Positions 1 through 64,000 of a DNA stretch of 64,000 bases are shown piece by piece (positions within the stretch are counted from its first letter, which is position 1; each line of letters begins with the position of its first letter). The translations under genes were made by a program, and so were the position numbers. Below the pieces are notes generated by a model. It ran no database searches and was not told the DNA's origin. It worked only from the letters and a program-made list of their open reading frames with translations. The stretch spans positions 1-64,000 of the forward strand of contig JAUXUQ010000002.1 of NCBI GenBank assembly GCA_030680605.1, given 5' to 3'. The stretch is from Gammaproteobacteria bacterium. Lineage in GTDB: Bacteria > Pseudomonadota > Gammaproteobacteria > SURF-13.

Positions 1-1
1 C

Positions 2-661
2 GCCTTACTCACGGCCGGGTTGATGTTATTTTCGTTGCCAAGCCTGTCAGCGGAAGCTGCCGGCAAGTATGACCCGCCGCCGAACCTGCTCGAAGGCCAT
101 CAACTCGTGGAGGCGCTGCGGGCAGGCGGCTACGTCATCTACGTCCGCCACGGCATCACCGACCATACCCTGGACGATACGGATCGGCAGAACCTGGCGA
201 ACTGTGAGACCCAGCGGCCGCTCTCGGAGGAGGGCCGGCACCAGATGCGCGGGATCGGGGAGGCGATAAAGGCCCTTGGTATCCGCGTCTCCACCGTGCT
301 CAGCAGTCCCTTCTGCCGCGCCATCGATAGCGCGAAACTCGCCTTCGGCAGCATGGAAATCGTCGATGACCTGCGGCAAGGCGTCGACGCCGACGAAGCG
401 ACCGCCGAACGCCGGGCACAGGCGTTGAGAAAAATGCTGGCGACCGCCCCCCGCGAACCCGGCACCAACACCGTGCTTTCCGGCCATACCGGTAATCTGC
501 AAGAGGCGACTGGAATCTGGCCCAAGCCGGAGGGCGTCGCCATCGTATTCAAGCCCGGCGGCGGCGATGAATTCACCTATATTGCGACCCTACCCCCGGC
601 GCATTGGCAGGAGTTCGTGCGCGGCAATAAAGAAACCCGCCGGCCGGTAACTGGTAAGTGA
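2..661 (+). CDS. Histidine phosphatase family protein (5' partial)
   Basis: Secreted phosphatase of the histidine phosphatase superfamily; substrate unknown. The open frame runs off the left edge of the window: the codons before the first possible start (TTG 20, ATG 23) encode a hydrophobic Ala/Leu stretch ending in a SAEAAG-type cleavage region, so this looks like a signal peptide whose start lies outside. The phospho-acceptor motif VRHG is about 43 residues after position 20, and a second conserved His occurs in SGHTGN in the C-terminal half. It is followed 71 bases later by a c-di-GMP gene on the same strand, but no functional link is evident. Family call is firm, specificity is not. Confidence 0.8.
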   Translation, partial: ALLTAGLMLFSLPSLSAEAAGKYDPPPNLLEGHQLVEALRAGGYVIYVRHGITDHTLDDTDRQNLANCETQRPLSEEGRHQMRGIGEAIKALGIRVSTVLSSPFCRAIDSAKLAFGSMEIVDDLRQGVDADEATAERRAQALRKMLATAPREPGTNTVLSGHTGNLQEATGIWPKPEGVAIVFKPGGGDEFTYIATLPPAHWQEFVRGNKETRRPVTGK

Positions 662-732
662 TACCCACGACCTGCGGGATGCACGGCAACTACGTGCATA
701 TGATGACGACATGAAATGCGAGCGCTGAACCA

Positions 733-3210
733 ATGAAGCTGCTGTCGAACCTCTCGATCCGGACGAAGTTCCTGCTGCTTCCCGTGATTGCGGCGGGGCT
801 TATACTTGTTCTGGGCGCGATTTTTCTGTCCGCGCAGGAAACCCAGAGGAGCCAGCTGGAGCAGACGGTCAGCCGGGACGTGCCCAAGATGCGCGAGATG
901 TTCCGGCTGTTTTCAGAGTTTTCCACCAATCACGCCGAGTTCATCAGCCTGCTCGCCTCCTCGTTGAAAGAAGAGACGCACGAGGGTCAGGTTTACGCCC
1001 AGGGACGCAAGAGCGTCATAGCGGTCAATAGAACCATCGAGGGGTTGGATCAGCTCAGTAGCAAGTTCGAATTTGACGCCGGCCAGCAGCAGATATCCGA
1101 CAGGCTGCGGCAACGGCTCCTCGACTACCGCCATCAGCTGGGATCAACGGTGTTCCTGGCGTCAGTAGAGGTAAAGCTGATCACGCAGTTCACGCTCAAG
1201 GCCAATCAGGCCTACAATGCCGCAAACAATGAGTTTCTGTTTTTCATTGATGCGGTACAGGAAGGCGCCCAATCCGGGGTCGCCGGTGTCCAGTCTACAT
1301 CCAACGCCAACAAATTATGGTTCAACACCATTCTGGGCGCCACGATTCTTTTCATTTTGCTAAGCAGCATACTGCTGTCCAGACTCTTCACGTCGGACAT
1401 CAAATACACCATTGAGGCGCTCTCGCGGCTGGTCAGGGGGGATACCGATATCCCGGAACCGGCAGCGAACCGCGGGGAGGAGTTCGGCGCCGTCAACCGG
1501 GCCATCCAGGCCTTCAGGCAGGTGCTGATCCAGCGCGACAAGGCCGAGCAGGAACTGCGCATCGCCGCCATAGCCTTCGAGACGGAGGAGGGCATTCTGA
1601 TTGCCGACCAGCATAAACGCATCATCCGGGTCAACCACGCCTTCTCTCGTTTGACCGGCTACAGCGCCGAGGAAGCGATTGGCCAGACTCCCGCCATGCT
1701 CCGATCCGGGCGACAGGATGCGGAGTTTTACCGTAGCATGTGGGAGGCTATCGCGCGCGACAAATACTGGCAGGGAGAAATCTGGAGCCGGCGCAAGGAT
1801 GGCGAGATTTTCCCGGGGCGAGTTACCATCACCGCCGTCACCGATGCGGGCGGACAGGTGACGCATTATGTCGCAGTCTATGCCGACATCACGCTACAAA
1901 AAGAATCGGAACAAAAAATACACCAGCTTGCTTTCTATGATCCGCTCACCAAGCTGCCCAACCGGAGCCTGTTGCGGGATCGTTTGCGGCAGGCGCTGGC
2001 CCACAGCATTCGCAACAAGACCCGTGGTGCAGTCCTGTTCATCGATCTGGACAATTTCAAGACACTCAACGATACCCAGGGTCACAACATCGGTGATTTA
2101 CTGCTGATCGAGGTCGCCAAACGTCTCCAGGATTGCGTGCGCAGCGACGATACGGTAGCGCGGCTGGGCGGTGACGAGTTCGTCGTCATCCTTGGTGATC
2201 TGAGCCCGGACGCCCAGCAAGCGGTAGCCCAGGCCAAAGCTGTTGGAGAGAAGGCTCTTGCCTCCATCAACCAGCCGTTCAACCTCCAGGGGTTAGAACA
2301 CCACGGCTCGTCCAGCATTGGCATCAGCCTGTTCCACGGCAACGAGGTCAGGAGGAATGACCTGCTCAAGCAGGCCGATAGCGCGATGTATCAAGCCAAG
2401 TCCGCCGGTCGCAATACCCTGCGCTTCTTCGATCCCGCGATGCAGGCTGCGCTGGAAGCCCGTTCCGTCATGGAGGCCGACCTGCGCCAGGCATTGGCGC
2501 TTCAGCAACTCAAGCTCTACTATCAGATACAGGTCAATGAGCAAGGTGTTGTTGTGGGTGCCGAAGCGTTGCTGCGCTGGCAGCATCCCGAGCGCGGGCT
2601 GGTTGCGCCGATGGAATTCATCCCGCTGGCCGAGGACACCGGCCTCATCGTGCCGATCGGGCGATGGGTGCTGCAAACGGCCTGTGCCCAACTCAAGATG
2701 TGGCAAGCCGATCCGCTCACCTGTCATTTACAGCTTGCCGTCAACGTCAGCGCGCGGCAGTTTCGTCAGCCGGACTTTGTCGATCAGGTGCTGGAAGCGC
2801 TCAAAGAAACCGGCGTTGATCCGCTCAAGCTTGGACTCGAGCTTACCGAGAGTCTGGTGCTGCACGACATTGCTGATAGTATCGACAAAATGCAGGCGTT
2901 ACGTATCGCTGGCGTAGGCTTCTCGCTGGATGATTTCGGCACCGGACAATCCTCATTGAGCTATCTCAAGCGCTTGCCGCTGGACCAGATCAAGATCGAC
3001 CGGAGTTTCGTGTTCGACATCGCCACCGACCCAAGCGATGCGGTAATCGTTCAGACCATCATTGGGATGGCCAACAACCTTGGGCTGGAGGTTATTGCCG
3101 AAGGGGTGGAGACGGAACAGCAGCGCGACTTCCTCGGCCGCAATGGCTGCCACCTGTATCAGGGCTACTTGTTTAGCAGGCCCGTGCCGATTGAAAGTTT
3201 TAAAATCTAG
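733..3210 (+). CDS. Membrane PAS-GGDEF-EAL cyclic-di-GMP protein
   Basis: Inner-membrane sensor predicted to make and/or degrade cyclic di-GMP. Order of parts in the 825 residues: a transmembrane helix at about 12-33, a periplasmic helical region, a second helix at about 197-218, a HAMP linker, a PAS domain at about 278-390, GGDEF and EAL. The cyclase signature GGDEF (479-483) is intact, and the phosphodiesterase part keeps EALLRW (from 611), ELTES, DDFGTG, KIDRSF and EGVET, so both activities could be present; which one dominates cannot be read from sequence. It is monocistronic as far as can be seen. A flagellar cluster lies in the same window, but no direct partner is visible. Confidence 0.93.
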   Translation: MKLLSNLSIRTKFLLLPVIAAGLILVLGAIFLSAQETQRSQLEQTVSRDVPKMREMFRLFSEFSTNHAEFISLLASSLKEETHEGQVYAQGRKSVIAVNRTIEGLDQLSSKFEFDAGQQQISDRLRQRLLDYRHQLGSTVFLASVEVKLITQFTLKANQAYNAANNEFLFFIDAVQEGAQSGVAGVQSTSNANKLWFNTILGATILFILLSSILLSRLFTSDIKYTIEALSRLVRGDTDIPEPAANRGEEFGAVNRAIQAFRQVLIQRDKAEQELRIAAIAFETEEGILIADQHKRIIRVNHAFSRLTGYSAEEAIGQTPAMLRSGRQDAEFYRSMWEAIARDKYWQGEIWSRRKDGEIFPGRVTITAVTDAGGQVTHYVAVYADITLQKESEQKIHQLAFYDPLTKLPNRSLLRDRLRQALAHSIRNKTRGAVLFIDLDNFKTLNDTQGHNIGDLLLIEVAKRLQDCVRSDDTVARLGGDEFVVILGDLSPDAQQAVAQAKAVGEKALASINQPFNLQGLEHHGSSSIGISLFHGNEVRRNDLLKQADSAMYQAKSAGRNTLRFFDPAMQAALEARSVMEADLRQALALQQLKLYYQIQVNEQGVVVGAEALLRWQHPERGLVAPMEFIPLAEDTGLIVPIGRWVLQTACAQLKMWQADPLTCHLQLAVNVSARQFRQPDFVDQVLEALKETGVDPLKLGLELTESLVLHDIADSIDKMQALRIAGVGFSLDDFGTGQSSLSYLKRLPLDQIKIDRSFVFDIATDPSDAVIVQTIIGMANNLGLEVIAEGVETEQQRDFLGRNGCHLYQGYLFSRPVPIESFKI

Positions 3211-3325
3211 ACTTTGTTCCGGTGCGGGGGCATATATTGTGTTGGAATGCCAAGAGTGCTGGCTTCGTCTGCGATACTCTAAAATAATAAGTAAAGCAGC
3301 CGGAGTCTATTAAACAGGGGGTAAT

Positions 3326-3468
3326 ATGGCCGCTGCAAAGAAGGTGGTTGGGAAGAAAGCTGCTGCAAAAAAGACCGTTGGTAAAAAGCTTGCTAAAAGA
3401 AGGCTGTAGCAAAGAAGGTCATCAGGCGGAAGTTGCGCACGGGTGGGACGGGCCCGCGTTACCAATAA
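3326..3468 (+). pseudogene. Frameshifted histone H1-like Lys/Ala-rich protein
   Basis: ATG 3326 follows a strong ribosome binding site (CAGGGGG, 3315-3321) and opens a frame rich in Ala-Lys-Lys and Val-Gly-Lys-Lys units, typical of small bacterial histone H1-like DNA-binding proteins. The frame stops at TAG 3407-3409 after 27 codons. Reading one base back at the A-run 3395-3398 restores KKAVAKKVIRRKL and a terminal TAA at 3466-3468, giving about 47 residues. I infer a one-base loss in the A-run: a real inactivating deletion, a sequencing error, or less likely frameshifting. The codon context (T AAA AGA) is not a good slippery heptamer. Family assignment is by composition only. Confidence 0.5.
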
Positions 3469-3482
3469 CTGAAACTATAACC

Positions 3483-3884
3483 ATGCCAACTCTGAAATGT
3501 TATCGTGATGCTTATATCGAGTTATCGGGTATTGCAAGCGACGTGTCACGCAAGCTTGGGTTTGCAGGAATCGCGATCATATGGATATTTACTGTTGAAT
3601 CAGCAGACAAGTCATATGTAGTCCCGCAAGCACTATATAGTGCAGGTCTTGCGATAATTTTAAGCTTGGCGCTGGATCTTATGCAGTATGTGCTTGGCGC
3701 ATTAATTTGGGGGGTTTTCTGGCGAGTTAAGGAGTGGTCCGGAGTGAAGGACGGCCAAAATATAGATGCTCCATCATTCTTTCATTGGCCTACTCTAACT
3801 TGCTTCTGGGGGAAGCTTCTGTTGATGTTCTCTGCATATTGGTACTTGCTTGCTTTTTTGTTTAGTCACATAGCAAGAGGGTAG
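3483..3884 (+). CDS. Hypothetical membrane protein, AT-rich
   Basis: A 133-residue protein I do not recognise. It has three hydrophobic stretches, at about 25-39, 50-77 and 108-129, so it is likely an inner-membrane protein. The frame is open back to 3348, but those 45 codons overlap the histone-like gene in another frame and look non-coding, so ATG 3483 is preferred; no good ribosome binding site is seen before it. Base composition is clearly more AT-rich than the neighbours, suggesting recent acquisition. A palindromic repeat follows its stop codon. No function is proposed. Confidence 0.5.
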   Translation: MPTLKCYRDAYIELSGIASDVSRKLGFAGIAIIWIFTVESADKSYVVPQALYSAGLAIILSLALDLMQYVLGALIWGVFWRVKEWSGVKDGQNIDAPSFFHWPTLTCFWGKLLLMFSAYWYLLAFLFSHIARG

Positions 3885-3909
3885 CCGTGCGGTAGGCGCA
3901 GCGCGTTAG

Positions 3910-3936
3910 GATGGGTGGAGCACAGCGTTACCCATC
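3910..3936. repeat. Imperfect palindromic intergenic repeat
   Basis: Arms GATGGGT (3910-3916) and ACCCATC (3930-3936) enclose a 13-base loop with an inner GGAGC/GCGTT imperfect match. It lies between the stop of the AT-rich membrane gene and the 3' end of the convergent SulP gene. GATGGGT...ACCCATC palindromes recur between genes in many proteobacteria; that statement is from memory. There is no T-run, so a terminator role is not supported. Confidence 0.45.
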
Positions 3937-3968
3937 GCGCAGCGTGGCGGAGTCTGTGCAGGGGGCGA

Positions 3969-5489
3969 TCAGCCGAGTCGGTTGTCCGCTGGATGGTACA
4001 ACGGGTCTTCCAGTACGTTTACTTCAATCATGCCCTTGGCCTTGTCGAGCAACTCCAGGCAATCCGGGCTCAGATGGCGCAGGTGCAGCTTCTTCCCCAG
4101 TTGCGTATAGCGTTCCGCGAGCATATCAATTGCTTCCAGTGCCGAGTGATCCTTGACGTAGGCGTTTTTGAAATCGATGACCACTTCGTTCGGGTCGTCC
4201 CTGGGTGTGAACAAGGCAATAAAGTTCTGCGTCGAGGCGAAGAACAGTGGGCCGTGCAAGTCGTAGACCTTCCAGCCATGCTCTTCGGTGGAAACGTGCA
4301 CCTTGATGTGCCTGGCCTGCTGCCAGGCGAATACCAGCGCCGATATGATCACGCCGACGATGACCGCCATCGCCAGATCAGCCAGCACTGTGACGGCCGC
4401 GACCGTCAGCCCCACCAGCACGTCGGCGTGCGGTACTTTGCCGAACAGGCGGAAGCTGCCCCATTCGAAGGTTTTTTCCGCCACCACAAACATCAGGCCG
4501 ATGAGTGCTGCGAGCGGGATCATCTCGATCCATTCCGAGGCAAACAGGATGAAGCTGAGCAGAAACAGCGCGGCGGCGATACCGGAAAGGTTTTTCACCG
4601 CGCCGTTGGTGACGTTGATCATGCTTTGCCCGATCATCGCGCAACCGCCCATGCCGCCAAAGAACCCGGTGACCACATTGGCGACACCTTGCCCGACACA
4701 GGCGCGATTTGGTTTGCCGCGCGTCTGTGTCATGTCATCAATCAGGTTCAAGGTAAGCAGCGACTCAATCAGGCCAATGCCTGCCAGCACCAGGCTGTAG
4801 GGGAAGATGATGGCGAGCGTATCCCAGTTGAGCGCTACGCTGGGGATGTGGAATTCCGGCAGCCTACCCTTGATGGAGGCAAGGTCGCCCACGGTCTTGG
4901 TTTCCATGCCGCTGAAAATGACCAGTGCGGAAACGGCAACAATCGCCGCCAGTGTCGCGGGTACGGCCTTGGTTATCCTGGGCAGCAGATAGATGATTAG
5001 CATGGTCAGCGTAATCAAACCCAGCATGATGTAGAGCGGCGCGCCCTGCATCCAGCTTGAGATGCCATCAGGCGTAGTCACCTTGAAGTGATTCAGCTGG
5101 GCCAGAAAGATCACGATAGCCAGGCCATTTACAAAGCCCAGCATCACAGGATACGGCACCATGCGGATGAATTTGCCGAACTTCGCCAGCCCGAACAAAA
5201 TTTGCAGCGCCCCCATTAACACCACGCTGGCAAACAGATACTCCACGCCATGTTCCACGACCAGCGCCACCATCACGACTGCCAGCGCCCCTGTTGCGCC
5301 GGAGATCATGCCCGGGCGACCGCCGAACAGTGATGTGATCAAGCTCACCATGAAGGCGGCATACAGCCCGACCAGCGGGTGCACGTGTGCCACCAGCGCA
5401 AAGGCGATCGCCTCAGGTACCAGCGCCAGCGCAACGGTCAGGCCGCTCAGGATATTGGTTTTGGTTTCTGAAAATTTGTTAATGCCCAC
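3969..5489 (-). CDS. SulP family inorganic anion transporter
   Basis: Inner-membrane anion permease of 506 residues with a SulP transport core of about 390 residues (many hydrophobic helices, an early ALALVPEAIAFA segment and GGRPGMISGATGA) and a cytoplasmic STAS domain over about the last 110 residues. The family carries sulfate, bicarbonate or other anions; the sequence alone does not tell which. The start is GTG 5489, with GGAG upstream; the overlapping ATG two bases earlier leads to an immediate stop. It lies downstream of hisF on the same strand with a 141-base gap, so it probably has its own promoter. Confidence 0.9.
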   Translation of the reverse strand: MGINKFSETKTNILSGLTVALALVPEAIAFALVAHVHPLVGLYAAFMVSLITSLFGGRPGMISGATGALAVVMVALVVEHGVEYLFASVVLMGALQILFGLAKFGKFIRMVPYPVMLGFVNGLAIVIFLAQLNHFKVTTPDGISSWMQGAPLYIMLGLITLTMLIIYLLPRITKAVPATLAAIVAVSALVIFSGMETKTVGDLASIKGRLPEFHIPSVALNWDTLAIIFPYSLVLAGIGLIESLLTLNLIDDMTQTRGKPNRACVGQGVANVVTGFFGGMGGCAMIGQSMINVTNGAVKNLSGIAAALFLLSFILFASEWIEMIPLAALIGLMFVVAEKTFEWGSFRLFGKVPHADVLVGLTVAAVTVLADLAMAVIVGVIISALVFAWQQARHIKVHVSTEEHGWKVYDLHGPLFFASTQNFIALFTPRDDPNEVVIDFKNAYVKDHSALEAIDMLAERYTQLGKKLHLRHLSPDCLELLDKAKGMIEVNVLEDPLYHPADNRLG

Positions 5490-5630
5490 TCATAGACTCC
5501 ATAAAAATAAAGGCACTGCTCGTGTGTGGGGCAGGGAAAACAGCAGATTCAACAGTGTATGTAGCGGGTGTCTGGGTTGTCACCCGACAGCACCGCCAAA
5601 TCGTGTGACGCAGTCAGGGGGTTGGGATTT

Positions 5631-6395
5631 CTATGCCCTGACCTCAATCCCGCATTCGGCCATGCGTTGCTTGGCCTGGGCGATGGTGTACTCGCCGAAG
5701 TGGAAGATGCTGGCGGCGAGTACGGCGTCGGCCTCGCCTTCCCGTACGCCTGCTACCAGATGGTCGAGGGTGCCGACGCCGCCGGAGGCGATGACCGGCA
5801 CACTGACGGCTTCGCTTACGGCGCGCGTGAGTGCGATGTCGAAACCGCTCTTGGTACCGTCGCGATCCATGCTGGTGAGCAGGATTTCACCGGCGCCGTA
5901 GTCGGCCATTTTTTTCACCCAGGCAATGACGTCGATGCCGGTGGCCTTGCGCCCGCCGTGAGTGTATACCTCCCAGCGATTTTCACCCGGCACCTGGCGG
6001 GCATCCACGGCGACTACGATGCACTGGGAGCCGAAGCGCTCGGCGGCTTCCCTGACGAATTCGGGGTTGGCGACGGCGGCGGTGTTGATGCCGACCTTGT
6101 CGGCACCGGCATTGAGCATGCGCCGGATGTCGCTGATGTTGCGGATGCCGCCGCCAACGGTAAGTGGTATGAAGACCTGGCTGGCGACTTCCTCAACCAC
6201 ATGGATAATGGTGTCGCGCTCGTCGGAACTGGCGGTGATGTCGAGAAATGTCAACTCGTCGGCGCCAGCGTCGTTGTAGCGCTGCGCTATTTCCACCGGG
6301 TCGCCCGCATCGCGCAGCTCGACAAAGCGTACGCCCTTGACGACGCGGCCTTTGTCCACGTCGAGGCAGGGGATAATGCGTTTGGCTAAACCCAT
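5631..6395 (-). CDS. hisF: Imidazole glycerol phosphate synthase subunit HisF
   Basis: Cyclase subunit of IGP synthase. With HisH it converts PRFAR plus ammonia from glutamine to imidazole glycerol phosphate and AICAR, in the cytoplasm. The 254 residues match the usual length. The (beta/alpha)8 barrel shows [16 protein letters not shown] at the N-terminus, the first phosphate site GGGIR, and SMDRDGT with ASGGVG near the C-terminus. ATG 6395 is chosen because it gives the canonical [12 protein letters not shown] start; the open frame upstream is non-coding. There is no Shine-Dalgarno sequence; a tandem heptamer array begins seven bases upstream. It is the last his gene here, and hisI/hisE do not follow. 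Confidence 0.97.
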
Positions 6396-6402
6396 AAGAA
6401 TC

Positions 6403-6439
6403 AGTAACGAGTGGCGAGTAGCGAGTAGCGAGTAGCGAG
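6403..6439. repeat. Heptamer tandem array before hisF
   Basis: Five 7-base units in the hisA-hisF gap: AGTAACG, AGTGGCG and three AGTAGCG, then AG. On the hisF coding strand the units read CGCTACT/CGCCACT and end seven bases before the start codon, taking the place of a ribosome binding site. A second array of identical length and related sequence precedes hisC. Confidence 0.9.
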
Positions 6440-6468
6440 AATACAGCATAAGCAGTTGAGGCGCCAGG

Positions 6469-7218
6469 TTATGCCGGATGTTGGCCAGACAGCGTATCGG
6501 CCAGCGCCTGGCCGGTTTTAAAATCCAGCGTGCCTTCGTAGATTGCCCGCCCGGTGATCGCGCCCATGATGCCCTCATGCGCCACCTTGCACAGTGCGCG
6601 GATGTCGTCGAGGTTGGTGATACCGCCGGAGGCGATGACGGGGATGGTAATGGCCTGCGCGAGCGCAACGGTAGATTCGATATTGATGCCGTGCAGCATG
6701 CCGTCGCGTCCGATGTCGGTGTAGATGATCGCCTCGACGCCGTCTTTCTGGAAGCGCTGGGCAAGGTCAATGACGTCGTGGTTGGAGAGTTTTGACCAGC
6801 CGTCGATCGCCACCTTGCCGTCTTTTGCATCCAGTCCGACGATGATGTGGCCGGGAAACTCCAGGCACATGTCGGCCACGAAGTGTGGTGTGTTGACGGC
6901 TTTGGTGCCGAGGATGACATAGCTTACGCCGGCATTGAGGTAGGTCTGAATGGTATCCTCATCGCGAATGCCGCCGCCGACTTGAATCTGCAAGTCGGGA
7001 TGGCTTTGGGTGATGCGGTGGATGACCTCGGCATTGACGGGCTTGCCGGCAAATGCGCCGTTCAGGTCGATGATGTGCAGGCGGCGCGCACCTTCTTTCA
7101 CCCAGCGAGCGGCGACCGCGAGTGGGTCATCGGAAAATACGGTTTCATCATCCATGCGCCCCTGGCGCAGGCGTACGCATTTTCCGTCTTTAAGATCGAT
7201 TGCGGGGATTAATAGCAT
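6469..7218 (-). CDS. hisA: ProFAR isomerase HisA
   Basis: 1-(5-phosphoribosyl)-5-[(5-phosphoribosylamino)methylideneamino]imidazole-4-carboxamide isomerase, the Amadori step between HisI/HisE and HisF/HisH. The 249 residues form a (beta/alpha)8 barrel related to His[18 protein letters not shown] holds the catalytic Asp at position 8; GGGIR and the second catalytic Asp in YTDIGRDGM are present. It sits between hisH (15-base gap) and hisF (73-base gap holding a repeat array), transcribed leftward. Confidence 0.97.
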
Positions 7219-7233
7219 TCCAACACCCTCGTT

Positions 7234-7881
7234 TTAGACAGTACCATTCCAGTGTAAAAAATTCTTGAGCAGGGCAAGGCCGTGGCGCTCGCTTTTTTCC
7301 GGGTGAAACTGCACGGCGAAGACATTGTCGCGTGCAATGGCCGAGGTGAATTCGGTGGGATAAGAGGTGAGTCCGGCCGCCAGGTTGTGATCGGACGGCT
7401 GCGCATAATAACTGTGCACGAAATAAAACCGGCTCTGATCCGGAATGCCCTGCCACAAGGCGTGCGCGTGGGCCTGACGCACCTGGTTCCAGCCCATGTG
7501 CGGTACCTTGAGCCGTGCGCCACTGGCGTCTGTCATGTGGTCGGCAAAACGCCGCACGCTGCCTTGAATCACGCCAAGGCCAGGCCAGCCGTTATTTTCC
7601 TCGCTGGAGTCGAGCAGCACCTGCATGCCCATGCAGATGCCAAGGAACGGTTTGTTTTTCACGCACTCGCGCACCACGGCGTCGAGCTCCAGCCGTTGCA
7701 GTTCCTTCATGCAGTCGCGCATTGCGCCCTGGCCGGGAAATACGACGCGTGCGGCATTCATAATTTGCTGCGGGTCGTTGCTGACCACTACGCGCGTATC
7801 TTTCTGCGCGATGTGTTCCAGCGCCTTGGCGACGGAGCGCAGGTTGCCCATACCGTAGTCGATGACGGCAACATCGTTCAT
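7234..7881 (-). CDS. hisH: IGP synthase glutaminase subunit HisH
   Basis: Class I glutamine amidotransferase that feeds ammonia to HisF. The 215 residues carry the nucleophile Cys83 in GICMGMQ and the His193/Glu195 pair in FHPEKS, completing the triad; VVFPGQG marks the oxyanion region. hisB is 51 bases upstream and hisA 15 bases downstream, the usual B-H-A-F order. The partner HisF is encoded in the same run. Confidence 0.97.
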   Translation of the reverse strand: MNDVAVIDYGMGNLRSVAKALEHIAQKDTRVVVSNDPQQIMNAARVVFPGQGAMRDCMKELQRLELDAVVRECVKNKPFLGICMGMQVLLDSSEENNGWPGLGVIQGSVRRFADHMTDASGARLKVPHMGWNQVRQAHAHALWQGIPDQSRFYFVHSYYAQPSDHNLAAGLTSYPTEFTSAIARDNVFAVQFHPEKSERHGLALLKNFLHWNGTV

Positions 7882-7932
7882 TATATAGGGTTCGGAGCGT
7901 GCATCAGAAGTGCAGGCAGGCGGCGTAGTGGG

Positions 7933-8526
7933 TTAGAGCGACCCTTTGGTGGATGGCAGCTTCCCCTGCATGCGCTCATCACGCTCGACGGCCATGCGCA
8001 GCGCACGCCCGAACGCCTTGAATATGGTCTCGGCGATGTGATGTGCATTCTTGCCGCGCAGGCAGTCGATATGCAGCGTGACCAGTGCATGATTGGCGAA
8101 GCCCTGGAAAAACTCGTGCAGCAGGTCAACATCGAATTCTCCGATGCGCGCGCGCGGATACTCGACGTGGTAGTCGAGGCCGGGGCGGCCGGAGAAATCG
8201 ATGACTACGCGCGACAGTGCTTCGTCCAGCGGCACGTAGGCGTGACCATAGCGGCGGATGCCCTGTTTGTCAGCGAGCGCCTTGGCGAAGGCCTGACCGA
8301 GGGTGATGCCGATGTCTTCCACGGTGTGGTGCGCGTCGATGTGCAGATCGCCCTGGGCCTTGATGTCGAGATCAATCAGGCCATGACGGGCAACCTGGTC
8401 GAGCATGTGGTCAAGAAAGCCGATACCGGTGTGCAGGCGCGATGTCCCGCCACCGTCCAGATTGACCGTGGCCTCGATGCTGGTTTCCAGGGTGCCGCGT
8501 TGTATGCTCGCTTTACGCTGAGACAT
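7933..8526 (-). CDS. hisB: Imidazoleglycerol-phosphate dehydratase HisB
   Basis: Dehydrates imidazole glycerol phosphate to imidazole acetol phosphate, the substrate of HisC. This is the monofunctional form of 197 residues, without the N-terminal histidinol-phosphatase domain of enteric HisB, so that activity must be encoded elsewhere. The metal-binding signatures HHTVEDIG and NAHHIAET are intact. ATG 8526 gives the typical MSQRKA start; the frame is open 20 codons further, but that stretch has no family similarity. Confidence 0.96.
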
Positions 8527-8586
8527 GGGGTCTGTGGTGTTGGGTAACTGTGGGTTAATTATAACAGCGATGTGGGTTGCGTACAC

Positions 8587-9687
8587 TCAGGTATTTTCAG
8601 GGGTCAGCGCTGCGCGCAGCGCACTGGTAAAGGCCTCGTTTTCCCGCGTCGTGCCCACAGTGACGCGCAGGCAGTCTCGCAGTGCGGGGTTTGATGCATG
8701 CATATTTTTGATCAGTATGCCGGCCTGCTTGAGGGTCTCGAACAGGGCAGGGCCGCGTCCGGATCCTGCGCGAAACAGTATGAAATTGGCCTGGCTGGGG
8801 TAGGCCGTGATGCCGGGCAGTGTCTGCATCTCGCGCAGCAGCAGTTCGCGCGCAGTGCGGATGCGGGTGGTTTGCTCGTCCAGCAGGGCGGCATGCTCCA
8901 GTGCAAATGCCGCGCTGATCTGTGTCAGTACATTGATGTTGTAAGGCAGCCGCAGCTTGTTGAACTCATCCAGCCACAGCGGGGCACCGGCCAGCAGGCC
9001 GAGGCGCAGCCCGGCTAGACCCATTTTTGACAGGGTGCGCATGACCAGCAGGTTCGGGTAGTGCGGCAGTTGCGGCATCCAGCTTCGCGCCGCAAAGGCG
9101 TGGTAGGCCTCATCCAGCACCACCAGACCGGGGGCGGCCTCGATTACTGCGCGCACGCTGTCATCGTCAAACAGGTTGCCGGTGGGGTTGTTGGGGTAGG
9201 CGAGGAATATGACAGCAGGCTGGTGCTGTTCGATGGCGCGCAGCATCGCGGCGCGATCAAGCGCGAAGTCATCCACCAGCGGCACGCCGACATAAGTCAT
9301 GGCGGCAATATCCGCAATGATGCGGTACATGGCAAAGCCCGGTTCCGGTGTCAGCAGGACGCGCCCGGGGCCACTCAGTGCCAGCGCAATCATCTGGATC
9401 AACTCATCCGAGCCATTGCCGAGCAGTACGGCACAGCCCTCCGGTACCGCCATGCCGGCCTTGAGGCTGGCGCACAGCGCCTGCGGCGCCGGGTCGGGAT
9501 AACGGTTGAGGGACGCATCACGCAGCCGGGCCAGCCAGGAGTCGATGATCTCCGGCGGCCAGGTATAGGGGTTTTCCATCGCGTCGAGTTTGATCAGCCC
9601 GCGCGCATCGGGCACGTGATAGGCAGAGAGTGCACGTATCTCGGGACGGATAAGGGATTGCACGAGTTGTGTGAGAGGGTTTTTCAT
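8587..9687 (-). CDS. hisC: Histidinol-phosphate aminotransferase HisC
   Basis: PLP-dependent aminotransferase that converts imidazole acetol phosphate and glutamate to histidinol phosphate. The 366 residues have the fold-type I layout: GNGSDELI, AYPNNPTGN, DEAYHAF, and the PLP lysine at about 221 in TLSKMGLAGLRLG. There is no Shine-Dalgarno sequence: a heptamer array begins three bases before the start codon. The gene lies between hisD and hisB and is probably cotranscribed with them. Confidence 0.96.
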   Translation of the reverse strand: MKNPLTQLVQSLIRPEIRALSAYHVPDARGLIKLDAMENPYTWPPEIIDSWLARLRDASLNRYPDPAPQALCASLKAGMAVPEGCAVLLGNGSDELIQMIALALSGPGRVLLTPEPGFAMYRIIADIAAMTYVGVPLVDDFALDRAAMLRAIEQHQPAVIFLAYPNNPTGNLFDDDSVRAVIEAAPGLVVLDEAYHAFAARSWMPQLPHYPNLLVMRTLSKMGLAGLRLGLLAGAPLWLDEFNKLRLPYNINVLTQISAAFALEHAALLDEQTTRIRTARELLLREMQTLPGITAYPSQANFILFRAGSGRGPALFETLKQAGILIKNMHASNPALRDCLRVTVGTTRENEAFTSALRAALTPENT

Positions 9688-9690
9688 ATA

Positions 9691-9727
9691 AGTTGCTAGT
9701 TGCTAGTTGCTAGTTGCTAGTGGCGAG
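9691..9727. repeat. Heptamer tandem array before hisC
   Basis: Four perfect AGTTGCT units followed by AGTGGCG and AG, 37 bases in all, in the hisD-hisC gap. On the hisC coding strand the units read AGCAACT and stop three bases before the ATG. The array before hisF has the same number of units, the same total length and the same AGTNGCK pattern (one unit there differs at one base). Confidence 0.9.
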
Positions 9728-9750
9728 GAATAGCCTCGAGTGCAGACGTG

Positions 9751-11055
9751 TTAATGATCCTCGCCACTGTTTGTACGATATTCCGCCGACCGCGCGTGCG
9801 CCGTGAGACCTTCGCCGCGCGCGAGTACCGACGCGATCTTGCCCAGTTCTGCGGCACCGCTGGCCGAGCACTGGATCAGGCTGCTGCGTTTCTGGAAGTC
9901 GTAGACGCCGAGCGGAGAACTGAAGCGCGCCGTGCGTGATGTGGGCAGTACATGATTCGGTCCCGCGCAGTAGTCGCCGATGGCCTCGGGCGTGTAGTGG
10001 CCCATGAAGATCGCCCCGGCGTGGCGGATGCGCGCGGCCCATGGCTCGGCGTCATCCAGTGCCAGCTCCAGATGTTCGGGCGCAATAAAGTTGGCGATGT
10101 CGACGGCCTCGTCGAGGTTGCGTACCTGTATCAGAGCACCCCGCGTCCCCAGCGAGCGGCGCACGATGTCGGCACGCTCCAGCGTGGGCAACAGACGCTC
10201 GATGCTGGCCGCGACCTGATCGAGCCATGCGCCATCGGGGCTGACCAGCAGCGCCTGCGCCTGTTCGTCGTGCTCGGCCTGCGAGAACAGGTCCATGGCG
10301 ATCCAGTCGGGATTGGCCGAGCCGTCGCTGAGCACCAGTATTTCCGACGGGCCTGCAATCATGTCGATGCCGACGGTACCGAATACCAGCCGCTTGGCGC
10401 TGGCGACATAGATGTTGCCGGGGCCGACGATCTTGTCCACCCGTGGCACGGTCTCCGTGCCATAGGCCAGTGCGGCCACGGCCTGTGCCCCGCCCAGGGT
10501 GAAGATGCGATCCACGCCCGCTACGGCAGCTGCGGCCAGTACCAGTGCGTTGACCACACCGTGCGGTGTCGGTACCACCATGATGAGTTCACCCACGCCC
10601 GCAACCTTGGCGGGCAGCGCATTCATCAGCACCGATGAGGGGTAGGCCGCCTTGCCGCCGGGGACATACAGGCCGACGCGATCGAGAGCAGTGATCTGCT
10701 GGCCGAGCAGCGTGCCGTCGGCTTCGCGGTATGACCACGATTGCATTTTCTGGTGCTCGTGGTAGCTGCGAATACGCTCCGCCGCCGTCAGCAGTGCAGC
10801 ATGCTGCGCCTGCGGCAATTCAGCGAGCGCTGCCTGCATGCGTGTCTTGGAGATTTCCAGTGCGCTTACAGCAGCGGCGCTGACCTGGTCAAAGCGTGCG
10901 GTATATTCCAGCAGCGCGGCGTCGCCGCGTGTGCGCACCGTGTGCACGATCTCGCGCACACTGCGCTCAATGCCTTCATCTGCAACCTCTTCCCAGGCCA
11001 GCAGTCCATCCAGTTGTGCCTGGAAGTCGGCTTGGGTGCTGTCCAGACGTTTCAT
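9751..11055 (-). CDS. hisD: Histidinol dehydrogenase HisD
   Basis: Zinc enzyme that oxidises L-histidinol to histidine in two NAD-dependent steps, the last two reactions of the pathway. The 434 residues are the usual length. Visible family segments are [41 protein letters not shown] (zinc and catalytic His) and GPNHVLPT. Its start overlaps the hisG stop by four bases, indicating translational coupling. Its 3' end contributes one arm of an inverted repeat with the downstream heptamer array. Confidence 0.97.
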
Positions 11056-11708
11056 GTGGGTTGCCGGGCGGCTGTCTCTGCGACTGCTGCTGCAAGCTGT
11101 GCCACAACTCGCTTGATGCGTATGTGCTTCATTTTCATCGAGGCCTTGTTGACCACCAGGCGGGCGCTGATGTCGGCAATGTGCTCCAGCGGCTGCAGGC
11201 CATTCGCCTTCAGCGTGTTTCCGGTATCGACCAGATCGACGATGCGATCGGCGAGACCGACCAGCGGCGCCAGCTCCATCGAGCCGTAGAGCTTGATGAT
11301 TTCCACCTGCATGCCCAGTGCCGCATAGTAGCGGCGGGTCACGTCGGTATATTTGGTGGCAATCCGCAGGCGGCGCGTGTGCTGCATGGGTTCCTGCCTG
11401 CCAGCAACCATCATCCGGCAGCGTGCAATGTGGAGATCAAGCGGTTCATACAATCCGTCGCCGCCATACTCCATCAGCACATCCTTGCCCGCCACGCCGA
11501 GATCCGCCGCCCCGTATTCAACATAGGTGGGTACATCGGCGGCACGGATGATTACCAGCTTCACATCGTCCTGGCTGGTATCCAGCACCAGCTTGCGGCT
11601 GGTATCGGGATCATCAAGGGGAATAATACCGGCGTGCGCGAGCAACGGCAGCGTCTCCTTGAAGATGCGGCCCTTTGACAGCGCAATGGTCAGTGTATTA
11701 CTGGTCAT
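11052..11708 (-). CDS. hisG: ATP phosphoribosyltransferase HisG (short form)
   Basis: Catalyses the committed step, ATP plus PRPP to phosphoribosyl-ATP. At 218 residues it is the short form, which lacks the C-terminal regulatory domain and in known cases works as a hetero-octamer with HisZ; no hisZ is present here. ALSKGRIF at the N-terminus, [13 protein letters not shown] and the PRPP-loop region [13 protein letters not shown] are clear. It overlaps hisD by four bases. A heptad-phased inverted repeat lies 20 bases upstream, between murA and hisG. No His-rich leader peptide is seen. Confidence 0.95.
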
Positions 11709-11727
11709 GTCTTATGTTTAATTAAGA

Positions 11728-11802
11728 AGAGAAAAGATACAAGGTACAAGTGGAAAATATGCTTGATGATGGCTTTTCACTTGTCTCTTGCCGCTTTTCT
11801 CT
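11728..11802. repeat. Heptad-phased inverted repeat between murA and hisG
   Basis: Left arm 11728-11757 and right arm 11774-11802 match along about 29 bases with few mismatches, around a 16-base loop. The arms are built of units such as GATACAA, GGTACAA, GCGGCAA and GAGACAA. Read leftward, as transcribed from murA to hisG, the hairpin is followed by CTCTTCTTAATT, so it might act as a weak terminator or attenuator. Confidence 0.6.
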
Positions 11803-11806
11803 GTCT

Positions 11807-13126
<1,320 letters not shown>

Positions 13127-13372
13127 TCATGTAGATTGCGTGGCCTGCCATTCGGCAGGGGTAAGTGTACGCAGGGCGAGGGCGTGAATGGCCGAGTGCA
13201 TGCTGTCGCCGAGCGTGGCGTAGACCAGGCGGTGTTGCTGTACCGGGGTTTTGCCCGCAAAGGCCGCGCTGACCACGATGGCCTCAAAGTGGCTGCCGTC
13301 TTCGCCGCTGACCTGTGCCTGGCTGTCGGGCAGCCCGGCTTCGATCATGCGTTTGATGGTTTCAGCATCCAT
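13127..13372 (-). CDS. ibaG: BolA/IbaG family protein
   Basis: Small cytoplasmic BolA-fold protein of 81 residues from ATG 13372; the frame also allows ATG 13387. The family partners with monothiol glutaredoxins in iron-sulfur handling. Signature region: HFEAIVVSAAF followed by the conserved QQHRLVYATLGD segment that ends the fold. Its place just upstream of murA and downstream of the mla genes is that of E. coli ibaG, hence the symbol; the role is inferred from position and family. The gap upstream of it is filled with perfect hairpins. Confidence 0.85.
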   Translation of the reverse strand: MDAETIKRMIEAGLPDSQAQVSGEDGSHFEAIVVSAAFAGKTPVQQHRLVYATLGDSMHSAIHALALRTLTPAEWQATQST

Positions 13373-13404
13373 AGTGGCGGCCTGCAATGGGGTATTAGTT
13401 AGAT

Positions 13405-13557
13405 GTCAGAGTAAGACCATCCCTGGTCTTACTCTGACGCGAAAACGAAAAAATGTGATTTTTCTTTTTCTTCATTTTTCAAAGACCTTTCGTCTTTGAA
13501 AAATGGCGGTATATCCCTATACCGCGCTAGCAGCGTGCTTGTCAGCACGCTGCTAGC
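13405..13557. repeat. Cluster of four perfect palindromes (hairpin array)
   Basis: Four perfect inverted repeats lie between the ABC permease stop and the bolA-like start. H1: 13405-13419/13424-13438, 15-base arms, loop TCCC. H3: 13473-13486/13492-13505, 14-base arms. H4: 13506-13513/13518-13525, 8-base arms, loop TCCC. H5: 13526-13539/13544-13557, 14-base arms, loop TGTC. H3, H4 and H5 abut without a single spacer base. A weaker AT hairpin (arms GAAAAA/TTTTTC, 13447-13464) lies between H1 and H3. On the minus strand, which is the transcribed one, the loops read GACA, GGGA, GAAAG and GGGA. None is followed by a T-run in that direction. Confidence 0.9.
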
Positions 13558-13564
13558 ATACCGG

Positions 13565-14344
13565 TTAAGCACGGATTTTGTAACCTTTTTGCAGTAAAAA
13601 CAGGCATACGGCACTGATCGCTACCGCAAAACCGGCGGTAATGGTCAGACTCAGCAGCGGTGTGACATCGGAGACGCCGAGCATGCTGTAGCGGAAGCCG
13701 TCAATCATGTAGAAAAACGGGTTCAGGCGCGAGGCATCATGCCACAGCGGCGGCAGGTCATGAATGGAGTAAAACACGCCACTCAGAAATGACAGTGGGA
13801 CGATGATGAAATTTTGCAGCGCGGAAAGCTGCTCATAGGTGTCGGCCAGAATCGCCACCACGATGCCGAGCGCGCCCAACACCAGACTGGCCAGTAATGC
13901 GAAGGCGATCATGCCGCCGATATGCGCGAGCTGCAGGTCGGTGAATGCCAGCGCTGCCAGATAGACGCCCACGCCCACCAGCAGGCCGCGCAGCATCGCT
14001 GCGCCCACATAGGCAAGATACAGCTCGGCGCTGGAGAGCGGCGCCAGCAGCACAAACACCAGGCTGCCGTTGACCTTGGATTGAATCAGGCTGGAGGAGC
14101 TGTTGGCAAAGGCATTCTGGATCACCGCCATCATGACCAGACCGGGCACCAGAAAGGCGGTATAGCCGATACCGTCGTAGACCTGTACGTGATCGGTCAA
14201 CACCTGCTGAAAGATCAGCAGATACAGCAGTGTCACCGTAATGGGCGTGAGCAGTGTCTGCACCGTCACCTTCAGGAAGCGCCAGACCTCCTTCCAGAAC
14301 AGGGCCAACAGGCCGCGTGGATTGCTGAAGGCGTGGGTCTTCAT
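13565..14344 (-). CDS. ABC-2 type transporter permease
   Basis: Inner-membrane permease of 259 residues with six hydrophobic segments and the ABC-2 family signature region SFLSGVFYSIHDLPP near the C-terminus. It resembles YadH/NodJ-type exporters. Its start overlaps the stop of the ATPase gene by four bases (ATGA), so the two form one transporter. The substrate is unknown. The pair is placed between mlaB and the bolA-like gene, which suggests but does not prove an envelope-related cargo. A run of perfect hairpins begins seven bases after its stop codon. Confidence 0.9.
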   Translation of the reverse strand: MKTHAFSNPRGLLALFWKEVWRFLKVTVQTLLTPITVTLLYLLIFQQVLTDHVQVYDGIGYTAFLVPGLVMMAVIQNAFANSSSSLIQSKVNGSLVFVLLAPLSSAELYLAYVGAAMLRGLLVGVGVYLAALAFTDLQLAHIGGMIAFALLASLVLGALGIVVAILADTYEQLSALQNFIIVPLSFLSGVFYSIHDLPPLWHDASRLNPFFYMIDGFRYSMLGVSDVTPLLSLTITAGFAVAISAVCLFLLQKGYKIRA

Positions 14345-15267
14345 GCGTGGCCTGCCGTGGGCGGGGCGGTAATCTGGAGAAAGACTTCTTCCAGCCCCGG
14401 CTCCTGGGTGTAGAGATCGGTGATGCCAAAACCGGCGTCGCGCAATGCGTCGAGGACGTCGGCGATGGCGTCATGTTGTTTGTGCAGCCGCAGTTTGATG
14501 TGCTGCGCCTCACGCGTGACCAGCAGTGGTGTCAATGCGGGCGGCAGGGCGCGTTCGTTGTCGCTGACGCTCAGGCACAACATGCGATAAGGGTGGCGCT
14601 GCAACAGGGCAGTCTTGCTGTCGAGTGCCGCCAGCCGTCCGTGGTCGAGAATGGCGATGCGGTCGCACAGCGCCTCGGCCTCGGCGAGGTAGTGTGTGGT
14701 CAGCACCACGGTGACGCCATCGCGGTGCAGGCGGCGGGTGAATTCCCACAGCATGCGCCGCAGTTCGGTATCCACGCCTGCCGTGGGTTCGTCCAGCACC
14801 AGCACCTGGGGCTTGTGGGCCAGCGCCAGCGCGATCAGTACGCGTCGCTTCATGCCGCCGGACAAGGCGTGAATGCTGGTGTCGGCTTTGTCCGTCAGGC
14901 TTAAGGTGGTGAGCAGTTCATCAATCCATGCGGCGTATGCGCGACCGTGGCCGAAATAACCGGCCTGCAGACGTAGCACCTCGCGCACGCTGAAAAAGGG
15001 ATCATAGAGCAGTTCCTGCGGCACCACGCCGAGCGCATGGCGCGCCGCGCGGTAGCCGCGGATGACATCATGGCCGAGAATGGCGGCCTGGCCGGCATCG
15101 GCGCGGGTCAGGCCCGCGAGGATATTGATCAGTGTCGACTTGCCGGCGCCGTTGGGTCCCAGCAGGCCGAAGAACTCGCCGCGTGCGATGCTGAAGTCCA
15201 CGCCTTGCAGGGCGTGCACGCCCGGGTAGTGCTTGTGGATGTCAGTGATGGTGACGGCAGAATTCAT
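14341..15267 (-). CDS. ABC transporter ATP-binding protein
   Basis: Cytoplasmic ATPase of 308 residues that powers the adjacent ABC-2 permease. Walker A GPNGAGKST at 37-45, the signature LSGGMKRR, Walker B VLVLDEP and the switch His in LTTHYLAEAE are all intact. The last 90 residues form a C-terminal extension as in YadG/drug-exporter ATPases. It overlaps the permease gene and lies 63 bases downstream of mlaB in the same direction. Confidence 0.92.
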   Translation of the reverse strand: MNSAVTITDIHKHYPGVHALQGVDFSIARGEFFGLLGPNGAGKSTLINILAGLTRADAGQAAILGHDVIRGYRAARHALGVVPQELLYDPFFSVREVLRLQAGYFGHGRAYAAWIDELLTTLSLTDKADTSIHALSGGMKRRVLIALALAHKPQVLVLDEPTAGVDTELRRMLWEFTRRLHRDGVTVVLTTHYLAEAEALCDRIAILDHGRLAALDSKTALLQRHPYRMLCLSVSDNERALPPALTPLLVTREAQHIKLRLHKQHDAIADVLDALRDAGFGITDLYTQEPGLEEVFLQITAPPTAGHA

Positions 15268-15330
15268 CAGTACTCAGGTGTGGCGCGTAGGAGCGCACGC
15301 GCAGAAAGCTTACGAGGGAGACAGGCCCGC

Positions 15331-15660
15331 TTAGGCAGGCGGGTGTTGCGCCTCATGGTTCGACAGCGGTAGCACGGCCTCCACGCCACTGGCCTGGGCG
15401 ATGGCCAATAGCTGTTCCGGGATGGCCCGAAAGTGCAGATTTTTATGCAGGCGCCGGGCCTGCCGCAGCCACTCTACCAGCAGTGCCAGCCCGGCGCTGT
15501 CGGTGCGTTCGACGCGGCTGAGGTCGAGCACCAGTGCTGCCTCGGGGCTGCCAAACAAAGTGTCCGTTTCCAGGTACACCTGTGGCACGGTGGCGAAACT
15601 CAGATCGCCCGCCAGTTGAAAATGTCCTGCACTGCCCGAGATGGGTGTAAGGGCGCTCAC
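15331..15660 (-). CDS. mlaB: STAS domain protein MlaB
   Basis: Small cytoplasmic STAS protein of 109 residues that binds the MlaF ATPase and stabilises the MlaFEDB lipid transporter. A single STAS domain covers most of the chain, with DLSRVERTDSAGLALLVEWLRQA carrying the conserved Asp-Ser-Ala-Gly turn. Its start overlaps the mlaC stop by four bases. The sequence is divergent, as is usual for MlaB, and position at the end of mlaFEDCB carries much of the call. Confidence 0.85.
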   Translation of the reverse strand: MSALTPISGSAGHFQLAGDLSFATVPQVYLETDTLFGSPEAALVLDLSRVERTDSAGLALLVEWLRQARRLHKNLHFRAIPEQLLAIAQASGVEAVLPLSNHEAQHPPA

Positions 15661-16319
15661 TGGGCGGCGGCGTGATTGAGCGGGGCCGTGGCGGCTGTGC
15701 TCTTGTCATTTTGCTGGTTGCGGGTGACCAGCTTGGCGATCAATCCATCCAGCCCGCCCTGCCTGATCTCGTTGGAGAATGTGGAGCGGTAGTTGGCGAC
15801 CATGCTTACGCCATCGATGACGACGTCGTACACCTTCCATTGGCTGCCTTTCAAGTACAGGCTGTAGTTCACGGGAATGGATGGTGCGCCGGGTGTGCGT
15901 ATCTCGCTCCTGACGGTGGCGTCATCGGCGGAGGTTTCACCCTTGAACGGCAGGTAGATGATTTCCTGGTCACGGTATTCGGCCATCGCAGTGGCGTAGG
16001 TGCGTACCAGCAGGGCGCGGAATTCATTCACGAAGGCGGCCTTCTGGGTGTCGCTCGCGGTGCGCCAGTGCTTGCCGAGCACCCAGCGCGACATGCGCTC
16101 GAAATCAAAGTGAGGCAGGATAATTTCCTCCACCAGCGGGTAGAGACGCGCAGGATCGGCCTTGATCACATCACGCTCGGCCTTGAGGGCGGCGATCATG
16201 CGATCCGAGGCCTGCCGCACCACGTCTTGCGGGGGGGTGTCAGCATAAGCCGTGCTGCCCGCCGTGCTTGCAGCGACGGTCAGTAGCCCGGCCAACAGTG
16301 TTCGTGCTATCAGCATCAT
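15657..16319 (-). CDS. mlaC: Periplasmic phospholipid-binding protein MlaC
   Basis: Soluble periplasmic shuttle that carries phospholipids between the outer-membrane MlaA complex and the inner-membrane MlaFEDB complex. The 220 residues begin with a signal peptide (hydrophobic stretch to about residue 25, cleavage near AYA-D). The mature part shows the family segments ILPHFDFERMSRWVLGKHW and the YDVVIDGVSMVANYRSTF strand. It lies between mlaD and mlaB and overlaps mlaB by four bases. Confidence 0.93.
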   Translation of the reverse strand: MMLIARTLLAGLLTVAASTAGSTAYADTPPQDVVRQASDRMIAALKAERDVIKADPARLYPLVEEIILPHFDFERMSRWVLGKHWRTASDTQKAAFVNEFRALLVRTYATAMAEYRDQEIIYLPFKGETSADDATVRSEIRTPGAPSIPVNYSLYLKGSQWKVYDVVIDGVSMVANYRSTFSNEIRQGGLDGLIAKLVTRNQQNDKSTAATAPLNHAAAQ

Positions 16320-16381
16320 ATCTCAGTGTGCTCCAGTAAAGGTACCACGTGCGCAGTTGCCTATTATAATGCAAATGGCTG

Positions 16382-16864
16382 TTATGGACTATTTTGGGAG
16401 GGGCCTTCCTGAGCCTTGCTGAACAGGAACTGGCCGATGATCTTCTCCAGCACCAGGGCGGGCTGGGTCAGCTTGATTTCGTCGCCGGCCTTGAGCGGCT
16501 TGATATCGCCACCCGGCTCCAGGCTGACATATTGCTCGCCCAGCAGGCCGGCCGTCAGGATGCTGGCGCTGGTATCGGCCGGGATGTCGGTGTAGTCCTT
16601 GTTGATATTGAGCCTGACCACGGCCTCGTGTGTGATTTTGTCGATGCCGATGCCGGCCACGCGCCCTACGCGGACGCCCGCGATGCTGACCGGTGCACCG
16701 GTCTTGAGGCTGCCCACGTTGTCGAACTTGGCGACCAGTTGATAGCCGGCGTCATCCGTGAAGGCCGAGAGGTTGCTGACCTTCATGGCCAGCACGAACA
16801 GTGCGGCCAATCCCGCCGCCACGAACAGGCCGACGGCGATTTCAATAGTCTTAGTCTGCATCAT
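16382..16864 (-). CDS. mlaD: MCE-domain protein MlaD
   Basis: Inner-membrane-anchored MCE protein of 160 residues whose hexamer forms the periplasmic channel of the Mla phospholipid transporter. One N-terminal transmembrane helix (about 8-27) is followed by the MCE domain with the typical KFDNVGSLKTGAPVSIAGVRVGRV core and LLGEQYVSLEPGG. Two consecutive ATG codons could start it (16864 or 16861). It directly follows mlaE with no gap. Confidence 0.94.
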   Translation of the reverse strand: MMQTKTIEIAVGLFVAAGLAALFVLAMKVSNLSAFTDDAGYQLVAKFDNVGSLKTGAPVSIAGVRVGRVAGIGIDKITHEAVVRLNINKDYTDIPADTSASILTAGLLGEQYVSLEPGGDIKPLKAGDEIKLTQPALVLEKIIGQFLFSKAQEGPSQNSP

Positions 16865-17647
16865 TTAAAAATCTCCGAACATTAGCGCAGTCAATACAAA
16901 ATCCAGCCCCAGCACCGCGAGCGAACTGTTTACCACCGTGCGCGTGGTGGCGCGGCTGATGCCTTCTGATGTGGGCACAGCGTCATAGCCTTCAAACACC
17001 GCGATCCAGGTAACCACGAAGCCGAACACCACGCTCTTGATCACGCCATTCAGGATGTCTTCCTGCAGATCGACCTTGGACTGCATCTGCGACCAGAACG
17101 AGCCGTCATCCACACCCAGCAGTCCGACACCGACAAAATAGCCGCCCAACACACCCACCGCGCTGAACATCGCCGCCAGCAGCGGCATGGCAATAAAACC
17201 GCCCAGCAGGCGCGGCGCGACTACACGCGCCAGCGGATCCACCGCCATCATTTCCATGGCGGACAACTGTTCCGTCGCCTTCATCAGGCCGATCTCGGCG
17301 GTGAGCGCAGAACCCGCACGGCCGGCAAACAACAGGGCTGCGATCACCGGCCCCAGCTCGCGTACCAGCGACAGTGCTACCAGCACGCCGAGCGACTCCT
17401 CGGCGCCGAAATCCACCAGCGTATTATAGCCCTGCAGGCCCAGCACCATGCCGACAAACAGGCCCGACACGATGATGATGACCAGTGACAATACGCCAGT
17501 GGCGTAAATCTGTTGCAGTGTCAGGCGCGGGCGCGTCAACAGCGCCGGCAAGCCGCTTACTACCTGCACCAGAAAAAGATGCCCGCGCCCCAGCCGTTCG
17601 AAGCGCTTCAGCCCCCAGCGACCCAGCTTGCGCAGCGTGCCGATCAT
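16865..17647 (-). CDS. mlaE: Mla transporter permease MlaE
   Basis: Integral inner-membrane permease of 260 residues (MlaE/YrbE family) of the asymmetry-maintaining phospholipid ABC transporter. It has an amphipathic N-terminal helix and about five transmembrane helices. Family-typical segments include [41 protein letters not shown] and [16 protein letters not shown]. Its start overlaps the mlaF stop by four bases and its end abuts mlaD, consistent with one operon. Confidence 0.96.
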
Positions 17648-18483
17648 GCCCCGCCCCGGCCGTGGTTATTGAACAAATCTTCGGCGTAGTCCGTCGCCGG
17701 GTAATGGAACGGCACCGGGCCGTCGGCCTGCCCGTGCATGAACTGCTGTACCCAGGGTGAGTCGGACTGTTCAAGCGCCTCAGGCGTGCCATGACCGACC
17801 ACCTTGCCGCCGGAGAGCACATAAATATAGTCGGAGATGGCGGCAGTTTCCTGCACGTCGTGCGACACGATGATGCTGGTCAGCCCGAGTGCCTTGTTGA
17901 GCGCGTGAATCAGTTGCACGATGGTGCCGAGCGAGATTGGATCCTGCCCGGTGAATGGCTCGTCGTACATGATCATCATGGGGTCGAGCACAATGGCGCG
18001 CGCCAGCGCCACGCGCCGCGCCATGCCGCCGGAGAGTTCGCTGGTCATCAGGTGCCGTGCCCCGCGCAGGCCGACCTGGTGCAGCTTCATCAGCACCAGA
18101 TCGCGGATCAGGGTTTCCGGCAGGCGCGTGTGTTCACGCAGCGGAAAGGCCACATTATCGAAGACGTCGAGATCGGTGAGCAGGGCGCCGCTCTGAAACA
18201 GCATGCCCATGCGCTTGCGCAACTGGTACAGCGCCCCGCGCCCGAGTTGCGGCACCGGCTGGCCGTCTACCACGATGCTGCCCGCGAGCGGGCGCAGCTG
18301 GCCGCCGATCAAGCGCAGCAAGGTGGTCTTGCCGGTGCCGGAGGGCCCCATGATGGCGGTCACCTTGCCGCGCGGGATGTCGATGTCCACGCCGTCGAAG
18401 ATCATGCGTTCGCCGCGCGCAAAGCGCAGGCCGCGGATCTTCACCAGGGGCTCGTGGTCAGTGGTGTCGGGGGTGTCTGGCAT
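17644..18483 (-). CDS. mlaF: Mla transporter ATPase MlaF
   Basis: Cytoplasmic ATPase of the Mla phospholipid transporter, 279 residues. Walker A GPSGTGKT at 46-53, signature ELSGGMARR, Walker B MIMYDEPF and the switch His in [10 protein letters not shown] are intact. The C-terminal tail beyond the ATPase core fits the part of MlaF that contacts the partner protomer. It is the first gene of the leftward mla-murA-his block. The 142 bases to the divergent DUF1499 gene should hold both promoters, though I could not pick out clear boxes. Confidence 0.95.
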
Positions 18484-18625
18484 GGGGTGTCTGGCATGGG
18501 CCGGTGGCGGCAGGGGTCATGTATTACCAACAACGCCCAAGTATCCGGAACAGGCCTGTGGAAGTCAACTTGCGCGCCCGCCCGAGCGCTCGACGGATAC
18601 AGGGGCTGCGGCTACACTGGTGGAC

Positions 18626-19384
18626 ATGTATTCCAGCGACCCAGCAGAAACGCGGCGCCTGTCGAGCGGGGTGAAATTCGCCCTGTTGCTCGCGCTGGGT
18701 GCTGTTACGGGTGCAGTAATGGCGGGTCTCGGCGTGCGCTGGGGCTGGTGGACGTTTGGCGCCGGTTTCTCGCTACTGAAATATGCGGCGATCGGGGCCG
18801 TGATCTCGGTACCTTTGTCGCTGCTGGGGCTGTGGTTCGTGGCGTGTCGTCGTCTGCGCGGGCGAGGCTGGGCGATGGTGGCGCTGGCCGCAGGCCTGGC
18901 CGGTGTGTGGGTGCCACTGCATACGCTCTACAGCGCCCGCGGCCTGCCCATGATTCATGACATCAGCACCGATCTGGGCAATCCGCCAGCATTCGTGGCC
19001 GTGCTGCCGCTGCGTGCCGGGGCGTCGAATACCCCAGAGTATGGCGGTGTGTCAGTTGCCGCGCTGCAAAAACAGTTTTATCCGGATATCCAGCCGTTGA
19101 CGCTGGCAGCGCCGCCGGCGCAGGTGTTTGCGCAGGCGTTGGCGGTCGCACAGGCCATGGGCTGGGAGATCGTCGAGGCCAATCAGGCTGCTGGCCGCAT
19201 TGAGGCCACGGCTACCACCTTCTGGTTCGGTTTCAAGGATGACGTGGTGGTGCGCCTCACCCCGGCCGGGGCGGGCAGCCGTATCGATGTGCGTTCCCTC
19301 TCACGCGTGGGCGTGAGTGATCTGGGCGTTAACGCACAACGGATACGGGACTATCTGGAAAAACTGGGGAACAGCAGTTTTTAG
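18626..19384 (+). CDS. DUF1499 domain membrane protein
   Basis: 252-residue protein with three N-terminal hydrophobic segments (about 14-36, 48-72 and 80-102) followed by a soluble DUF1499 domain of about 140 residues. Function unknown; the C-terminal part has the GWEIVEANQAAGRIEATATTFWFGFKDD pattern typical of that family. ATG 18626 is used because the upstream open frame overlaps mlaF in antisense. Its last codons form a hairpin shared with the 3' end of convergent rpsT; the two stop codons overlap. Confidence 0.8.
   Translation: MYSSDPAETRRLSSGVKFALLLALGAVTGAVMAGLGVRWGWWTFGAGFSLLKYAAIGAVISVPLSLLGLWFVACRRLRGRGWAMVALAAGLAGVWVPLHTLYSARGLPMIHDISTDLGNPPAFVAVLPLRAGASNTPEYGGVSVAALQKQFYPDIQPLTLAAPPAQVFAQALAVAQAMGWEIVEANQAAGRIEATATTFWFGFKDDVVVRLTPAGAGSRIDVRSLSRVGVSDLGVNAQRIRDYLEKLGNSSF
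19359..19382. terminator. Putative bidirectional terminator, DUF1499/rpsT
   Basis: Arms AAAAACTG (19359-19366) and CAGTTTTT (19375-19382) with an 8-base loop. Both strands end the stem in five T residues, so the hairpin could stop transcription from either side. It covers the end of DUF1499 and reaches into the rpsT stop codon. The stem has only three GC-type pairs, so strength is uncertain. Confidence 0.5.
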
Positions 19385-19641
19385 AGGGCGTGCAGGCGTG
19401 TGTTAAGGCGGCTCTTGTGGCGGGCGGCCTTGTTCTTGTGGATGAGGCCTTTGCGGGCCGTGGTGTCCAGCTCGGAAACCGCATCTTTGTAGGCGCTGGT
19501 GCCACGTGTCTTGTCACCGGAGGCGATCGCCTGCACGGCTTTTTTGACGCTGGTGCGCAGTGAGGAGCGCTGATCGACGTTGAGCTGGCGGTGCTTTTCC
19601 GCCTGCCGTACGCGCTTTTTGGCTTGTAGGGTGTTGGCCAC
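19381..19641 (-). CDS. rpsT: 30S ribosomal protein S20
   Basis: Small-subunit protein that binds 16S rRNA. The 86 residues match the family, with the Lys/Arg-rich ANTLQAKKRVRQAEKHRQLN start. The initiator is GTG 19641, preceded by a good AGGAG site six bases upstream (TTCAGGAGATTTACC-GTG); the longer open frame is not real. GTG gives poor initiation; in E. coli rpsT the start is also non-AUG and is linked to autoregulation (established knowledge). It is divergent from murJ, the usual arrangement. Confidence 0.97.
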   Translation of the reverse strand: MANTLQAKKRVRQAEKHRQLNVDQRSSLRTSVKKAVQAIASGDKTRGTSAYKDAVSELDTTARKGLIHKNKAARHKSRLNTRLHAL

Positions 19642-19779
19642 GGTAAATCTCCTGAATTCCGAACGGAGTATTATCCGAATTTGAGGCCTGCACGTCAATG
19701 TGCGATTGGCGCTGAGGCCCTGTTTTCTGCGATAATTCGACCACTTAACGGTTATCAAAAATCCGGTCAGGGCATTGCG

Positions 19780-21348
19780 CTGAGCAAGAATCTACTCAAA
19801 TCCACCGCCACTGTGGGCGCCGTCACCCTGATTTCGCGCGTGCTGGGCTTTGTGCGCGACATGGTGATTGCCCGCCTGTTTGGCGCCGGCAGCGGCGCGG
19901 ACGCCTTTTTCGTCGCCTTCCGTATCCCCAACTTCTGGCGCCGGTTGTTTGCCGAGGGCTCGTTTTCGCAGGCCTTCGTGCCCATCCTCACCGAATACAA
20001 GACTCAGCGCAGTCACGCCGAGGTGCAGGAACTGGCCGACCGTGTCACCGGCACGCTGGGGGTGGTGCTGTTTGGCATGACGCTGATCGGGGTGGTGGCC
20101 GCCCCGCTGGTGGTCATGCTGTTCGCCCCCGGCTTTCTCGACGAGCCGGAGCGCTACGGCATGACGGTCGAGATGCTGCGCATCACCTTCCCCTACCTTC
20201 TATTTGTATCGCTGGCGGCGCTGGCGAGTGGTGTGTTGAACACTTATGGCCGCTTCGGTGTGCCCGCCTTCACGCCGGTGTTTCTCAATCTGGCCATGAT
20301 TGCCGCCGCCATCTGGCTGGCGCCGCATCTGGAGCGGCCCATCACCGCGCTGGCCTGGGGCGTGTTTCTGGGCGGGCTGGTGCAACTGGGGTTTCAGCTG
20401 CCGTATCTGAAAAAGCTGCGCCTGCTGCCGCGACCGCGCTGGGGCTGGAAGGACAGCGGCGTGCGGCGCATCGTGAAGCTCATGATTCCGGCGCTGTTCG
20501 GCGTGTCGGTCACCCAGATCAACCTGTTGTTTGATACCCTGATTGCCTCGTTTCTGGTGGCGGGCAGCGTGTCGTGGCTGTATTACGCCGACCGGCTGGT
20601 GGAGTTTCCGCTCGGCGTGTTCGGTATCGCACTCGCCACGGTCATCCTGCCGGCGCTGTCGCAGAAACACACGGAGGCCTCGGCCTCGGAGTTTTCGCGC
20701 ACGCTGGACTGGGCGCTGCGCTGGGTGGTGCTGATAGGCGCACCGGCCACGGTCGGGCTGCTGCTGCTCGCGAGCCCGCTGCTGACGACCCTGTTCCACT
20801 ACGGCGCATTCAGCGCCCACGATGTGGCGATGTCGGCGCGCAGCCTGATGGCTTTCAGCATCGGCTTGACGGGCTATATTTTTATCAAGATTCTGGCGCC
20901 GGCATTTTATGCCCGGCAGGACATGCGCACACCGGTACGCATCGGCGTCATTGCCATGCTCTCCAACATGGTGCTGAACGTGATACTGGTGTTCCCGCTC
21001 CAGCATGCGGGTCTCGCGCTCGCCACCGCGCTGGCGGCGTTTATCAATGCGGGCCTGCTGTACCGTGCACTGCGGCGGGAGAGCGTGTACCAGCCGCAGC
21101 CCGGCTGGGTGAAATTCCTGCTGCGGGTGCTGGCGGCGAACGCAGTGATGGCGCTGCTGCTGTGGTTTGGCAGCGGTGCGGCGCAAGACTGGCTGGCGTG
21201 GTCGGCGCTGACGCGCGCGGCACATCTGGCGCTGCTGATAGGTGCAGGGGCAGTGGCGTATCTGGTGATGTTGTATCTTACCGGTGTGAAGCTGAAGGAA
21301 TTCTTTAAACCCGCCGTGGAGCAGGTCGCGCCCGGGAAGGCCGACTGA
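19780..21348 (+). CDS. murJ: Lipid II flippase MurJ
   Basis: Multi-pass inner-membrane flippase (MOP superfamily, MviN) that moves lipid II to the periplasmic face for peptidoglycan synthesis. The canonical N-terminus SKNLLKSTATVGAVTLISRVLGFVRD appears immediately after CTG 19780, and AGGG lies seven bases before it, so a rare CTG start giving 522 residues is my choice. The only standard in-frame alternative is TTG 19681, which would add 33 residues without family similarity. About fourteen hydrophobic helices are seen. The stop overlaps the ribF start by one base. Confidence 0.93.
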   Translation: MSKNLLKSTATVGAVTLISRVLGFVRDMVIARLFGAGSGADAFFVAFRIPNFWRRLFAEGSFSQAFVPILTEYKTQRSHAEVQELADRVTGTLGVVLFGMTLIGVVAAPLVVMLFAPGFLDEPERYGMTVEMLRITFPYLLFVSLAALASGVLNTYGRFGVPAFTPVFLNLAMIAAAIWLAPHLERPITALAWGVFLGGLVQLGFQLPYLKKLRLLPRPRWGWKDSGVRRIVKLMIPALFGVSVTQINLLFDTLIASFLVAGSVSWLYYADRLVEFPLGVFGIALATVILPALSQKHTEASASEFSRTLDWALRWVVLIGAPATVGLLLLASPLLTTLFHYGAFSAHDVAMSARSLMAFSIGLTGYIFIKILAPAFYARQDMRTPVRIGVIAMLSNMVLNVILVFPLQHAGLALATALAAFINAGLLYRALRRESVYQPQPGWVKFLLRVLAANAVMALLLWFGSGAAQDWLAWSALTRAAHLALLIGAGAVAYLVMLYLTGVKLKEFFKPAVEQVAPGKAD

Positions 21349-22283
21349 TGGAGATAGTGCGCGGCCTGTACAATTTGCGCGCCGGTCACCGGGGCTGCGT
21401 GGCAACCATTGGCAATTTCGACGGCGTGCACCTGGGGCATCAGGCGGTGCTGGGGCAGCTGGCAGAAAAGGGTGCCGAGCTGCATCTGCCCACCGTGGTG
21501 GTCACTTTCGAGCCGCAGCCGCGGGAGTATTTTTCTCCACAAGCCCCGCCCCGGCTAACGCGCTTTCGCGAAAAGATGCAGGCACTGCGCCGATTTTCGG
21601 TCGACCGCGTGGTGTGTCTGCGTTTCAACAAACAGCTGGCAGACATGCCGGCGCAGGATTTCATCAAGACGCTGCTGGTTGATGGCCTCGGTGTGCGTTA
21701 TCTGGTGGTGGGTGATGACTTCCGCTTCGGGCATCAGCGACGCGGTGATTTCACCCTGTTGCAGGAGGCGGGCAGGCAGCATGGCTTTGAAGTTGTTAAT
21801 ATGCACAGCTTCAGCGTTGCCAACGTGCGGGTGAGCAGTACGCGGGTGCGCGAGGCACTGGCGCAGGGTGATTTTGCGGCGGCGGAACAGTGGCTGGGGC
21901 GACCTTACCGCATGTCGGGCCGGGTTGCGCACGGCGACAAGCGCGGGCGCGAGATGGGTTTTCCGACCGCCAACATTCACCTGTACCGCAAGGCGGCGCC
22001 GTTCCAGGGCGTATTTGTGGTGGAAATGTTCGGCATCCCCGGCGAGCCGGTGACGGGTGCGGCCAATGTCGGCACGCGGCCCACGGTCGGCGGAACACGC
22101 TGTTTGCTGGAAGTACATCTGCTGGATTTTAATGCAGACATCTATGGCTGCCATGTGCAGGTGGAGTTTCTGCACAAGCTGCGGGATGAAATACGGTTTG
22201 AGACGCTCGACGAACTGCAAAAGGCCATCGCGCAGGATTGCGAGCAGGCCCGTGAATTTTTTCGGAATTATTGTTCACGTTAG
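21348..22283 (+). CDS. ribF: Bifunctional riboflavin kinase/FAD synthetase
   Basis: Makes FMN from riboflavin and then FAD, in the cytoplasm. The N-terminal nucleotidyltransferase domain (to about 185) has GNFDGVHLGHQ at 22-32 and VSSTRVREAL; the C-terminal kinase domain shows RGREMGFPTANI and GAANVGTRPTV. 311 residues is the usual length. It is coupled to murJ by a TGATG overlap and precedes ileS, the conserved ribF-ileS-lspA order. A hairpin repeat lies in the gap before ileS. Confidence 0.97.
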   Translation: MEIVRGLYNLRAGHRGCVATIGNFDGVHLGHQAVLGQLAEKGAELHLPTVVVTFEPQPREYFSPQAPPRLTRFREKMQALRRFSVDRVVCLRFNKQLADMPAQDFIKTLLVDGLGVRYLVVGDDFRFGHQRRGDFTLLQEAGRQHGFEVVNMHSFSVANVRVSSTRVREALAQGDFAAAEQWLGRPYRMSGRVAHGDKRGREMGFPTANIHLYRKAAPFQGVFVVEMFGIPGEPVTGAANVGTRPTVGGTRCLLEVHLLDFNADIYGCHVQVEFLHKLRDEIRFETLDELQKAIAQDCEQAREFFRNYCSR

Positions 22284-22297
22284 GATGAAAGATATCG

Positions 22298-22345
22298 AAC
22301 GCAAAGCCAGATTTTTATTTCCTGGCGTCTTTGCGACCTTGCGTT
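22298..22345. repeat. Imperfect inverted repeat between ribF and ileS
   Basis: AACGCAAAGCCAG (22298-22310) can pair with CTGG...CTTTGCG (22322-22335), with a CGT bulge, or with the outer TTGCGTT (22339-22345). The loop is T-rich. It sits between two same-strand genes. The GCAAAG/CTTTGC motif with 8-base periodicity resembles dispersed intergenic repeats rather than a terminator, since no T-run follows. Confidence 0.45.
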
Positions 22346-22376
22346 GAGTTTTTAAGATTCAGATAAGGGGTTGGTG

Positions 22377-25214
22377 GTGACTGATTACAAGGAAACGCTG
22401 AATTTGCCGCAGACGGGCTTTCCCATGAAGGCCGGGCTGGCGACAACAGAGCCGAAGATGCTGCAACACTGGCAGTCGATGGGCCTCTACAAGAAGCTGC
22501 GCGCGGCAGGCAAGGGACGCAAGAAATTCGTGCTGCACGATGGGCCGCCCTACGCCAACGGCGATATTCACATCGGCCATGCGGTAAACAAAATCCTCAA
22601 GGACATCATCGTCAAAAGCAAGACCCTGAGCGGTTTCGATGCTCCTTATGTGCCGGGTTGGGATTGTCACGGCCTGCCCATCGAGCTGATGGTGGAAAAG
22701 AAAGTCGGCAAGGCCGGGGTCAAGGTTGATGCCGCCACCTTCCGCACGGCGTGCCGCGAATACGCCGCCAAACAGGTCGACAGCCAGAGCGCGGATTTCC
22801 AGCGCCTGGGCGTGATTGGTGACTGGGAACACCCCTATCTCACCATGGATTACAAATTCGAGGCCGGCATCATCCGCAGCCTGGCGCGCATCGTACAGAA
22901 TGGCCACGTGCACAAGGGTTACAAGCCGGTGCACTGGTGCGTGGATTGCGCCTCGGCATTGGCCGAAGCCGAAGTGGAATATGAAGACAAGACCTCGCCT
23001 GCGATCGACGTGCGCTTCGCTGTGCTGGATGAAGAAGCCTTGCTTGCGCGCTGCCAGCATGTGCCGGAACAGGAGGGCAGCGGCCCCCTGAGCGTGGTGA
23101 TATGGACCACCACGCCGTGGACGTTGCCTGCCAATCAGGCGGTCGCGCTCAACCCGGAAATGGATTACGTGGTGGCGCAGTGCGTGAGCGAGCACGGCAG
23201 CGAGCGGTTGCTGCTGGCCGAGAAACTGCTGAAGGATGCGATGGGGCGCTATGGTATCAGCGAGTATCGCGTCATCGCCTATTGTCGCGGCAGTGATCTT
23301 GATGGCCTCAAGCTGCAACATCCATTTTACGCCCGCGAAGTGCCGATTATTCTCGGTGTGCACGTCACCGCCGAGGCCGGTACCGGCGCCGTGCATACCG
23401 CGCCGGGGCATGGTCAGGAAGATTACGTGGTCGGCATGCAGTACCGCCTGCCGGTAGACAACCCGGTGGGCAGCGACGGCAAATTTCTGCCCGGCACGGA
23501 GCTGTTCGCGGGCCTGCATGTAGTGAATGCCAGCAGCGAAGTCATCGAAGTACTCAAGATGCGCGGCGCACTGTTGCGCGCCGAGGCGCTGCGCCACAGT
23601 TTTCCACACTGCTGGCGCCATCATACGCCGCTGATTTTTCGCGCCACGCCGCAGTGGTTTATCAGCATGGAGCAGAAATCACTGCGCAGTGCGGCGCTCT
23701 ACGCCATCGAGCAAACCCGCTGGATTCCGGAGTGGGGCAAGGCGCGCATCATCGGCATGGTGGCGGGCCGTCCCGACTGGTGTATTTCGCGCCAGCGCAC
23801 CTGGGGCGTGCCGATCACACTGTTTGTGCACAAGGAAAGCGGCGCGCTGCATCCCGACACCCCGGCGCTGATCGAGCAGGTGGCGCAGCGGGTGGAGAAA
23901 GACGGCATCGATGCCTGGTTTGGTCTCGCTCCCGCCGAGCTGCTGGGCGCGGAGGCGGCGCAGTATGACAAGGTGACCGACACACTGGACGTGTGGTTTG
24001 ACTCCGGCGTCACCCACGCCTGCGTACTGGAGCAGCGTGAAGAATTGAACGGCGTGCCCGCCGACCTGTATCTCGAAGGCTCCGACCAGCACCGCGGCTG
24101 GTTCCAGTCGTCGCTGCTGACCTCGGTGGCCATGCGCGGCGCGGCGCCCTACAAGGCGGTACTCACGCACGGCTTCACGGTGGACGCCAAGGGCGAAAAG
24201 ATGTCCAAGTCCAAGGGCAATGTGGTCGCACCACAGAAGGTGATGAGCAACCTCGGCGCGGATATTTTGCGCTTGTGGGTGGCTTCCACCGATTATCGCG
24301 GCGAGATGAACGTGTCGGATGAAATCCTGAAGCGCGCCGCCGATGCCTATCGCCGTCTGCGCAACACGGCGCGTTTCATGCTGGCCAATTTAAGCGATTT
24401 CGATCCGGCCAGGGATCAGGTTGCGCCCGCCGACATGCTGGCGCTCGACCGCTGGGCGGTGGACCGTGCGTTTCAACTGCAAAAGACGGTGATCGCTGCC
24501 TACGACGACTATGAATTCCATGTCATCTTCCAGCGCCTGCACAATTTCTGCGCAGTGGATATGGGCGGGTTTTATCTGGACATCATCAAGGACCGCCAGT
24601 ACACCACGCAGAAAAACAGCCTGGCGCGCCGCTCGGCGCAGACCGCGATTTATCACGTCGTCGAGGCGCTGGTGCGCTGGTTTGCGCCCATCCTGAGTTT
24701 CACGGCAGAGGAGATTTGGCACTATCTCCCCGGCGCGCGCAAGGAGTCGGTATTGCCGTCGGTGTTGATGGCAACCTGGTATGAAGGCCTGTTCCCGCTC
24801 GATACCGCAGCGCTGGATGCAGCGGCCTGGGGCAAGATCATCGCCGTGCGCGAGGCCGTGAGCAAGGAGATGGAAAAGCTGCGGGCAGCGAATGCCATCG
24901 GCTCCTCGCTCGATGCCGAGATTGATATTTATTGTGACGACGCGTGGCGCTTGCCGCTTGCCGCCCTGCACGACGAAGTGCGCTTTGTGCTGATTACCTC
25001 CGGCGCGCGGGTGCACAGGGTAGACAAGAAGCCTGCCGACGCGCAGGAAGGTGCGAAAGGTTTGTGGCTCAAGGTGCAGCCTTCCACGCATGAAAAATGC
25101 ATTCGTTGCTGGCACCATCGCGAGGACGTCGGCCAGAGCAGCGAACACCCGCAGATTTGCGCCCGCTGTATTGAAAATGTCACGGGCAAGGGTGAGGCAA
25201 GACATTATGCTTAA
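22377..25214 (+). CDS. ileS: Isoleucyl-tRNA synthetase
   Basis: Charges tRNA-Ile; class I synthetase with an editing domain. From GTG 22377, which is preceded by AAGGGG six bases upstream and yields the family start [11 protein letters not shown], the protein has 945 residues; TTG 22371 and GTG 22374 are other in-frame options. The HIGH motif is at 65-68, KMSKS at about 608-612, and the C-terminal zinc site shows CIRC and CARC pairs. Its stop lies inside lspA (8-base overlap), so the two are coupled. Confidence 0.97.
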
Positions 25215-25674
25215 ATGGCTCTGGCTTTCGCTGCTGGCGATTGTCCTCGACCAGTTGAGTAAGGTTGTCGTCAGTAACTGGTTGCAACTGTATGAGTCGG
25301 TGGCCGTGTTGCCGTTTTTCAGTTTTACCCTGCTGCACAACCCCGGCGCGGCGTTCAGCTTTCTGGCCGACGCAGGCGGCTGGCAGCGCTGGTTTTTCAC
25401 CGCCATCGCGCTGTTCGTAAGCGTTGTTATCACGGTGTGGCTGCGGCGGTTGCCCGCAGAAGAGAAATGGCAGGCAGCAGCCCTGGCGCTGATACTCGGC
25501 GGCGCGCTGGGCAACGTGATAGACCGCCTGCGCTTCGGCTACGTGGTGGATTTTCTCGATTTTTATTACCAGCAATGGCACTGGCCAGCGTTCAATATCG
25601 CAGATTCTGCCATCACCGTTGGTGTGGCGATATTGCTGTGGGTGACGTTCAGGGGAAGCAAGAAAGCTGCGTAG
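25207..25674 (+). CDS. lspA: Lipoprotein signal peptidase LspA
   Basis: Inner-membrane aspartyl protease that removes signal peptides from prolipoproteins; at least two lipoproteins (FlgH, the efflux adaptor) are encoded in this window. The 155 residues have four transmembrane helices and the catalytic segments [14 protein letters not shown] and FNIADS with both active Asp residues. ATG 25207 overlaps the ileS end by 8 bases; longer in-frame versions run inside ileS. The usual followers fkpB and ispH are absent, replaced by an AT-rich orphan. Confidence 0.95.
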
Positions 25675-25782
25675 ATTGATCAGGCGCGCAGCACGCGCTA
25701 CGCTAAAGCCCTTGTCGAGTATGGTGTATCACGAGCGTTAATTCGTGTATCTATGTTGTTGTTAGATCGTTTTGGAGGGGAT

Positions 25783-26799
25783 ATGACTGACAGCAAGGAT
25801 AATGAGGTATCGCCAGAGGGTCGTGGAGACGTAGCCGTAATCGGAGAGGGAACGCCACATCGCATGCCAGTAAGTATCCAAGTTCTCCAGAATATTTATC
25901 ATGAGCTTACGGGGAAAAACGAAGAGATGTCGAAGTCATACGACGACGCCTTCCGAGTTACCTTCGCGGACTTCGAGCAGCTGGATCACCGCATCACGCA
26001 GACATGTGAGCAGTACAGCATATCCACTAGTAACTGCTCTATAAAGGTTTATTACATTAATGATACACAGCAAACATTTAGCTCATTTAATGTATTTCGC
26101 GCCTTTAACGCCGGATCAAGTAGCGCTGTTGAGAGTGTTTTAGTTACCTACAATTTCCTGATACTCCTCCCAAAACTTAATCAACCGCAGAGCTACACGC
26201 TAACGATACGGGTTGCTTCGAAGGTCTCGATAGAGAATAAAATGCAGGATGAGCTATATTTCGAAATGCCAAAGATTTTGCGTCTGATGGGGAGGCGCAC
26301 TGCAGTTGTTGCTATTAAGTACGTAGATTACATGGTTGCACGCAATATGCTTAATGTTGTTGATGAGTGGTTCAAAGCATTACCAAAATCAATGGTGCCC
26401 GCATATTGGGCGTTCATCAGGAAGCGGAGCAGCTACGTACCGCTGATAGCCCGATACTTCGTCGCAGCCGTAGTCGCGCTGATTATTTTTACAACTCTGC
26501 CAAGCTTTGTGCCTCCTGGTGCCACATTGCTGCATTTCGCAAAGTTCTGGCTATTGGCATCAGTTGGCCTTTTTGCTGCGTACAGATTTGCACACCATCT
26601 AGGTAGTGCGGCAGAGGATTCTATTGATCGATGGAGTGAGTTATCGTATGTGAGCCTGACTAGCGGGGACAAGGCCGCAATTAATGAAGCGGAGCAAAGA
26701 AACAGGCACAGTATCGTGTCTGCTTGTTTAAAGCTGCTTGGAGTGCTACTTATTTCCGTTGTTACGAAGGTCATTGTCGAGTTGTTAGTTGGTAACTAA
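25783..26799 (+). CDS. Hypothetical membrane protein, AT-rich orphan
   Basis: 338 residues from ATG 25783, which has GGAGGGG directly upstream; ATG 25753 is a less likely start. I recognise no family. About 220 soluble residues are followed by three hydrophobic stretches at about 225-245, 254-275 and 316-337, so it is probably anchored by its C-terminal half. Codon use and composition are visibly more AT-rich than in the flanking lspA and lpxR-like genes, suggesting horizontal acquisition. No partner gene or mobile-element gene is adjacent. Confidence 0.65.
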   Translation: MTDSKDNEVSPEGRGDVAVIGEGTPHRMPVSIQVLQNIYHELTGKNEEMSKSYDDAFRVTFADFEQLDHRITQTCEQYSISTSNCSIKVYYINDTQQTFSSFNVFRAFNAGSSSAVESVLVTYNFLILLPKLNQPQSYTLTIRVASKVSIENKMQDELYFEMPKILRLMGRRTAVVAIKYVDYMVARNMLNVVDEWFKALPKSMVPAYWAFIRKRSSYVPLIARYFVAAVVALIIFTTLPSFVPPGATLLHFAKFWLLASVGLFAAYRFAHHLGSAAEDSIDRWSELSYVSLTSGDKAAINEAEQRNRHSIVSACLKLLGVLLISVVTKVIVELLVGN

Positions 26800-26868
26800 T
26801 TTAGCATCTGGCTGCAGCAAGGGCGGAATAGCAGAGCGGTATTCCGCCGAATAACTGAAATATCTGAC

Positions 26869-27930
26869 ATGTTGCGCCAAAAAATTTCATCCAGTGTCTC
26901 CAGCCTGCTGTTGTCACTCGCATTGATGGCGATTACGCCGTGGGCGGTGGCAGCGACCGATGCGGGGGCGGAAAAAACGGAAGCGGAAGCGCCGTTGACC
27001 AAGCGTCCGGGGCAGGAGCTGCAGTTGTTTATCGAAAACGACATTCTGGCCGGCACCGACCGTTATTACACCAATGGGTTCAAGCTGGGTTTTGGCGTGC
27101 CGCTCAAAACATTGCAGGGGCTGTTCGAAGGCCCGGCGACGTCGGTGCTTGACTTGCTCTCCGGTGTGGAGGGGCAACACCACTTCGGGCTGTTCTTCGG
27201 CCAGAACATATATACCCCGCGCGATATCAGTGTGCGCGAGGCGCAACCCAATGACCGGCCATGGGCGGCATGGCTGTATCTCGGCGGGGTGGCGCAGCGC
27301 AGGCAGGAGGACCGGCTCGACACCGTGGAGATCGACATTGGCATGGTGGGTCCGGCGGCGCTGGGTGAGCAGGTGCAAAGTCAGTGGCATAGCCTGGTGG
27401 GTGTGCGGCAGCCGCAGGGGTGGGACAACCAACTGCCCAATGAACCTGCGTTTCTGGTGTCGTATGTGCACAAGCGCCGCTTCGGCAATGCGACCTTTGA
27501 TGTTGTGCCGCACATCGGTGCCACGCTGGGCACCGTGATGACGCTGGCGCGCGCAGGCGGTACGCTGCGCATCGGGCACAATATGGAAGGCTTTGGCCCC
27601 GACACCATCGAGCCGGGCGGGAGCATGCTGCAAAACACGCGCCGGGAGGGTGAGCGGGGCGCGCGCACGGACAGTGAGTGGTATGGCTTCATCGGTGCCG
27701 ACGTGCGCTATGTGGCGCACAATGTGTTTCTCGACGGCACACTATTCCGTGACAGCCCGGGCGTAGATAGTCACGACACGGTGCGTGATCTCAGGCTGGG
27801 GTTGTCGCTGCGCCACAAGGAGTTGCGTATTTCGTATACCCGTATCTGGCGCAGCGAAGAATTTTCCACCGCTGCGGGCGGCGGTGGTTCGCAGGTATTT
27901 GATTCGCTCAATCTCGGGCTGGAGTTTTAG
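26869..27930 (+). CDS. LpxR-like lipid A deacylase family protein
   Basis: Outer-membrane beta-barrel of the DUF2219/LpxR family. LpxR removes the 3'-acyloxyacyl group of lipid A in a calcium-dependent way; activity here is inferred. The 353 residues begin with a signal peptide (hydrophobic to about 29). The family-defining segment FIENDILAGTDRYYTNGFKLGF holds the Asn-Asp pair, and QWHSLVGVRQPQGWDNQ contains the conserved His. The chain ends in a hydrophobic residue followed by Phe (LEF), as outer-membrane barrels usually do. It is a single gene between the AT-rich orphan and dapF. Confidence 0.8.
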   Translation: MLRQKISSSVSSLLLSLALMAITPWAVAATDAGAEKTEAEAPLTKRPGQELQLFIENDILAGTDRYYTNGFKLGFGVPLKTLQGLFEGPATSVLDLLSGVEGQHHFGLFFGQNIYTPRDISVREAQPNDRPWAAWLYLGGVAQRRQEDRLDTVEIDIGMVGPAALGEQVQSQWHSLVGVRQPQGWDNQLPNEPAFLVSYVHKRRFGNATFDVVPHIGATLGTVMTLARAGGTLRIGHNMEGFGPDTIEPGGSMLQNTRREGERGARTDSEWYGFIGADVRYVAHNVFLDGTLFRDSPGVDSHDTVRDLRLGLSLRHKELRISYTRIWRSEEFSTAAGGGGSQVFDSLNLGLEF

Positions 27931-28025
27931 TGCGGCAACTGCCGCCCGCCGTTGTTTCAGGCGCTGTCGGGCCGGAGGGCGCGGGGCTTTGCAAAGCCAG
28001 GTGCAGCCTGTAACCTAGCGCTGTC

Positions 28026-28856
28026 ATGTTACTCAAGTTCACCAAGATGCACGGCCTCGGCAATGACTTTGTCGTGATCGATGCTGTCTCCCAATCCGTT
28101 GCGCTGACACCTGAGCAGGTGTGCTTTATCGCCGACCGCCATTTCGGCGTGGGCTGTGACCAATTGTTGCTGGTCGAGCCTGCGCGCAGCGCAGGCGTGG
28201 ATTTTGCCTATCGTATTTACAACGCCGACGGTGGCGAGGTGGAGCAGTGCGGCAATGGCGCGCGCTGTTTCATGCGCTTTGTGCGCGCTGCCGGGCTCAC
28301 GGACAAGAATGAGTTGGTGGTGGAAACCCGCTGCGGTATTATTCGTCCACGCATGGCGTCCGACGGCCAGGTGACGGTGGATATGGGCGTGCCGCGCACG
28401 CGGCCTGACGAGATACCGTTTCTCGCCGAGCACGAGGCGCTGAGTTATCCGCTGCTGGTCGATGGGCAGCAGCTGGAGGTCGGTGTGGTGTCGATGGGTA
28501 ACCCGCATGCGGTGTTGCGCGTAGACAATGTGGATAACGCGCCGGTGGCGCTGCTGGGGCCGAAGATTGAGGCGCACGAGCGCTTCCCGAACCGTGTCAA
28601 CGCCGGTTTCATGCAGGTGGTTGACCGCTCGCATATCCGCCTGCGCGTCTACGAGCGTGGGGCCGGTGAAACGCTGGCCTGTGGCAGCGGGGCATGTGCC
28701 GCTGTGGTGAGCGGTCGCCTGCAAGGCTGGCTGGATGATACAGTAGAGGTGGAGGTGCCCGGAGGGCGGCTCATGATAAGCTGGCAGGGTAGCGCGGCGG
28801 AGGTCAGGATGACCGGCCCGGCGACGCACGTATTTGAAGGGCAGATCGAACTATGA
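28026..28856 (+). CDS. dapF: Diaminopimelate epimerase
   Basis: PLP-independent epimerase that converts LL- to meso-diaminopimelate for lysine and peptidoglycan. The 276 residues have the two-lobed fold with catalytic Cys75 (QCGNGARC) and Cys219 ([10 protein letters not shown]). [17 protein letters not shown] is the typical N-terminus. Its stop overlaps the DUF484 start by four bases; dapF-DUF484-xerC is a conserved gammaproteobacterial order. Confidence 0.97.
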
Positions 28857-29578
28857 CGACATCGAATACATCGCAGGAGCGGGCGGACGAGCCGGGGCTG
28901 GAGAAGCGTGTGATCGAGTATTTGCGCAGCCACCCGGATTTCTTCGCCAATCATGTGCAGCTGCTGGCGGAACTCACGGTACCCCACGCGAGCGGTGAAG
29001 CAGTATCGCTGATAGAGCGGCAGGTGTCGGTGTTGCGGGATCAGAACCGTCAGTTGCGACGCGAGTTGATGGATCTGGTGCAGGTCGCGCGCGACAACGA
29101 CCGCCTCAATGATCGCGTGCGCCGCCTCACGCTGGGATTGATGCAGGCGCAGGGTATGCACCGCATCCTGCAGGCGCTGCACACCAGTCTGGGCAGTGAT
29201 TTCGATGCCGATGCAGTGGCGCTGTGCCTGTTCGCGCCGGTTACGGACGGCCTGCCCGAGGGTGATCACGGGGTAGAGTTGCAGGTCATGGCGCCGGACG
29301 ACGAGAGTCTGGCGGCATTCAAGAGCGTGATTGAAGAGGGTAAGCCGGTGTGCGGCAGGTTGCGTCCTGCGCAGGTACACACGCTGTTTCCCGATGCGGC
29401 GAGCGAAGTTTCCTCGCTGGCCGTGATTCCCCTGATCCTGGAAGGGGCGCCGTGCCTGGGCCTGCTCGCCGTGGGCAGCTTCGAGGCGGAGCGTTTTCAT
29501 CCTGCCATGGGTACGATGTTTCTCTCGCACATAGGGGCGATTACCACCCAGGCCCTGAAGCCCTGTCTCGCGACTTGA
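28853..29578 (+). CDS. DUF484 family protein
   Basis: 241-residue cytoplasmic protein of the DUF484 family (YigA-like position between dapF and xerC). The N-terminal part contains the family-typical [22 protein letters not shown], then a coiled coil (about 60-110) and a GAF-like domain of about 120 residues. Biochemical role unknown. It overlaps dapF by four bases and is followed closely by xerC, so it is probably cotranscribed. Confidence 0.9.
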
Positions 29579-29590
29579 TTGCCTGCCAGC

Positions 29591-30490
29591 ATGCACGATG
29601 ACCGGCAGCAGTGGCTGGAGCGGTTTTTTATACACCTGAGCGCTGAACGCGGCCTGTCACCGCTTACCCTGACTGCCTACAAGCGCGACCTTGCCCGTCT
29701 GCATGAATTCTGTAACCAGCGCGGCGTACACGACTGGGCAGTACTTGAGCATGCGCTGCTGCGCGATTTCGTCGCCGCCCGCCACCGTGCGGGCGTGGGT
29801 GGGCGCAGTATCCGGCGCGAGTTATCCGCCACCCGCACCTTCTTCAACTATCTGTTGCGCGAAGGCAGGCTGACACAAAATCCGGCGCTCGGCATCGGCG
29901 TACCCAAGTCGCCGCGTATGTTGCCGCGTACGCTGGACGTTGACCAGGTCAGCCGGCTGCTGGCAGTGAAGGCAACGGACGCGCTTGCCATCCGTGATCT
30001 TGCCATCATGGAATTGATATATTCTTCCGGTCTGCGACTGGCGGAGCTCATCCGGCTGAATCTCACAGATCTCGATCTGCATGATGCCACCGTGCGGGTG
30101 ACGGGCAAGGGCAACAAGACGCGCGTGATTCCGGTGGGCCGGCATGCGCTCACGGCGCTGCGTGCCTGGTTGAAGCAGCGCTGCCTGTCGGCAACAGCGC
30201 AGCAGCAGGCGTTGTTTGTAGGCCAGCGTGGCCGCAGACTCAGCGGGCGTACGGTGCAACTGCGGTTGCGCGCCATGGCGCTGCGGCAGGGGGTTGGCGG
30301 TGCGATATCGCCACACTGGTTGCGCCATTCCTTTGCCAGCCATATGCTGGAGTCGAGTGGTGACCTGCGTGCTGTGCAGGAGTTGCTGGGGCATGCCAAC
30401 ATCTCTACCACCCAGATTTATACACACCTTGATTTCCAGCACCTTGCGAAGGTATACGATACGGCACACCCACGGGCCAAGCGTCGCTGA
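29591..30490 (+). CDS. xerC: Tyrosine recombinase XerC
   Basis: Site-specific recombinase that with XerD resolves chromosome dimers at dif. From ATG 29591 it has 299 residues, the usual size; a TTG at 29579 would add four. An N-terminal SAM-like DNA-binding domain (to about 95) precedes the catalytic domain with Arg149, Lys173, His242, Arg245, His268 and the nucleophile Tyr277. The dapF-DUF484-xerC context separates it from integrases of mobile elements. No dif site was identified in the window. Confidence 0.95.
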   Translation: MHDDRQQWLERFFIHLSAERGLSPLTLTAYKRDLARLHEFCNQRGVHDWAVLEHALLRDFVAARHRAGVGGRSIRRELSATRTFFNYLLREGRLTQNPALGIGVPKSPRMLPRTLDVDQVSRLLAVKATDALAIRDLAIMELIYSSGLRLAELIRLNLTDLDLHDATVRVTGKGNKTRVIPVGRHALTALRAWLKQRCLSATAQQQALFVGQRGRRLSGRTVQLRLRAMALRQGVGGAISPHWLRHSFASHMLESSGDLRAVQELLGHANISTTQIYTHLDFQHLAKVYDTAHPRAKRR

Positions 30491-30666
30491 TGGCGCCATG
30501 ATTTGAGACGAGCCCACGCTAGGCTGAAGGTGCCGCAGGCCCGCACTTTTGCAGAACGACGCTGACTAATGAAGAAGTTTTCCCCTTTGAACAGAGTACT
30601 CCCGGCTGATTTGGGCTGTCTGCACATGCAGATTCCGGTGGCGGGGCTGGAGGAGCCGCGCGCACA

Positions 30667-32688
30667 ATGTTGACGGAATTTCTGCAACAGATGCTGGCCT
30701 GGGTGGGCGACCATCCCTATTGGGCCGGGGCCGCCGTATTTCTGGTGTCGCTCGCGGAGTCGCTCGCCGTTGTGGGTTTGCTGATCCCCGGCACCGTGGT
30801 GATGTTTGGTGTGGGCGCATTGGTAGCGGCGGGTGTGCTGGATTTATGGTGGACGCTGGGGCTGGCGGCTGCGGGCGCCGTGGCAGGTGACAGCCTGAGC
30901 TATTGGCTGGGCCACCACTACCACGAGCGTTTGCGCCAGATGTGGCCCTTCAGCCGTCATCCGCAGATGCTTGAGCGCGGCGAGGCCTTCTTCCACAAAC
31001 ACGGTGGCAAGAGTGTGTTGTTCGGGCGCTTTGTCGGCCCGGTGCGCCCCGTGATTCCGGTGGTGGCGGGCATGCTGAACATGCCGCCGCGCCGCTTCAT
31101 GGTGGTGAATGTATTGTCGGCCCTGGGCTGGTCGCCCGCCTATATTCTGCCCGGTGTAGTGTTCGGTGCCTCGCTCGGGCTGGCCTCTGCCGTGGCGTCG
31201 CGACTGGCGGTCATCGTGGTATCGTTGCTGCTCATTCTGTGGCTGACGGTGTGGGGTGTGTTGCGGTTGGTAAAGCTGCTGCAACCGCGCACCGAACGCA
31301 TGGCCGACCAGCTCCTGCGCTGGGGGCAACAACACCCGACGCTGGGCGTGATCACCAACGTGCTGGTGGATCCCCGGCAGCCAGAACTGCGCGGCATGGT
31401 GCTGTGGGCGGTGCTGTTGCTGGCAACGGCATGGGTGCTGCTGGGCGGGCTGGAACGCTTGCCCGGCGCGCCGCTTGCCAATCTCGACAGCGCGGTATTT
31501 TACATTCTGCAAGGGCTGCGTACGCCGTGGACCGACCAGTTGATCGTGGTGCTCGGCCAGTTGGGCGACGCCCATGTGCTGGTGCCGCTGATGCTGAGCG
31601 TGACGTTTGCGCTGGTATGGCTGCGGCATCGGCATGCCCTGGGCCACTGGCTGGCGGCGCTGGCGTTCGGCGGGCTGCTGATCATGGGGATGGATTGGAT
31701 GTTACATCTGCCTCGTCCTGCGGGTTCCAGCATGGAGGAGCTGCGCTTGTTCTCCCACGTGGCGATGAGCGTGCAGGTGTACGGGTTCATTGCCGTGTTG
31801 CTGGCGCGTGAACTGCCTGCCGACAGGCGCTGGATGCCTTACGTCGGCGCCAGCATGTTGATTGTGGGAGCGCTGGTGGCGCGCCTGTATCTGGGCATGC
31901 ACGGCTTGTCGGAGGTGCTGGCCGGGGTGCTGGTCGGATTGTTGTGGGTGGCGCTGCTGGGTGTGAGTTACCGTCGCCACCCGGCGCGGCCGGTGTCACT
32001 GCCGGTGCTGAATGCGGCGAGCGTGTATGTGCTGGTGCTGGCGGGCGCGCTGCATGTCAGTCTGCATCATGCGCGTGACGTGGAAAGCCATGTGGTACGG
32101 CACAGTGTGCGCATGCTGGATGCGCAGGTGTGGTGGAACGGTGCGTGGCAGGAATTTCCTGCCTACCGTGTCGACCTCAAGGGTGAGCCGAGCCAGCCGT
32201 TTACGGTGCAATGGCTGGGCAGTGTGGAAACCCTGCGCCAGCACCTCGAGGCGCAAGGCTGGCAGACGCCGGTCGAGCCCGTACCCAAAGCGCTGCTGGT
32301 GTGGCTCACGCCCCAGCCCACGCTGGCTGAATTACCGGTGTTACCCCAGGTGCATGACGGGCGCCATGAGTCGCTGTTGCTGGTGCATATGCTGCCCGGC
32401 GGTGAGCGCCAGCTGGTGTTGCGGCTGTGGACCGCGGATGCGCGCACGGCGGGAGACGAGACACCGCTGTGGATTGGTAATGTGACGCAGCTGCACATCA
32501 GCCGCAGGATACCGCTGTTTACCATAGCACGCAGTGATGCGGTGTTCAGGCAACCACTGGCGCAGTTTGAACGGGCGCTGGGTGGCAGTATCGAATGGCA
32601 GCGGGTGCAGCGTACGGCGCTCGGCAAGTCGCGCTATAACAGTTGGGGTGGCGAGGTAATCCTGCTGCGAGAAGCGGGGCGCTCCTGA
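30667..32688 (+). CDS. DedA/PAP2/LssY-like fusion membrane protein
   Basis: 673-residue polytopic protein in three parts. Residues 1-200 are a DedA (SNARE-associated) domain with ESLAVVGLLIPGT and FGRFVGPVRPVIPVVAG. Residues 245-445 match a PAP2 lipid phosphatase, but the signature is altered: RP at 350-351 is kept, the PSGH block reads FSHVAMS (362-368), and the last block reads ARLYLGMH...SE (405-416). The last 220 residues look like an LssY C-terminal domain. Such proteins are thought to handle undecaprenyl phosphate or phospholipid; the altered PAP2 site makes phosphatase activity doubtful. Confidence 0.85.
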   Translation: MLTEFLQQMLAWVGDHPYWAGAAVFLVSLAESLAVVGLLIPGTVVMFGVGALVAAGVLDLWWTLGLAAAGAVAGDSLSYWLGHHYHERLRQMWPFSRHPQMLERGEAFFHKHGGKSVLFGRFVGPVRPVIPVVAGMLNMPPRRFMVVNVLSALGWSPAYILPGVVFGASLGLASAVASRLAVIVVSLLLILWLTVWGVLRLVKLLQPRTERMADQLLRWGQQHPTLGVITNVLVDPRQPELRGMVLWAVLLLATAWVLLGGLERLPGAPLANLDSAVFYILQGLRTPWTDQLIVVLGQLGDAHVLVPLMLSVTFALVWLRHRHALGHWLAALAFGGLLIMGMDWMLHLPRPAGSSMEELRLFSHVAMSVQVYGFIAVLLARELPADRRWMPYVGASMLIVGALVARLYLGMHGLSEVLAGVLVGLLWVALLGVSYRRHPARPVSLPVLNAASVYVLVLAGALHVSLHHARDVESHVVRHSVRMLDAQVWWNGAWQEFPAYRVDLKGEPSQPFTVQWLGSVETLRQHLEAQGWQTPVEPVPKALLVWLTPQPTLAELPVLPQVHDGRHESLLLVHMLPGGERQLVLRLWTADARTAGDETPLWIGNVTQLHISRRIPLFTIARSDAVFRQPLAQFERALGGSIEWQRVQRTALGKSRYNSWGGEVILLREAGRS

Positions 32689-32691
32689 CGC

Positions 32692-33288
32692 CTACTGTAC
32701 GAACTGGTTGCCCAGCGTGCTGTGGATGTGTGCCAGGCGCTGCATCGGATCGCTGATCTCCAGTAATGCCTGCTTTTGCGCCAGCGAGAACGGCAGCAGT
32801 TCCGCCAGCCGGTAACTGACCCATGCCGCATCATCATGCTGGCCCGCCGTGTCGGCAGGCTCGATACCCGCTTGTGCTAAAGACTGGTGCAGCAGGGCGA
32901 TCAGGCTGCTGTAGTCCGGCGGGATCGTGCCCTCCATACCTTCCGGCAATAATTCGGTGTGCGCTATGATCTGCTGGTCTGGTTGGGTTTCGGTGCTGAC
33001 AATACGAAACCGCGCCTCGCCGCGCACGGTAATCCCCAGTATCCCATCCGGGTGCTGATACCAGTCGGTAATGCGTGCCAGCGTGCCGATGGCATGCGGG
33101 GCGGCGGCGTCCCCGGTCTCGTTGCCTTCCTGTATCAGGCAGACGCCAAAGCCATGACCCTGTTTCAGGCAATGGCTGACCAGGGCGAGATAGCGCGGCT
33201 CGAAGATACGCAAGGCGAGCGAGCTGTTGGGAAACAGCACGGTATTGAGCGGAAACAGCGGCAGCGGCTGGGTCGAGGCCGTGCTCAC
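32692..33288 (-). CDS. LON substrate-binding-domain protein
   Basis: 198-residue cytoplasmic protein consisting only of the N-terminal substrate-binding (PUA-like) domain of Lon proteases, without ATPase or protease parts. The PLFPLNTVLFPNSSLALRIFEPRY segment is diagnostic. Stand-alone versions are common in Proteobacteria and their role is unclear. Its start overlaps the mpl stop by four bases, so it is the last gene of the leftward mpl operon; only three bases separate it from the convergent DedA/PAP2 gene. Confidence 0.9.
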   Translation of the reverse strand: MSTASTQPLPLFPLNTVLFPNSSLALRIFEPRYLALVSHCLKQGHGFGVCLIQEGNETGDAAAPHAIGTLARITDWYQHPDGILGITVRGEARFRIVSTETQPDQQIIAHTELLPEGMEGTIPPDYSSLIALLHQSLAQAGIEPADTAGQHDDAAWVSYRLAELLPFSLAQKQALLEISDPMQRLAHIHSTLGNQFVQ

Positions 33289-34646
33289 TGTGGTGTCCGC
33301 TGCTGCAAGGCCTGCAGCAGCCGCTCATGCAGGCCGCCGAACCCGCCGTTGCTCATGATGAGAATGTGGTCGCCCCTGTGCGCCTGTTGCACCAGCGCAT
33401 CGATGATGGCCTCGACCGAGGTGTACACCTGCCCCTTTGCGCCCAGTGCGTCTGTTACCGTGTCCAGGCTCCAGCCGAGGTCTGGGGGGGCATACAGCAG
33501 TACGCTGTCGGCCCCGGCCAGCGCGGGGGCCAGCGAGTGCTGGTGCACGCCGAGGCGCATGGTGTTTGAGCGCGGTTCCAGTACCGCCAGGATGCGCGCA
33601 CTGCCCACCTTGCGCCGCAGGCCGGCGAGGGTGGTGGTAATGGCGGTGGGGTGGTGGGCAAAATCGTCGTAAACGGCAACGCCGGCGATCTCGCCGCGCA
33701 GTTCGAGCCGGCGCTGGACACCCTTGAAAGCATGTAATGCCTCGATGGCGGTAGCGGGCGCCACACCCGCATGGCGCGCGGCGGCGATGGCGGCCAGCGC
33801 ATTGTGCCGGTTGTGCTCGCCCAACAGCGGCCAGTACAGCCTGCCTTGCAGTTTGCCACACCAGTGGATGTCGAAACTACCATCGGCATCGTCGCGCAGG
33901 GCTTCCCAGCCGGTCTCGCTCATGAAGTGCTCGACCGGCGTCCAGCAGCCGCGTGCCAGCACCCGCTGCAGGGCGCTGTCATGGGCTGGTGCCACAATCA
34001 GCCCGGACGCAGGCAAGGTACGTACAAAATGGTGAAACTGCTGCTCGATAGCAGCAAGATCGGCGAAGATGTCAGCATGATCGAACTCAAGATTGTTCAG
34101 AATGGCGGTGCGTGGCCGGTAGTGTACAAATTTGGAGCGTTTATCGAAAAAGGCGCTGTCGTATTCGTCTGCCTCGATGACAAAGAAGGGCGCGCTGCCA
34201 AGACGCGCCGTAGCGCCGAAATTGTGCGGCACTCCGCCGATGAGGAAGCCGGGGTGCAGGCCGGCATGCTCCAGTATCCACGCCAGCATCGCGCTGGTGG
34301 TGGTCTTGCCGTGGGTACCGGCCACCGCCAGCACCCAGCGCCCATGCAGGATGTGTGCGGCCAGCCATTGCGGGCCGGACAGATAGTCGATGCCCCGGTC
34401 CAACACATACTCCACGGCGGGATTGCCGCGTGACAGCGCATTGCCGATGATGACGCAGTCGGGCGCAGGGTCGAGGTGTTCCGGCAGGTAACCCTGTTTT
34501 ACGTCGATGCCCAGCGCGGCCAACTGGGTGCTCATCGGCGGGTAGACATTGGCATCCGAGCCGCTGACCTGATGGCCTGCCTCGCACGCCAGGCGCGCGA
34601 TGCCGCCCATGAGGGTGCCGCAGATGCCAAGGATATGGATATGCAC
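33285..34646 (-). CDS. mpl: Murein peptide ligase Mpl
   Basis: UDP-N-acetylmuramate:L-alanyl-gamma-D-glutamyl-meso-diaminopimelate ligase, which reattaches recycled tripeptide to UDP-MurNAc. The 453 residues are typical of Mur ligases: N-terminal Rossmann domain (HILGICGTLMGGIARLA), ATP loop GTHGKTTT at about 110, DDFAHHPTAI and the C-terminal domain with LEPRSNTMRLG. It pairs logically with murA and murJ in the same window. It overlaps the LON-domain gene downstream and follows a small membrane-protein gene by four bases. Confidence 0.96.
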   Translation of the reverse strand: MHIHILGICGTLMGGIARLACEAGHQVSGSDANVYPPMSTQLAALGIDVKQGYLPEHLDPAPDCVIIGNALSRGNPAVEYVLDRGIDYLSGPQWLAAHILHGRWVLAVAGTHGKTTTSAMLAWILEHAGLHPGFLIGGVPHNFGATARLGSAPFFVIEADEYDSAFFDKRSKFVHYRPRTAILNNLEFDHADIFADLAAIEQQFHHFVRTLPASGLIVAPAHDSALQRVLARGCWTPVEHFMSETGWEALRDDADGSFDIHWCGKLQGRLYWPLLGEHNRHNALAAIAAARHAGVAPATAIEALHAFKGVQRRLELRGEIAGVAVYDDFAHHPTAITTTLAGLRRKVGSARILAVLEPRSNTMRLGVHQHSLAPALAGADSVLLYAPPDLGWSLDTVTDALGAKGQVYTSVEAIIDALVQQAHRGDHILIMSNGGFGGLHERLLQALQQRTPQ

Positions 34647-34650
34647 GCTA

Positions 34651-35142
34651 TTAGTTCGCTGCCGGCACCATGAAGGCCAGGCTCAGCAGCAACTCTGCCA
34701 TGAAGTAGCCGAGACTCGCGAGGATGCCGAGCGCCAGCGGCACCGACAACGCATGGCGCAGGATGTGGGCGACGACGGCGAGATTCCACACCAGCATCAC
34801 GATCTGGGCAGTGACGTTTTGCATGGCGACGATCGGCCACGCCAGTAAACCGAGCAGGGCGCCGCTGCCCATCAACGCCGCCAGGGTCTGGTAAAAACGC
34901 TCAGGGAAGCGGCGCAGGAGCAGGGCGCTATGGGTGAGGATGGCCAGCACCCCGGTGTCGAGCACGGCCCACAAGGCTGCGCGGCCCAAGCCGAGATCGG
35001 GCAGCGACAGCCCCACGCTGACCAGCGTATACGCCAGCAGCGTGACAACCGTCAGTACAGGTGCGGCCGGGAGATCCTGCGGGTTGGCACGCAACAGGCA
35101 GAGGTTGCCAAACGTCTTGAGCAGCGTAAGCAGAGGTCCCAT
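34651..35142 (-). CDS. Small membrane protein (YIP1-like)
   Basis: 163 residues from ATG 35142, giving the MGPLLTLLKTFGNLCLLRANPQDLP start; the open frame extends 54 codons further without likely coding content. Four to five hydrophobic segments fill most of the chain, resembling small YIP1-type membrane proteins; the family assignment is tentative. It is placed between the hydrolase gene and mpl with a four-base gap to mpl, so cotranscription with mpl is likely. Function unknown. Confidence 0.6.
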   Translation of the reverse strand: MGPLLTLLKTFGNLCLLRANPQDLPAAPVLTVVTLLAYTLVSVGLSLPDLGLGRAALWAVLDTGVLAILTHSALLLRRFPERFYQTLAALMGSGALLGLLAWPIVAMQNVTAQIVMLVWNLAVVAHILRHALSVPLALGILASLGYFMAELLLSLAFMVPAAN

Positions 35143-35186
35143 GTTATGAGCGGCGCGGCAAGCGCCCGTGAGGTATGGATTCAGTA

Positions 35187-35837
35187 TCAGGCATTCAGGT
35201 GGCGCCCGAACCATGCGCATGCGTGCTGCGCCGCCTGGTCGAGTGTGCCTGGCTCCTCGAACAGGTGCGTAGCGCCGGGCACGATAACAAGCTCCTTGTC
35301 GCATTGCAGCAGGTCATAGGCCTGCTGATTGAGTTCGATCACCACATCGTCGTGGCCGCCGACGATAAGCAGGGTAGGCGATTTTACCCGGGCGAGATGC
35401 TGCGCACCGGCGAGATCAGGCCGGCCGCCACGTGAAACGACTGCCGCTATTGCAGAGCCCAGGGCGGCGGCGGACTGCAATGCCGCTGCTGCACCGGTGC
35501 TGGCGCCGAAATAGCCGATGCGGAGCTGGCGCGTGCGCGGGTCGGTTTGCAGCCATTCCGTTGCGCACTGAAGCCGGCGCGTGAGCAGCGCGATATCAAA
35601 ACGGGTTTCGTAGTCGCGGTCTTCCTGCTCCGTGAGCAGGTCGATGAGCAGTGTCGCGAGCCCTGCCTCGTGCAGCTTGCCCGCAACATAGTTGTTGCGC
35701 GGGCTGTGCCGGCTGCTGCCGCTGCCGTGGGCAAACAGCACCACCCCGGGCGCACCGTCCGGGATTACCAGCATGCCTTCCAGTTGCGCCGTACCGGCGG
35801 GAACGCGTATCAGTTGTTGCTGGGCTGTGTGCGTCAT
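35187..35837 (-). CDS. Dienelactone hydrolase-like alpha/beta hydrolase
   Basis: 216 residues from ATG 35837, which gives MTHTAQQQLIRVPAG as in relatives; ATG 35885 and 35852 are possible alternatives. Alpha/beta-hydrolase fold: FAHGSGSSRHSPRN oxyanion region, nucleophile elbow GYFGASTGAAAAL (Ser), Asp in VGGHDD and His in GATHLFEEPG, so the triad is complete. The substrate is unknown. It is the first gene of the leftward group ending in mpl and the LON-domain gene, and diverges from rnd across 93 bases. Confidence 0.85.
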   Translation of the reverse strand: MTHTAQQQLIRVPAGTAQLEGMLVIPDGAPGVVLFAHGSGSSRHSPRNNYVAGKLHEAGLATLLIDLLTEQEDRDYETRFDIALLTRRLQCATEWLQTDPRTRQLRIGYFGASTGAAAALQSAAALGSAIAAVVSRGGRPDLAGAQHLARVKSPTLLIVGGHDDVVIELNQQAYDLLQCDKELVIVPGATHLFEEPGTLDQAAQHACAWFGRHLNA

Positions 35838-35930
35838 GCGGGCGGGTGACATCTCTGCCACTGTTATGAGCAGACATCGTATCAAATTTTAACCGGCCAT
35901 ACATGTTAAGATTCAGGCTGAGAGCACCCC

Positions 35931-37082
35931 ATGCAAGAATACTACGTAGATTCCCCTCCGCAATTAAATGAACTGTGCGAACGCCTGCGCGGCAGCCGCT
36001 GGGTCGCACTCGATTGTGAATTCATGCGCGAGAAGACCTATTACGCGCAACTGTGCCTGCTGCAACTCGCCACAGAGGACGTGATCGCCTGCATTGACCC
36101 GCTTGCGCTGGCCGACATGTCGCCGTTGCTGGATATCCTTTACGACCCGGCCGTGACCAAGGTGCTGCACTCGTCGCGGCAGGATCTGGAAATCTTTTAC
36201 GACCTGCGCGGCGGTCTGCCGCGCCCGGTATTTGACACCCAGGTGGCCGCGGCGTTGCTCGGCTATGGCGATCAGGTGGGTTACAGCGCGCTGGTGCAGG
36301 GCATGCTCGGTGTGCAGCTCGACAAATCACAAACCCGTACCGACTGGTCAACGCGGCCACTGACGGTGGAGCAGTTGCAGTACGCAGCGGATGACGTGCG
36401 TTATCTGGGGAAAATTTACGCAGATCAGCGCGCTGAACTTGAGCAGAGGGGGCGGCTTGCATGGCTGGAGGCGGACTTTTCCGAACTGGTCGATGTGCGT
36501 CTTTACAGCAACCCCCCCGAGCAGGCATGGCAGCGTGTGCGCCAGGCCAATAGCCTGAAAGGCGTGCAGCTTGCGGTGCTGCGTGCGCTCGCGGCCTGGC
36601 GAGAGCAGCGCGCGCGCAGCAGCAATCGCCCGCGCAAGTGGATAGTGAGCGATGACGTGCTGCTCGAACTGGCGCGCCGCATGCCGGGCAATGCCGACAC
36701 GCTGGCCAGGGTGCGCGAACTGGAGCCGGGCGTGCTCAGGCATCACGGCGTAGAAATCGTCAGTATTATTCAGGCCGCCAGAAATCTGCCGCAGGAGATG
36801 TGGCCGGCGCTGGAGGCGCCCTGTCGCTTGACCGCCCCACAGGATGCGCTGGTCGACGCCTTGATGGCCACGGTGCGCCTGCGTGGCGCACAAAACGCTA
36901 CCAGCACCGCGAGCCTGGTTACGCGCAAGGAGCTGGAGCGGCTGGTGCTGGGGGAGCGCGACCTGCCCATTCTGCACGGTTGGCGCGGGGCGCTGGTGGG
37001 GCACGACCTGCTCGCGCTGCTACAGGGTGAAAGCATGCTGAAGGTGCGGCAGGGTAAGCTGGATATTGTCGCTTCTGCATGA
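35931..37082 (+). CDS. rnd: Ribonuclease D
   Basis: 3'-to-5' exoribonuclease of the DEDDy type that trims tRNA and other small RNA 3' ends. The 383 residues begin with the exonuclease domain: Asp28 and Glu30 in LDCEFMRE, the second Asp in SSRQDLEIFY, and the Tyr/Asp motif in YAADDVRYL. One or two HRDC domains follow (about 210-375). It is the first gene of a rightward block leading to zapA and the 6S RNA gene. Confidence 0.95.
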   Translation: MQEYYVDSPPQLNELCERLRGSRWVALDCEFMREKTYYAQLCLLQLATEDVIACIDPLALADMSPLLDILYDPAVTKVLHSSRQDLEIFYDLRGGLPRPVFDTQVAAALLGYGDQVGYSALVQGMLGVQLDKSQTRTDWSTRPLTVEQLQYAADDVRYLGKIYADQRAELEQRGRLAWLEADFSELVDVRLYSNPPEQAWQRVRQANSLKGVQLAVLRALAAWREQRARSSNRPRKWIVSDDVLLELARRMPGNADTLARVRELEPGVLRHHGVEIVSIIQAARNLPQEMWPALEAPCRLTAPQDALVDALMATVRLRGAQNATSTASLVTRKELERLVLGERDLPILHGWRGALVGHDLLALLQGESMLKVRQGKLDIVASA

Positions 37083-37158
37083 CGTTGACCGCAGCCGAAG
37101 GCAGTTCTATAGTGGATACCGTGGGGTGTCGTAAATTAACAGGCGTGGCAGGAGCAGT

Positions 37159-37392
37159 ATGAGCAAGGATGGCCCGGTGTCCACCAGTGAAGGTGAATTG
37201 AAGCCGCTGGAAGTGCGCATCGATGAGTTGATCCGGGAGAGCGAGCGGCTGAAGAGCGAGAATATGGATCTGCGCAAGCGTCATGCCCTGTTACAGTCCG
37301 AGCGCGCAGCCTTGATGGAAACGACAACACAGGTACGCAGTCGCATGCAGGGTGTGATGGATCGTCTGCGTACCCTGGAGCGTGAAACGTGA
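37159..37392 (+). CDS. ZapB-like coiled-coil protein (TIGR02449)
   Basis: 77-residue protein that is almost wholly a coiled coil with heptads of Leu and Met (about 15-75). The TIGR02449 family is found directly upstream of zapA in many Gammaproteobacteria and is thought to act as a ZapB-like division factor; that role is inferred from position. Its stop overlaps the zapA start by four bases. Confidence 0.85.
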   Translation: MSKDGPVSTSEGELKPLEVRIDELIRESERLKSENMDLRKRHALLQSERAALMETTTQVRSRMQGVMDRLRTLERET

Positions 37393-37703
37393 AACAGGAA
37401 ACAGTCACCGTTGCGGTGCAGATACTGGATAAAGAGTACCGCGTGGCATGCGAACTGCATGAACGTGATGCACTGCTGGCGTCGGCGCATTACCTGAATG
37501 GCAAGCTGCGCGAGATCCGTGATACCGGCAAGGTGGTCGGGCTTGAGCGCATGGCGGTGATGGCGGCGCTCAACATGTCGAATGAGATGTTGCAGCAACG
37601 CGTCCGCAAGGAAGACTACATGCTGACCATGGGTGCGAAGGTACGCGCCTTGCAGGAAAAGGTCGAGGCCGCGCTGGGTAAGACCAGGCAGATGGAGATT
37701 TAA
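37389..37703 (+). CDS. zapA: Cell division protein ZapA
   Basis: Cytosolic protein that bundles FtsZ filaments at the Z-ring. 104 residues: the globular head (to about 50) with VAVQILDKEYRVACELHERDALLASAHYLN, then the long dimerisation helix with RMAVMAALNMSNEM. It is translationally coupled to the preceding coiled-coil gene and is followed by the 6S RNA gene, the classical zapA-ssrS-5FCL arrangement of Gammaproteobacteria. Confidence 0.95.
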   Translation: MKQETVTVAVQILDKEYRVACELHERDALLASAHYLNGKLREIRDTGKVVGLERMAVMAALNMSNEMLQQRVRKEDYMLTMGAKVRALQEKVEAALGKTRQMEI

Positions 37704-37752
37704 CGGTCTGGATTTCCGGGCCGAGCGAATTATTGAGGTATTTGACAAGTTT

Positions 37753-37944
37753 AGGCATCTCCTGTGGTGTACGTGAGCGGGCCGGGTAATCCCTTGAGCC
37801 TTAATTCATACCTACGGGAACCCCCATATCGATGTTGTTGTGCATGTCCTCCCCTGGAGGAAAGCCTGATACGTCGTCCGGGTTCCCACTTGAACCCCCA
37901 GGTTCAAGGTCGAAGGTCAGTCACGGCACCGGCGGGAGATGCCT
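37753..37944 (+). ncRNA. ssrS: 6S RNA
   Basis: About 190-nt RNA that binds sigma-70 RNA polymerase and mimics an open promoter. The closing stem is GGCATCTCC (37754-37762) with GGAGATGCC (37935-37943). Inside are features matching E. coli 6S RNA by memory: GAGCGGGCCGG, CCCTTGAGCC, TTCATACC in the left half of the bubble, AAGCCT and the CTTGAACC...GGTTCAAGG hairpin on the 3' side. The position between zapA and the 5-formyltetrahydrofolate cyclo-ligase gene is diagnostic. Exact ends are estimated. Confidence 0.9.
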
Positions 37945-38005
37945 CCAGTTTTTCGGTCGCGCAGCCCGCCGCATGTTTGCGGCCATGCGCCGGTAGATAA
38001 CCTGA

Positions 38006-38590
38006 ATGCCTTCCCGTTCCGATATCCGCTCCCGATTGCGGCAACAACGACGCGCACTCAGCGCCGAGGCGCGCCTGTTGAGTGCGCGCCAGGTGGCGCA
38101 GCAGCTGGTCGCCAGCCCGGTGTTTCGAGCCGCCCGCCGCATCGCCTTTTACTGGCCGAGCGATGGCGAAATCGACGTGCTGCCGGTCTTGCAGTATGCC
38201 TGGGCGTGCGGCAAGACCTGTTATCTCCCGGTGCTGTGGCGTTGCAACCGGCTCGGTTTTGCCGTCTGCCGCACAGGGGGCGCGTTGACGCTCAACCGGT
38301 TTGGCATCCCCGAACCGGTGTTGCCTGTACGCCAGCTGGTCAGCGCCCTGGCGCTTGATCTGGTGTTGTTGCCGTTGGTGGGGTTTGACGCGCAGGGCTA
38401 TCGTTTGGGGATGGGTGCGGGTTTTTATGACCGCACGCTGGCCCACCGCAGCCGGGGCTTGCGCTGGCGTCGCCCGCGTTTGGTGGGTGTCGCCTACGAC
38501 TTTCAGCAAGTACCAAACATAGTACCGGCACCGTGGGATGTGCCGCTGGATGCGGTCGTCACGCCAATCCAGTGGCATGTCCCGCGCTGA
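38006..38590 (+). CDS. 5-formyltetrahydrofolate cyclo-ligase
   Basis: Converts 5-formyl-THF to 5,10-methenyl-THF using ATP. The 194 residues show the N-terminal Arg-rich helix (RLRQQRRALSAEARLLSARQ), FYWPSDGEID, and the ATP/folate motif LVGFDAQGYRLGMGAGFYDR. It follows the 6S RNA gene by about 60 bases, as in E. coli (ygfA/fau), where it can be processed from the same transcript. Confidence 0.95.
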   Translation: MPSRSDIRSRLRQQRRALSAEARLLSARQVAQQLVASPVFRAARRIAFYWPSDGEIDVLPVLQYAWACGKTCYLPVLWRCNRLGFAVCRTGGALTLNRFGIPEPVLPVRQLVSALALDLVLLPLVGFDAQGYRLGMGAGFYDRTLAHRSRGLRWRRPRLVGVAYDFQQVPNIVPAPWDVPLDAVVTPIQWHVPR

Positions 38591-38614
38591 CGCATTTTTA
38601 GGCATAATGGTGAC

Positions 38615-39919
38615 ATGAACAGCAAGGAATTCGCGCGCCGCCGCAAAGAGCTGATGCAGATGATGGGCAAAGGCGCGATGGCCATCCTGCCTGCCGCACC
38701 GCAGCGCCTGCGTAACCGTGATGCGGAATATCCCTATCGTCAGGACAGCGATTTTCACTACCTCACCGGCTTCCCGGAGCCGGAGGCGGTGGCGGTGCTG
38801 ATTCCGGGGCGCAAGCACGGTGAATACGTTTTATTCTCACGTGAGCGCGACGTCGAAAAGGAAACCTGGAGCGGCCGTCGTGCCGGACAGGAAGGCGCGT
38901 GTGCTGAATATGGCGCCGATGATGCGTTCCCCATCAGTGATATCGACGACATACTGCCCGGCCTGATGGAACACTGCGAGCGCGTGTTCTATGCCATGGG
39001 CCAGGAGTTTGACCAGCGCTTGATGCAGTGGGTGAACCAGATCCGGCAGCAGTCACGCAGTGGCTCACACCCGCCTACCGAGTTTGTCGCACTCGATCAT
39101 CTGGTGCATGAGATGCGGCTGTACAAAAGTCGCGCCGAGAGCAGCACCATGCGCAAGGCGGCGCGGATCAGCGCCGCTGCCCACCGGCGCGCCATGACAA
39201 CGTGCCGCCCCGGGATGATGGAATACCAGCTCGAAGCGGAACTGCGGCATGAGTTTATGCGCTCCGGCAGTCAGGCCGTCGCCTACAATCCCATCGTCGG
39301 CGGCGGTGCCAATGCCTGCATCCTGCACTACACCGAAAATAATATGATGCTGAATGATGGCGATCTGGTGCTCATCGATGCCGGTGCTGAACTCGATAAT
39401 TACGCCAGTGATATCACGCGCACCTTTCCCGTTAACGGACAATTCTCGGCAACGCAGCGCGCCATATACGAGATTGTGCTGGCGGCCCAGGATGCCGCAA
39501 TCAGCAGGATCAGCCCCGGCAATCACTGGAACGAACCGCATGAGGCAGCAGTGCGGGTGCTGACGCAGGGGCTGCTTGATCTCGGCCTGCTCAAGGGCAA
39601 GCTGGCGGCGTTACTCAAGAGTGAGGCCTATCGCCGCTTCTACATGCACCGCACCGGTCACTGGCTGGGCATGGACGTGCATGACGTCGGTGACTACAAG
39701 GTGGGCGGCGTCTGGCGCATGCTGGAGCCGGGCATGGTGCTTACCGTCGAGCCCGGGCTGTACATCCCTGTCGGCAGTAAAGGGGTGGCGAAGAAATGGT
39801 GGAACATCGGCGTGCGCATCGAGGACGATGTGCTGGTGACGGCGAACGGCCACGAGGTGTTGACGGCCGGGGTGCCGAAGACCGTGGCCGAGATTGAGAG
39901 TCTGATGCGCAAACAGTGA
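38615..39919 (+). CDS. pepP: Xaa-Pro aminopeptidase PepP
   Basis: Metallopeptidase releasing N-terminal residues before proline. The 434 residues have the aminopeptidase P N-terminal domain ([20 protein letters not shown]) and the pita-bread catalytic domain with metal ligands in [33 protein letters not shown] and TVEPGLYIP. The pepP-ubiH pair is a conserved order and follows 6S RNA/5-FCL here. It lies one base upstream of the ubiH start. Confidence 0.95.
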
Positions 39920-39920
39920 T

Positions 39921-41147
39921 ATGGCTACCGACTACGACATCCTGATTGTTGGCGGCGGTATGGTCGGTGCCAGCCTCGCCTGTGCACTGGGCAGAGACAC
40001 AGCACAACCACGGGTCGGCGTGGTGGAGGCCATGGCGTTCAACCACGTACAGCAGCCGAGCTACGATGCGCGCACTACCGGGCTGTCATACGGCAGTCGC
40101 CGTATTCTGGAATCCATGAATGTGTGGGATGGCATTGCGGCTGAAGCGGTGCCGATCAAAAAAATTCACATCTCGGATCGTGGACATTTCGGGCGCACGC
40201 GTCTCGCCAGTGCCGATCATGGTGCGGAGGCGTTTGGCTATATCGTGGAGAACCGCGTGCTGGGTGCGGCGATGATGCAACGCATGACGGTTGCGGCCAA
40301 TGTGGAGCTGCTGTGTCCGGCTACCCTGCGTGATCTCAATGTCGACGCTGATGCCGCGCACGCAACCATCGTCCGGGATGACGGGCGCGAGCAACTGCTG
40401 CATGCACGGCTGGTCGTGATCGCCGATGGCCAAAAATCCGTTGCCCGTGAGCGGCTCGGTATCAGTACAAAACAGCGGGACTATGGCCAGAGTGCGCTGG
40501 TGACGACAGTGACATCTGGGCGCGGGCATGACCATACTGCCTTTGAACGCTTCACCCATACCGGCCCGCTGGCGATATTGCCGTTAAAAGAAAGCCGTTG
40601 TGCGGTGGTGTGGACGTTAAGTGCGGATGAGGTCGAGGCCGTGCTGGCGCAGAGTGATGCAGAATTTTTGCAGGGGTTGCAGGCACATTTCGGCAGCCGC
40701 CTTGGCAGGCTGAGTGCGCCCGGTACGCGGCGGGTGTATCCACTGATGCTGCAATGTGCCGAAACCCTGGTGCGCCCGCGCGCCGTGCTGATCGGTAATG
40801 CCGCACACACTCTGCATCCGATAGCCGCGCAAGGCTTTAATCTGGGTCTGCGTGATGCAGCGGTGCTCGCGGGTCTGGTGCACGAGACAGTGAGTCACGG
40901 CGGCGATCCGGGTGACGCACAGCTGCTGGAGAGTTATGTCCGGCAACGGGCGCGTGACCAACGCAGTGTGACGGCCTTCACCGACGGCCTGGTGCGGTTG
41001 TTTTCCAATGATTTCCTGCCGCTGGTGCTGGCGCGTAATGCGGCACTGGTAGCGGCCGATATCATTCCCGCGCTCAAGCGTTCCATAGGGCGCCGGGCCA
41101 TGGGGCTGGCGCATTACAGCCGTCTGCGGCGTCAAAACCGCGCATAA
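39921..41147 (+). CDS. ubiH: Ubiquinone biosynthesis FAD monooxygenase UbiH
   Basis: 2-octaprenyl-6-methoxyphenol hydroxylase-type flavoprotein for aerobic ubiquinone synthesis. The 408 residues carry the FAD motif [17 protein letters not shown] at the N-terminus, a DG motif ([10 protein letters not shown]) and [21 protein letters not shown], typical of the UbiH/UbiF/VisC family. The family has close paralogues; the pepP neighbour favours UbiH. The gene starts one base after the pepP stop. Confidence 0.92.
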
Positions 41148-41187
41148 TACCGAAACTGTTTATGTTAATCTGCATTGAGGTGAGCGC

Positions 41188-41631
41188 ATGAAGAAGACAT
41201 GGATATTGGTGGCACACCGCTCGGGCGCCCGGTTGTTTGAAAATGATGGTCCGGGCAAGGGCCTGAGGGCCGTGCGGGAGATTGCCAACCCGGAGGGGAG
41301 GCTTAAAACCCATGATATTACTTCGGACAGACCCGGGCGCACTTCCGACAGTCAAGGTACGCACCACAGCTATGGTAAGGAACTGCATGACCCCAAGGAG
41401 CACCTGGCACAGCAATTTGCCAGGCAACTGGCGGGCGTGTTGAATGACGGCCGCAACCAGCATTGCTATGACCAGCTGGTTCTGGTCGCCGACCCGCGCT
41501 TTCTCGGCGAACTGCGCGAGGCGCTCGACCAGGCGACTGCCGCACTGGTCACGGCCACATTAAACAAGGATCTGGTCAACGTCGATGATCATGATATCCT
41601 GCAGCACCTGAGTGATGTGATCAGGTTGTAG
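41188..41631 (+). CDS. Host attachment protein-like (AtsE family)
   Basis: 147-residue cytoplasmic protein of the family annotated as host attachment protein after the Agrobacterium gene; it has an eRF1/Pelota-domain-like fold in database descriptions. Segments WILVAHRSGARLFEN and DQLVLVADPRFLGELREAL are characteristic. Despite the family name, no role in attachment is supported by context; it is a single gene after ubiH. Function uncertain. Confidence 0.85.
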   Translation: MKKTWILVAHRSGARLFENDGPGKGLRAVREIANPEGRLKTHDITSDRPGRTSDSQGTHHSYGKELHDPKEHLAQQFARQLAGVLNDGRNQHCYDQLVLVADPRFLGELREALDQATAALVTATLNKDLVNVDDHDILQHLSDVIRL

Positions 41632-41654
41632 CATCACATCCGGTTATGCAGCGT

Positions 41655-42206
41655 CTACCGGACCAGGTGTGAAATATTTTTAAATTCTGCGTGGGCGGCA
41701 TCTCGCAGCCACTCAAACAACACAGACTCGGTGTTGGTCACCACGACGTCACTGTGACGCAGGCGTGCGAGGGCGTTTTGATGATGCCCTTCGGCGCGCG
41801 AGCAGACGGCGTCTTCAATTACAAATATTTCCCGGCCAGCACGCTTCAGCTCCAGCGCAGTTTGCAGAATACACACGTGCGTTTCCATGCCAGCGAGAAT
41901 GACCTGTGCGCGGCCGCTCGCGTTCAGTGCGTCCATGAAGCCCGCTGCCGCACAACAGGAAAAACAGGTTTTTTCTATCGGTATTGTCTGGGCCGGGAGC
42001 AGTGCCGCAAGCCCAGCCTCGGTGTTACCCAGGCCCTTGGGGTATTGCTCGGTAACGAGCAGCGGGATGTTTAACAGGGTGGCAGCCTGCAGCAGTGTGC
42101 CGCTGTTGCGCAACAGGCGTTCGCGTGCGGCGTCCGGCATGGCGGCGCTGAGTCGTGTTTGCGCATCGACCAAGACCAGGAGACTGTCACTTGCTCTGCA
42201 CAACAT
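41655..42206 (-). CDS. Isochorismatase family hydrolase
   Basis: 183-residue cysteine hydrolase of the isochorismatase superfamily (YcaC-like). The N-terminal Asp in LVLVDAQTRL, the Lys in IPIEKTCFSC and the nucleophile Cys in GMETHVCILQTALEL form the expected triad. Substrate unknown. It lies 36 bases downstream of the TolC-like gene in the same direction, so it may be the last gene of the efflux operon; whether it modifies an exported compound is open. Confidence 0.88.
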   Translation of the reverse strand: MLCRASDSLLVLVDAQTRLSAAMPDAARERLLRNSGTLLQAATLLNIPLLVTEQYPKGLGNTEAGLAALLPAQTIPIEKTCFSCCAAAGFMDALNASGRAQVILAGMETHVCILQTALELKRAGREIFVIEDAVCSRAEGHHQNALARLRHSDVVVTNTESVLFEWLRDAAHAEFKNISHLVR

Positions 42207-42242
42207 TAGCGTAGTCCCCCTTGCCGAACTCCATGGGGTTGC

Positions 42243-43559
42243 TTACGGATGTAGCCAGGTGTTGATGTGTGCCAGATCGGCCGGGCTTAATGTGCCCGCT
42301 GCCTGTTTGAGCCGCAGGGTCTGCAGGATGTAGTCGTAGCGGGCACGGGCATGGTCACGCTCCGTGCGGAACAGCTCACGCTGTGCATCCAGCACATCCA
42401 CCTCGGTGCGGGTACCGACCTCGAGTCCCACCCTGGTGGACTCGAGTGCGGTGTGGTTGGAGGTAACGGCCTGTCGCAGTGCCTGTACCCGGCTGATATT
42501 GGCGGTTACCGAGAGGTAGGCATCACGCGTCTGCCGCAGCACGCTGCGTTGTTGCTGTTCCAGTATGGCCAGCGCCTGGCTGTGTCTGGCGTGTGCCTCG
42601 CGCGTGCGCGAGTTGATGAGGCCGCCCTGATAGAGTGGAACATTGAGTTGGAGTGTCAGTGTGTCGCCCAGTGTTTCGCTGCCGCCGAAGCGCCCACCGC
42701 CGGATTCCGCGAAGATCCGGTTGCCGACGATATCGACGCTGGGGTAGTGGCCGGCGCGTTGTCGTTCAATTTCCTCGAGGGCGATTTCAGCGCCGGACTG
42801 GGCGGCGCTGATCAGCAGATTTTGCCGCAACGCGGTATCTGCCCACTGCTGTATGTCCTGTGGCTCGGGTGTAACCAACGGGATCTCTGCTTGCAGCGGG
42901 ATCAGGCCGCCATGTGGTTGCGCAGTAATTTCCCGTATCGCCTCATGGGCCGAGGCCAGTCGCCGTTCGGCGTCAATTTCCTGGGCCACGGCCGAGTCAT
43001 AGCGCGCCTGGGTCTCTTGTACATCGGTGATGGCAACCAGACCGACGTCAAAACGCTGCTGGCTTTGTTCGAGTTGCTGGCCTATGGCCTTTTTCTCGGC
43101 TAATGCAAACACCAGATTATCCTGCGCCGCCAGCACGTCGAAGTAGGCCGTGGCGACGCGCGTCATGAGCTCCTGTTCGGCGGCATTGTAGATGGCCTCG
43201 GCCTGGGCAATACGGGCATCGGCCTGGCGTAATTGCACATAGGTATCGCGGTGATAGACCGGCTGGGTGAGCGTGAGGCTGTAGCCGTTGCTGTTGAAGT
43301 GTGTTACACCGGCAGCGCTGGCGGGCTGCGAGATGTCCAGCCGATTGGCGGTGGTGTTGGCGTTGGCGCTGATGGTGGGCAGCAACAAGGCCTCGCTCTG
43401 CGGCTTGCTTTCAAGCACGGCAAGCCGCGCAGCCTCGGCACCTTTCAGTTGCGCATCGTTTTCCTGCGCCAGACGGTAGACGTCGAGTAAATTCTCGGCG
43501 TGTGCGGGAACTGCAAAGGCAGAGATGGAAAAACACAAGGCGAGGAGGCTGTGGCGCAT
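42243..43559 (-). CDS. TolC family outer-membrane efflux protein
   Basis: Outer-membrane channel of 438 residues for a tripartite exporter. A signal peptide ends near AHAENLLDVYRLA, the usual mature TolC start. Two repeats of the outer-membrane efflux domain follow, with long coiled-coil helices and the NVPLYQGGLINSRTREAHARH segment of the family. Gene order adaptor-RND pump-TolC on one strand, with a three-base gap from the pump, shows it serves this RND system; it may also serve others. Confidence 0.93.
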   Translation of the reverse strand: MRHSLLALCFSISAFAVPAHAENLLDVYRLAQENDAQLKGAEAARLAVLESKPQSEALLLPTISANANTTANRLDISQPASAAGVTHFNSNGYSLTLTQPVYHRDTYVQLRQADARIAQAEAIYNAAEQELMTRVATAYFDVLAAQDNLVFALAEKKAIGQQLEQSQQRFDVGLVAITDVQETQARYDSAVAQEIDAERRLASAHEAIREITAQPHGGLIPLQAEIPLVTPEPQDIQQWADTALRQNLLISAAQSGAEIALEEIERQRAGHYPSVDIVGNRIFAESGGGRFGGSETLGDTLTLQLNVPLYQGGLINSRTREAHARHSQALAILEQQQRSVLRQTRDAYLSVTANISRVQALRQAVTSNHTALESTRVGLEVGTRTEVDVLDAQRELFRTERDHARARYDYILQTLRLKQAAGTLSPADLAHINTWLHP

Positions 43560-43562
43560 GGG

Positions 43563-46500
43563 TTATACCGCTCGTTCTGAAGCAGACTCGGGCATATAGG
43601 ATACCTGTTTCCGCGCGCGCGATACCAGCGTATACACCGTGGGAATCACGAACAGGGTGAGCAACGTACCGAGCAGCAGGCCACCGACGATGACCCAGCC
43701 GATGGGCTGGCGGCTCTCGGCGCCCGCGCCGCTGGCGAGCGCGAGCGGCAATGTGCCCAACACCATGGCGGCGGTAGTCATCAGGATGGGACGCAGACGC
43801 AGGCTGGAGGCTTCGATCACGGCGCTGCGCAGATCGTGGCCACGGGCCTGCAGTTTATTGGCAAAGTCCACAATCAGGATGCCGTGCTTGGTGATCAGGC
43901 CGATCAGCATCACCATGCCGATCTGGCTGTAGACATTGAGTGTGCCGCCCGTGAGCTTGAGCGCCAACAGCGCACCGGTAATGGCGAGCGGTACAGTAAG
44001 CATGATGGTGAAAGGGTCGATGAAACTCTCGAATTGTGCGGCGAGCACGAGATAAATAAACAGCAGCGCAAGCACAAATGTGAGATACAAGGCGGCGCCG
44101 GATTCCTTGAATTCCAGCGATTGACCGTCCAGCGAGGTTCGCGCACTGGGGGGCAGGGTTTCCCTGGCAGTCTTCTCCATGAAATCGAGTGCGTCGCCGA
44201 GCGAATGTCCGGGGGCGATGTTGGCGCTGATGGTGGCCGAACGCAGGCGGTTGAAGTGATTCAGTTCTTTGGGCGCAACGTCTTCTTGCACGCGCACGAT
44301 ATTGGAGAGTTGTATCAGTTGCCCGTCGTTGCCGCGCACAAAAATAGACGAGAGATCGCTGGGGTCGCGCCGTTCCGCGTCGCGCAGCTTGACGATGACA
44401 TCATACTGTTCACCTTCACGCTTGAAGCGCGTCACCTGACGTCCGCCGAGCAGGGTTTCCAGGGTGTGGCCGACCGTGTCGACACCGACGCCGATGCTGG
44501 CGGCCTTGTCGCGATCCAGCTCCACGCTGAGACGCGGCTTGTTGAGCTTGAGGTCGCTGTCGAGATTTACCAGCCCAGGAAACTGCGACAGCTTGGCAGT
44601 AAAGTCGTCCACCAGGGTTTGCAGCTCCGCGTAGGATCCAGCCTGGATGACAAACTGTACCGGCGGATTGCGAAAGCTTTGTCCCAGTGACGGCGGGCTG
44701 ATGGGGAAGGCCAGCACGCCGGGCAGCATGAACATCTGGGGGCCGAGCGCGGCCGCGATCTGCTGCGCCGAACGTGTCCGCTGTTCCCAGGGCTTGAGGT
44801 TCACAAACGAAAGCGCCATGGTCACCGGGTTGGGCCGCTCAAGTCCGGGGGCGACGACCATAAAGTAAGTGTTGACCTCGGGCACCTGGGCATACAGTTG
44901 TTCGATCTGCTGCGCATAGCGGTCGGTATAGCCCATGGTGGAACCCTCGGGCGAGAACATGAGCCCGATCAGGATGCCGCGATCTTCAAGCGGTGCCAAC
45001 TCCGACTTGATCATGACGAACAGGCCTGCGCTGCTGGCCGCCACCAGTGCGCCAATCAGGATCACGGCCAGGCGCTGGTTAAGTGCGCGCGTGAGCAGGC
45101 GCTGATAACCCTGGTTGAGCGCAAGCAGCCACTGCTCACTCAACTGATACAGTCGACTGTGGCTCTTTTCATGGCGCAGGATTTTTGAGCACATCATGGG
45201 TGTGAGCGACAGCGCGACAAAGCCGGACACCAGTACCGCCGCCGCGACAGTGAGCGCAAATTCGGCGAACAAACGCCCGGTATTGCCGGTGGCGAAGGCC
45301 AGCGGCGTGAATACCGCTACCAGGGTGAGTGTCATGGCAATGACCGCGAAGGCGATCTCTTTACTGCCTTCCAGCGCGGCAGCCAGCGGCGCCATGCCGT
45401 GCTCAATGCGGCGCTGAATGTTCTCCAGCATGACGATGGCGTCATCTACCACCAGACCGATAGCGAGTACCAGCCCGAGCAGGGTGAGGATATTGATGGA
45501 GAAGCCCATGGCATACAGGAAGATGCAAGCGCCGATCAGCGATACCGGGATGGTGACAAACGGAATCAGGGTTGCGCGCAGCGTGCGCAGAAACAGGAAG
45601 ATGACCAGCATCACCAGCACCAGCGCTTCGAGCATGGTAGTAAACACAGCGTCTATCGACTTTTCAATAAATACGGACTGGTCGAAGGCCACCTTTAACT
45701 GCATGCCTTCGGGCAGGGCCGCCACGATTTTGGGCAGCTCTTCTTTGACTGCTTGCCCCACGGTGAGTGTGTTGGCGGTGGACTGTTTGACGACGCCGAG
45801 ACCCACGGCCGGGTTGCCGTTCACACGCACGGCGTTACGCTCGTCCGCCGGCCCGATCTCGGCATTGCCCACATCGCTCAGGCGCACCGGGTAACCGGAC
45901 ACTTGGCGGATGATGATGCGGTTGAATTGCTCCGGCGTGCGTAAATCGGTTTCGGTCAGTACGGTGAACTCACGCTGGTCGCTCTCGATGCGGCCGGAAG
46001 GAATTTCCAGGTTCTGGCTGCGCAGCGCGTCTTCCACGTCCTGTGGTGTGAGCTGGTAGGCCGCGAGGCGGTCACGGTCGAGCCAGATGCGCATGGCAAA
46101 ACGCCGCTCGCCGCCGATGATCACGCTGGCCACGCCGGACAGCGTTTGCAGGCGGTCTTTCACAATGCGGCTGGCGTAATCCGTGATTTCCAGCTGGTCG
46201 TGGTGATCGCTGGAGAAGGCGATCCAGATGATGGCCTGGGCGTCGGCTTCAATCTTTGCCACCACTGGTTCGTCCACGTCGTCCGGCAACCGTCCGCGCG
46301 CGCGCGACACCCGGTCGCGCACATCACTGGCGGCCGCATCCGGGTCGCGGGTACGTACAAATTCCACGGTGATCTGGCTTACTTCTTCGCGACTCGTGGA
46401 TTTGATGGTTTTGATGCCTTCGATGCCGGAGAGGGTGTCTTCCAGTGGCCGCGTCACCTGGCTTTCTATCACCGGGGCGCTGGCGCCGGTATAGACGGTA

Positions 46501-46643
46501 CGCACCGACACGATGGGTGCATCGATGTTGGGGTACTCGCGCACCGTAAGACGTTGATAGGAGATGATGCCGATCAGTACCAGCAACAGGCTCATCACCG
46601 TTGCCAGCACCGGTCGGCGGATGGAGAGTTCGGAAAGTGTCAC
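43563..46643 (-). CDS. RND multidrug efflux permease (HAE-1 type)
   Basis: Inner-membrane proton-driven pump of 1026 residues with twelve predicted helices and two large periplasmic loops, as in AcrB/MexB. Transmembrane helix 4 carries GLVVDDAIVMLEN with the proton-relay Asp pair; TM10 has the matching Lys region in GLITKHGILIVDFAN. Hydrophobic, drug-type export is likely, since there are no heavy-metal-efflux signatures. Its start overlaps the adaptor stop by four bases. Confidence 0.95.
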   Translation of the reverse strand: MTLSELSIRRPVLATVMSLLLVLIGIISYQRLTVREYPNIDAPIVSVRTVYTGASAPVIESQVTRPLEDTLSGIEGIKTIKSTSREEVSQITVEFVRTRDPDAAASDVRDRVSRARGRLPDDVDEPVVAKIEADAQAIIWIAFSSDHHDQLEITDYASRIVKDRLQTLSGVASVIIGGERRFAMRIWLDRDRLAAYQLTPQDVEDALRSQNLEIPSGRIESDQREFTVLTETDLRTPEQFNRIIIRQVSGYPVRLSDVGNAEIGPADERNAVRVNGNPAVGLGVVKQSTANTLTVGQAVKEELPKIVAALPEGMQLKVAFDQSVFIEKSIDAVFTTMLEALVLVMLVIFLFLRTLRATLIPFVTIPVSLIGACIFLYAMGFSINILTLLGLVLAIGLVVDDAIVMLENIQRRIEHGMAPLAAALEGSKEIAFAVIAMTLTLVAVFTPLAFATGNTGRLFAEFALTVAAAVLVSGFVALSLTPMMCSKILRHEKSHSRLYQLSEQWLLALNQGYQRLLTRALNQRLAVILIGALVAASSAGLFVMIKSELAPLEDRGILIGLMFSPEGSTMGYTDRYAQQIEQLYAQVPEVNTYFMVVAPGLERPNPVTMALSFVNLKPWEQRTRSAQQIAAALGPQMFMLPGVLAFPISPPSLGQSFRNPPVQFVIQAGSYAELQTLVDDFTAKLSQFPGLVNLDSDLKLNKPRLSVELDRDKAASIGVGVDTVGHTLETLLGGRQVTRFKREGEQYDVIVKLRDAERRDPSDLSSIFVRGNDGQLIQLSNIVRVQEDVAPKELNHFNRLRSATISANIAPGHSLGDALDFMEKTARETLPPSARTSLDGQSLEFKESGAALYLTFVLALLFIYLVLAAQFESFIDPFTIMLTVPLAITGALLALKLTGGTLNVYSQIGMVMLIGLITKHGILIVDFANKLQARGHDLRSAVIEASSLRLRPILMTTAAMVLGTLPLALASGAGAESRQPIGWVIVGGLLLGTLLTLFVIPTVYTLVSRARKQVSYMPESASERAV

Positions 46644-47746
46644 GGCGTGTCAGCGGTCGGTGGCTGGGTATCGCTGTCCGGCGTAAGCGGGCGCACCGGC
46701 GCGCCGTCACGTAGTTTGGTCTGTCCGGCCGTGACTACGGCATCGCCGGCCTGCAGGCCGTTGGTGATTTCCACCGCGCCTGCGCTGCGTTCACCGGTTT
46801 GCACGACGGTCTGCACCGCCTTGCCATCGACAATGCGATAGACGATCTGCTTGCTGTCGAGCGGTACCAGTGCCTGCTCCGGCACCAGCACGGCATCAGG
46901 ACGGGTGTCGAGCACCAGCGACACGCGGGCAAACATGCCGGGGCGCAGCAGCTGATCGGGATTGGGCACCCGCGCACGCAGCAACAGGGTGCGTGTCTGT
47001 TCATCTACGCGCGGGTCTATGGCGTAGATACTGCCGCTGAAGCTCTGTGCAGGGTAGGCATCTACCTGCAACACGGCCTCCTGCCCCGGCTTGACCGACG
47101 CGAGATAGTTTTCCGGTACACGGAAATCGAGTTTCAGTGTCTGGATGTCCTCCAGGTTGACGATGTCCTGCCCTTCCTTGACGTAATCACCGACACTGAC
47201 CTGGCGCAGCCCCAGTATGCCGGCAAAGGGGGCGGTCAGACGGGTCTTGGCCAGCCGTGCCTCGGCCAGCGCCAACTGGGCCTGCGAGCTGCGCAGATTT
47301 TCCTGCGCCTCATCGTAGTTCTGCTGGCTTAACAGTTTTTTCTGCAGCACATCGCGCGCGCGGTCGAAGTTGAGCTGATTGAGTCGCACCATCGCCGCAC
47401 TCTCCGCGCGCTGGGCCCGTTGCTCGGAGTCGTCGAGCCGGATCAGTGCGACGCCCGCCTTGACGGTATCGCCCTCGGTAAAATGTATCGACATGATGCG
47501 GCCGGCGATCTCGGAGCGGATAATCACCGACTCGTTGGCGCGTAAGCTGCCAACGGCGCTGACACTGCGTTTGACTACACCATTGTAGGCAGTGGCTGCC
47601 TCTACCGGCAGCGCCATCGCGCCCGGCGGGCCGCCTTTGGCATTGGCGCCGCCGGGTGGGTTGTTGTCACTGCAGGCGTTCAGTAGTAGCAGGCTGCCCA
47701 GCAGGAGGGTAGGTACCGCAAGGCGGGCTGTTCGGGTCGGACACAT
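46640..47746 (-). CDS. RND efflux periplasmic adaptor lipoprotein
   Basis: Membrane fusion protein of 368 residues linking pump and TolC channel. ATG 47746 is one base after the tetR stop and gives a lipoprotein signal ending LLLLNAC (Cys25); the longer frame overlaps tetR and is rejected. Layout: lipoyl halves around VSAVGSLRANESVIIRSEIAGRI, a coiled-coil hairpin (about 110-165), a second lipoyl half with KTRLTAPFAGILG, then beta-barrel and membrane-proximal domains. It is coupled to the RND gene by overlap. Confidence 0.94.
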   Translation of the reverse strand: MCPTRTARLAVPTLLLGSLLLLNACSDNNPPGGANAKGGPPGAMALPVEAATAYNGVVKRSVSAVGSLRANESVIIRSEIAGRIMSIHFTEGDTVKAGVALIRLDDSEQRAQRAESAAMVRLNQLNFDRARDVLQKKLLSQQNYDEAQENLRSSQAQLALAEARLAKTRLTAPFAGILGLRQVSVGDYVKEGQDIVNLEDIQTLKLDFRVPENYLASVKPGQEAVLQVDAYPAQSFSGSIYAIDPRVDEQTRTLLLRARVPNPDQLLRPGMFARVSLVLDTRPDAVLVPEQALVPLDSKQIVYRIVDGKAVQTVVQTGERSAGAVEITNGLQAGDAVVTAGQTKLRDGAPVRPLTPDSDTQPPTADTP

Positions 47747-47747
47747 G

Positions 47748-48413
47748 TTATGAGCTACCTTGGCGGCTGGGGGGAGGCACGATGCCGGTGAGTATGACGT
47801 CGACGACCATCTGACTGTAGCGCAGCGGGTCATCGGCAAAATCCACGTCCGGGAAGTGGCGCAGCATGTCGCGCCCCTGGAAGAAAAAGATATTGGTGCC
47901 GACCAGCAGTTGGGCGATGAGCGCCGGGTCGAGTTCTGCACGTAATTCACCGCGGTTCTGGGCGTGGCGCAGAATGTCTACCAGGCGCGAGAAGTTCTCG
48001 CCACACAGTTGCTCTGCCAACTCCTTGCCGCGGCGCACGCCACCTTCCAGCAGTTCGCGTTGTACCAGCCGCGTAAGATGGTAATGACGATCGAGGTGGG
48101 CGATATGGGCGGCGGCAAAATGTCTCAAACGCTCGGCCAGATGGCCGTCATGGTTTACCAGTTCGTCGACCAACGTGCGGGCCTCGGCGCAGGCCGTGCC
48201 CAGCACGGTCTGGTACAGCGTTTCCTTGGAGGAAAAGTGATGGAAGATGTTGCCCTTGCTGACGCCCGCCTGCTCGGCAACCATATTAATGGATACGCCG
48301 TCATAGCCGTACTCGGCGAATAAACGTTCGGCGGTTTGCAGAATGCGCTGGGCTGCTTCCGCCAAGGTGTGAGGCGGCTGAATGGCGGGCGCAGAGGCGT
48401 TGCCGGGGGCCAC
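47748..48413 (-). CDS. TetR family repressor of the efflux operon
   Basis: 221-residue regulator from GTG 48413, preceded by AAGGA seven bases upstream. The open frame reaches TTG 48455, but that codon lies upstream of the -10 box of the promoter found here, so it cannot be the start. The HTH is in VSINMVAEQAGVSKGNIFHHFSSKETLY; the C-terminal ligand domain is of the UmuD-like TetR_C type seen with RND pumps (tentative). The gene is first in the operon with the adaptor, pump and TolC genes, so autoregulation through the palindrome in its promoter is likely. Confidence 0.9.
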   Translation of the reverse strand: MAPGNASAPAIQPPHTLAEAAQRILQTAERLFAEYGYDGVSINMVAEQAGVSKGNIFHHFSSKETLYQTVLGTACAEARTLVDELVNHDGHLAERLRHFAAAHIAHLDRHYHLTRLVQRELLEGGVRRGKELAEQLCGENFSRLVDILRHAQNRGELRAELDPALIAQLLVGTNIFFFQGRDMLRHFPDVDFADDPLRYSQMVVDVILTGIVPPPSRQGSS

Positions 48414-48446
48414 AGAGATATCCTTGCTGGTTGGAAGCGCCGGGCC

Positions 48447-48475
48447 ATTGTACAAACCGAATGGTCGGTTTGCAA
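48447..48475 (-). promoter_or_regulatory. Sigma-70 promoter with TetR operator in spacer
   Basis: On the minus strand -35 TTGCAA (48475-48470) and -10 TACAAT (48452-48447) are separated by exactly 17 bases. The palindrome CAAACCGA-N4-TCGGTTTG (48453-48472, perfect 8-base arms) fills that spacer. A repressor bound there would block RNA polymerase. The centre AAACCGACCATTCGGTTT has the form of operators of TetR-type efflux regulators. Transcription should start near 48440. Confidence 0.85.
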
Positions 48476-48488
48476 CCTTGGGGTAGGC

Positions 48489-49145
48489 CTAAAACACGAA
48501 GGCCTGGGCGGCGGGTGCGTTGATCAGGGGCGGGATATCGGTTTCAAACAGGCTCTCGCGGGTCCATTCGGCAGGCCCCAGCCGCGTAATCAGCAAGGCC
48601 TCCATGCTGGGTGCTTGACCCACCACCATGAATAAGCGGCCGCCGACACTCAACTGTTGTTGGAGCTGCTCAGCAAACAGTGGCAACGACCCGGTGACGG
48701 CAATAACGTCATAGGGCGCGTGCGGTGCCCAGCCACCCGCCGCGTCGCCTGCTTCCAGGGTGACATTGGTAATGCCGTGTGCGGCAAGTTTTTCACCCGC
48801 GGACGCAATAAAATCGGCAAAGATGTCCACGCTGTATACCTGTTTGGCAGAGCGTGCCAGCAGGGCGGTGAGGTAGGCGCCGCCGGTGCCAATTTCGAGC
48901 ACGTTGTCGGAAGGCTGGACGTCGAGCGCTTGCAACAGTCTCGCCTCCATGCGCGGTGACAGCATGACCTGGCCATGGCCAAGCGGCAGTTCAGTGTCGG
49001 CGAAAGCGAGATTGTGATGTGTGGCAGGGACGAACTCCTCGCGCGGCAACTGGGCGAGTAGCGCCAGCACCCGCGGATCAAGCACCTCCCACGGGCGGAT
49101 TTGTTGTTCAATCATGTTGAAACGGGCTTGTTCGATGTTCTTCAT
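48489..49145 (-). CDS. Protein-L-isoaspartate O-methyltransferase-like protein
   Basis: SAM-dependent methyltransferase of the PIMT family, 218 residues. N-terminal ARFNMIEQQIRPWEVLD and the SAM loop VLEIGTGGAYLTALLA are clear, with LPREEFVP and LPLGHGQVMLSPR as in Pcm proteins. This variant often sits next to tolC-type genes in Gammaproteobacteria and may not repair isoaspartate; its role is uncertain. It ends just upstream of the tetR promoter, on the same strand, and diverges from thiC. Confidence 0.88.
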   Translation of the reverse strand: MKNIEQARFNMIEQQIRPWEVLDPRVLALLAQLPREEFVPATHHNLAFADTELPLGHGQVMLSPRMEARLLQALDVQPSDNVLEIGTGGAYLTALLARSAKQVYSVDIFADFIASAGEKLAAHGITNVTLEAGDAAGGWAPHAPYDVIAVTGSLPLFAEQLQQQLSVGGRLFMVVGQAPSMEALLITRLGPAEWTRESLFETDIPPLINAPAAQAFVF

Positions 49146-49293
49146 TGCAGAGCCTGAAGCGGATTCAAAATTGAGGCACCCATGGTACTGACAACGCTGT
49201 CGCCAAGTCTATACCGATCAGCGTTCCCCACCCTGCGGGCAGGGGTGGTACCGGCTTGCAAAGCCGCCTGCTATCAGCTACGGTGCAGGAGGC

Positions 49294-49396
49294 AGCTAGG
49301 GGTGTTTGTTCATGTGTTGCGCATGGGCAGGCTGAGATGGGGCGCAAGCCCATAACCCTTTGAACCTGATCCGGTTAACTCCGGCGTAGGAAAGCG
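49294..49396 (+). promoter_or_regulatory. TPP riboswitch (THI element)
   Basis: Thiamin-pyrophosphate-sensing leader before thiC. Conserved pieces in order: AGCTAGGGGTG at the 5' side, GGCTGAGATGG (49330-49340) of the pyrimidine-sensing helix, then ACCCTTTGAACCTGATC-CGGTTAA and CCGGCGTAGGAAAG (49355-49395) of the pyrophosphate side and 3' closing helix. ThiC starts about 50 bases downstream behind AAGGTG. No T-run hairpin is obvious between them, so control by hiding the ribosome binding site is the likelier mode. Confidence 0.95.
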
Positions 49397-49442
49397 GCAG
49401 CACGTTTTGCCTGCGCCCGTGGCATAGACATATTTAAGGTGA

Positions 49443-51329
<1,887 letters not shown>

Positions 51330-51395
51330 CAATGCCTGTCTGGGCGGCCCGCAGGAGGCCTGAGTCCGTGTTGCAAAAGCCATTCAAGCCAGTCC

Positions 51396-52358
51396 GTGCG
51401 CACCCGTTACCCTGATATACAAGCCTACGCCGAGCATCGGCTGGCGGTCGAGCCGCCGCATGTGCTGCATGTGGAGGAATGCGGCAATCCCGCAGGCGTG
51501 CCGGTGCTGTTTGTGCACGGTGGTCCGGGTGCGGGCTGCGAGGCCTACCATCGGCGTTTTTTTGATCCCGCCTTGTACCGCATCATTCTGTTCGACCAGC
51601 GCGGTGCGGGACGCTCCACGCCGCATGCGGAACTGGAGGGCAACACCACCCAGGCGCTGGTGGCGGATATGGAGTATATCCGCACCCAGCTCGGCGTTGA
51701 GCGCTGGGTATTGTTTGGCGGTTCGTGGGGTTCGACGCTGTCGCTCGTGTATGCGGAAACGCATCCGGCACGTGTGCTGGGCCTGATATTGCGCGGCATA
51801 TTTTTATGTCGACCGCGCGAGATCGAATGGTTTTACCAGCAAGGCGCGAACCGGATTTTCCCTGACTACTGGCAGGATTTCGTGCGCCCGATTCCGGAGA
51901 GCGAGCGCGGTAATCTGGTGCAGGCCTATCACCGGGTACTGACCGGGCCGGACGAAGTGGCGCGCCTGGCGGCGGCCAAGGCGTGGTCAGGCTGGGAAGG
52001 TCGCGCACTCACGCTGTTGGCAAGCCCGACCGTGCTCGACCACTTTACCAATGCCCACACAGCGCTCAGTCTTGCGCGCATCGAATGTCACTACTTCATG
52101 CACGACAGCTTTCTCGAGCCGAACCAGATTCTGCGCGATGCGCACAGGCTACAGGACATACCGGGCGTGATCGTGCATGGCCGTTACGATATGGTATGCC
52201 CCTTGGCGAGCGCGTGGGAGCTGCATCAGGCCTGGCCGCAGGCGCAGCTCAATATCATTCCCGATGGCGGACATGCGGCGAGCGAGCCTGGTACCACGCA
52301 CGCGTTGATTGAGGCCGCAGACGCGATGGCTCGACGCTTCCAGGCCAGCCTGCCGTGA
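51396..52358 (+). CDS. pip: Proline iminopeptidase
   Basis: Alpha/beta-hydrolase (peptidase S33) that removes N-terminal proline. The 320 residues start at GTG 51396 (MRTRYPDIQAY, as in relatives). The oxyanion motif is HGGPGAGC at 41-48, nucleophile Ser110 in GGSWG, Asp in HGRYDMVCP and His in DGGHAA. It follows thiC by 66 bases and overlaps dtd by four, so it may be cotranscribed with dtd. Confidence 0.94.
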   Translation: MRTRYPDIQAYAEHRLAVEPPHVLHVEECGNPAGVPVLFVHGGPGAGCEAYHRRFFDPALYRIILFDQRGAGRSTPHAELEGNTTQALVADMEYIRTQLGVERWVLFGGSWGSTLSLVYAETHPARVLGLILRGIFLCRPREIEWFYQQGANRIFPDYWQDFVRPIPESERGNLVQAYHRVLTGPDEVARLAAAKAWSGWEGRALTLLASPTVLDHFTNAHTALSLARIECHYFMHDSFLEPNQILRDAHRLQDIPGVIVHGRYDMVCPLASAWELHQAWPQAQLNIIPDGGHAASEPGTTHALIEAADAMARRFQASLP

Positions 52359-52798
52359 TTGCGCTGTTGCAACGTGTGACGCAGGCGCAGGTAACGGTGG
52401 ATGAAGCCGTGATCGCGCGCATCGGACCGGGTCTGCTGGTGTTTGTCGGTGCGGAGCGTGATGACAAGGAGACGGAGGCCGACAGGCTGTTGGCGCGCAT
52501 ACTGGGGTACCGCGTGTTCGCAGACGCACAAGGCAAAATGAATCACAGCCTGCGTGATGTCGAGGGTGAGTTGTTACTGGTGCCGCAATTCACGTTGGCG
52601 GCAGATACCCATAAGGGTATGCGCCCGAGCTTCACGCCGGCGGCGATGCCGGAGCAGGGTGCACGCCTGTTTGACTACCTGCTGTGCAAGGCCAGCGCCG
52701 GGTATGGGAAAGTGGCGTGCGGCCGTTTCGGAGCAGACATGCAGGTGTCTCTTACCAATGATGGCCCGGTTACATTCTTGTTACGCATGGCGCCGTAA
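52355..52798 (+). CDS. dtd: D-aminoacyl-tRNA deacylase
   Basis: Removes D-amino acids mischarged on tRNA (and glycine from tRNA-Ala). The 147 residues begin at GTG 52355 with the canonical MIALLQRVTQAQVTV. QFTLAADT and the Gly-cisPro motif NDGPVTF near the C-terminus, which rejects L-amino acids, are intact. It overlaps the pip stop by four bases. It is convergent with flgL, 11 bases apart. Confidence 0.96.
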   Translation: MIALLQRVTQAQVTVDEAVIARIGPGLLVFVGAERDDKETEADRLLARILGYRVFADAQGKMNHSLRDVEGELLLVPQFTLAADTHKGMRPSFTPAAMPEQGARLFDYLLCKASAGYGKVACGRFGADMQVSLTNDGPVTFLLRMAP

Positions 52799-52809
52799 GA
52801 CGCCATCCA

Positions 52810-54015
52810 TCAGGTCAGGTAGTTGAACAGTGACAGGTTCTGCACCTTGATGAATGACTGTTGTGCGGCCTGCAGCGCCAGTAGTTGAGCGTTGAGCTGG
52901 CTGGCGGCGGCAGCATAATCGAGATCCTGCACGGTGGAGAGTGTCTGCTTGATCTGCAGTGTGTAGGCGGCGTTCACGTCCTGTTGGCTGTCAATGGCGT
53001 TGATACGCGCGCCTATACCGGAAAGGGTGGCAAGGATGTTATTTACCGATTGATCGATGTCGGTGAGGGTGCGGTTCATGGCATTGTTGAACTGGGCCTT
53101 CCCTGCCGGACTGTTGATGGGTGCTTCCAGCGCTACCGCCATGTTCTGCAGGGTGGTGAAGATATCCTGATTGGCGCTGGGGGTGACGGTGAAGCTGTCG
53201 CCGCCCGCAGGTGCGCCGCTGACACTGGTCTGAATACCGTTGAAACTGATAGTTTCGCCACTGCTGTAAGGCTGGGCGTTCAGGACTGTGGTTGACGTGG
53301 TGTTGTTGATAACATCAAACGTGGTTGATGAGGTGAAGAGAATTGTGAAATTGTGCGCCTGGTAGGCAGAGGCACTTACCACCGTGCCCGTGTCGATAAT
53401 GCCGTTGCCTGCATTGGCGGTATTTTCGAGTGTGGTGAACGCCCCGTTGCCGTTGCGGATCATTTGGAAGACTGCCGTGCCGGAATCATCCACCGCCACT
53501 TGTCGTGTAGGGCCTATCTGCAAGAAACGCTGGCCTTGATCGCCATTGTAGATGTAGCTGCCGGCCGCTGTGCGGGCGAACGGCTGAGTCTGGCCTTTAT
53601 ACCCCGCAAACAGGTAGCCGTTGCTCTCATCTTTGGTGTTGGCGAGGCTTAGCAACTCATCCAGCCGCTGGCGAATTTCTAGCGCAATGGATGCGCGATC
53701 ACTGTTGTTAAGCGTGCTGTTGTTGGCTTGTACCGCGAGCGTGCGCACATTCTGCAACAGGCTGTTAACGTTGTTCAGCGTGGATTCTTCAAGATTGAGA
53801 CGTGTGCGTGCGGCATCAATGTTCGACTGGTATTGATCGTTGACGGACACTGCCTGCGTCAACTCAAGCACCCGGCTGGCCCCGGCAGGGTCGTCAGAGG
53901 GTGTGAGGATACGCTGTCCAGTGGCGAGCTGTTGTTGTGTCTTGTTAAGCTGCGCCTGCTGATTAAGTATGCTATTGATGCCTTGTTGCTGCGCCTGGGC
54001 GGTCGATATGCGCAT
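52810..54015 (-). CDS. flgL: Flagellar hook-filament junction protein FlgL
   Basis: Structural junction protein (HAP3), 401 residues, exported by the flagellar type III system. N- and C-terminal flagellin-like coiled-coil ends flank a variable middle; the N-terminal ILNQQAQLNKTQQQLATGQRI and C-terminal YAAAASQLNAQLLALQAAQQSF segments are typical. It is the last gene of the leftward flg cluster, three bases after flgK. Confidence 0.95.
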   Translation of the reverse strand: MRISTAQAQQQGINSILNQQAQLNKTQQQLATGQRILTPSDDPAGASRVLELTQAVSVNDQYQSNIDAARTRLNLEESTLNNVNSLLQNVRTLAVQANNSTLNNSDRASIALEIRQRLDELLSLANTKDESNGYLFAGYKGQTQPFARTAAGSYIYNGDQGQRFLQIGPTRQVAVDDSGTAVFQMIRNGNGAFTTLENTANAGNGIIDTGTVVSASAYQAHNFTILFTSSTTFDVINNTTSTTVLNAQPYSSGETISFNGIQTSVSGAPAGGDSFTVTPSANQDIFTTLQNMAVALEAPINSPAGKAQFNNAMNRTLTDIDQSVNNILATLSGIGARINAIDSQQDVNAAYTLQIKQTLSTVQDLDYAAAASQLNAQLLALQAAQQSFIKVQNLSLFNYLT

Positions 54016-54018
54016 GGC

Positions 54019-55938
54019 CTATCTCCGCAGTGTGGCGAGCAGAGTATCGAACAATTCATTTGTGGTGCCTATAACGCGTGCAGCGGCCTGGTAGGCTTGC
54101 TGGTAACGTATCAGGTCGGCAGCTTCCTCATCGAGGTTGACACCTGAGACAGCTTCACGGGTCTGTATTATTTGATTGAGCAGGGCTTCCTGTGCTTTGC
54201 GGTTGATGTCGGCTTGGTGGGTCTTGCTGCCCACGTCGGCCACCAGTTGGCCATAGTCAGCTTGATAGGTTGCCGTTCCAGCTGCGAGGGTATTTTGAGT
54301 TTGCAAGCCGACCAGTAATAATGCATTGCGGTTGTCGGCGACACCGCTGGTGTTGGGCTCTACGGAGAATGTGTCGCCCGCCGCTGGTGTGCCGTTGAGC
54401 TGTATCTGCCAGCCGTTATAGGAGATGTTTGCGCCCGGGGTATAGGCCAGTCCCGTCGGATTGCCGGTGCCGGGGCCGGTCACATCGTAGGTGGTGGCGC
54501 TGGTAAAAGTAATGGTGACCAATTGCTGTAGATTGGTGTCGGCGGCGTTGACCACCGTGCCGGATGAAATCGTGCCGGCACCGGTGTTGGCGAGTGTCGC
54601 AGAGGTGCGAATAGGTGCGGCGGCTGCGATCTTTCTTGTGTCCGAAATGGCGACACCAATATTGGCTGCGCCGTTACGCGTGGGCCTGATGAGGAAACTG
54701 TCGCCTGTGTTGATGGTGCCGGCGCCCAGGCTGATCGTGACGCCATCAACGGTGGCTGGGGTGCCGGGGAAGCCTGCCAGCGTGGTGGTGGTGTTGTCCG
54801 ACAGCCGTGTCAGCGTGTAGCTGCCCCCGGTATTTTGCAGCAGATAGTCGCTGGTGGTGAGTGCGCCGATGCTGGTGATGGAGGCGTTTACCACGCCAGT
54901 GCCGGTGTTGGGGCTGCTACCGGTGCGCGCGAGTACCTGGGCCGTACCACTGGTAAAGAAATTGGCGCCGAGCACGCCGTTCAGATCCTGGCCCGCGCCA
55001 TGCTGGGCGTTGAAGGTGATGGCAAGGCCGTCCGCTACACGTCCCAGTGCGTTTTGTGCGCTGTCGAGCACGGTGCGGCGAAAGTCGAGCAGTCCGCCGG
55101 TAATGCCGCCAATCAAGTTGTCGGTGATGGTGGTGGCGATACTGCCGACCGTGATCGTGACCTCTTTACGTGAGGAGTCGAAGGCATTGGTGCTGGTGCT
55201 CAGGGTATTGGCCTGGGCGCCCAGTACCAGACTCTGGCCGCTGCCGATAAAGACATTCACCGCACCATCGTCTTGTGTCACAGTGGTCACCGCGACCTGC
55301 GTGGCGAGTTTGGCGATCAATATGTCGCGCTGGTCCAGCAGATCGTTGGGAAGTTGGCCATTGTTGGCGCCCTGGGCCGTTGTGATACTGCTGTTCAGTT
55401 TGGCGATGCCTGCCGCAAGACTGTTGATTTCAGCAACGGCGGTGGCGAGTTGCGAGTTTATTCCGTTATTGAGGTCGCTCAGGCGCCGGTCAAAATAATG
55501 AAAACGATCCGTCAACGCGGTGGCACTGCTCAACATCACCTGGCGCGACGGAATCGAAGCCGGGTTGTTGGCAACGCCCTGCACGGCGTTGAAAAATTCC
55601 TGCAAGGCAGGCGCGAGCCCGGCCTTATTGTCGGCGAGCAGATTATCTACCTGGCTTGCCATATTGTAATAGATTTGCAGCTGGCTGTTGGCCGAGGTAT
55701 TGGTACGTACCTGCTGGATGAGGAATGCGTCGTAGATCCGGGTGATGCCGCTGACCTGTACACCGCTACCGATATAGCCGTTGCCGGAAAACTGTGGTGT
55801 GTTCGTCCCCAGCGCGACGCGCTGGCGCGAGTAGCCTTCAGTATTGACGTTGGCGATGTTGTGGCTCGCGGTTGCGAGCGCGCGTTGCGCGGCGATCAGG
55901 CCGGATACGCTTACGCCGAGTGTGTCACCGATGGGCAT
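54019..55938 (-). CDS. flgK: Flagellar hook-associated protein FlgK
   Basis: Hook-filament junction protein (HAP1), 639 residues. It has the rod/hook N-terminal motif (LGVSVSGLIAAQRALATASHNIANVNTEGYSRQ) and the C-terminal GVNLDEEAADLIRYQQAYQAAARVI helix. The middle is rich in Thr, Ser, Gly and Asn. Longer than E. coli FlgK (about 547), through an expanded variable region. It lies between flgJ and flgL. Confidence 0.96.
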   Translation of the reverse strand: MPIGDTLGVSVSGLIAAQRALATASHNIANVNTEGYSRQRVALGTNTPQFSGNGYIGSGVQVSGITRIYDAFLIQQVRTNTSANSQLQIYYNMASQVDNLLADNKAGLAPALQEFFNAVQGVANNPASIPSRQVMLSSATALTDRFHYFDRRLSDLNNGINSQLATAVAEINSLAAGIAKLNSSITTAQGANNGQLPNDLLDQRDILIAKLATQVAVTTVTQDDGAVNVFIGSGQSLVLGAQANTLSTSTNAFDSSRKEVTITVGSIATTITDNLIGGITGGLLDFRRTVLDSAQNALGRVADGLAITFNAQHGAGQDLNGVLGANFFTSGTAQVLARTGSSPNTGTGVVNASITSIGALTTSDYLLQNTGGSYTLTRLSDNTTTTLAGFPGTPATVDGVTISLGAGTINTGDSFLIRPTRNGAANIGVAISDTRKIAAAAPIRTSATLANTGAGTISSGTVVNAADTNLQQLVTITFTSATTYDVTGPGTGNPTGLAYTPGANISYNGWQIQLNGTPAAGDTFSVEPNTSGVADNRNALLLVGLQTQNTLAAGTATYQADYGQLVADVGSKTHQADINRKAQEALLNQIIQTREAVSGVNLDEEAADLIRYQQAYQAAARVIGTTNELFDTLLATLRR

Positions 55939-55973
55939 GTGTCAACTCCAGGGATACGCGAGAGCGGGTCATG

Positions 55974-56981
55974 TCAGGGTCTCCCCGCCGCATCAGTCAG
56001 CGGTTGTGCGCCCGCCAGCTGAAGATTGGCAACGGCGTCCCGCAAGGTATCACCGTTTAGGATGCTGGTAATCTTGTGAGCATAATTTGGATCCGTGGCG
56101 TAGCCTGCTTTCTGCAAGGCATGGGCAAAGGCCTCTGGACTTTTTGTCTGCTGTAGCGCTTCGGTGTAACGGGGGTTGGCCTGCAGAAAATTCACATAAT
56201 CCGTAAAGCTTGCTTCAGGTGATGGGTAGACGCGAAACATGTCGTTGCGTCGGACGGCGATGCCGCCGACATACTCCAGTGTTGACACCGAAGCGCGTGG
56301 TCCATCCCAGCTGGTATGGGCCTTGATGCCGAACAGGTTGTGGCTGCTGCCGTGCGGGGCAGGCGTGACCGACTGGCCCCACCCGGTTTCGAGCGCGGCC
56401 TGTGCCAGCAGGAATTTCGGTGTAATGCCCAGTGCACGCGCAGCCTGTTGCGCGTGCGGCCACAGCTTCTGCACGAAATCTTCCGGGCCATCGAAGCCTG
56501 GTGCTTTCTGTCCCGAGACAGGTGTTGCATCGGTGTGAACGCGATCAATAGCTTGAGGAGCGCGTGTCCCCGTCGCTGCTGGTATGGACAGGGGTATGAT
56601 CTCTCCGCGAAACAGACGCGAGGAAAATGGATTTGGAGGGTTGTCACCCAAGGCATCGGTGGCAGGTGCTGCGACGATATTGCCGCCCAGCTGCTGTACC
56701 AGCATGTCAGACAGCCCGATGCCACGGCCCTTGGACAAGGTGAGCGCCAGTTGCTGGTCAAACATGTCGCGGTACTGATCCGCTTCGGCGCTGCCAAAGA
56801 GGTCATCACCCAAGCTGGCCTGACGCATGCTTTGCAGCATCATCTGGGTAAACAGCGACTCGAACTGCTGGGCTACTGCACGCAGTGTCTCCGGGGAATT
56901 GGTGCGTGCCTCCGCGCGCAGGCGTGTGAGACCCTGAAAGTCTGTGTAGATATCGGCGCTGGGTACGGTGGACGTTATCAT
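55974..56981 (-). CDS. flgJ: Flagellar rod-assembly muramidase FlgJ
   Basis: Rod-capping protein with a peptidoglycan hydrolase domain that opens the wall for the rod, 335 residues. The N-terminal capping domain (about 30-100) contains [18 protein letters not shown]; a Pro-rich linker leads to the glucosaminidase-type domain (about 160-320) with catalytic Glu198 in [11 protein letters not shown]. The dual-domain form is typical of Gammaproteobacteria. Its start overlaps the flgI stop by four bases. Confidence 0.96.
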
Positions 56982-58108
56982 ATGACTACAAGTTCGGCGC
57001 GTAGCGCGCCCGCCTCCTTCAATGCTTCCAGGATGGCAACCAGATCGCCAGGCGCAGCACCCACCTGATTGACGGCGCGCACGATTTCATCCAGCGATAC
57101 GCCAGGCTGGAACAGGAACATGCTCTGCTTTTCCTGCGTTGCCGTGATATCAAATTTCGGCACTACTTGCGTGCTGGCGCCGGGGAGCGAGGCACTGGGG
57201 CCTGGGGCGAAGGGTGGTGGCTGGCTGACGATAGGGTTGGCCGCAATAGTAACGGTAAGACTGCCGTGCGATACCGCGGCAGGTGATACACGCACATGCT
57301 GGCCGATCACCACCGTACCGGTGCGCGAGTTGATGATGACTTTGGCCGAGGCCTCACCCGGCTCCAGCGTGATGTTCTCCAGCAGTGATACAAAACGTAC
57401 CCGATCCGCGATACTGGCGGGTGCGACTACGCGCACCGAAGAGCCATCCAGCGCCTGCGCCGAACCTTCGCCCAGTGTGTTATCAATGGCAGCAGACATG
57501 CGATTTGCCGTGGTGAAATCGGATGTGTGCAGGTTCAGCGTCACGCTGTCGCCGCTGCCAAATCCGGAGGGCACGCTGCGTTCCACAGTAGCTCCGTTCG
57601 GAATCCGTCCGGCGCTGGGGATGTTGACCGTGATTTTGGAGCCATCAGCGGCTTCGGTGCCGAAACCGCCCACAATCAGATTGCCCTGTGCGATGGCGTA
57701 TACGTTGCCGTCAACACCGCGCAACGGCGACATCAACAGTGTACCTCCGCGCAGACTCTTGGCATTGCCGATGGATGTGACGGTGACGTCAATGGTCTGA
57801 CCGGGTTTGGCGAATGCAGGCAGGTCGGTAGACAGTGCCACTGCTGCAACATTCTTGAGCTGCGGGTTCGCGCCCGGCGGCAGATTAATGCCAAGCTGTG
57901 ACAGCATGCTGGTGAGACTTTGCGAAGTGAAGGGCGCCTGACTGGTTTGATCACCGGTGCCATTAAGGCCTACTACCAGGCCGTAGCCTATGAGCTGGTT
58001 ATTGCGCACGCCAGCCACCGCTGCGAGATCTTTAATCCGTTCTGCATGTGCAGTAGATGCAATCAGTAGCAAGCTGAGCATGGACAACAGAAGGCGTTTT
58101 ATCGTCAT
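56978..58108 (-). CDS. flgI: Flagellar P-ring protein FlgI
   Basis: Forms the periplasmic P-ring around the rod, 376 residues from ATG 58108 ([10 protein letters not shown] signal peptide, cleavage near AHA-E). The open frame extends 24 codons upstream without a signal-like start. Family segments: [31 protein letters not shown] and [28 protein letters not shown]. It follows flgH and overlaps flgJ. Confidence 0.97.
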
Positions 58109-58199
58109 GTCCGTGGTTCTCAAATAAGAGGCAATAAGCAGCAAGCCGTTATAAATATCCGGTCTTGCAATGTGCAGCATGCAACTGATATCTGCATGT

Positions 58200-58910
58200 T
58201 CAAAATGGCCATAAGGCGCTCAGAAAGAACCGGGCCAGCCAGCCAGCCGCATTGGCATCCGCTACCTGGCCTTTACCGCCATACGATATCTGGGCATTCC
58301 CCACCTTGGTTGAGAGCACTGAATTGTCGGGGCGGATATCGGCCGGACGTACAATACCGGCGATACGCACATACTCGTCGCCCTGGTTGAGGGCGATGAG
58401 TTTTTCGCCTCGTATCATGAGGTAACCGTTCGGCAGCACTTCTGCCACCGTGACAGTGATACTGCCGCTCAGGCTGTTCTTCTGGCTGCTGTCGCCGCTG
58501 CCCTTGAAGTCGCTATTGGAATCGAGTCCAGCGGCAAGCGTGTTATCCCTATTGCTCGCCAGGGGTATGATGCCGGGCACGTTAAATTGCGGTGTAGAGC
58601 CGAGTAGTGTCGGACTGTCGACGCTGGTGGAGCTGTCGCGCTTGGTGTTGGTTTTTGCCTCTTTGCTCGCTATGGTATTTTCCACCAGCTGTATGGTGAG
58701 CAGGTCACCCACGCGTTGTGCGCGCTGGTCTTCGAACAGGGAGACGGCATACCCTGCCTGATAGATCGCGCCATTGCGTGACTCCGGTGGCGGGGCCACA
58801 AGCGGGCGTGTCGGCGCGTAGGCCGGGTCAGGCTGCAGGCCGTTGGTCGCGCAGCCACCGAGCAGCAATGCCGGGCATGCCAACAGCATTTTCAGTAAGG
58901 TATGTTTCAT
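58200..58910 (-). CDS. flgH: Flagellar L-ring lipoprotein FlgH
   Basis: Outer-membrane L-ring subunit, 236 residues, a lipoprotein with lipobox LLGGC (Cys20), hence a client of the LspA encoded in this window. The mature part shows [20 protein letters not shown] and [31 protein letters not shown], diagnostic of FlgH. About 90 bases separate it from flgI and 22 from flgG. Confidence 0.97.
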
Positions 58911-58932
58911 GTCACGTTACCCTGTGCCGGAC

Positions 58933-59718
58933 TTACAGGTTGTTGCTGATATAGCGCAGCATTTCGTCACTGGCTGCGATAGCTTTTGAATTCATTTCGT
59001 AGGCACGTTGAGCCTCAATCATGCCCACCAGTTCTTCCACTACGTTCACATTCGAGCTTTCGACTGAGCCCTGCACGATGGAGCCAAGGCCGTTCAGTCC
59101 CGGTGTGCCAGTCTGTGCGGTGCCGCTCGCGGTAGAGTCCACGAACAGATTGCCACCAATAGGTTGCAGCCCGGCCGGATTGACGAAGTCTGCGATCTGC
59201 AGACTGCCCACCTGCGTGCTTGCGGTGCTACCGGCGGGGAGGACGGAAACCACACCGTCAGTACCGATGGTAATGCTCAGCGTGTTTTGTGGAATGGTGA
59301 TGCCGGGCTCCAGCAGATATCCGTTCGCCGTTACCAGTTGACCCTGCGAGTTCAGCTGGAATGCGCCGTCGCGTGTGTAGGCGATGGTGCCATCAGGTGT
59401 CAATACCTGCAGGAAGCCACGCCCCTGGATAGCGACATCGAGTGAATTGTTGGTCTGTACCAAGTTGCCTTGCGTAAACAGCTTTTCCGTGGCCACAGTG
59501 CGTACGCCGGTACCGAGCATCAACCCGGAGGGGAGTTGTGTATTTTGCGATGACTGGGCGCCTACCTGGCGTACGTTTTGATACAGAAGATCCTCAAACA
59601 CGGCGCGCCCGGTTTTGAAGCCGGTGGTGTTGACGTTGGCCAGGTTGTTGGAGATGACGGCAAGACGCGTCTGCTGTGCGTCGAGGCCGGTTTTTGCTAT
59701 CCAGAGTGCGGGATTCAT
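58933..59718 (-). CDS. flgG: Flagellar distal rod protein FlgG
   Basis: Distal rod subunit, 261 residues. N-terminal rod motif [31 protein letters not shown] and the C-terminal [27 protein letters not shown] are the standard ends. [26 protein letters not shown] is the flagellar hook/basal-body core. Length equals the typical FlgG. Located between flgF and flgH. Confidence 0.97.
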
Positions 59719-59743
59719 GTGTATTCCTTGTTTTCTTGTTCAG

Positions 59744-60484
59744 TTAACCGAGACGCATAAGCTGGGCGGACGCACTGTCAGTTTCCTCGGCGGCTTTCAT
59801 CAGCTTGACTTGCACTTCGAACCCGCGCGCGAGCGCGATGATGCTGACCATGGCTTCCACCGCATTAACGTTGCTGCCTTCCAGGGCACCGGAGATGAGT
59901 CGTATCTTGGCATCGGGCACGGCCTGAATGCCTTCCTTGTCGCGCAACAGGCCATCGGCACTCTTGCCCAGGGATTCAGGCGGGGGGTTTACCAGGCGGA
60001 TTCTGTCTACTATCGCCAGGGTGGTGGCGCTTTGCCCGACGGGACGAATGGAGATGGTGCCATCGGCGCCGATTTCAATTTTTTCAGCGGGCGGCAGTGC
60101 TATCGGGCCGCCATTGCCGAGCACCGGATGACCAGCACCGGTTTCAAGCAGACCGTTGGGTGAAATTTGCAGATCACCCGTGCGCGTGTATGCCTCGCTA
60201 CCGTCAGGCGCCTGTACCGCAATAAAGCCCACGCCATTGATGGCGACATCCAGTTCCCGCCCGGTGTTCATGATCTGTCCCTGTGTCAGATCGACTTCAC
60301 TCGCTTGGGGTTGAGCATAGGTACGGCTGGCCCAGCCCGGTCCGCTGACCGGCAGGCTCTGAAAGACCGCGAGGTCGGCGCGAAATCCGGTGGTGCTGAC
60401 ATTGGCGAGATTGTGGGTATGGATGGACTGCGCCAGCATCGTCTGCTGGGCGCCATTCATCGCAACATAAATCATCCTGTCCAT
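59744..60484 (-). CDS. flgF: Flagellar proximal rod protein FlgF
   Basis: Proximal rod subunit, 246 residues, paralogous to FlgG. It starts MDRMIYVAMNGAQQTMLAQSIHTHNLANVSTTGFRA and ends with GSNVNAVEAMVSIIALARGFEVQVKLM. The position between flgE and flgG and the shorter length distinguish it from FlgG. Confidence 0.96.
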   Translation of the reverse strand: MDRMIYVAMNGAQQTMLAQSIHTHNLANVSTTGFRADLAVFQSLPVSGPGWASRTYAQPQASEVDLTQGQIMNTGRELDVAINGVGFIAVQAPDGSEAYTRTGDLQISPNGLLETGAGHPVLGNGGPIALPPAEKIEIGADGTISIRPVGQSATTLAIVDRIRLVNPPPESLGKSADGLLRDKEGIQAVPDAKIRLISGALEGSNVNAVEAMVSIIALARGFEVQVKLMKAAEETDSASAQLMRLG

Positions 60485-60521
60485 TTCAGTCTGTTCTCAA
60501 GGTTATTCAGTAGTCATGCCA

Positions 60522-62147
60522 TTAGCGACGGATATTTATGACGGCCTGAGTGATGGAGTCATTGGTGCTGATGACCTGCGCATTCGCCTGGAAATTACGT
60601 TGGGAGGTAATCATGTTCACCAGTTGTTCAGTGAGGTCGACATTGGAGCCTTCCAGCGCACCTGCCTGAATCAGTCCCAGGCTGGCTGTGCCAGGTGATC
60701 CGGTCAAGGCTGAACCGGACTGGAAGGTTTCAGCCCAGTTGGTATTGCCGAGCTGTTGCAGGCCTTGCGGGTTGCTGAAGTTGGTGAGTGCGATTTGACC
60801 CAGTGCCTTCGACTGGCCGTTAGAGTAGCGCGCGAACACAATGCCGCTGCTGTCAATGTTGACGCCGGAGAGACGGCCGGTGGTGTAGCCATTCTGGGTC
60901 AGGCTGTTCACGCCGAAGGCACTGCCGAATTGCTTCGTCTCGGTGTAATCGAGCGTGAGTGCAATGGTGGCTGCGCCATTGCCGGGGTTGTAGGCGGAGT
61001 AAGTGATGGCGTTAGGCGGTGCTACAGCGCCATTCACGCTGGCGAGATCGCCGGTATTGGAAAAGCCAAGGGTATTGGCGCTATCGACGGCGTTGCCGTC
61101 AATATAAAGATAGCTCTCCCACACGTTGGGTGTGCCGGTCTTGCGGTAATACATGGTGGCGAGGTGTGAGGTGCCGAGTGAGTCATAGATGGTGGTCGAG
61201 GTTGAGTTGTTGTAGGAACTGGCGGCGCTGGGGCTAAAAGCACCCTGCACATTGCCATTGCTGGCCACCGCGATATCAGAGGCGCCCGCGCCCGTGACCT
61301 GGGTCAGGCCGGTGGTGTTCATCGTCAGCGGAACGGTACCCTGTGCGCCGGTGCCATCCGGATCCCAGTTCAGGGTCACACTGGTGGTGGTGCCGATGTC
61401 GATACCGGTGGTGGTGGTGCCGCTGGTAGTGGGAGGTGTAGTGGAGGCGCCGCCGACCAGCAGTTCCGCGCCCCATATATTGCCTGCACCGGAATAGGTG
61501 TAGCGCAGCGAGGCGTTGGTGATTGAGTTGCCGTACGAATCGACCAGAGTGAAGTCGGTGGTAGTGAACGGGCTGCCGCCACCGTCGGTTCGAAGTGTCT
61601 GCGTCCCGCTCAGTGCGAGCGTGGATGAGGTGACGGGCGCCAGCGGCACGGGGGCAGCGGCGTTGAGATTCATGCCGATAGTGATACCGGCTGTAGCGCT
61701 AGGGGCGATGTCGGCGGTGGACAACTGCAAGGTGCCCAGGGCGCCGGTGATATTGCCCGCGGCGTCGGCCTGGAAGGCGGTAAGCTTCTGGGCGGTTGGA
61801 TTCACGACATAACCCTCCCGGTCTATCCCGAATGATCCGGCGCGTGAATAGACGATGGTGCCATTGTCGTCCAGCCGAAAGAAGCCCTGGCCGTTGATGG
61901 CGAGATCCATATTGCTTTGGGTGAATCCAATGTTGCCCTGGCCGAACTGTTGCGCCACTGCGGCAAGGCGCACGCCGCTGCCGATGGAGATGCCAGAGGA
62001 GCCGGTGCTGGTCGCGGCATAGATGTCACCGAACTCCGCACGTGAGGACTTAAAGCCCGTGGTGCTGCTGTTGGCGATGTTGTTTGAAATCACATTGAGC
62101 TCGGCAGCAGCAGCATTGAGCCCACTTAGTGCTGTACGGAATGACAT
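60522..62147 (-). CDS. flgE: Flagellar hook protein FlgE
   Basis: Hook subunit, 541 residues, longer than the E. coli protein (about 400) because of a larger Thr/Ser/Gly-rich outer region (about 150-430). Conserved ends: SFRTALSGLNAAAAELNVISNNIANSSTTGFK and GSNVDLTEQLVNMITSQRNFQANAQVI. DLAINGQGFFRLDDNGTIVYSRAGSF marks the core. It lies 52 bases downstream of flgD. Confidence 0.96.
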   Translation of the reverse strand: MSFRTALSGLNAAAAELNVISNNIANSSTTGFKSSRAEFGDIYAATSTGSSGISIGSGVRLAAVAQQFGQGNIGFTQSNMDLAINGQGFFRLDDNGTIVYSRAGSFGIDREGYVVNPTAQKLTAFQADAAGNITGALGTLQLSTADIAPSATAGITIGMNLNAAAPVPLAPVTSSTLALSGTQTLRTDGGGSPFTTTDFTLVDSYGNSITNASLRYTYSGAGNIWGAELLVGGASTTPPTTSGTTTTGIDIGTTTSVTLNWDPDGTGAQGTVPLTMNTTGLTQVTGAGASDIAVASNGNVQGAFSPSAASSYNNSTSTTIYDSLGTSHLATMYYRKTGTPNVWESYLYIDGNAVDSANTLGFSNTGDLASVNGAVAPPNAITYSAYNPGNGAATIALTLDYTETKQFGSAFGVNSLTQNGYTTGRLSGVNIDSSGIVFARYSNGQSKALGQIALTNFSNPQGLQQLGNTNWAETFQSGSALTGSPGTASLGLIQAGALEGSNVDLTEQLVNMITSQRNFQANAQVISTNDSITQAVINIRR

Positions 62148-62199
62148 GATCTATCTCCTCTTGTAACGGACGGTAAGTCTGCGACTCACATGCGATTAA

Positions 62200-62880
62200 C
62201 TAGAATATTTGTCGTACGGCGGACAGTGCGATGGTGTTTCCCCCGAAGAGATTGAGGCTCAGCCCCTGCCCGTTATTGCCCAGGGTGACACTCTCGACGC
62301 GGGCATCGATCAGGGTGTCCGCGCCCTGCGCACGACCATCGATGAGAGTGGTGGCCTGGATGCGATAGCGACCGGGTGCGGCTGCCTCACCCCCATCCGT
62401 GGTTCCGTCCCAGCCAAAGGACACGAGTCCACTGGCTTGCTGGCCGAGGTCGAGGCGGCGTACCAGTTGGCCTGCGGCGTCGTAAATGGCGAGGGTAAGG
62501 TTTGAGGTACTCGTGGCAAGATCCACGGCACCGCTGAGGCCTGTGTCGGGGGCGAGTATGTTGCCATAGCTGCCCGGAGCCAGAACGCCGCGGCCTACCA
62601 TACTGGCGCCCTGCAGGGCCTGGCCGGAGCCCAGACTGTCGGCTAGTTTGGAGAAGGCTGTCTGCAAATCCTGGATGCCGCTTACAGTACTGAACTGTGC
62701 GATCTGGCTCAGGAATTCGGCATTATCGAGCGGTTTGGTGGGGTTCTGGTTCTGCAGTTGTGCAGTCATAAGTTTCAGAAACTGTTCCTGGCCGAGCTTG
62801 TTTTTGGCGCCGGATGCCGGGGCTGTGGTCGTCGCCAAACCCAGTGCTTCATAAGGATTGGTGCTTTCTATAGTGTTCAT
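62200..62880 (-). CDS. flgD: Flagellar hook cap/assembly protein FlgD
   Basis: Scaffold at the hook tip that is required for FlgE polymerisation, 226 residues. The N-terminal signature LGQEQFLKLMTAQLQNQNPTKPLDNAEFLSQIAQFSTVSGI is diagnostic; the C-terminal half forms tudor and Ig-like (FlgD_ig) domains with VSFGWDGTTDGG. It is located between flgC (13-base gap) and flgE. Confidence 0.97.
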   Translation of the reverse strand: MNTIESTNPYEALGLATTTAPASGAKNKLGQEQFLKLMTAQLQNQNPTKPLDNAEFLSQIAQFSTVSGIQDLQTAFSKLADSLGSGQALQGASMVGRGVLAPGSYGNILAPDTGLSGAVDLATSTSNLTLAIYDAAGQLVRRLDLGQQASGLVSFGWDGTTDGGEAAAPGRYRIQATTLIDGRAQGADTLIDARVESVTLGNNGQGLSLNLFGGNTIALSAVRQIF

Positions 62881-62893
62881 TTATGTCTCCTGC

Positions 62894-63328
62894 CTACTGG
62901 CCAAGTGTGAGTGTTTTCAGTAGCAGCTGTTTTGAGGTATTGGCCGCCTCGACGTTGCTCTGGTAAGAGCGCGAGGCTGAAATCATGTTAGCCATTTCCT
63001 CTACCATGTTGACGTTGGGTAGATAGATATAGCCATTGGCGTCGGCCTGGGGATTCCCGGGTTCGTAGCGGCTTTGTACCGGTGCCTTGCTTTCAACGAT
63101 GCCGAGCACCTGCACGCCGCGGCTGGCGTTTTGCCCCAGATCATTGCCGCCGTTGAGTGCACCCATCACGGCGGCGAATACCGGATGACGTGCACGGTAG
63201 GCTTGTTCCGCACTGCTGCTGGCAGTTTCTGCGTTGGCGAGATTGCTGGATGTGGTGTTGAGGCGCAGCGACTGCGCGCTCATGCCGCTGCCGGCGATAT
63301 CAAAGATATTGAGTAGTGACATAGTCAT
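62894..63328 (-). CDS. flgC: Flagellar basal-body rod protein FlgC
   Basis: Proximal rod subunit, 144 residues. FDIAGSGMSAQSLRLNTTSSNLANAETA and the C-terminal NVNMVEEMANMISASRSYQSNVEAANTSKQLLLKTL are standard. ATG 63328 overlaps the flgB stop (ATGA); ATG 63322 is an equally possible start. Coupled to flgB. Confidence 0.96.
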   Translation of the reverse strand: MTMSLLNIFDIAGSGMSAQSLRLNTTSSNLANAETASSSAEQAYRARHPVFAAVMGALNGGNDLGQNASRGVQVLGIVESKAPVQSRYEPGNPQADANGYIYLPNVNMVEEMANMISASRSYQSNVEAANTSKQLLLKTLTLGQ

Positions 63329-63726
63329 TCACCTCTGATGGCGCCCAACAGGCCCTTGATTTTACCGTTGAGAAAGGTAATGCTGGCCGAATAGCGCAAT
63401 GCGTTCTGCGCAAACTCGGCATGCTCCACTTGCGTATCTACCGTGTTGCCGTCCAGGGAGGCTTGGGACGGGTTGCGGTAGAGCAAGGAATATTCATCGC
63501 GGATGCCGGTGCCGGGCTGTATGTGCTTTGCATGGGTGACTGCGACCGATGTGTGGTCACCCGCCGCCTGCGCGCTGGCAAGCGCGGCCTTGAAGTCGAT
63601 GTCGCGTGCGCGGTAGTGGGGGGTGTCGGCGTTGGCGAGGTTGGTGGCGAGGATTTCGGCACGCTGTGCATACAGGCCGAGTGCCTGCTCATGTACTCCA
63701 AATGCGCCATCAAGTGTTATCGGCAT
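63325..63726 (-). CDS. flgB: Flagellar basal-body rod protein FlgB
   Basis: Proximal rod subunit, 133 residues, first gene of the flgBCDEFGHIJKL run. The N-terminal segment FGVHEQALGLYAQRAEILATNLANADTPHYRARDIDF and the C-terminal NTVDTQVEHAEFAQNALRYSASITFLNGKIKGL are diagnostic. AGGA lies about eight bases before the ATG, and a sigma-54 promoter 38 bases upstream. flgA and flgM, often divergent from here, are not inside the window. Confidence 0.97.
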   Translation of the reverse strand: MPITLDGAFGVHEQALGLYAQRAEILATNLANADTPHYRARDIDFKAALASAQAAGDHTSVAVTHAKHIQPGTGIRDEYSLLYRNPSQASLDGNTVDTQVEHAEFAQNALRYSASITFLNGKIKGLLGAIRGE

Positions 63727-63763
63727 GTTGCTGGTCCTGCTTTAGCTTCCTGCGCTGCACAGG

Positions 63764-63780
63764 AGCAATCTCCGTGCCAG
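63764..63780 (-). promoter_or_regulatory. Sigma-54 promoter of the flgB operon
   Basis: On the minus strand the sequence CTGGCACGGAGATTGCT matches the -24/-12 consensus TGGCACG-N4-TTGCW at every defined position. Transcription would start about 12 bases beyond the GC of TTGC, leaving a short leader to flgB at 63726. Sigma-54 control with a FlrC/FleQ-type activator is the rule for class II/III rod-hook genes in polar flagellates; no activator gene is seen here. Confidence 0.88.
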
Positions 63781-63781
63781 A

Positions 63782-64000
63782 CGTGGGAAAGCCTGCCGGG
63801 AGCAGAAAAACAGCAGTTGCAGAGGGGATGGGCGGCACGGCGACAGGTGGGTGTGCGGCAAGATCATGCCGCAGCGGCAAGGTGTGGGGAAGGCGTACAG
63901 GTTATCGGCAGGCCGTGACCGGAACTGAAGTCAGTCTCGGGTATGCGAAGAACGGTGGCCGGATGTCAGCAGTAGTGCCGCCGGAGTCACGTGCTCGCGG
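63782..64000. other. Unassigned region upstream of flgB
   Basis: About 220 bases between the sigma-54 promoter and the window edge. I see no supported gene. A 7-base inverted repeat (TGCGGCA...TGCCGCA) is present around 63852-63871 and could be an activator site. An ATG at 63963 (+) opens a frame that runs off the edge after 12 codons, too short to judge. Confidence 0.3.

Follow-up and report, generated by a model that had tools for sequence, protein, structure and literature searches.

Bacterial MITEs are usually viewed as non-coding debris with occasional effects on neighbouring genes, and in REP/RAYT systems a single short palindrome is tied to a RAYT, with no target duplication. The best comparable MITE, MITEAba12 of Acinetobacter, is about 113 bp long, makes 9-bp duplications and has a weak predicted structure (PMC6382973). 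Among regulatory RNAs, the CsrB, CsrC and RsmX/Y/Z decoys are each encoded by one chromosomal gene under a regulated promoter of its own, while CsrA binding has been proposed from motif matches for the TwoAYGGAY (RF01731) and Bacillaceae-1 (RF01690) RNAs (PMC4333381). The CsrA consensus obtained by SELEX is RUACARGGAUGU; its GGA lies in a loop that mostly has six bases, and the ligands mostly had no more than four contiguous pairs; RsmE complexes contain an ANGGAN hexaloop, and the CsrB repeats read CAGGA(U/A/C)G (PMC7652899). Here, we describe a palindromic element from a 64,000-nucleotide stretch of gammaproteobacterial DNA (the window, i.e., the whole stretch that was analysed). Judging from sequence comparison, we consider it, with a probability of roughly 0.6, to be an IS5-type MITE whose interior is selected as a five-hairpin RNA, with CsrA-type GGA loops in the second and fifth hairpins (H2 and H5), and which would serve as a dispersed decoy.

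The element fills the gap between an ABC-2 type permease gene and ibaG (Table 1), which contains all the perfect hairpins of at least 12 bp in the 64 kb (mean of 0.0 in block-shuffled windows). The initial annotation had described four perfect stems of 15, 14, 8 and 14 bp in this gap, with zero spacing at the junctions 13505/13506 and 13525/13526. All four stems and both junctions were confirmed at their positions; however, a fifth, imperfect hairpin (H4) had been left uncounted. The minus-strand RNA folds to -98.9 kcal/mol, compared with -39.1 kcal/mol (sd 3.5) for shuffled sequences (z = -17). As for the statement that no T-run follows any of the hairpins, the 8-bp stem of H2 is in fact followed by CATTTTTCAA on the minus strand, and a simple terminator scan flags H2 as terminator-like. 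These T's, the only candidates, form the left arm of the H3 stem and are paired there, which rules out an intrinsic terminator and leaves intact the earlier view that the hairpins are not plain terminators. A promoter scan, which covers the sigma-70 type, detected no such promoter in the element region.

Table 1 Features of the permease–ibaG gap in the window.
Feature	Position	Strand	Description
ibaG (BolA family)	13127..13372	-	PF01722; downstream of the element
ABC-2 type permease gene	13565..14344	-	PF01061; upstream of the element
Whole insert with its target duplications	13399..13556	-	Minus-strand order H1-H2-H3-H4-H5; empty site in G001/G002
Target duplication copy CTAG	13553..13556		5' side on the minus strand; one mismatch to the other copy
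Target duplication copy CTAA (minus strand; TTAG on plus)	13399..13402		Followed by a second CTAA at 13395-13398
H1	13526..13557	-	14-bp perfect stem; elsewhere in the family the place of the 5' terminal repeat
H2 GCGGTATAGGGATATACCGC	13506..13525	-	8-bp perfect stem; loop AGGGAU, resembling CsrA/RsmA-type ANGGAN
H3 CATTTTTCAAAGAC(GAAAG)GTCTTTGAAAAATG	13473..13505	-	14-bp perfect stem; GNRA loops frequent in the family on the minus strand
H4, imperfect	13441..13470	-	Arms 13441-13452 and 13459-13470, 11/12 pairs; apical AUCACAU; seen in the window sequence and in the family alignment
H5 GTCAGAGTAAGACCAGGGATGGTCTTACTCTGAC	13405..13438	-	15-bp perfect stem; loop C-AGGGAU-G, second candidate CsrA-type site

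Two other RNAs were recognized elsewhere in the window on the plus strand: a 6S RNA at 37756-37942 (RF00013, 84.7 bits) and a TPP riboswitch at 49288-49409 (RF00059, 67.5 bits). The element itself had no match in Rfam, and neither did 15 loci of its family at E ≤ 0.1 (gathering and relaxed thresholds).

A search for the unit in its own genome and in relatives, as the initial annotation had proposed, proved productive. A DNA search revealed copies in the own genome besides that of the window. With a covariance model built on the H2-H5 core (R1), nine copies were counted there (C2:13404, C2:172234, C10:102862, C12:56837, C19:23201, C21:16119, C21:74968, C1:212208 and C1:207218), the other rows being opposite-strand echoes of the same palindromes. 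Many were also present in relatives. A pattern scan of named genomes returned 88 stretches, nearly all from uncultured Gammaproteobacteria (including Muproteobacteria RIFCSPHIGHO2_01_FULL_65_16, SURF_13, Bin_2_1_1 and NC_groundwater_1694) plus one Halothiobacillus; matches in a Halalkalibacter and a Prochlorococcus were discarded as unrelated, as was clear from their flanks. The R1 model matched 76 of 369 genomes drawn evenly from the class, with copy numbers under fuller scoring of at least 92 in G020, 71 in G217, 44 in G163 and 26 in the closed genome G265. Of 398 genomes drawn from across the phylum, 44 had matches, and 41 of these lay outside the own class, mostly in one family. The element family thus spans at least two classes of Proteobacteria. 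Its members are about 150-170 bp long and almost all intergenic, four lying within predicted genes. The element had no match in plasmid and phage collections, and no published description of the family was found in the open-access literature.

Several variants were observed. In the closed genome G024 (L325, 1451-1819), three H2-H5 units stand in tandem, multiplying the GGA loops in a CsrB-like manner. At five loci (L048, L058, L083, L093 and L111), a short hairpin (GUACAGGAUGUAC or a similar one) with a GC-rich tail behind it takes the place of H5 and the 3' terminal repeat, and the GGA loop persists although the rest is new. In genome G003 (L231, 1722-1860), the ibaG-permease gap is occupied by another insert; it forms two hairpins with GGA loops, GCCCAGCC-AGGGAT-GGCTGGGC and CGCCACGGACGGCCGCG, and may represent a second such repeat family.

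The boundaries of the copies bear the marks of transposition. The ends of aligned copies carry one of several types of short terminal repeat (GGAACCTCTGATTAA, CAGGCTGTTGAAAAA or GAGGGTGTCGCAAAA) and are flanked by 4-bp YTAR target duplications. For copies with the first terminal-repeat type (type A), the duplications, mostly TTAA, TTAG or CTAA, were identical in 27 of 38 cases and differed by at most one mismatch in 35 of 38, compared with a permutation expectation of 6.1 identical pairs on average and 13 at maximum. Several of these genomes also contain IS5-family transposons whose ends are identical or closely similar (L168, L169, L170, L171 and L177), autonomous partners having been sought for the first terminal-repeat type. 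The transposon in L168 (1312-2483) carries GGAACCTCTGATTAA at both ends and a duplication of ATAA, and the two transposon proteins checked matched NF033581 ('IS5 family transposase') at an E-value of about 1e-104 (2e-104 quoted). Neither PF01609 nor PF05598 genes were found in the own genome, and its copies are therefore probably immobile now. In two genomes of the same genus, G001 and G002, about 39 bp separate the permease gene from ibaG, and the empty site reads CGGTATG-CTAA-CGTCCCAT, corresponding to CGGTATG-CTAG-[element]-CTAA-CTAATACCCCAT in the window, which indicates that the window insertion is lineage-specific and took place at a YTAR site. At its ends, the window copy has CAGCGTGCTGACAAG and ATGTCAGAGTAAG, which match neither each other nor the family ends; it has lost recognisable terminal repeats, with H1 and H5 still forming perfect hairpins, and it is assigned to the MITE family by homology, by the empty site and by comparison with the other copies. 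Taken together, the ends, the duplications and the empty site identify the palindromes as one copy of a MITE mobilised by IS5-family transposases.

Compensatory change was abundant inside the element. Among 83 distinct rows, each of the 33 modelled base pairs shows substitutions in both partners, and 96.9% of the cells pair, compared with 65.9% after shuffling and about 39-46% after sliding, percentages that lean upward since the alignment was fitted to the structure; RNAalifold on a MAFFT alignment (A1) showed two-sided changes at 22 of the 33 pairs. Mismatches provide a strand-specific measure: RNA selection tolerates G·U, whereas correction of DNA palindromes should leave G·T and A·C equally often, so that an excess of G·U on the minus strand marks selection at the RNA level. 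With stems located by Watson-Crick matching only, and the rare mismatches counted and collapsed per genome, the G·U:A·C ratio on the minus (GGA) strand was 187:64 overall, 72:30 in H1 and H5 (whose pairs were not in the search model), weak in H5 alone (21:16), and 73:22 in a second copy set; related copies are not fully independent, and p-values are only a guide here. In addition, among the four-base loops found in H3, 39 conform to GNRA on the minus strand and one does so on the opposite strand. These data strongly support an RNA-level constraint on the GGA strand, and they indicate that selection has kept the interior as a five-hairpin RNA across at least two classes, with terminal repeats that vary. 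The early suggestion of a strand-specific folded RNA is thus backed by the conserved minus-strand loops, the surplus of G-U over A-C and massive covariation.

Two loops of this RNA, those of H2 and H5, are conserved as GGA. In thermodynamic folds of 170 copies, GGA occupied the loop of H2 in 145 of 155 cases and that of H5 in 121 of 132, compared with 5/145 for H3 and 1/162 for H4; 90 further copies from other genomes gave 83/87, 73/79, 4/76 and 0/88, respectively. Pooled, these counts amount to 228/242 (H2) and 194/211 (H5) versus 9/221 (H3) and 1/250 (H4), i.e., about 93% versus about 2%, and the complementary TCC was seen in H2/H5 loops only once in 453. In distant genomes, every stem sequence has changed, e.g., GCGCGCCCATGGACGGGCGCGC or CCGAAATATGGATATTTCGG, and the GGA is kept. 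The two TCCC loops noted originally were read correctly, being the plus-strand view of these conserved GGA loops; their assignment as GNRA tetraloops (GGGA) was dropped, since other copies carry AGGA, UGGA or CGGA and thereby keep GGA in a manner fitting ANGGAN, the real GNRA loops being those of H3. The commonest H2 site is C-ANGGAN-G (111/155), the window sites are UAUAGGGAUAUA (H2) and CCAGGGAUGG (H5), and a natural copy in G001 (L041) reads GUACAGGGAUGU, an exact match to the SELEX consensus. By sequence and predicted fold, the H2 and H5 loops have the shape of the CsrA/RsmA recognition hairpin, and this motif identity makes CsrA the quite probable partner of the element RNA. The stems are much closer to perfect than an RNA function normally demands; since the SELEX ligands mostly had four or fewer contiguous pairs (PMC7652899), such very stable stems may hinder CsrA. 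The own genome carries a csrA gene, as do eight of nine genomes checked overall. Across the class, CsrA was found in 66 of 76 genomes with the element and 247 of 293 without it, a comparison that is uninformative because CsrA is near-universal there (85%). H4 keeps an apical A-Y-C-R-C-R in all copies (AUCACAC, ACCACGC), which CsrA does not explain; this motif may bind something else.

The orientation of the copies was also examined. Between co-directional neighbours, as called by a home-made gene finder, 45 elements were sense and 48 antisense, so that the sense bias expected of local cis-regulation is absent. A further 53 copies lay between convergent genes and 25 between divergent ones, the convergent share (53/171) exceeding that of neighbouring gene pairs (125/688; baseline pairs 466 co-directional, 125 convergent and 97 divergent). 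This lack of a local orientation rule implies that conservation of the RNA works at the level of the whole element, for instance by way of the subset of copies that are transcribed in the GGA sense, and we infer that selection acts on the element lineage rather than on each insertion site. The initial annotation had reasoned that randomly oriented copies devoid of compensatory changes and of a transcript would amount to a mere pile-up of palindromes; the orientation is random indeed, but compensatory changes are clearly present.

A question raised from these findings is whether an RNA function is needed at all. An IS5-type MITE without one, its palindromes kept by DNA processes such as inter-arm template switching and its loops being hitch-hiking relics of a successful master copy, would agree with the random orientation, with near-perfect Watson-Crick stems showing few intermediates, and with the clear hallmarks of transposition (duplications, IS5 ends and empty site). 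Nevertheless, DNA correction would treat G-T and A-C alike, yet G-U exceeds A-C about 3:1; nor can such an element keep two GGA loops where every stem sequence has changed, or yield GNRA loops on one strand only. We regard this explanation as improbable, its refutation being largely in hand. Slightly less probable still is that the loops bind a protein other than CsrA, which could be the transposase, a different RNA-binding protein or a binder of single-stranded DNA acting on an extruded cruciform. The retained loop motif of H4 would suit such a protein, as would genome G127, which is near-complete (95%), has nine scored element matches and yields no CsrA match. Set against this are the detailed correspondence to the CsrA hairpin (A-N-GGA-N, C-G closing pair, variable N and paired sites), the action of IS5 transposases on double-stranded ends, and the G-U excess, which points to RNA instead of DNA.

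Explanations confined to the insertion site or to RAYTs fare worse. As a local cis-regulator, or a stabiliser or insulator of mRNA, the element would shield the mla-ABC message upstream of it or exert control over ibaG-murA; the window copy does have co-directional genes on both sides and lies in the GGA sense, its H5 GGA being about 50 nt before the ibaG start, and copies are enriched between convergent genes. However, the insertion is missing from genomes of the same genus and the family is randomly oriented, so a local role cannot explain the conservation of the element; we consider it very unlikely as the main function, although the window copy may have such a role as a side effect. The least credible reading is a REP/RAYT-type palindrome. 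The initial annotation had considered a composite REP/MITE-like element recalling RAYT-linked palindromes, and the MITE half of that idea stands, given the target duplications, the terminal repeats of IS5 type and the relatives' empty sites. The RAYT link does not: the copies are many and intergenic, and the genome has two Y1_Tnp (IS200/RAYT-like) genes (G000:C21:36029-36352 and G000:C1:250371-250694), but the terminal repeats and 4-bp YTAR duplications are of IS5 type and the ends are common with IS5 transposons.

The preferred reading, a MITE with a selected CsrA-type RNA interior, would operate as follows. IS5-family transposases mobilise the element, and some copies would be transcribed in the GGA sense by read-through, as inside the mla-ABC-ibaG-murA gene string that holds the window copy. 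The transcribed RNA would offer two putative CsrA sites per copy, and many copies would jointly act as a dispersed decoy for CsrA, much as CsrB or RsmZ do. A role as such a decoy instead of a local regulator is a weaker part of this proposal. At the window copy, read-through would place the GGA loops about 50 (H5) and 145 nt upstream of the ibaG start, making a side effect on ibaG-murA possible. A bolder and rather doubtful extension is that a widespread selfish element titrates host CsrA, each new copy adding decoy sites and shifting CsrA-controlled lifestyles.

What distinguishes this family is an element interior kept as RNA across at least two classes and displaying the predicted site of a global regulator, CsrA. 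If CsrA binds, tens of mobile sites in each genome belong to the Csr network in many uncultured Gammaproteobacteria and related bacteria, and regulation comes to depend on the number of transposon copies; if the decoy reading is true, a transposon family acts on a global regulator through RNA. In the open-access literature, we found no paper joining the MITE part (nearest: MITEAba12) with the CsrA part (nearest: TwoAYGGAY and Bacillaceae-1). The element shares dispersed intergenic palindromes with REP/BIME sequences and their RAYTs, but differs in its IS5-type ends, target duplications and larger composite unit. GGA-loop hairpins and a CsrA role proposed by motif also characterize TwoAYGGAY and Bacillaceae-1, which, however, belong to other host groups and are not described as mobile, and whose Rfam entries are not matched by the 15 family loci. 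As in the CsrB, CsrC and RsmX/Y/Z decoys, more than one GGA hairpin loop of the ANGGAN or CAGGA(U/A/C)G type occurs per RNA; unlike those decoys, the element is mobile and dispersed, with two GGA loops, no visible sigma-70-like promoter and no counterpart in Rfam. Finally, it resembles MITEAba12 (PMC6382973) in being short, non-coding and multicopy, with target duplications and with terminal repeats common to co-resident transposons, but is set apart from it by 4-bp YTAR duplications, a covarying five-hairpin RNA interior and a spread over many families.
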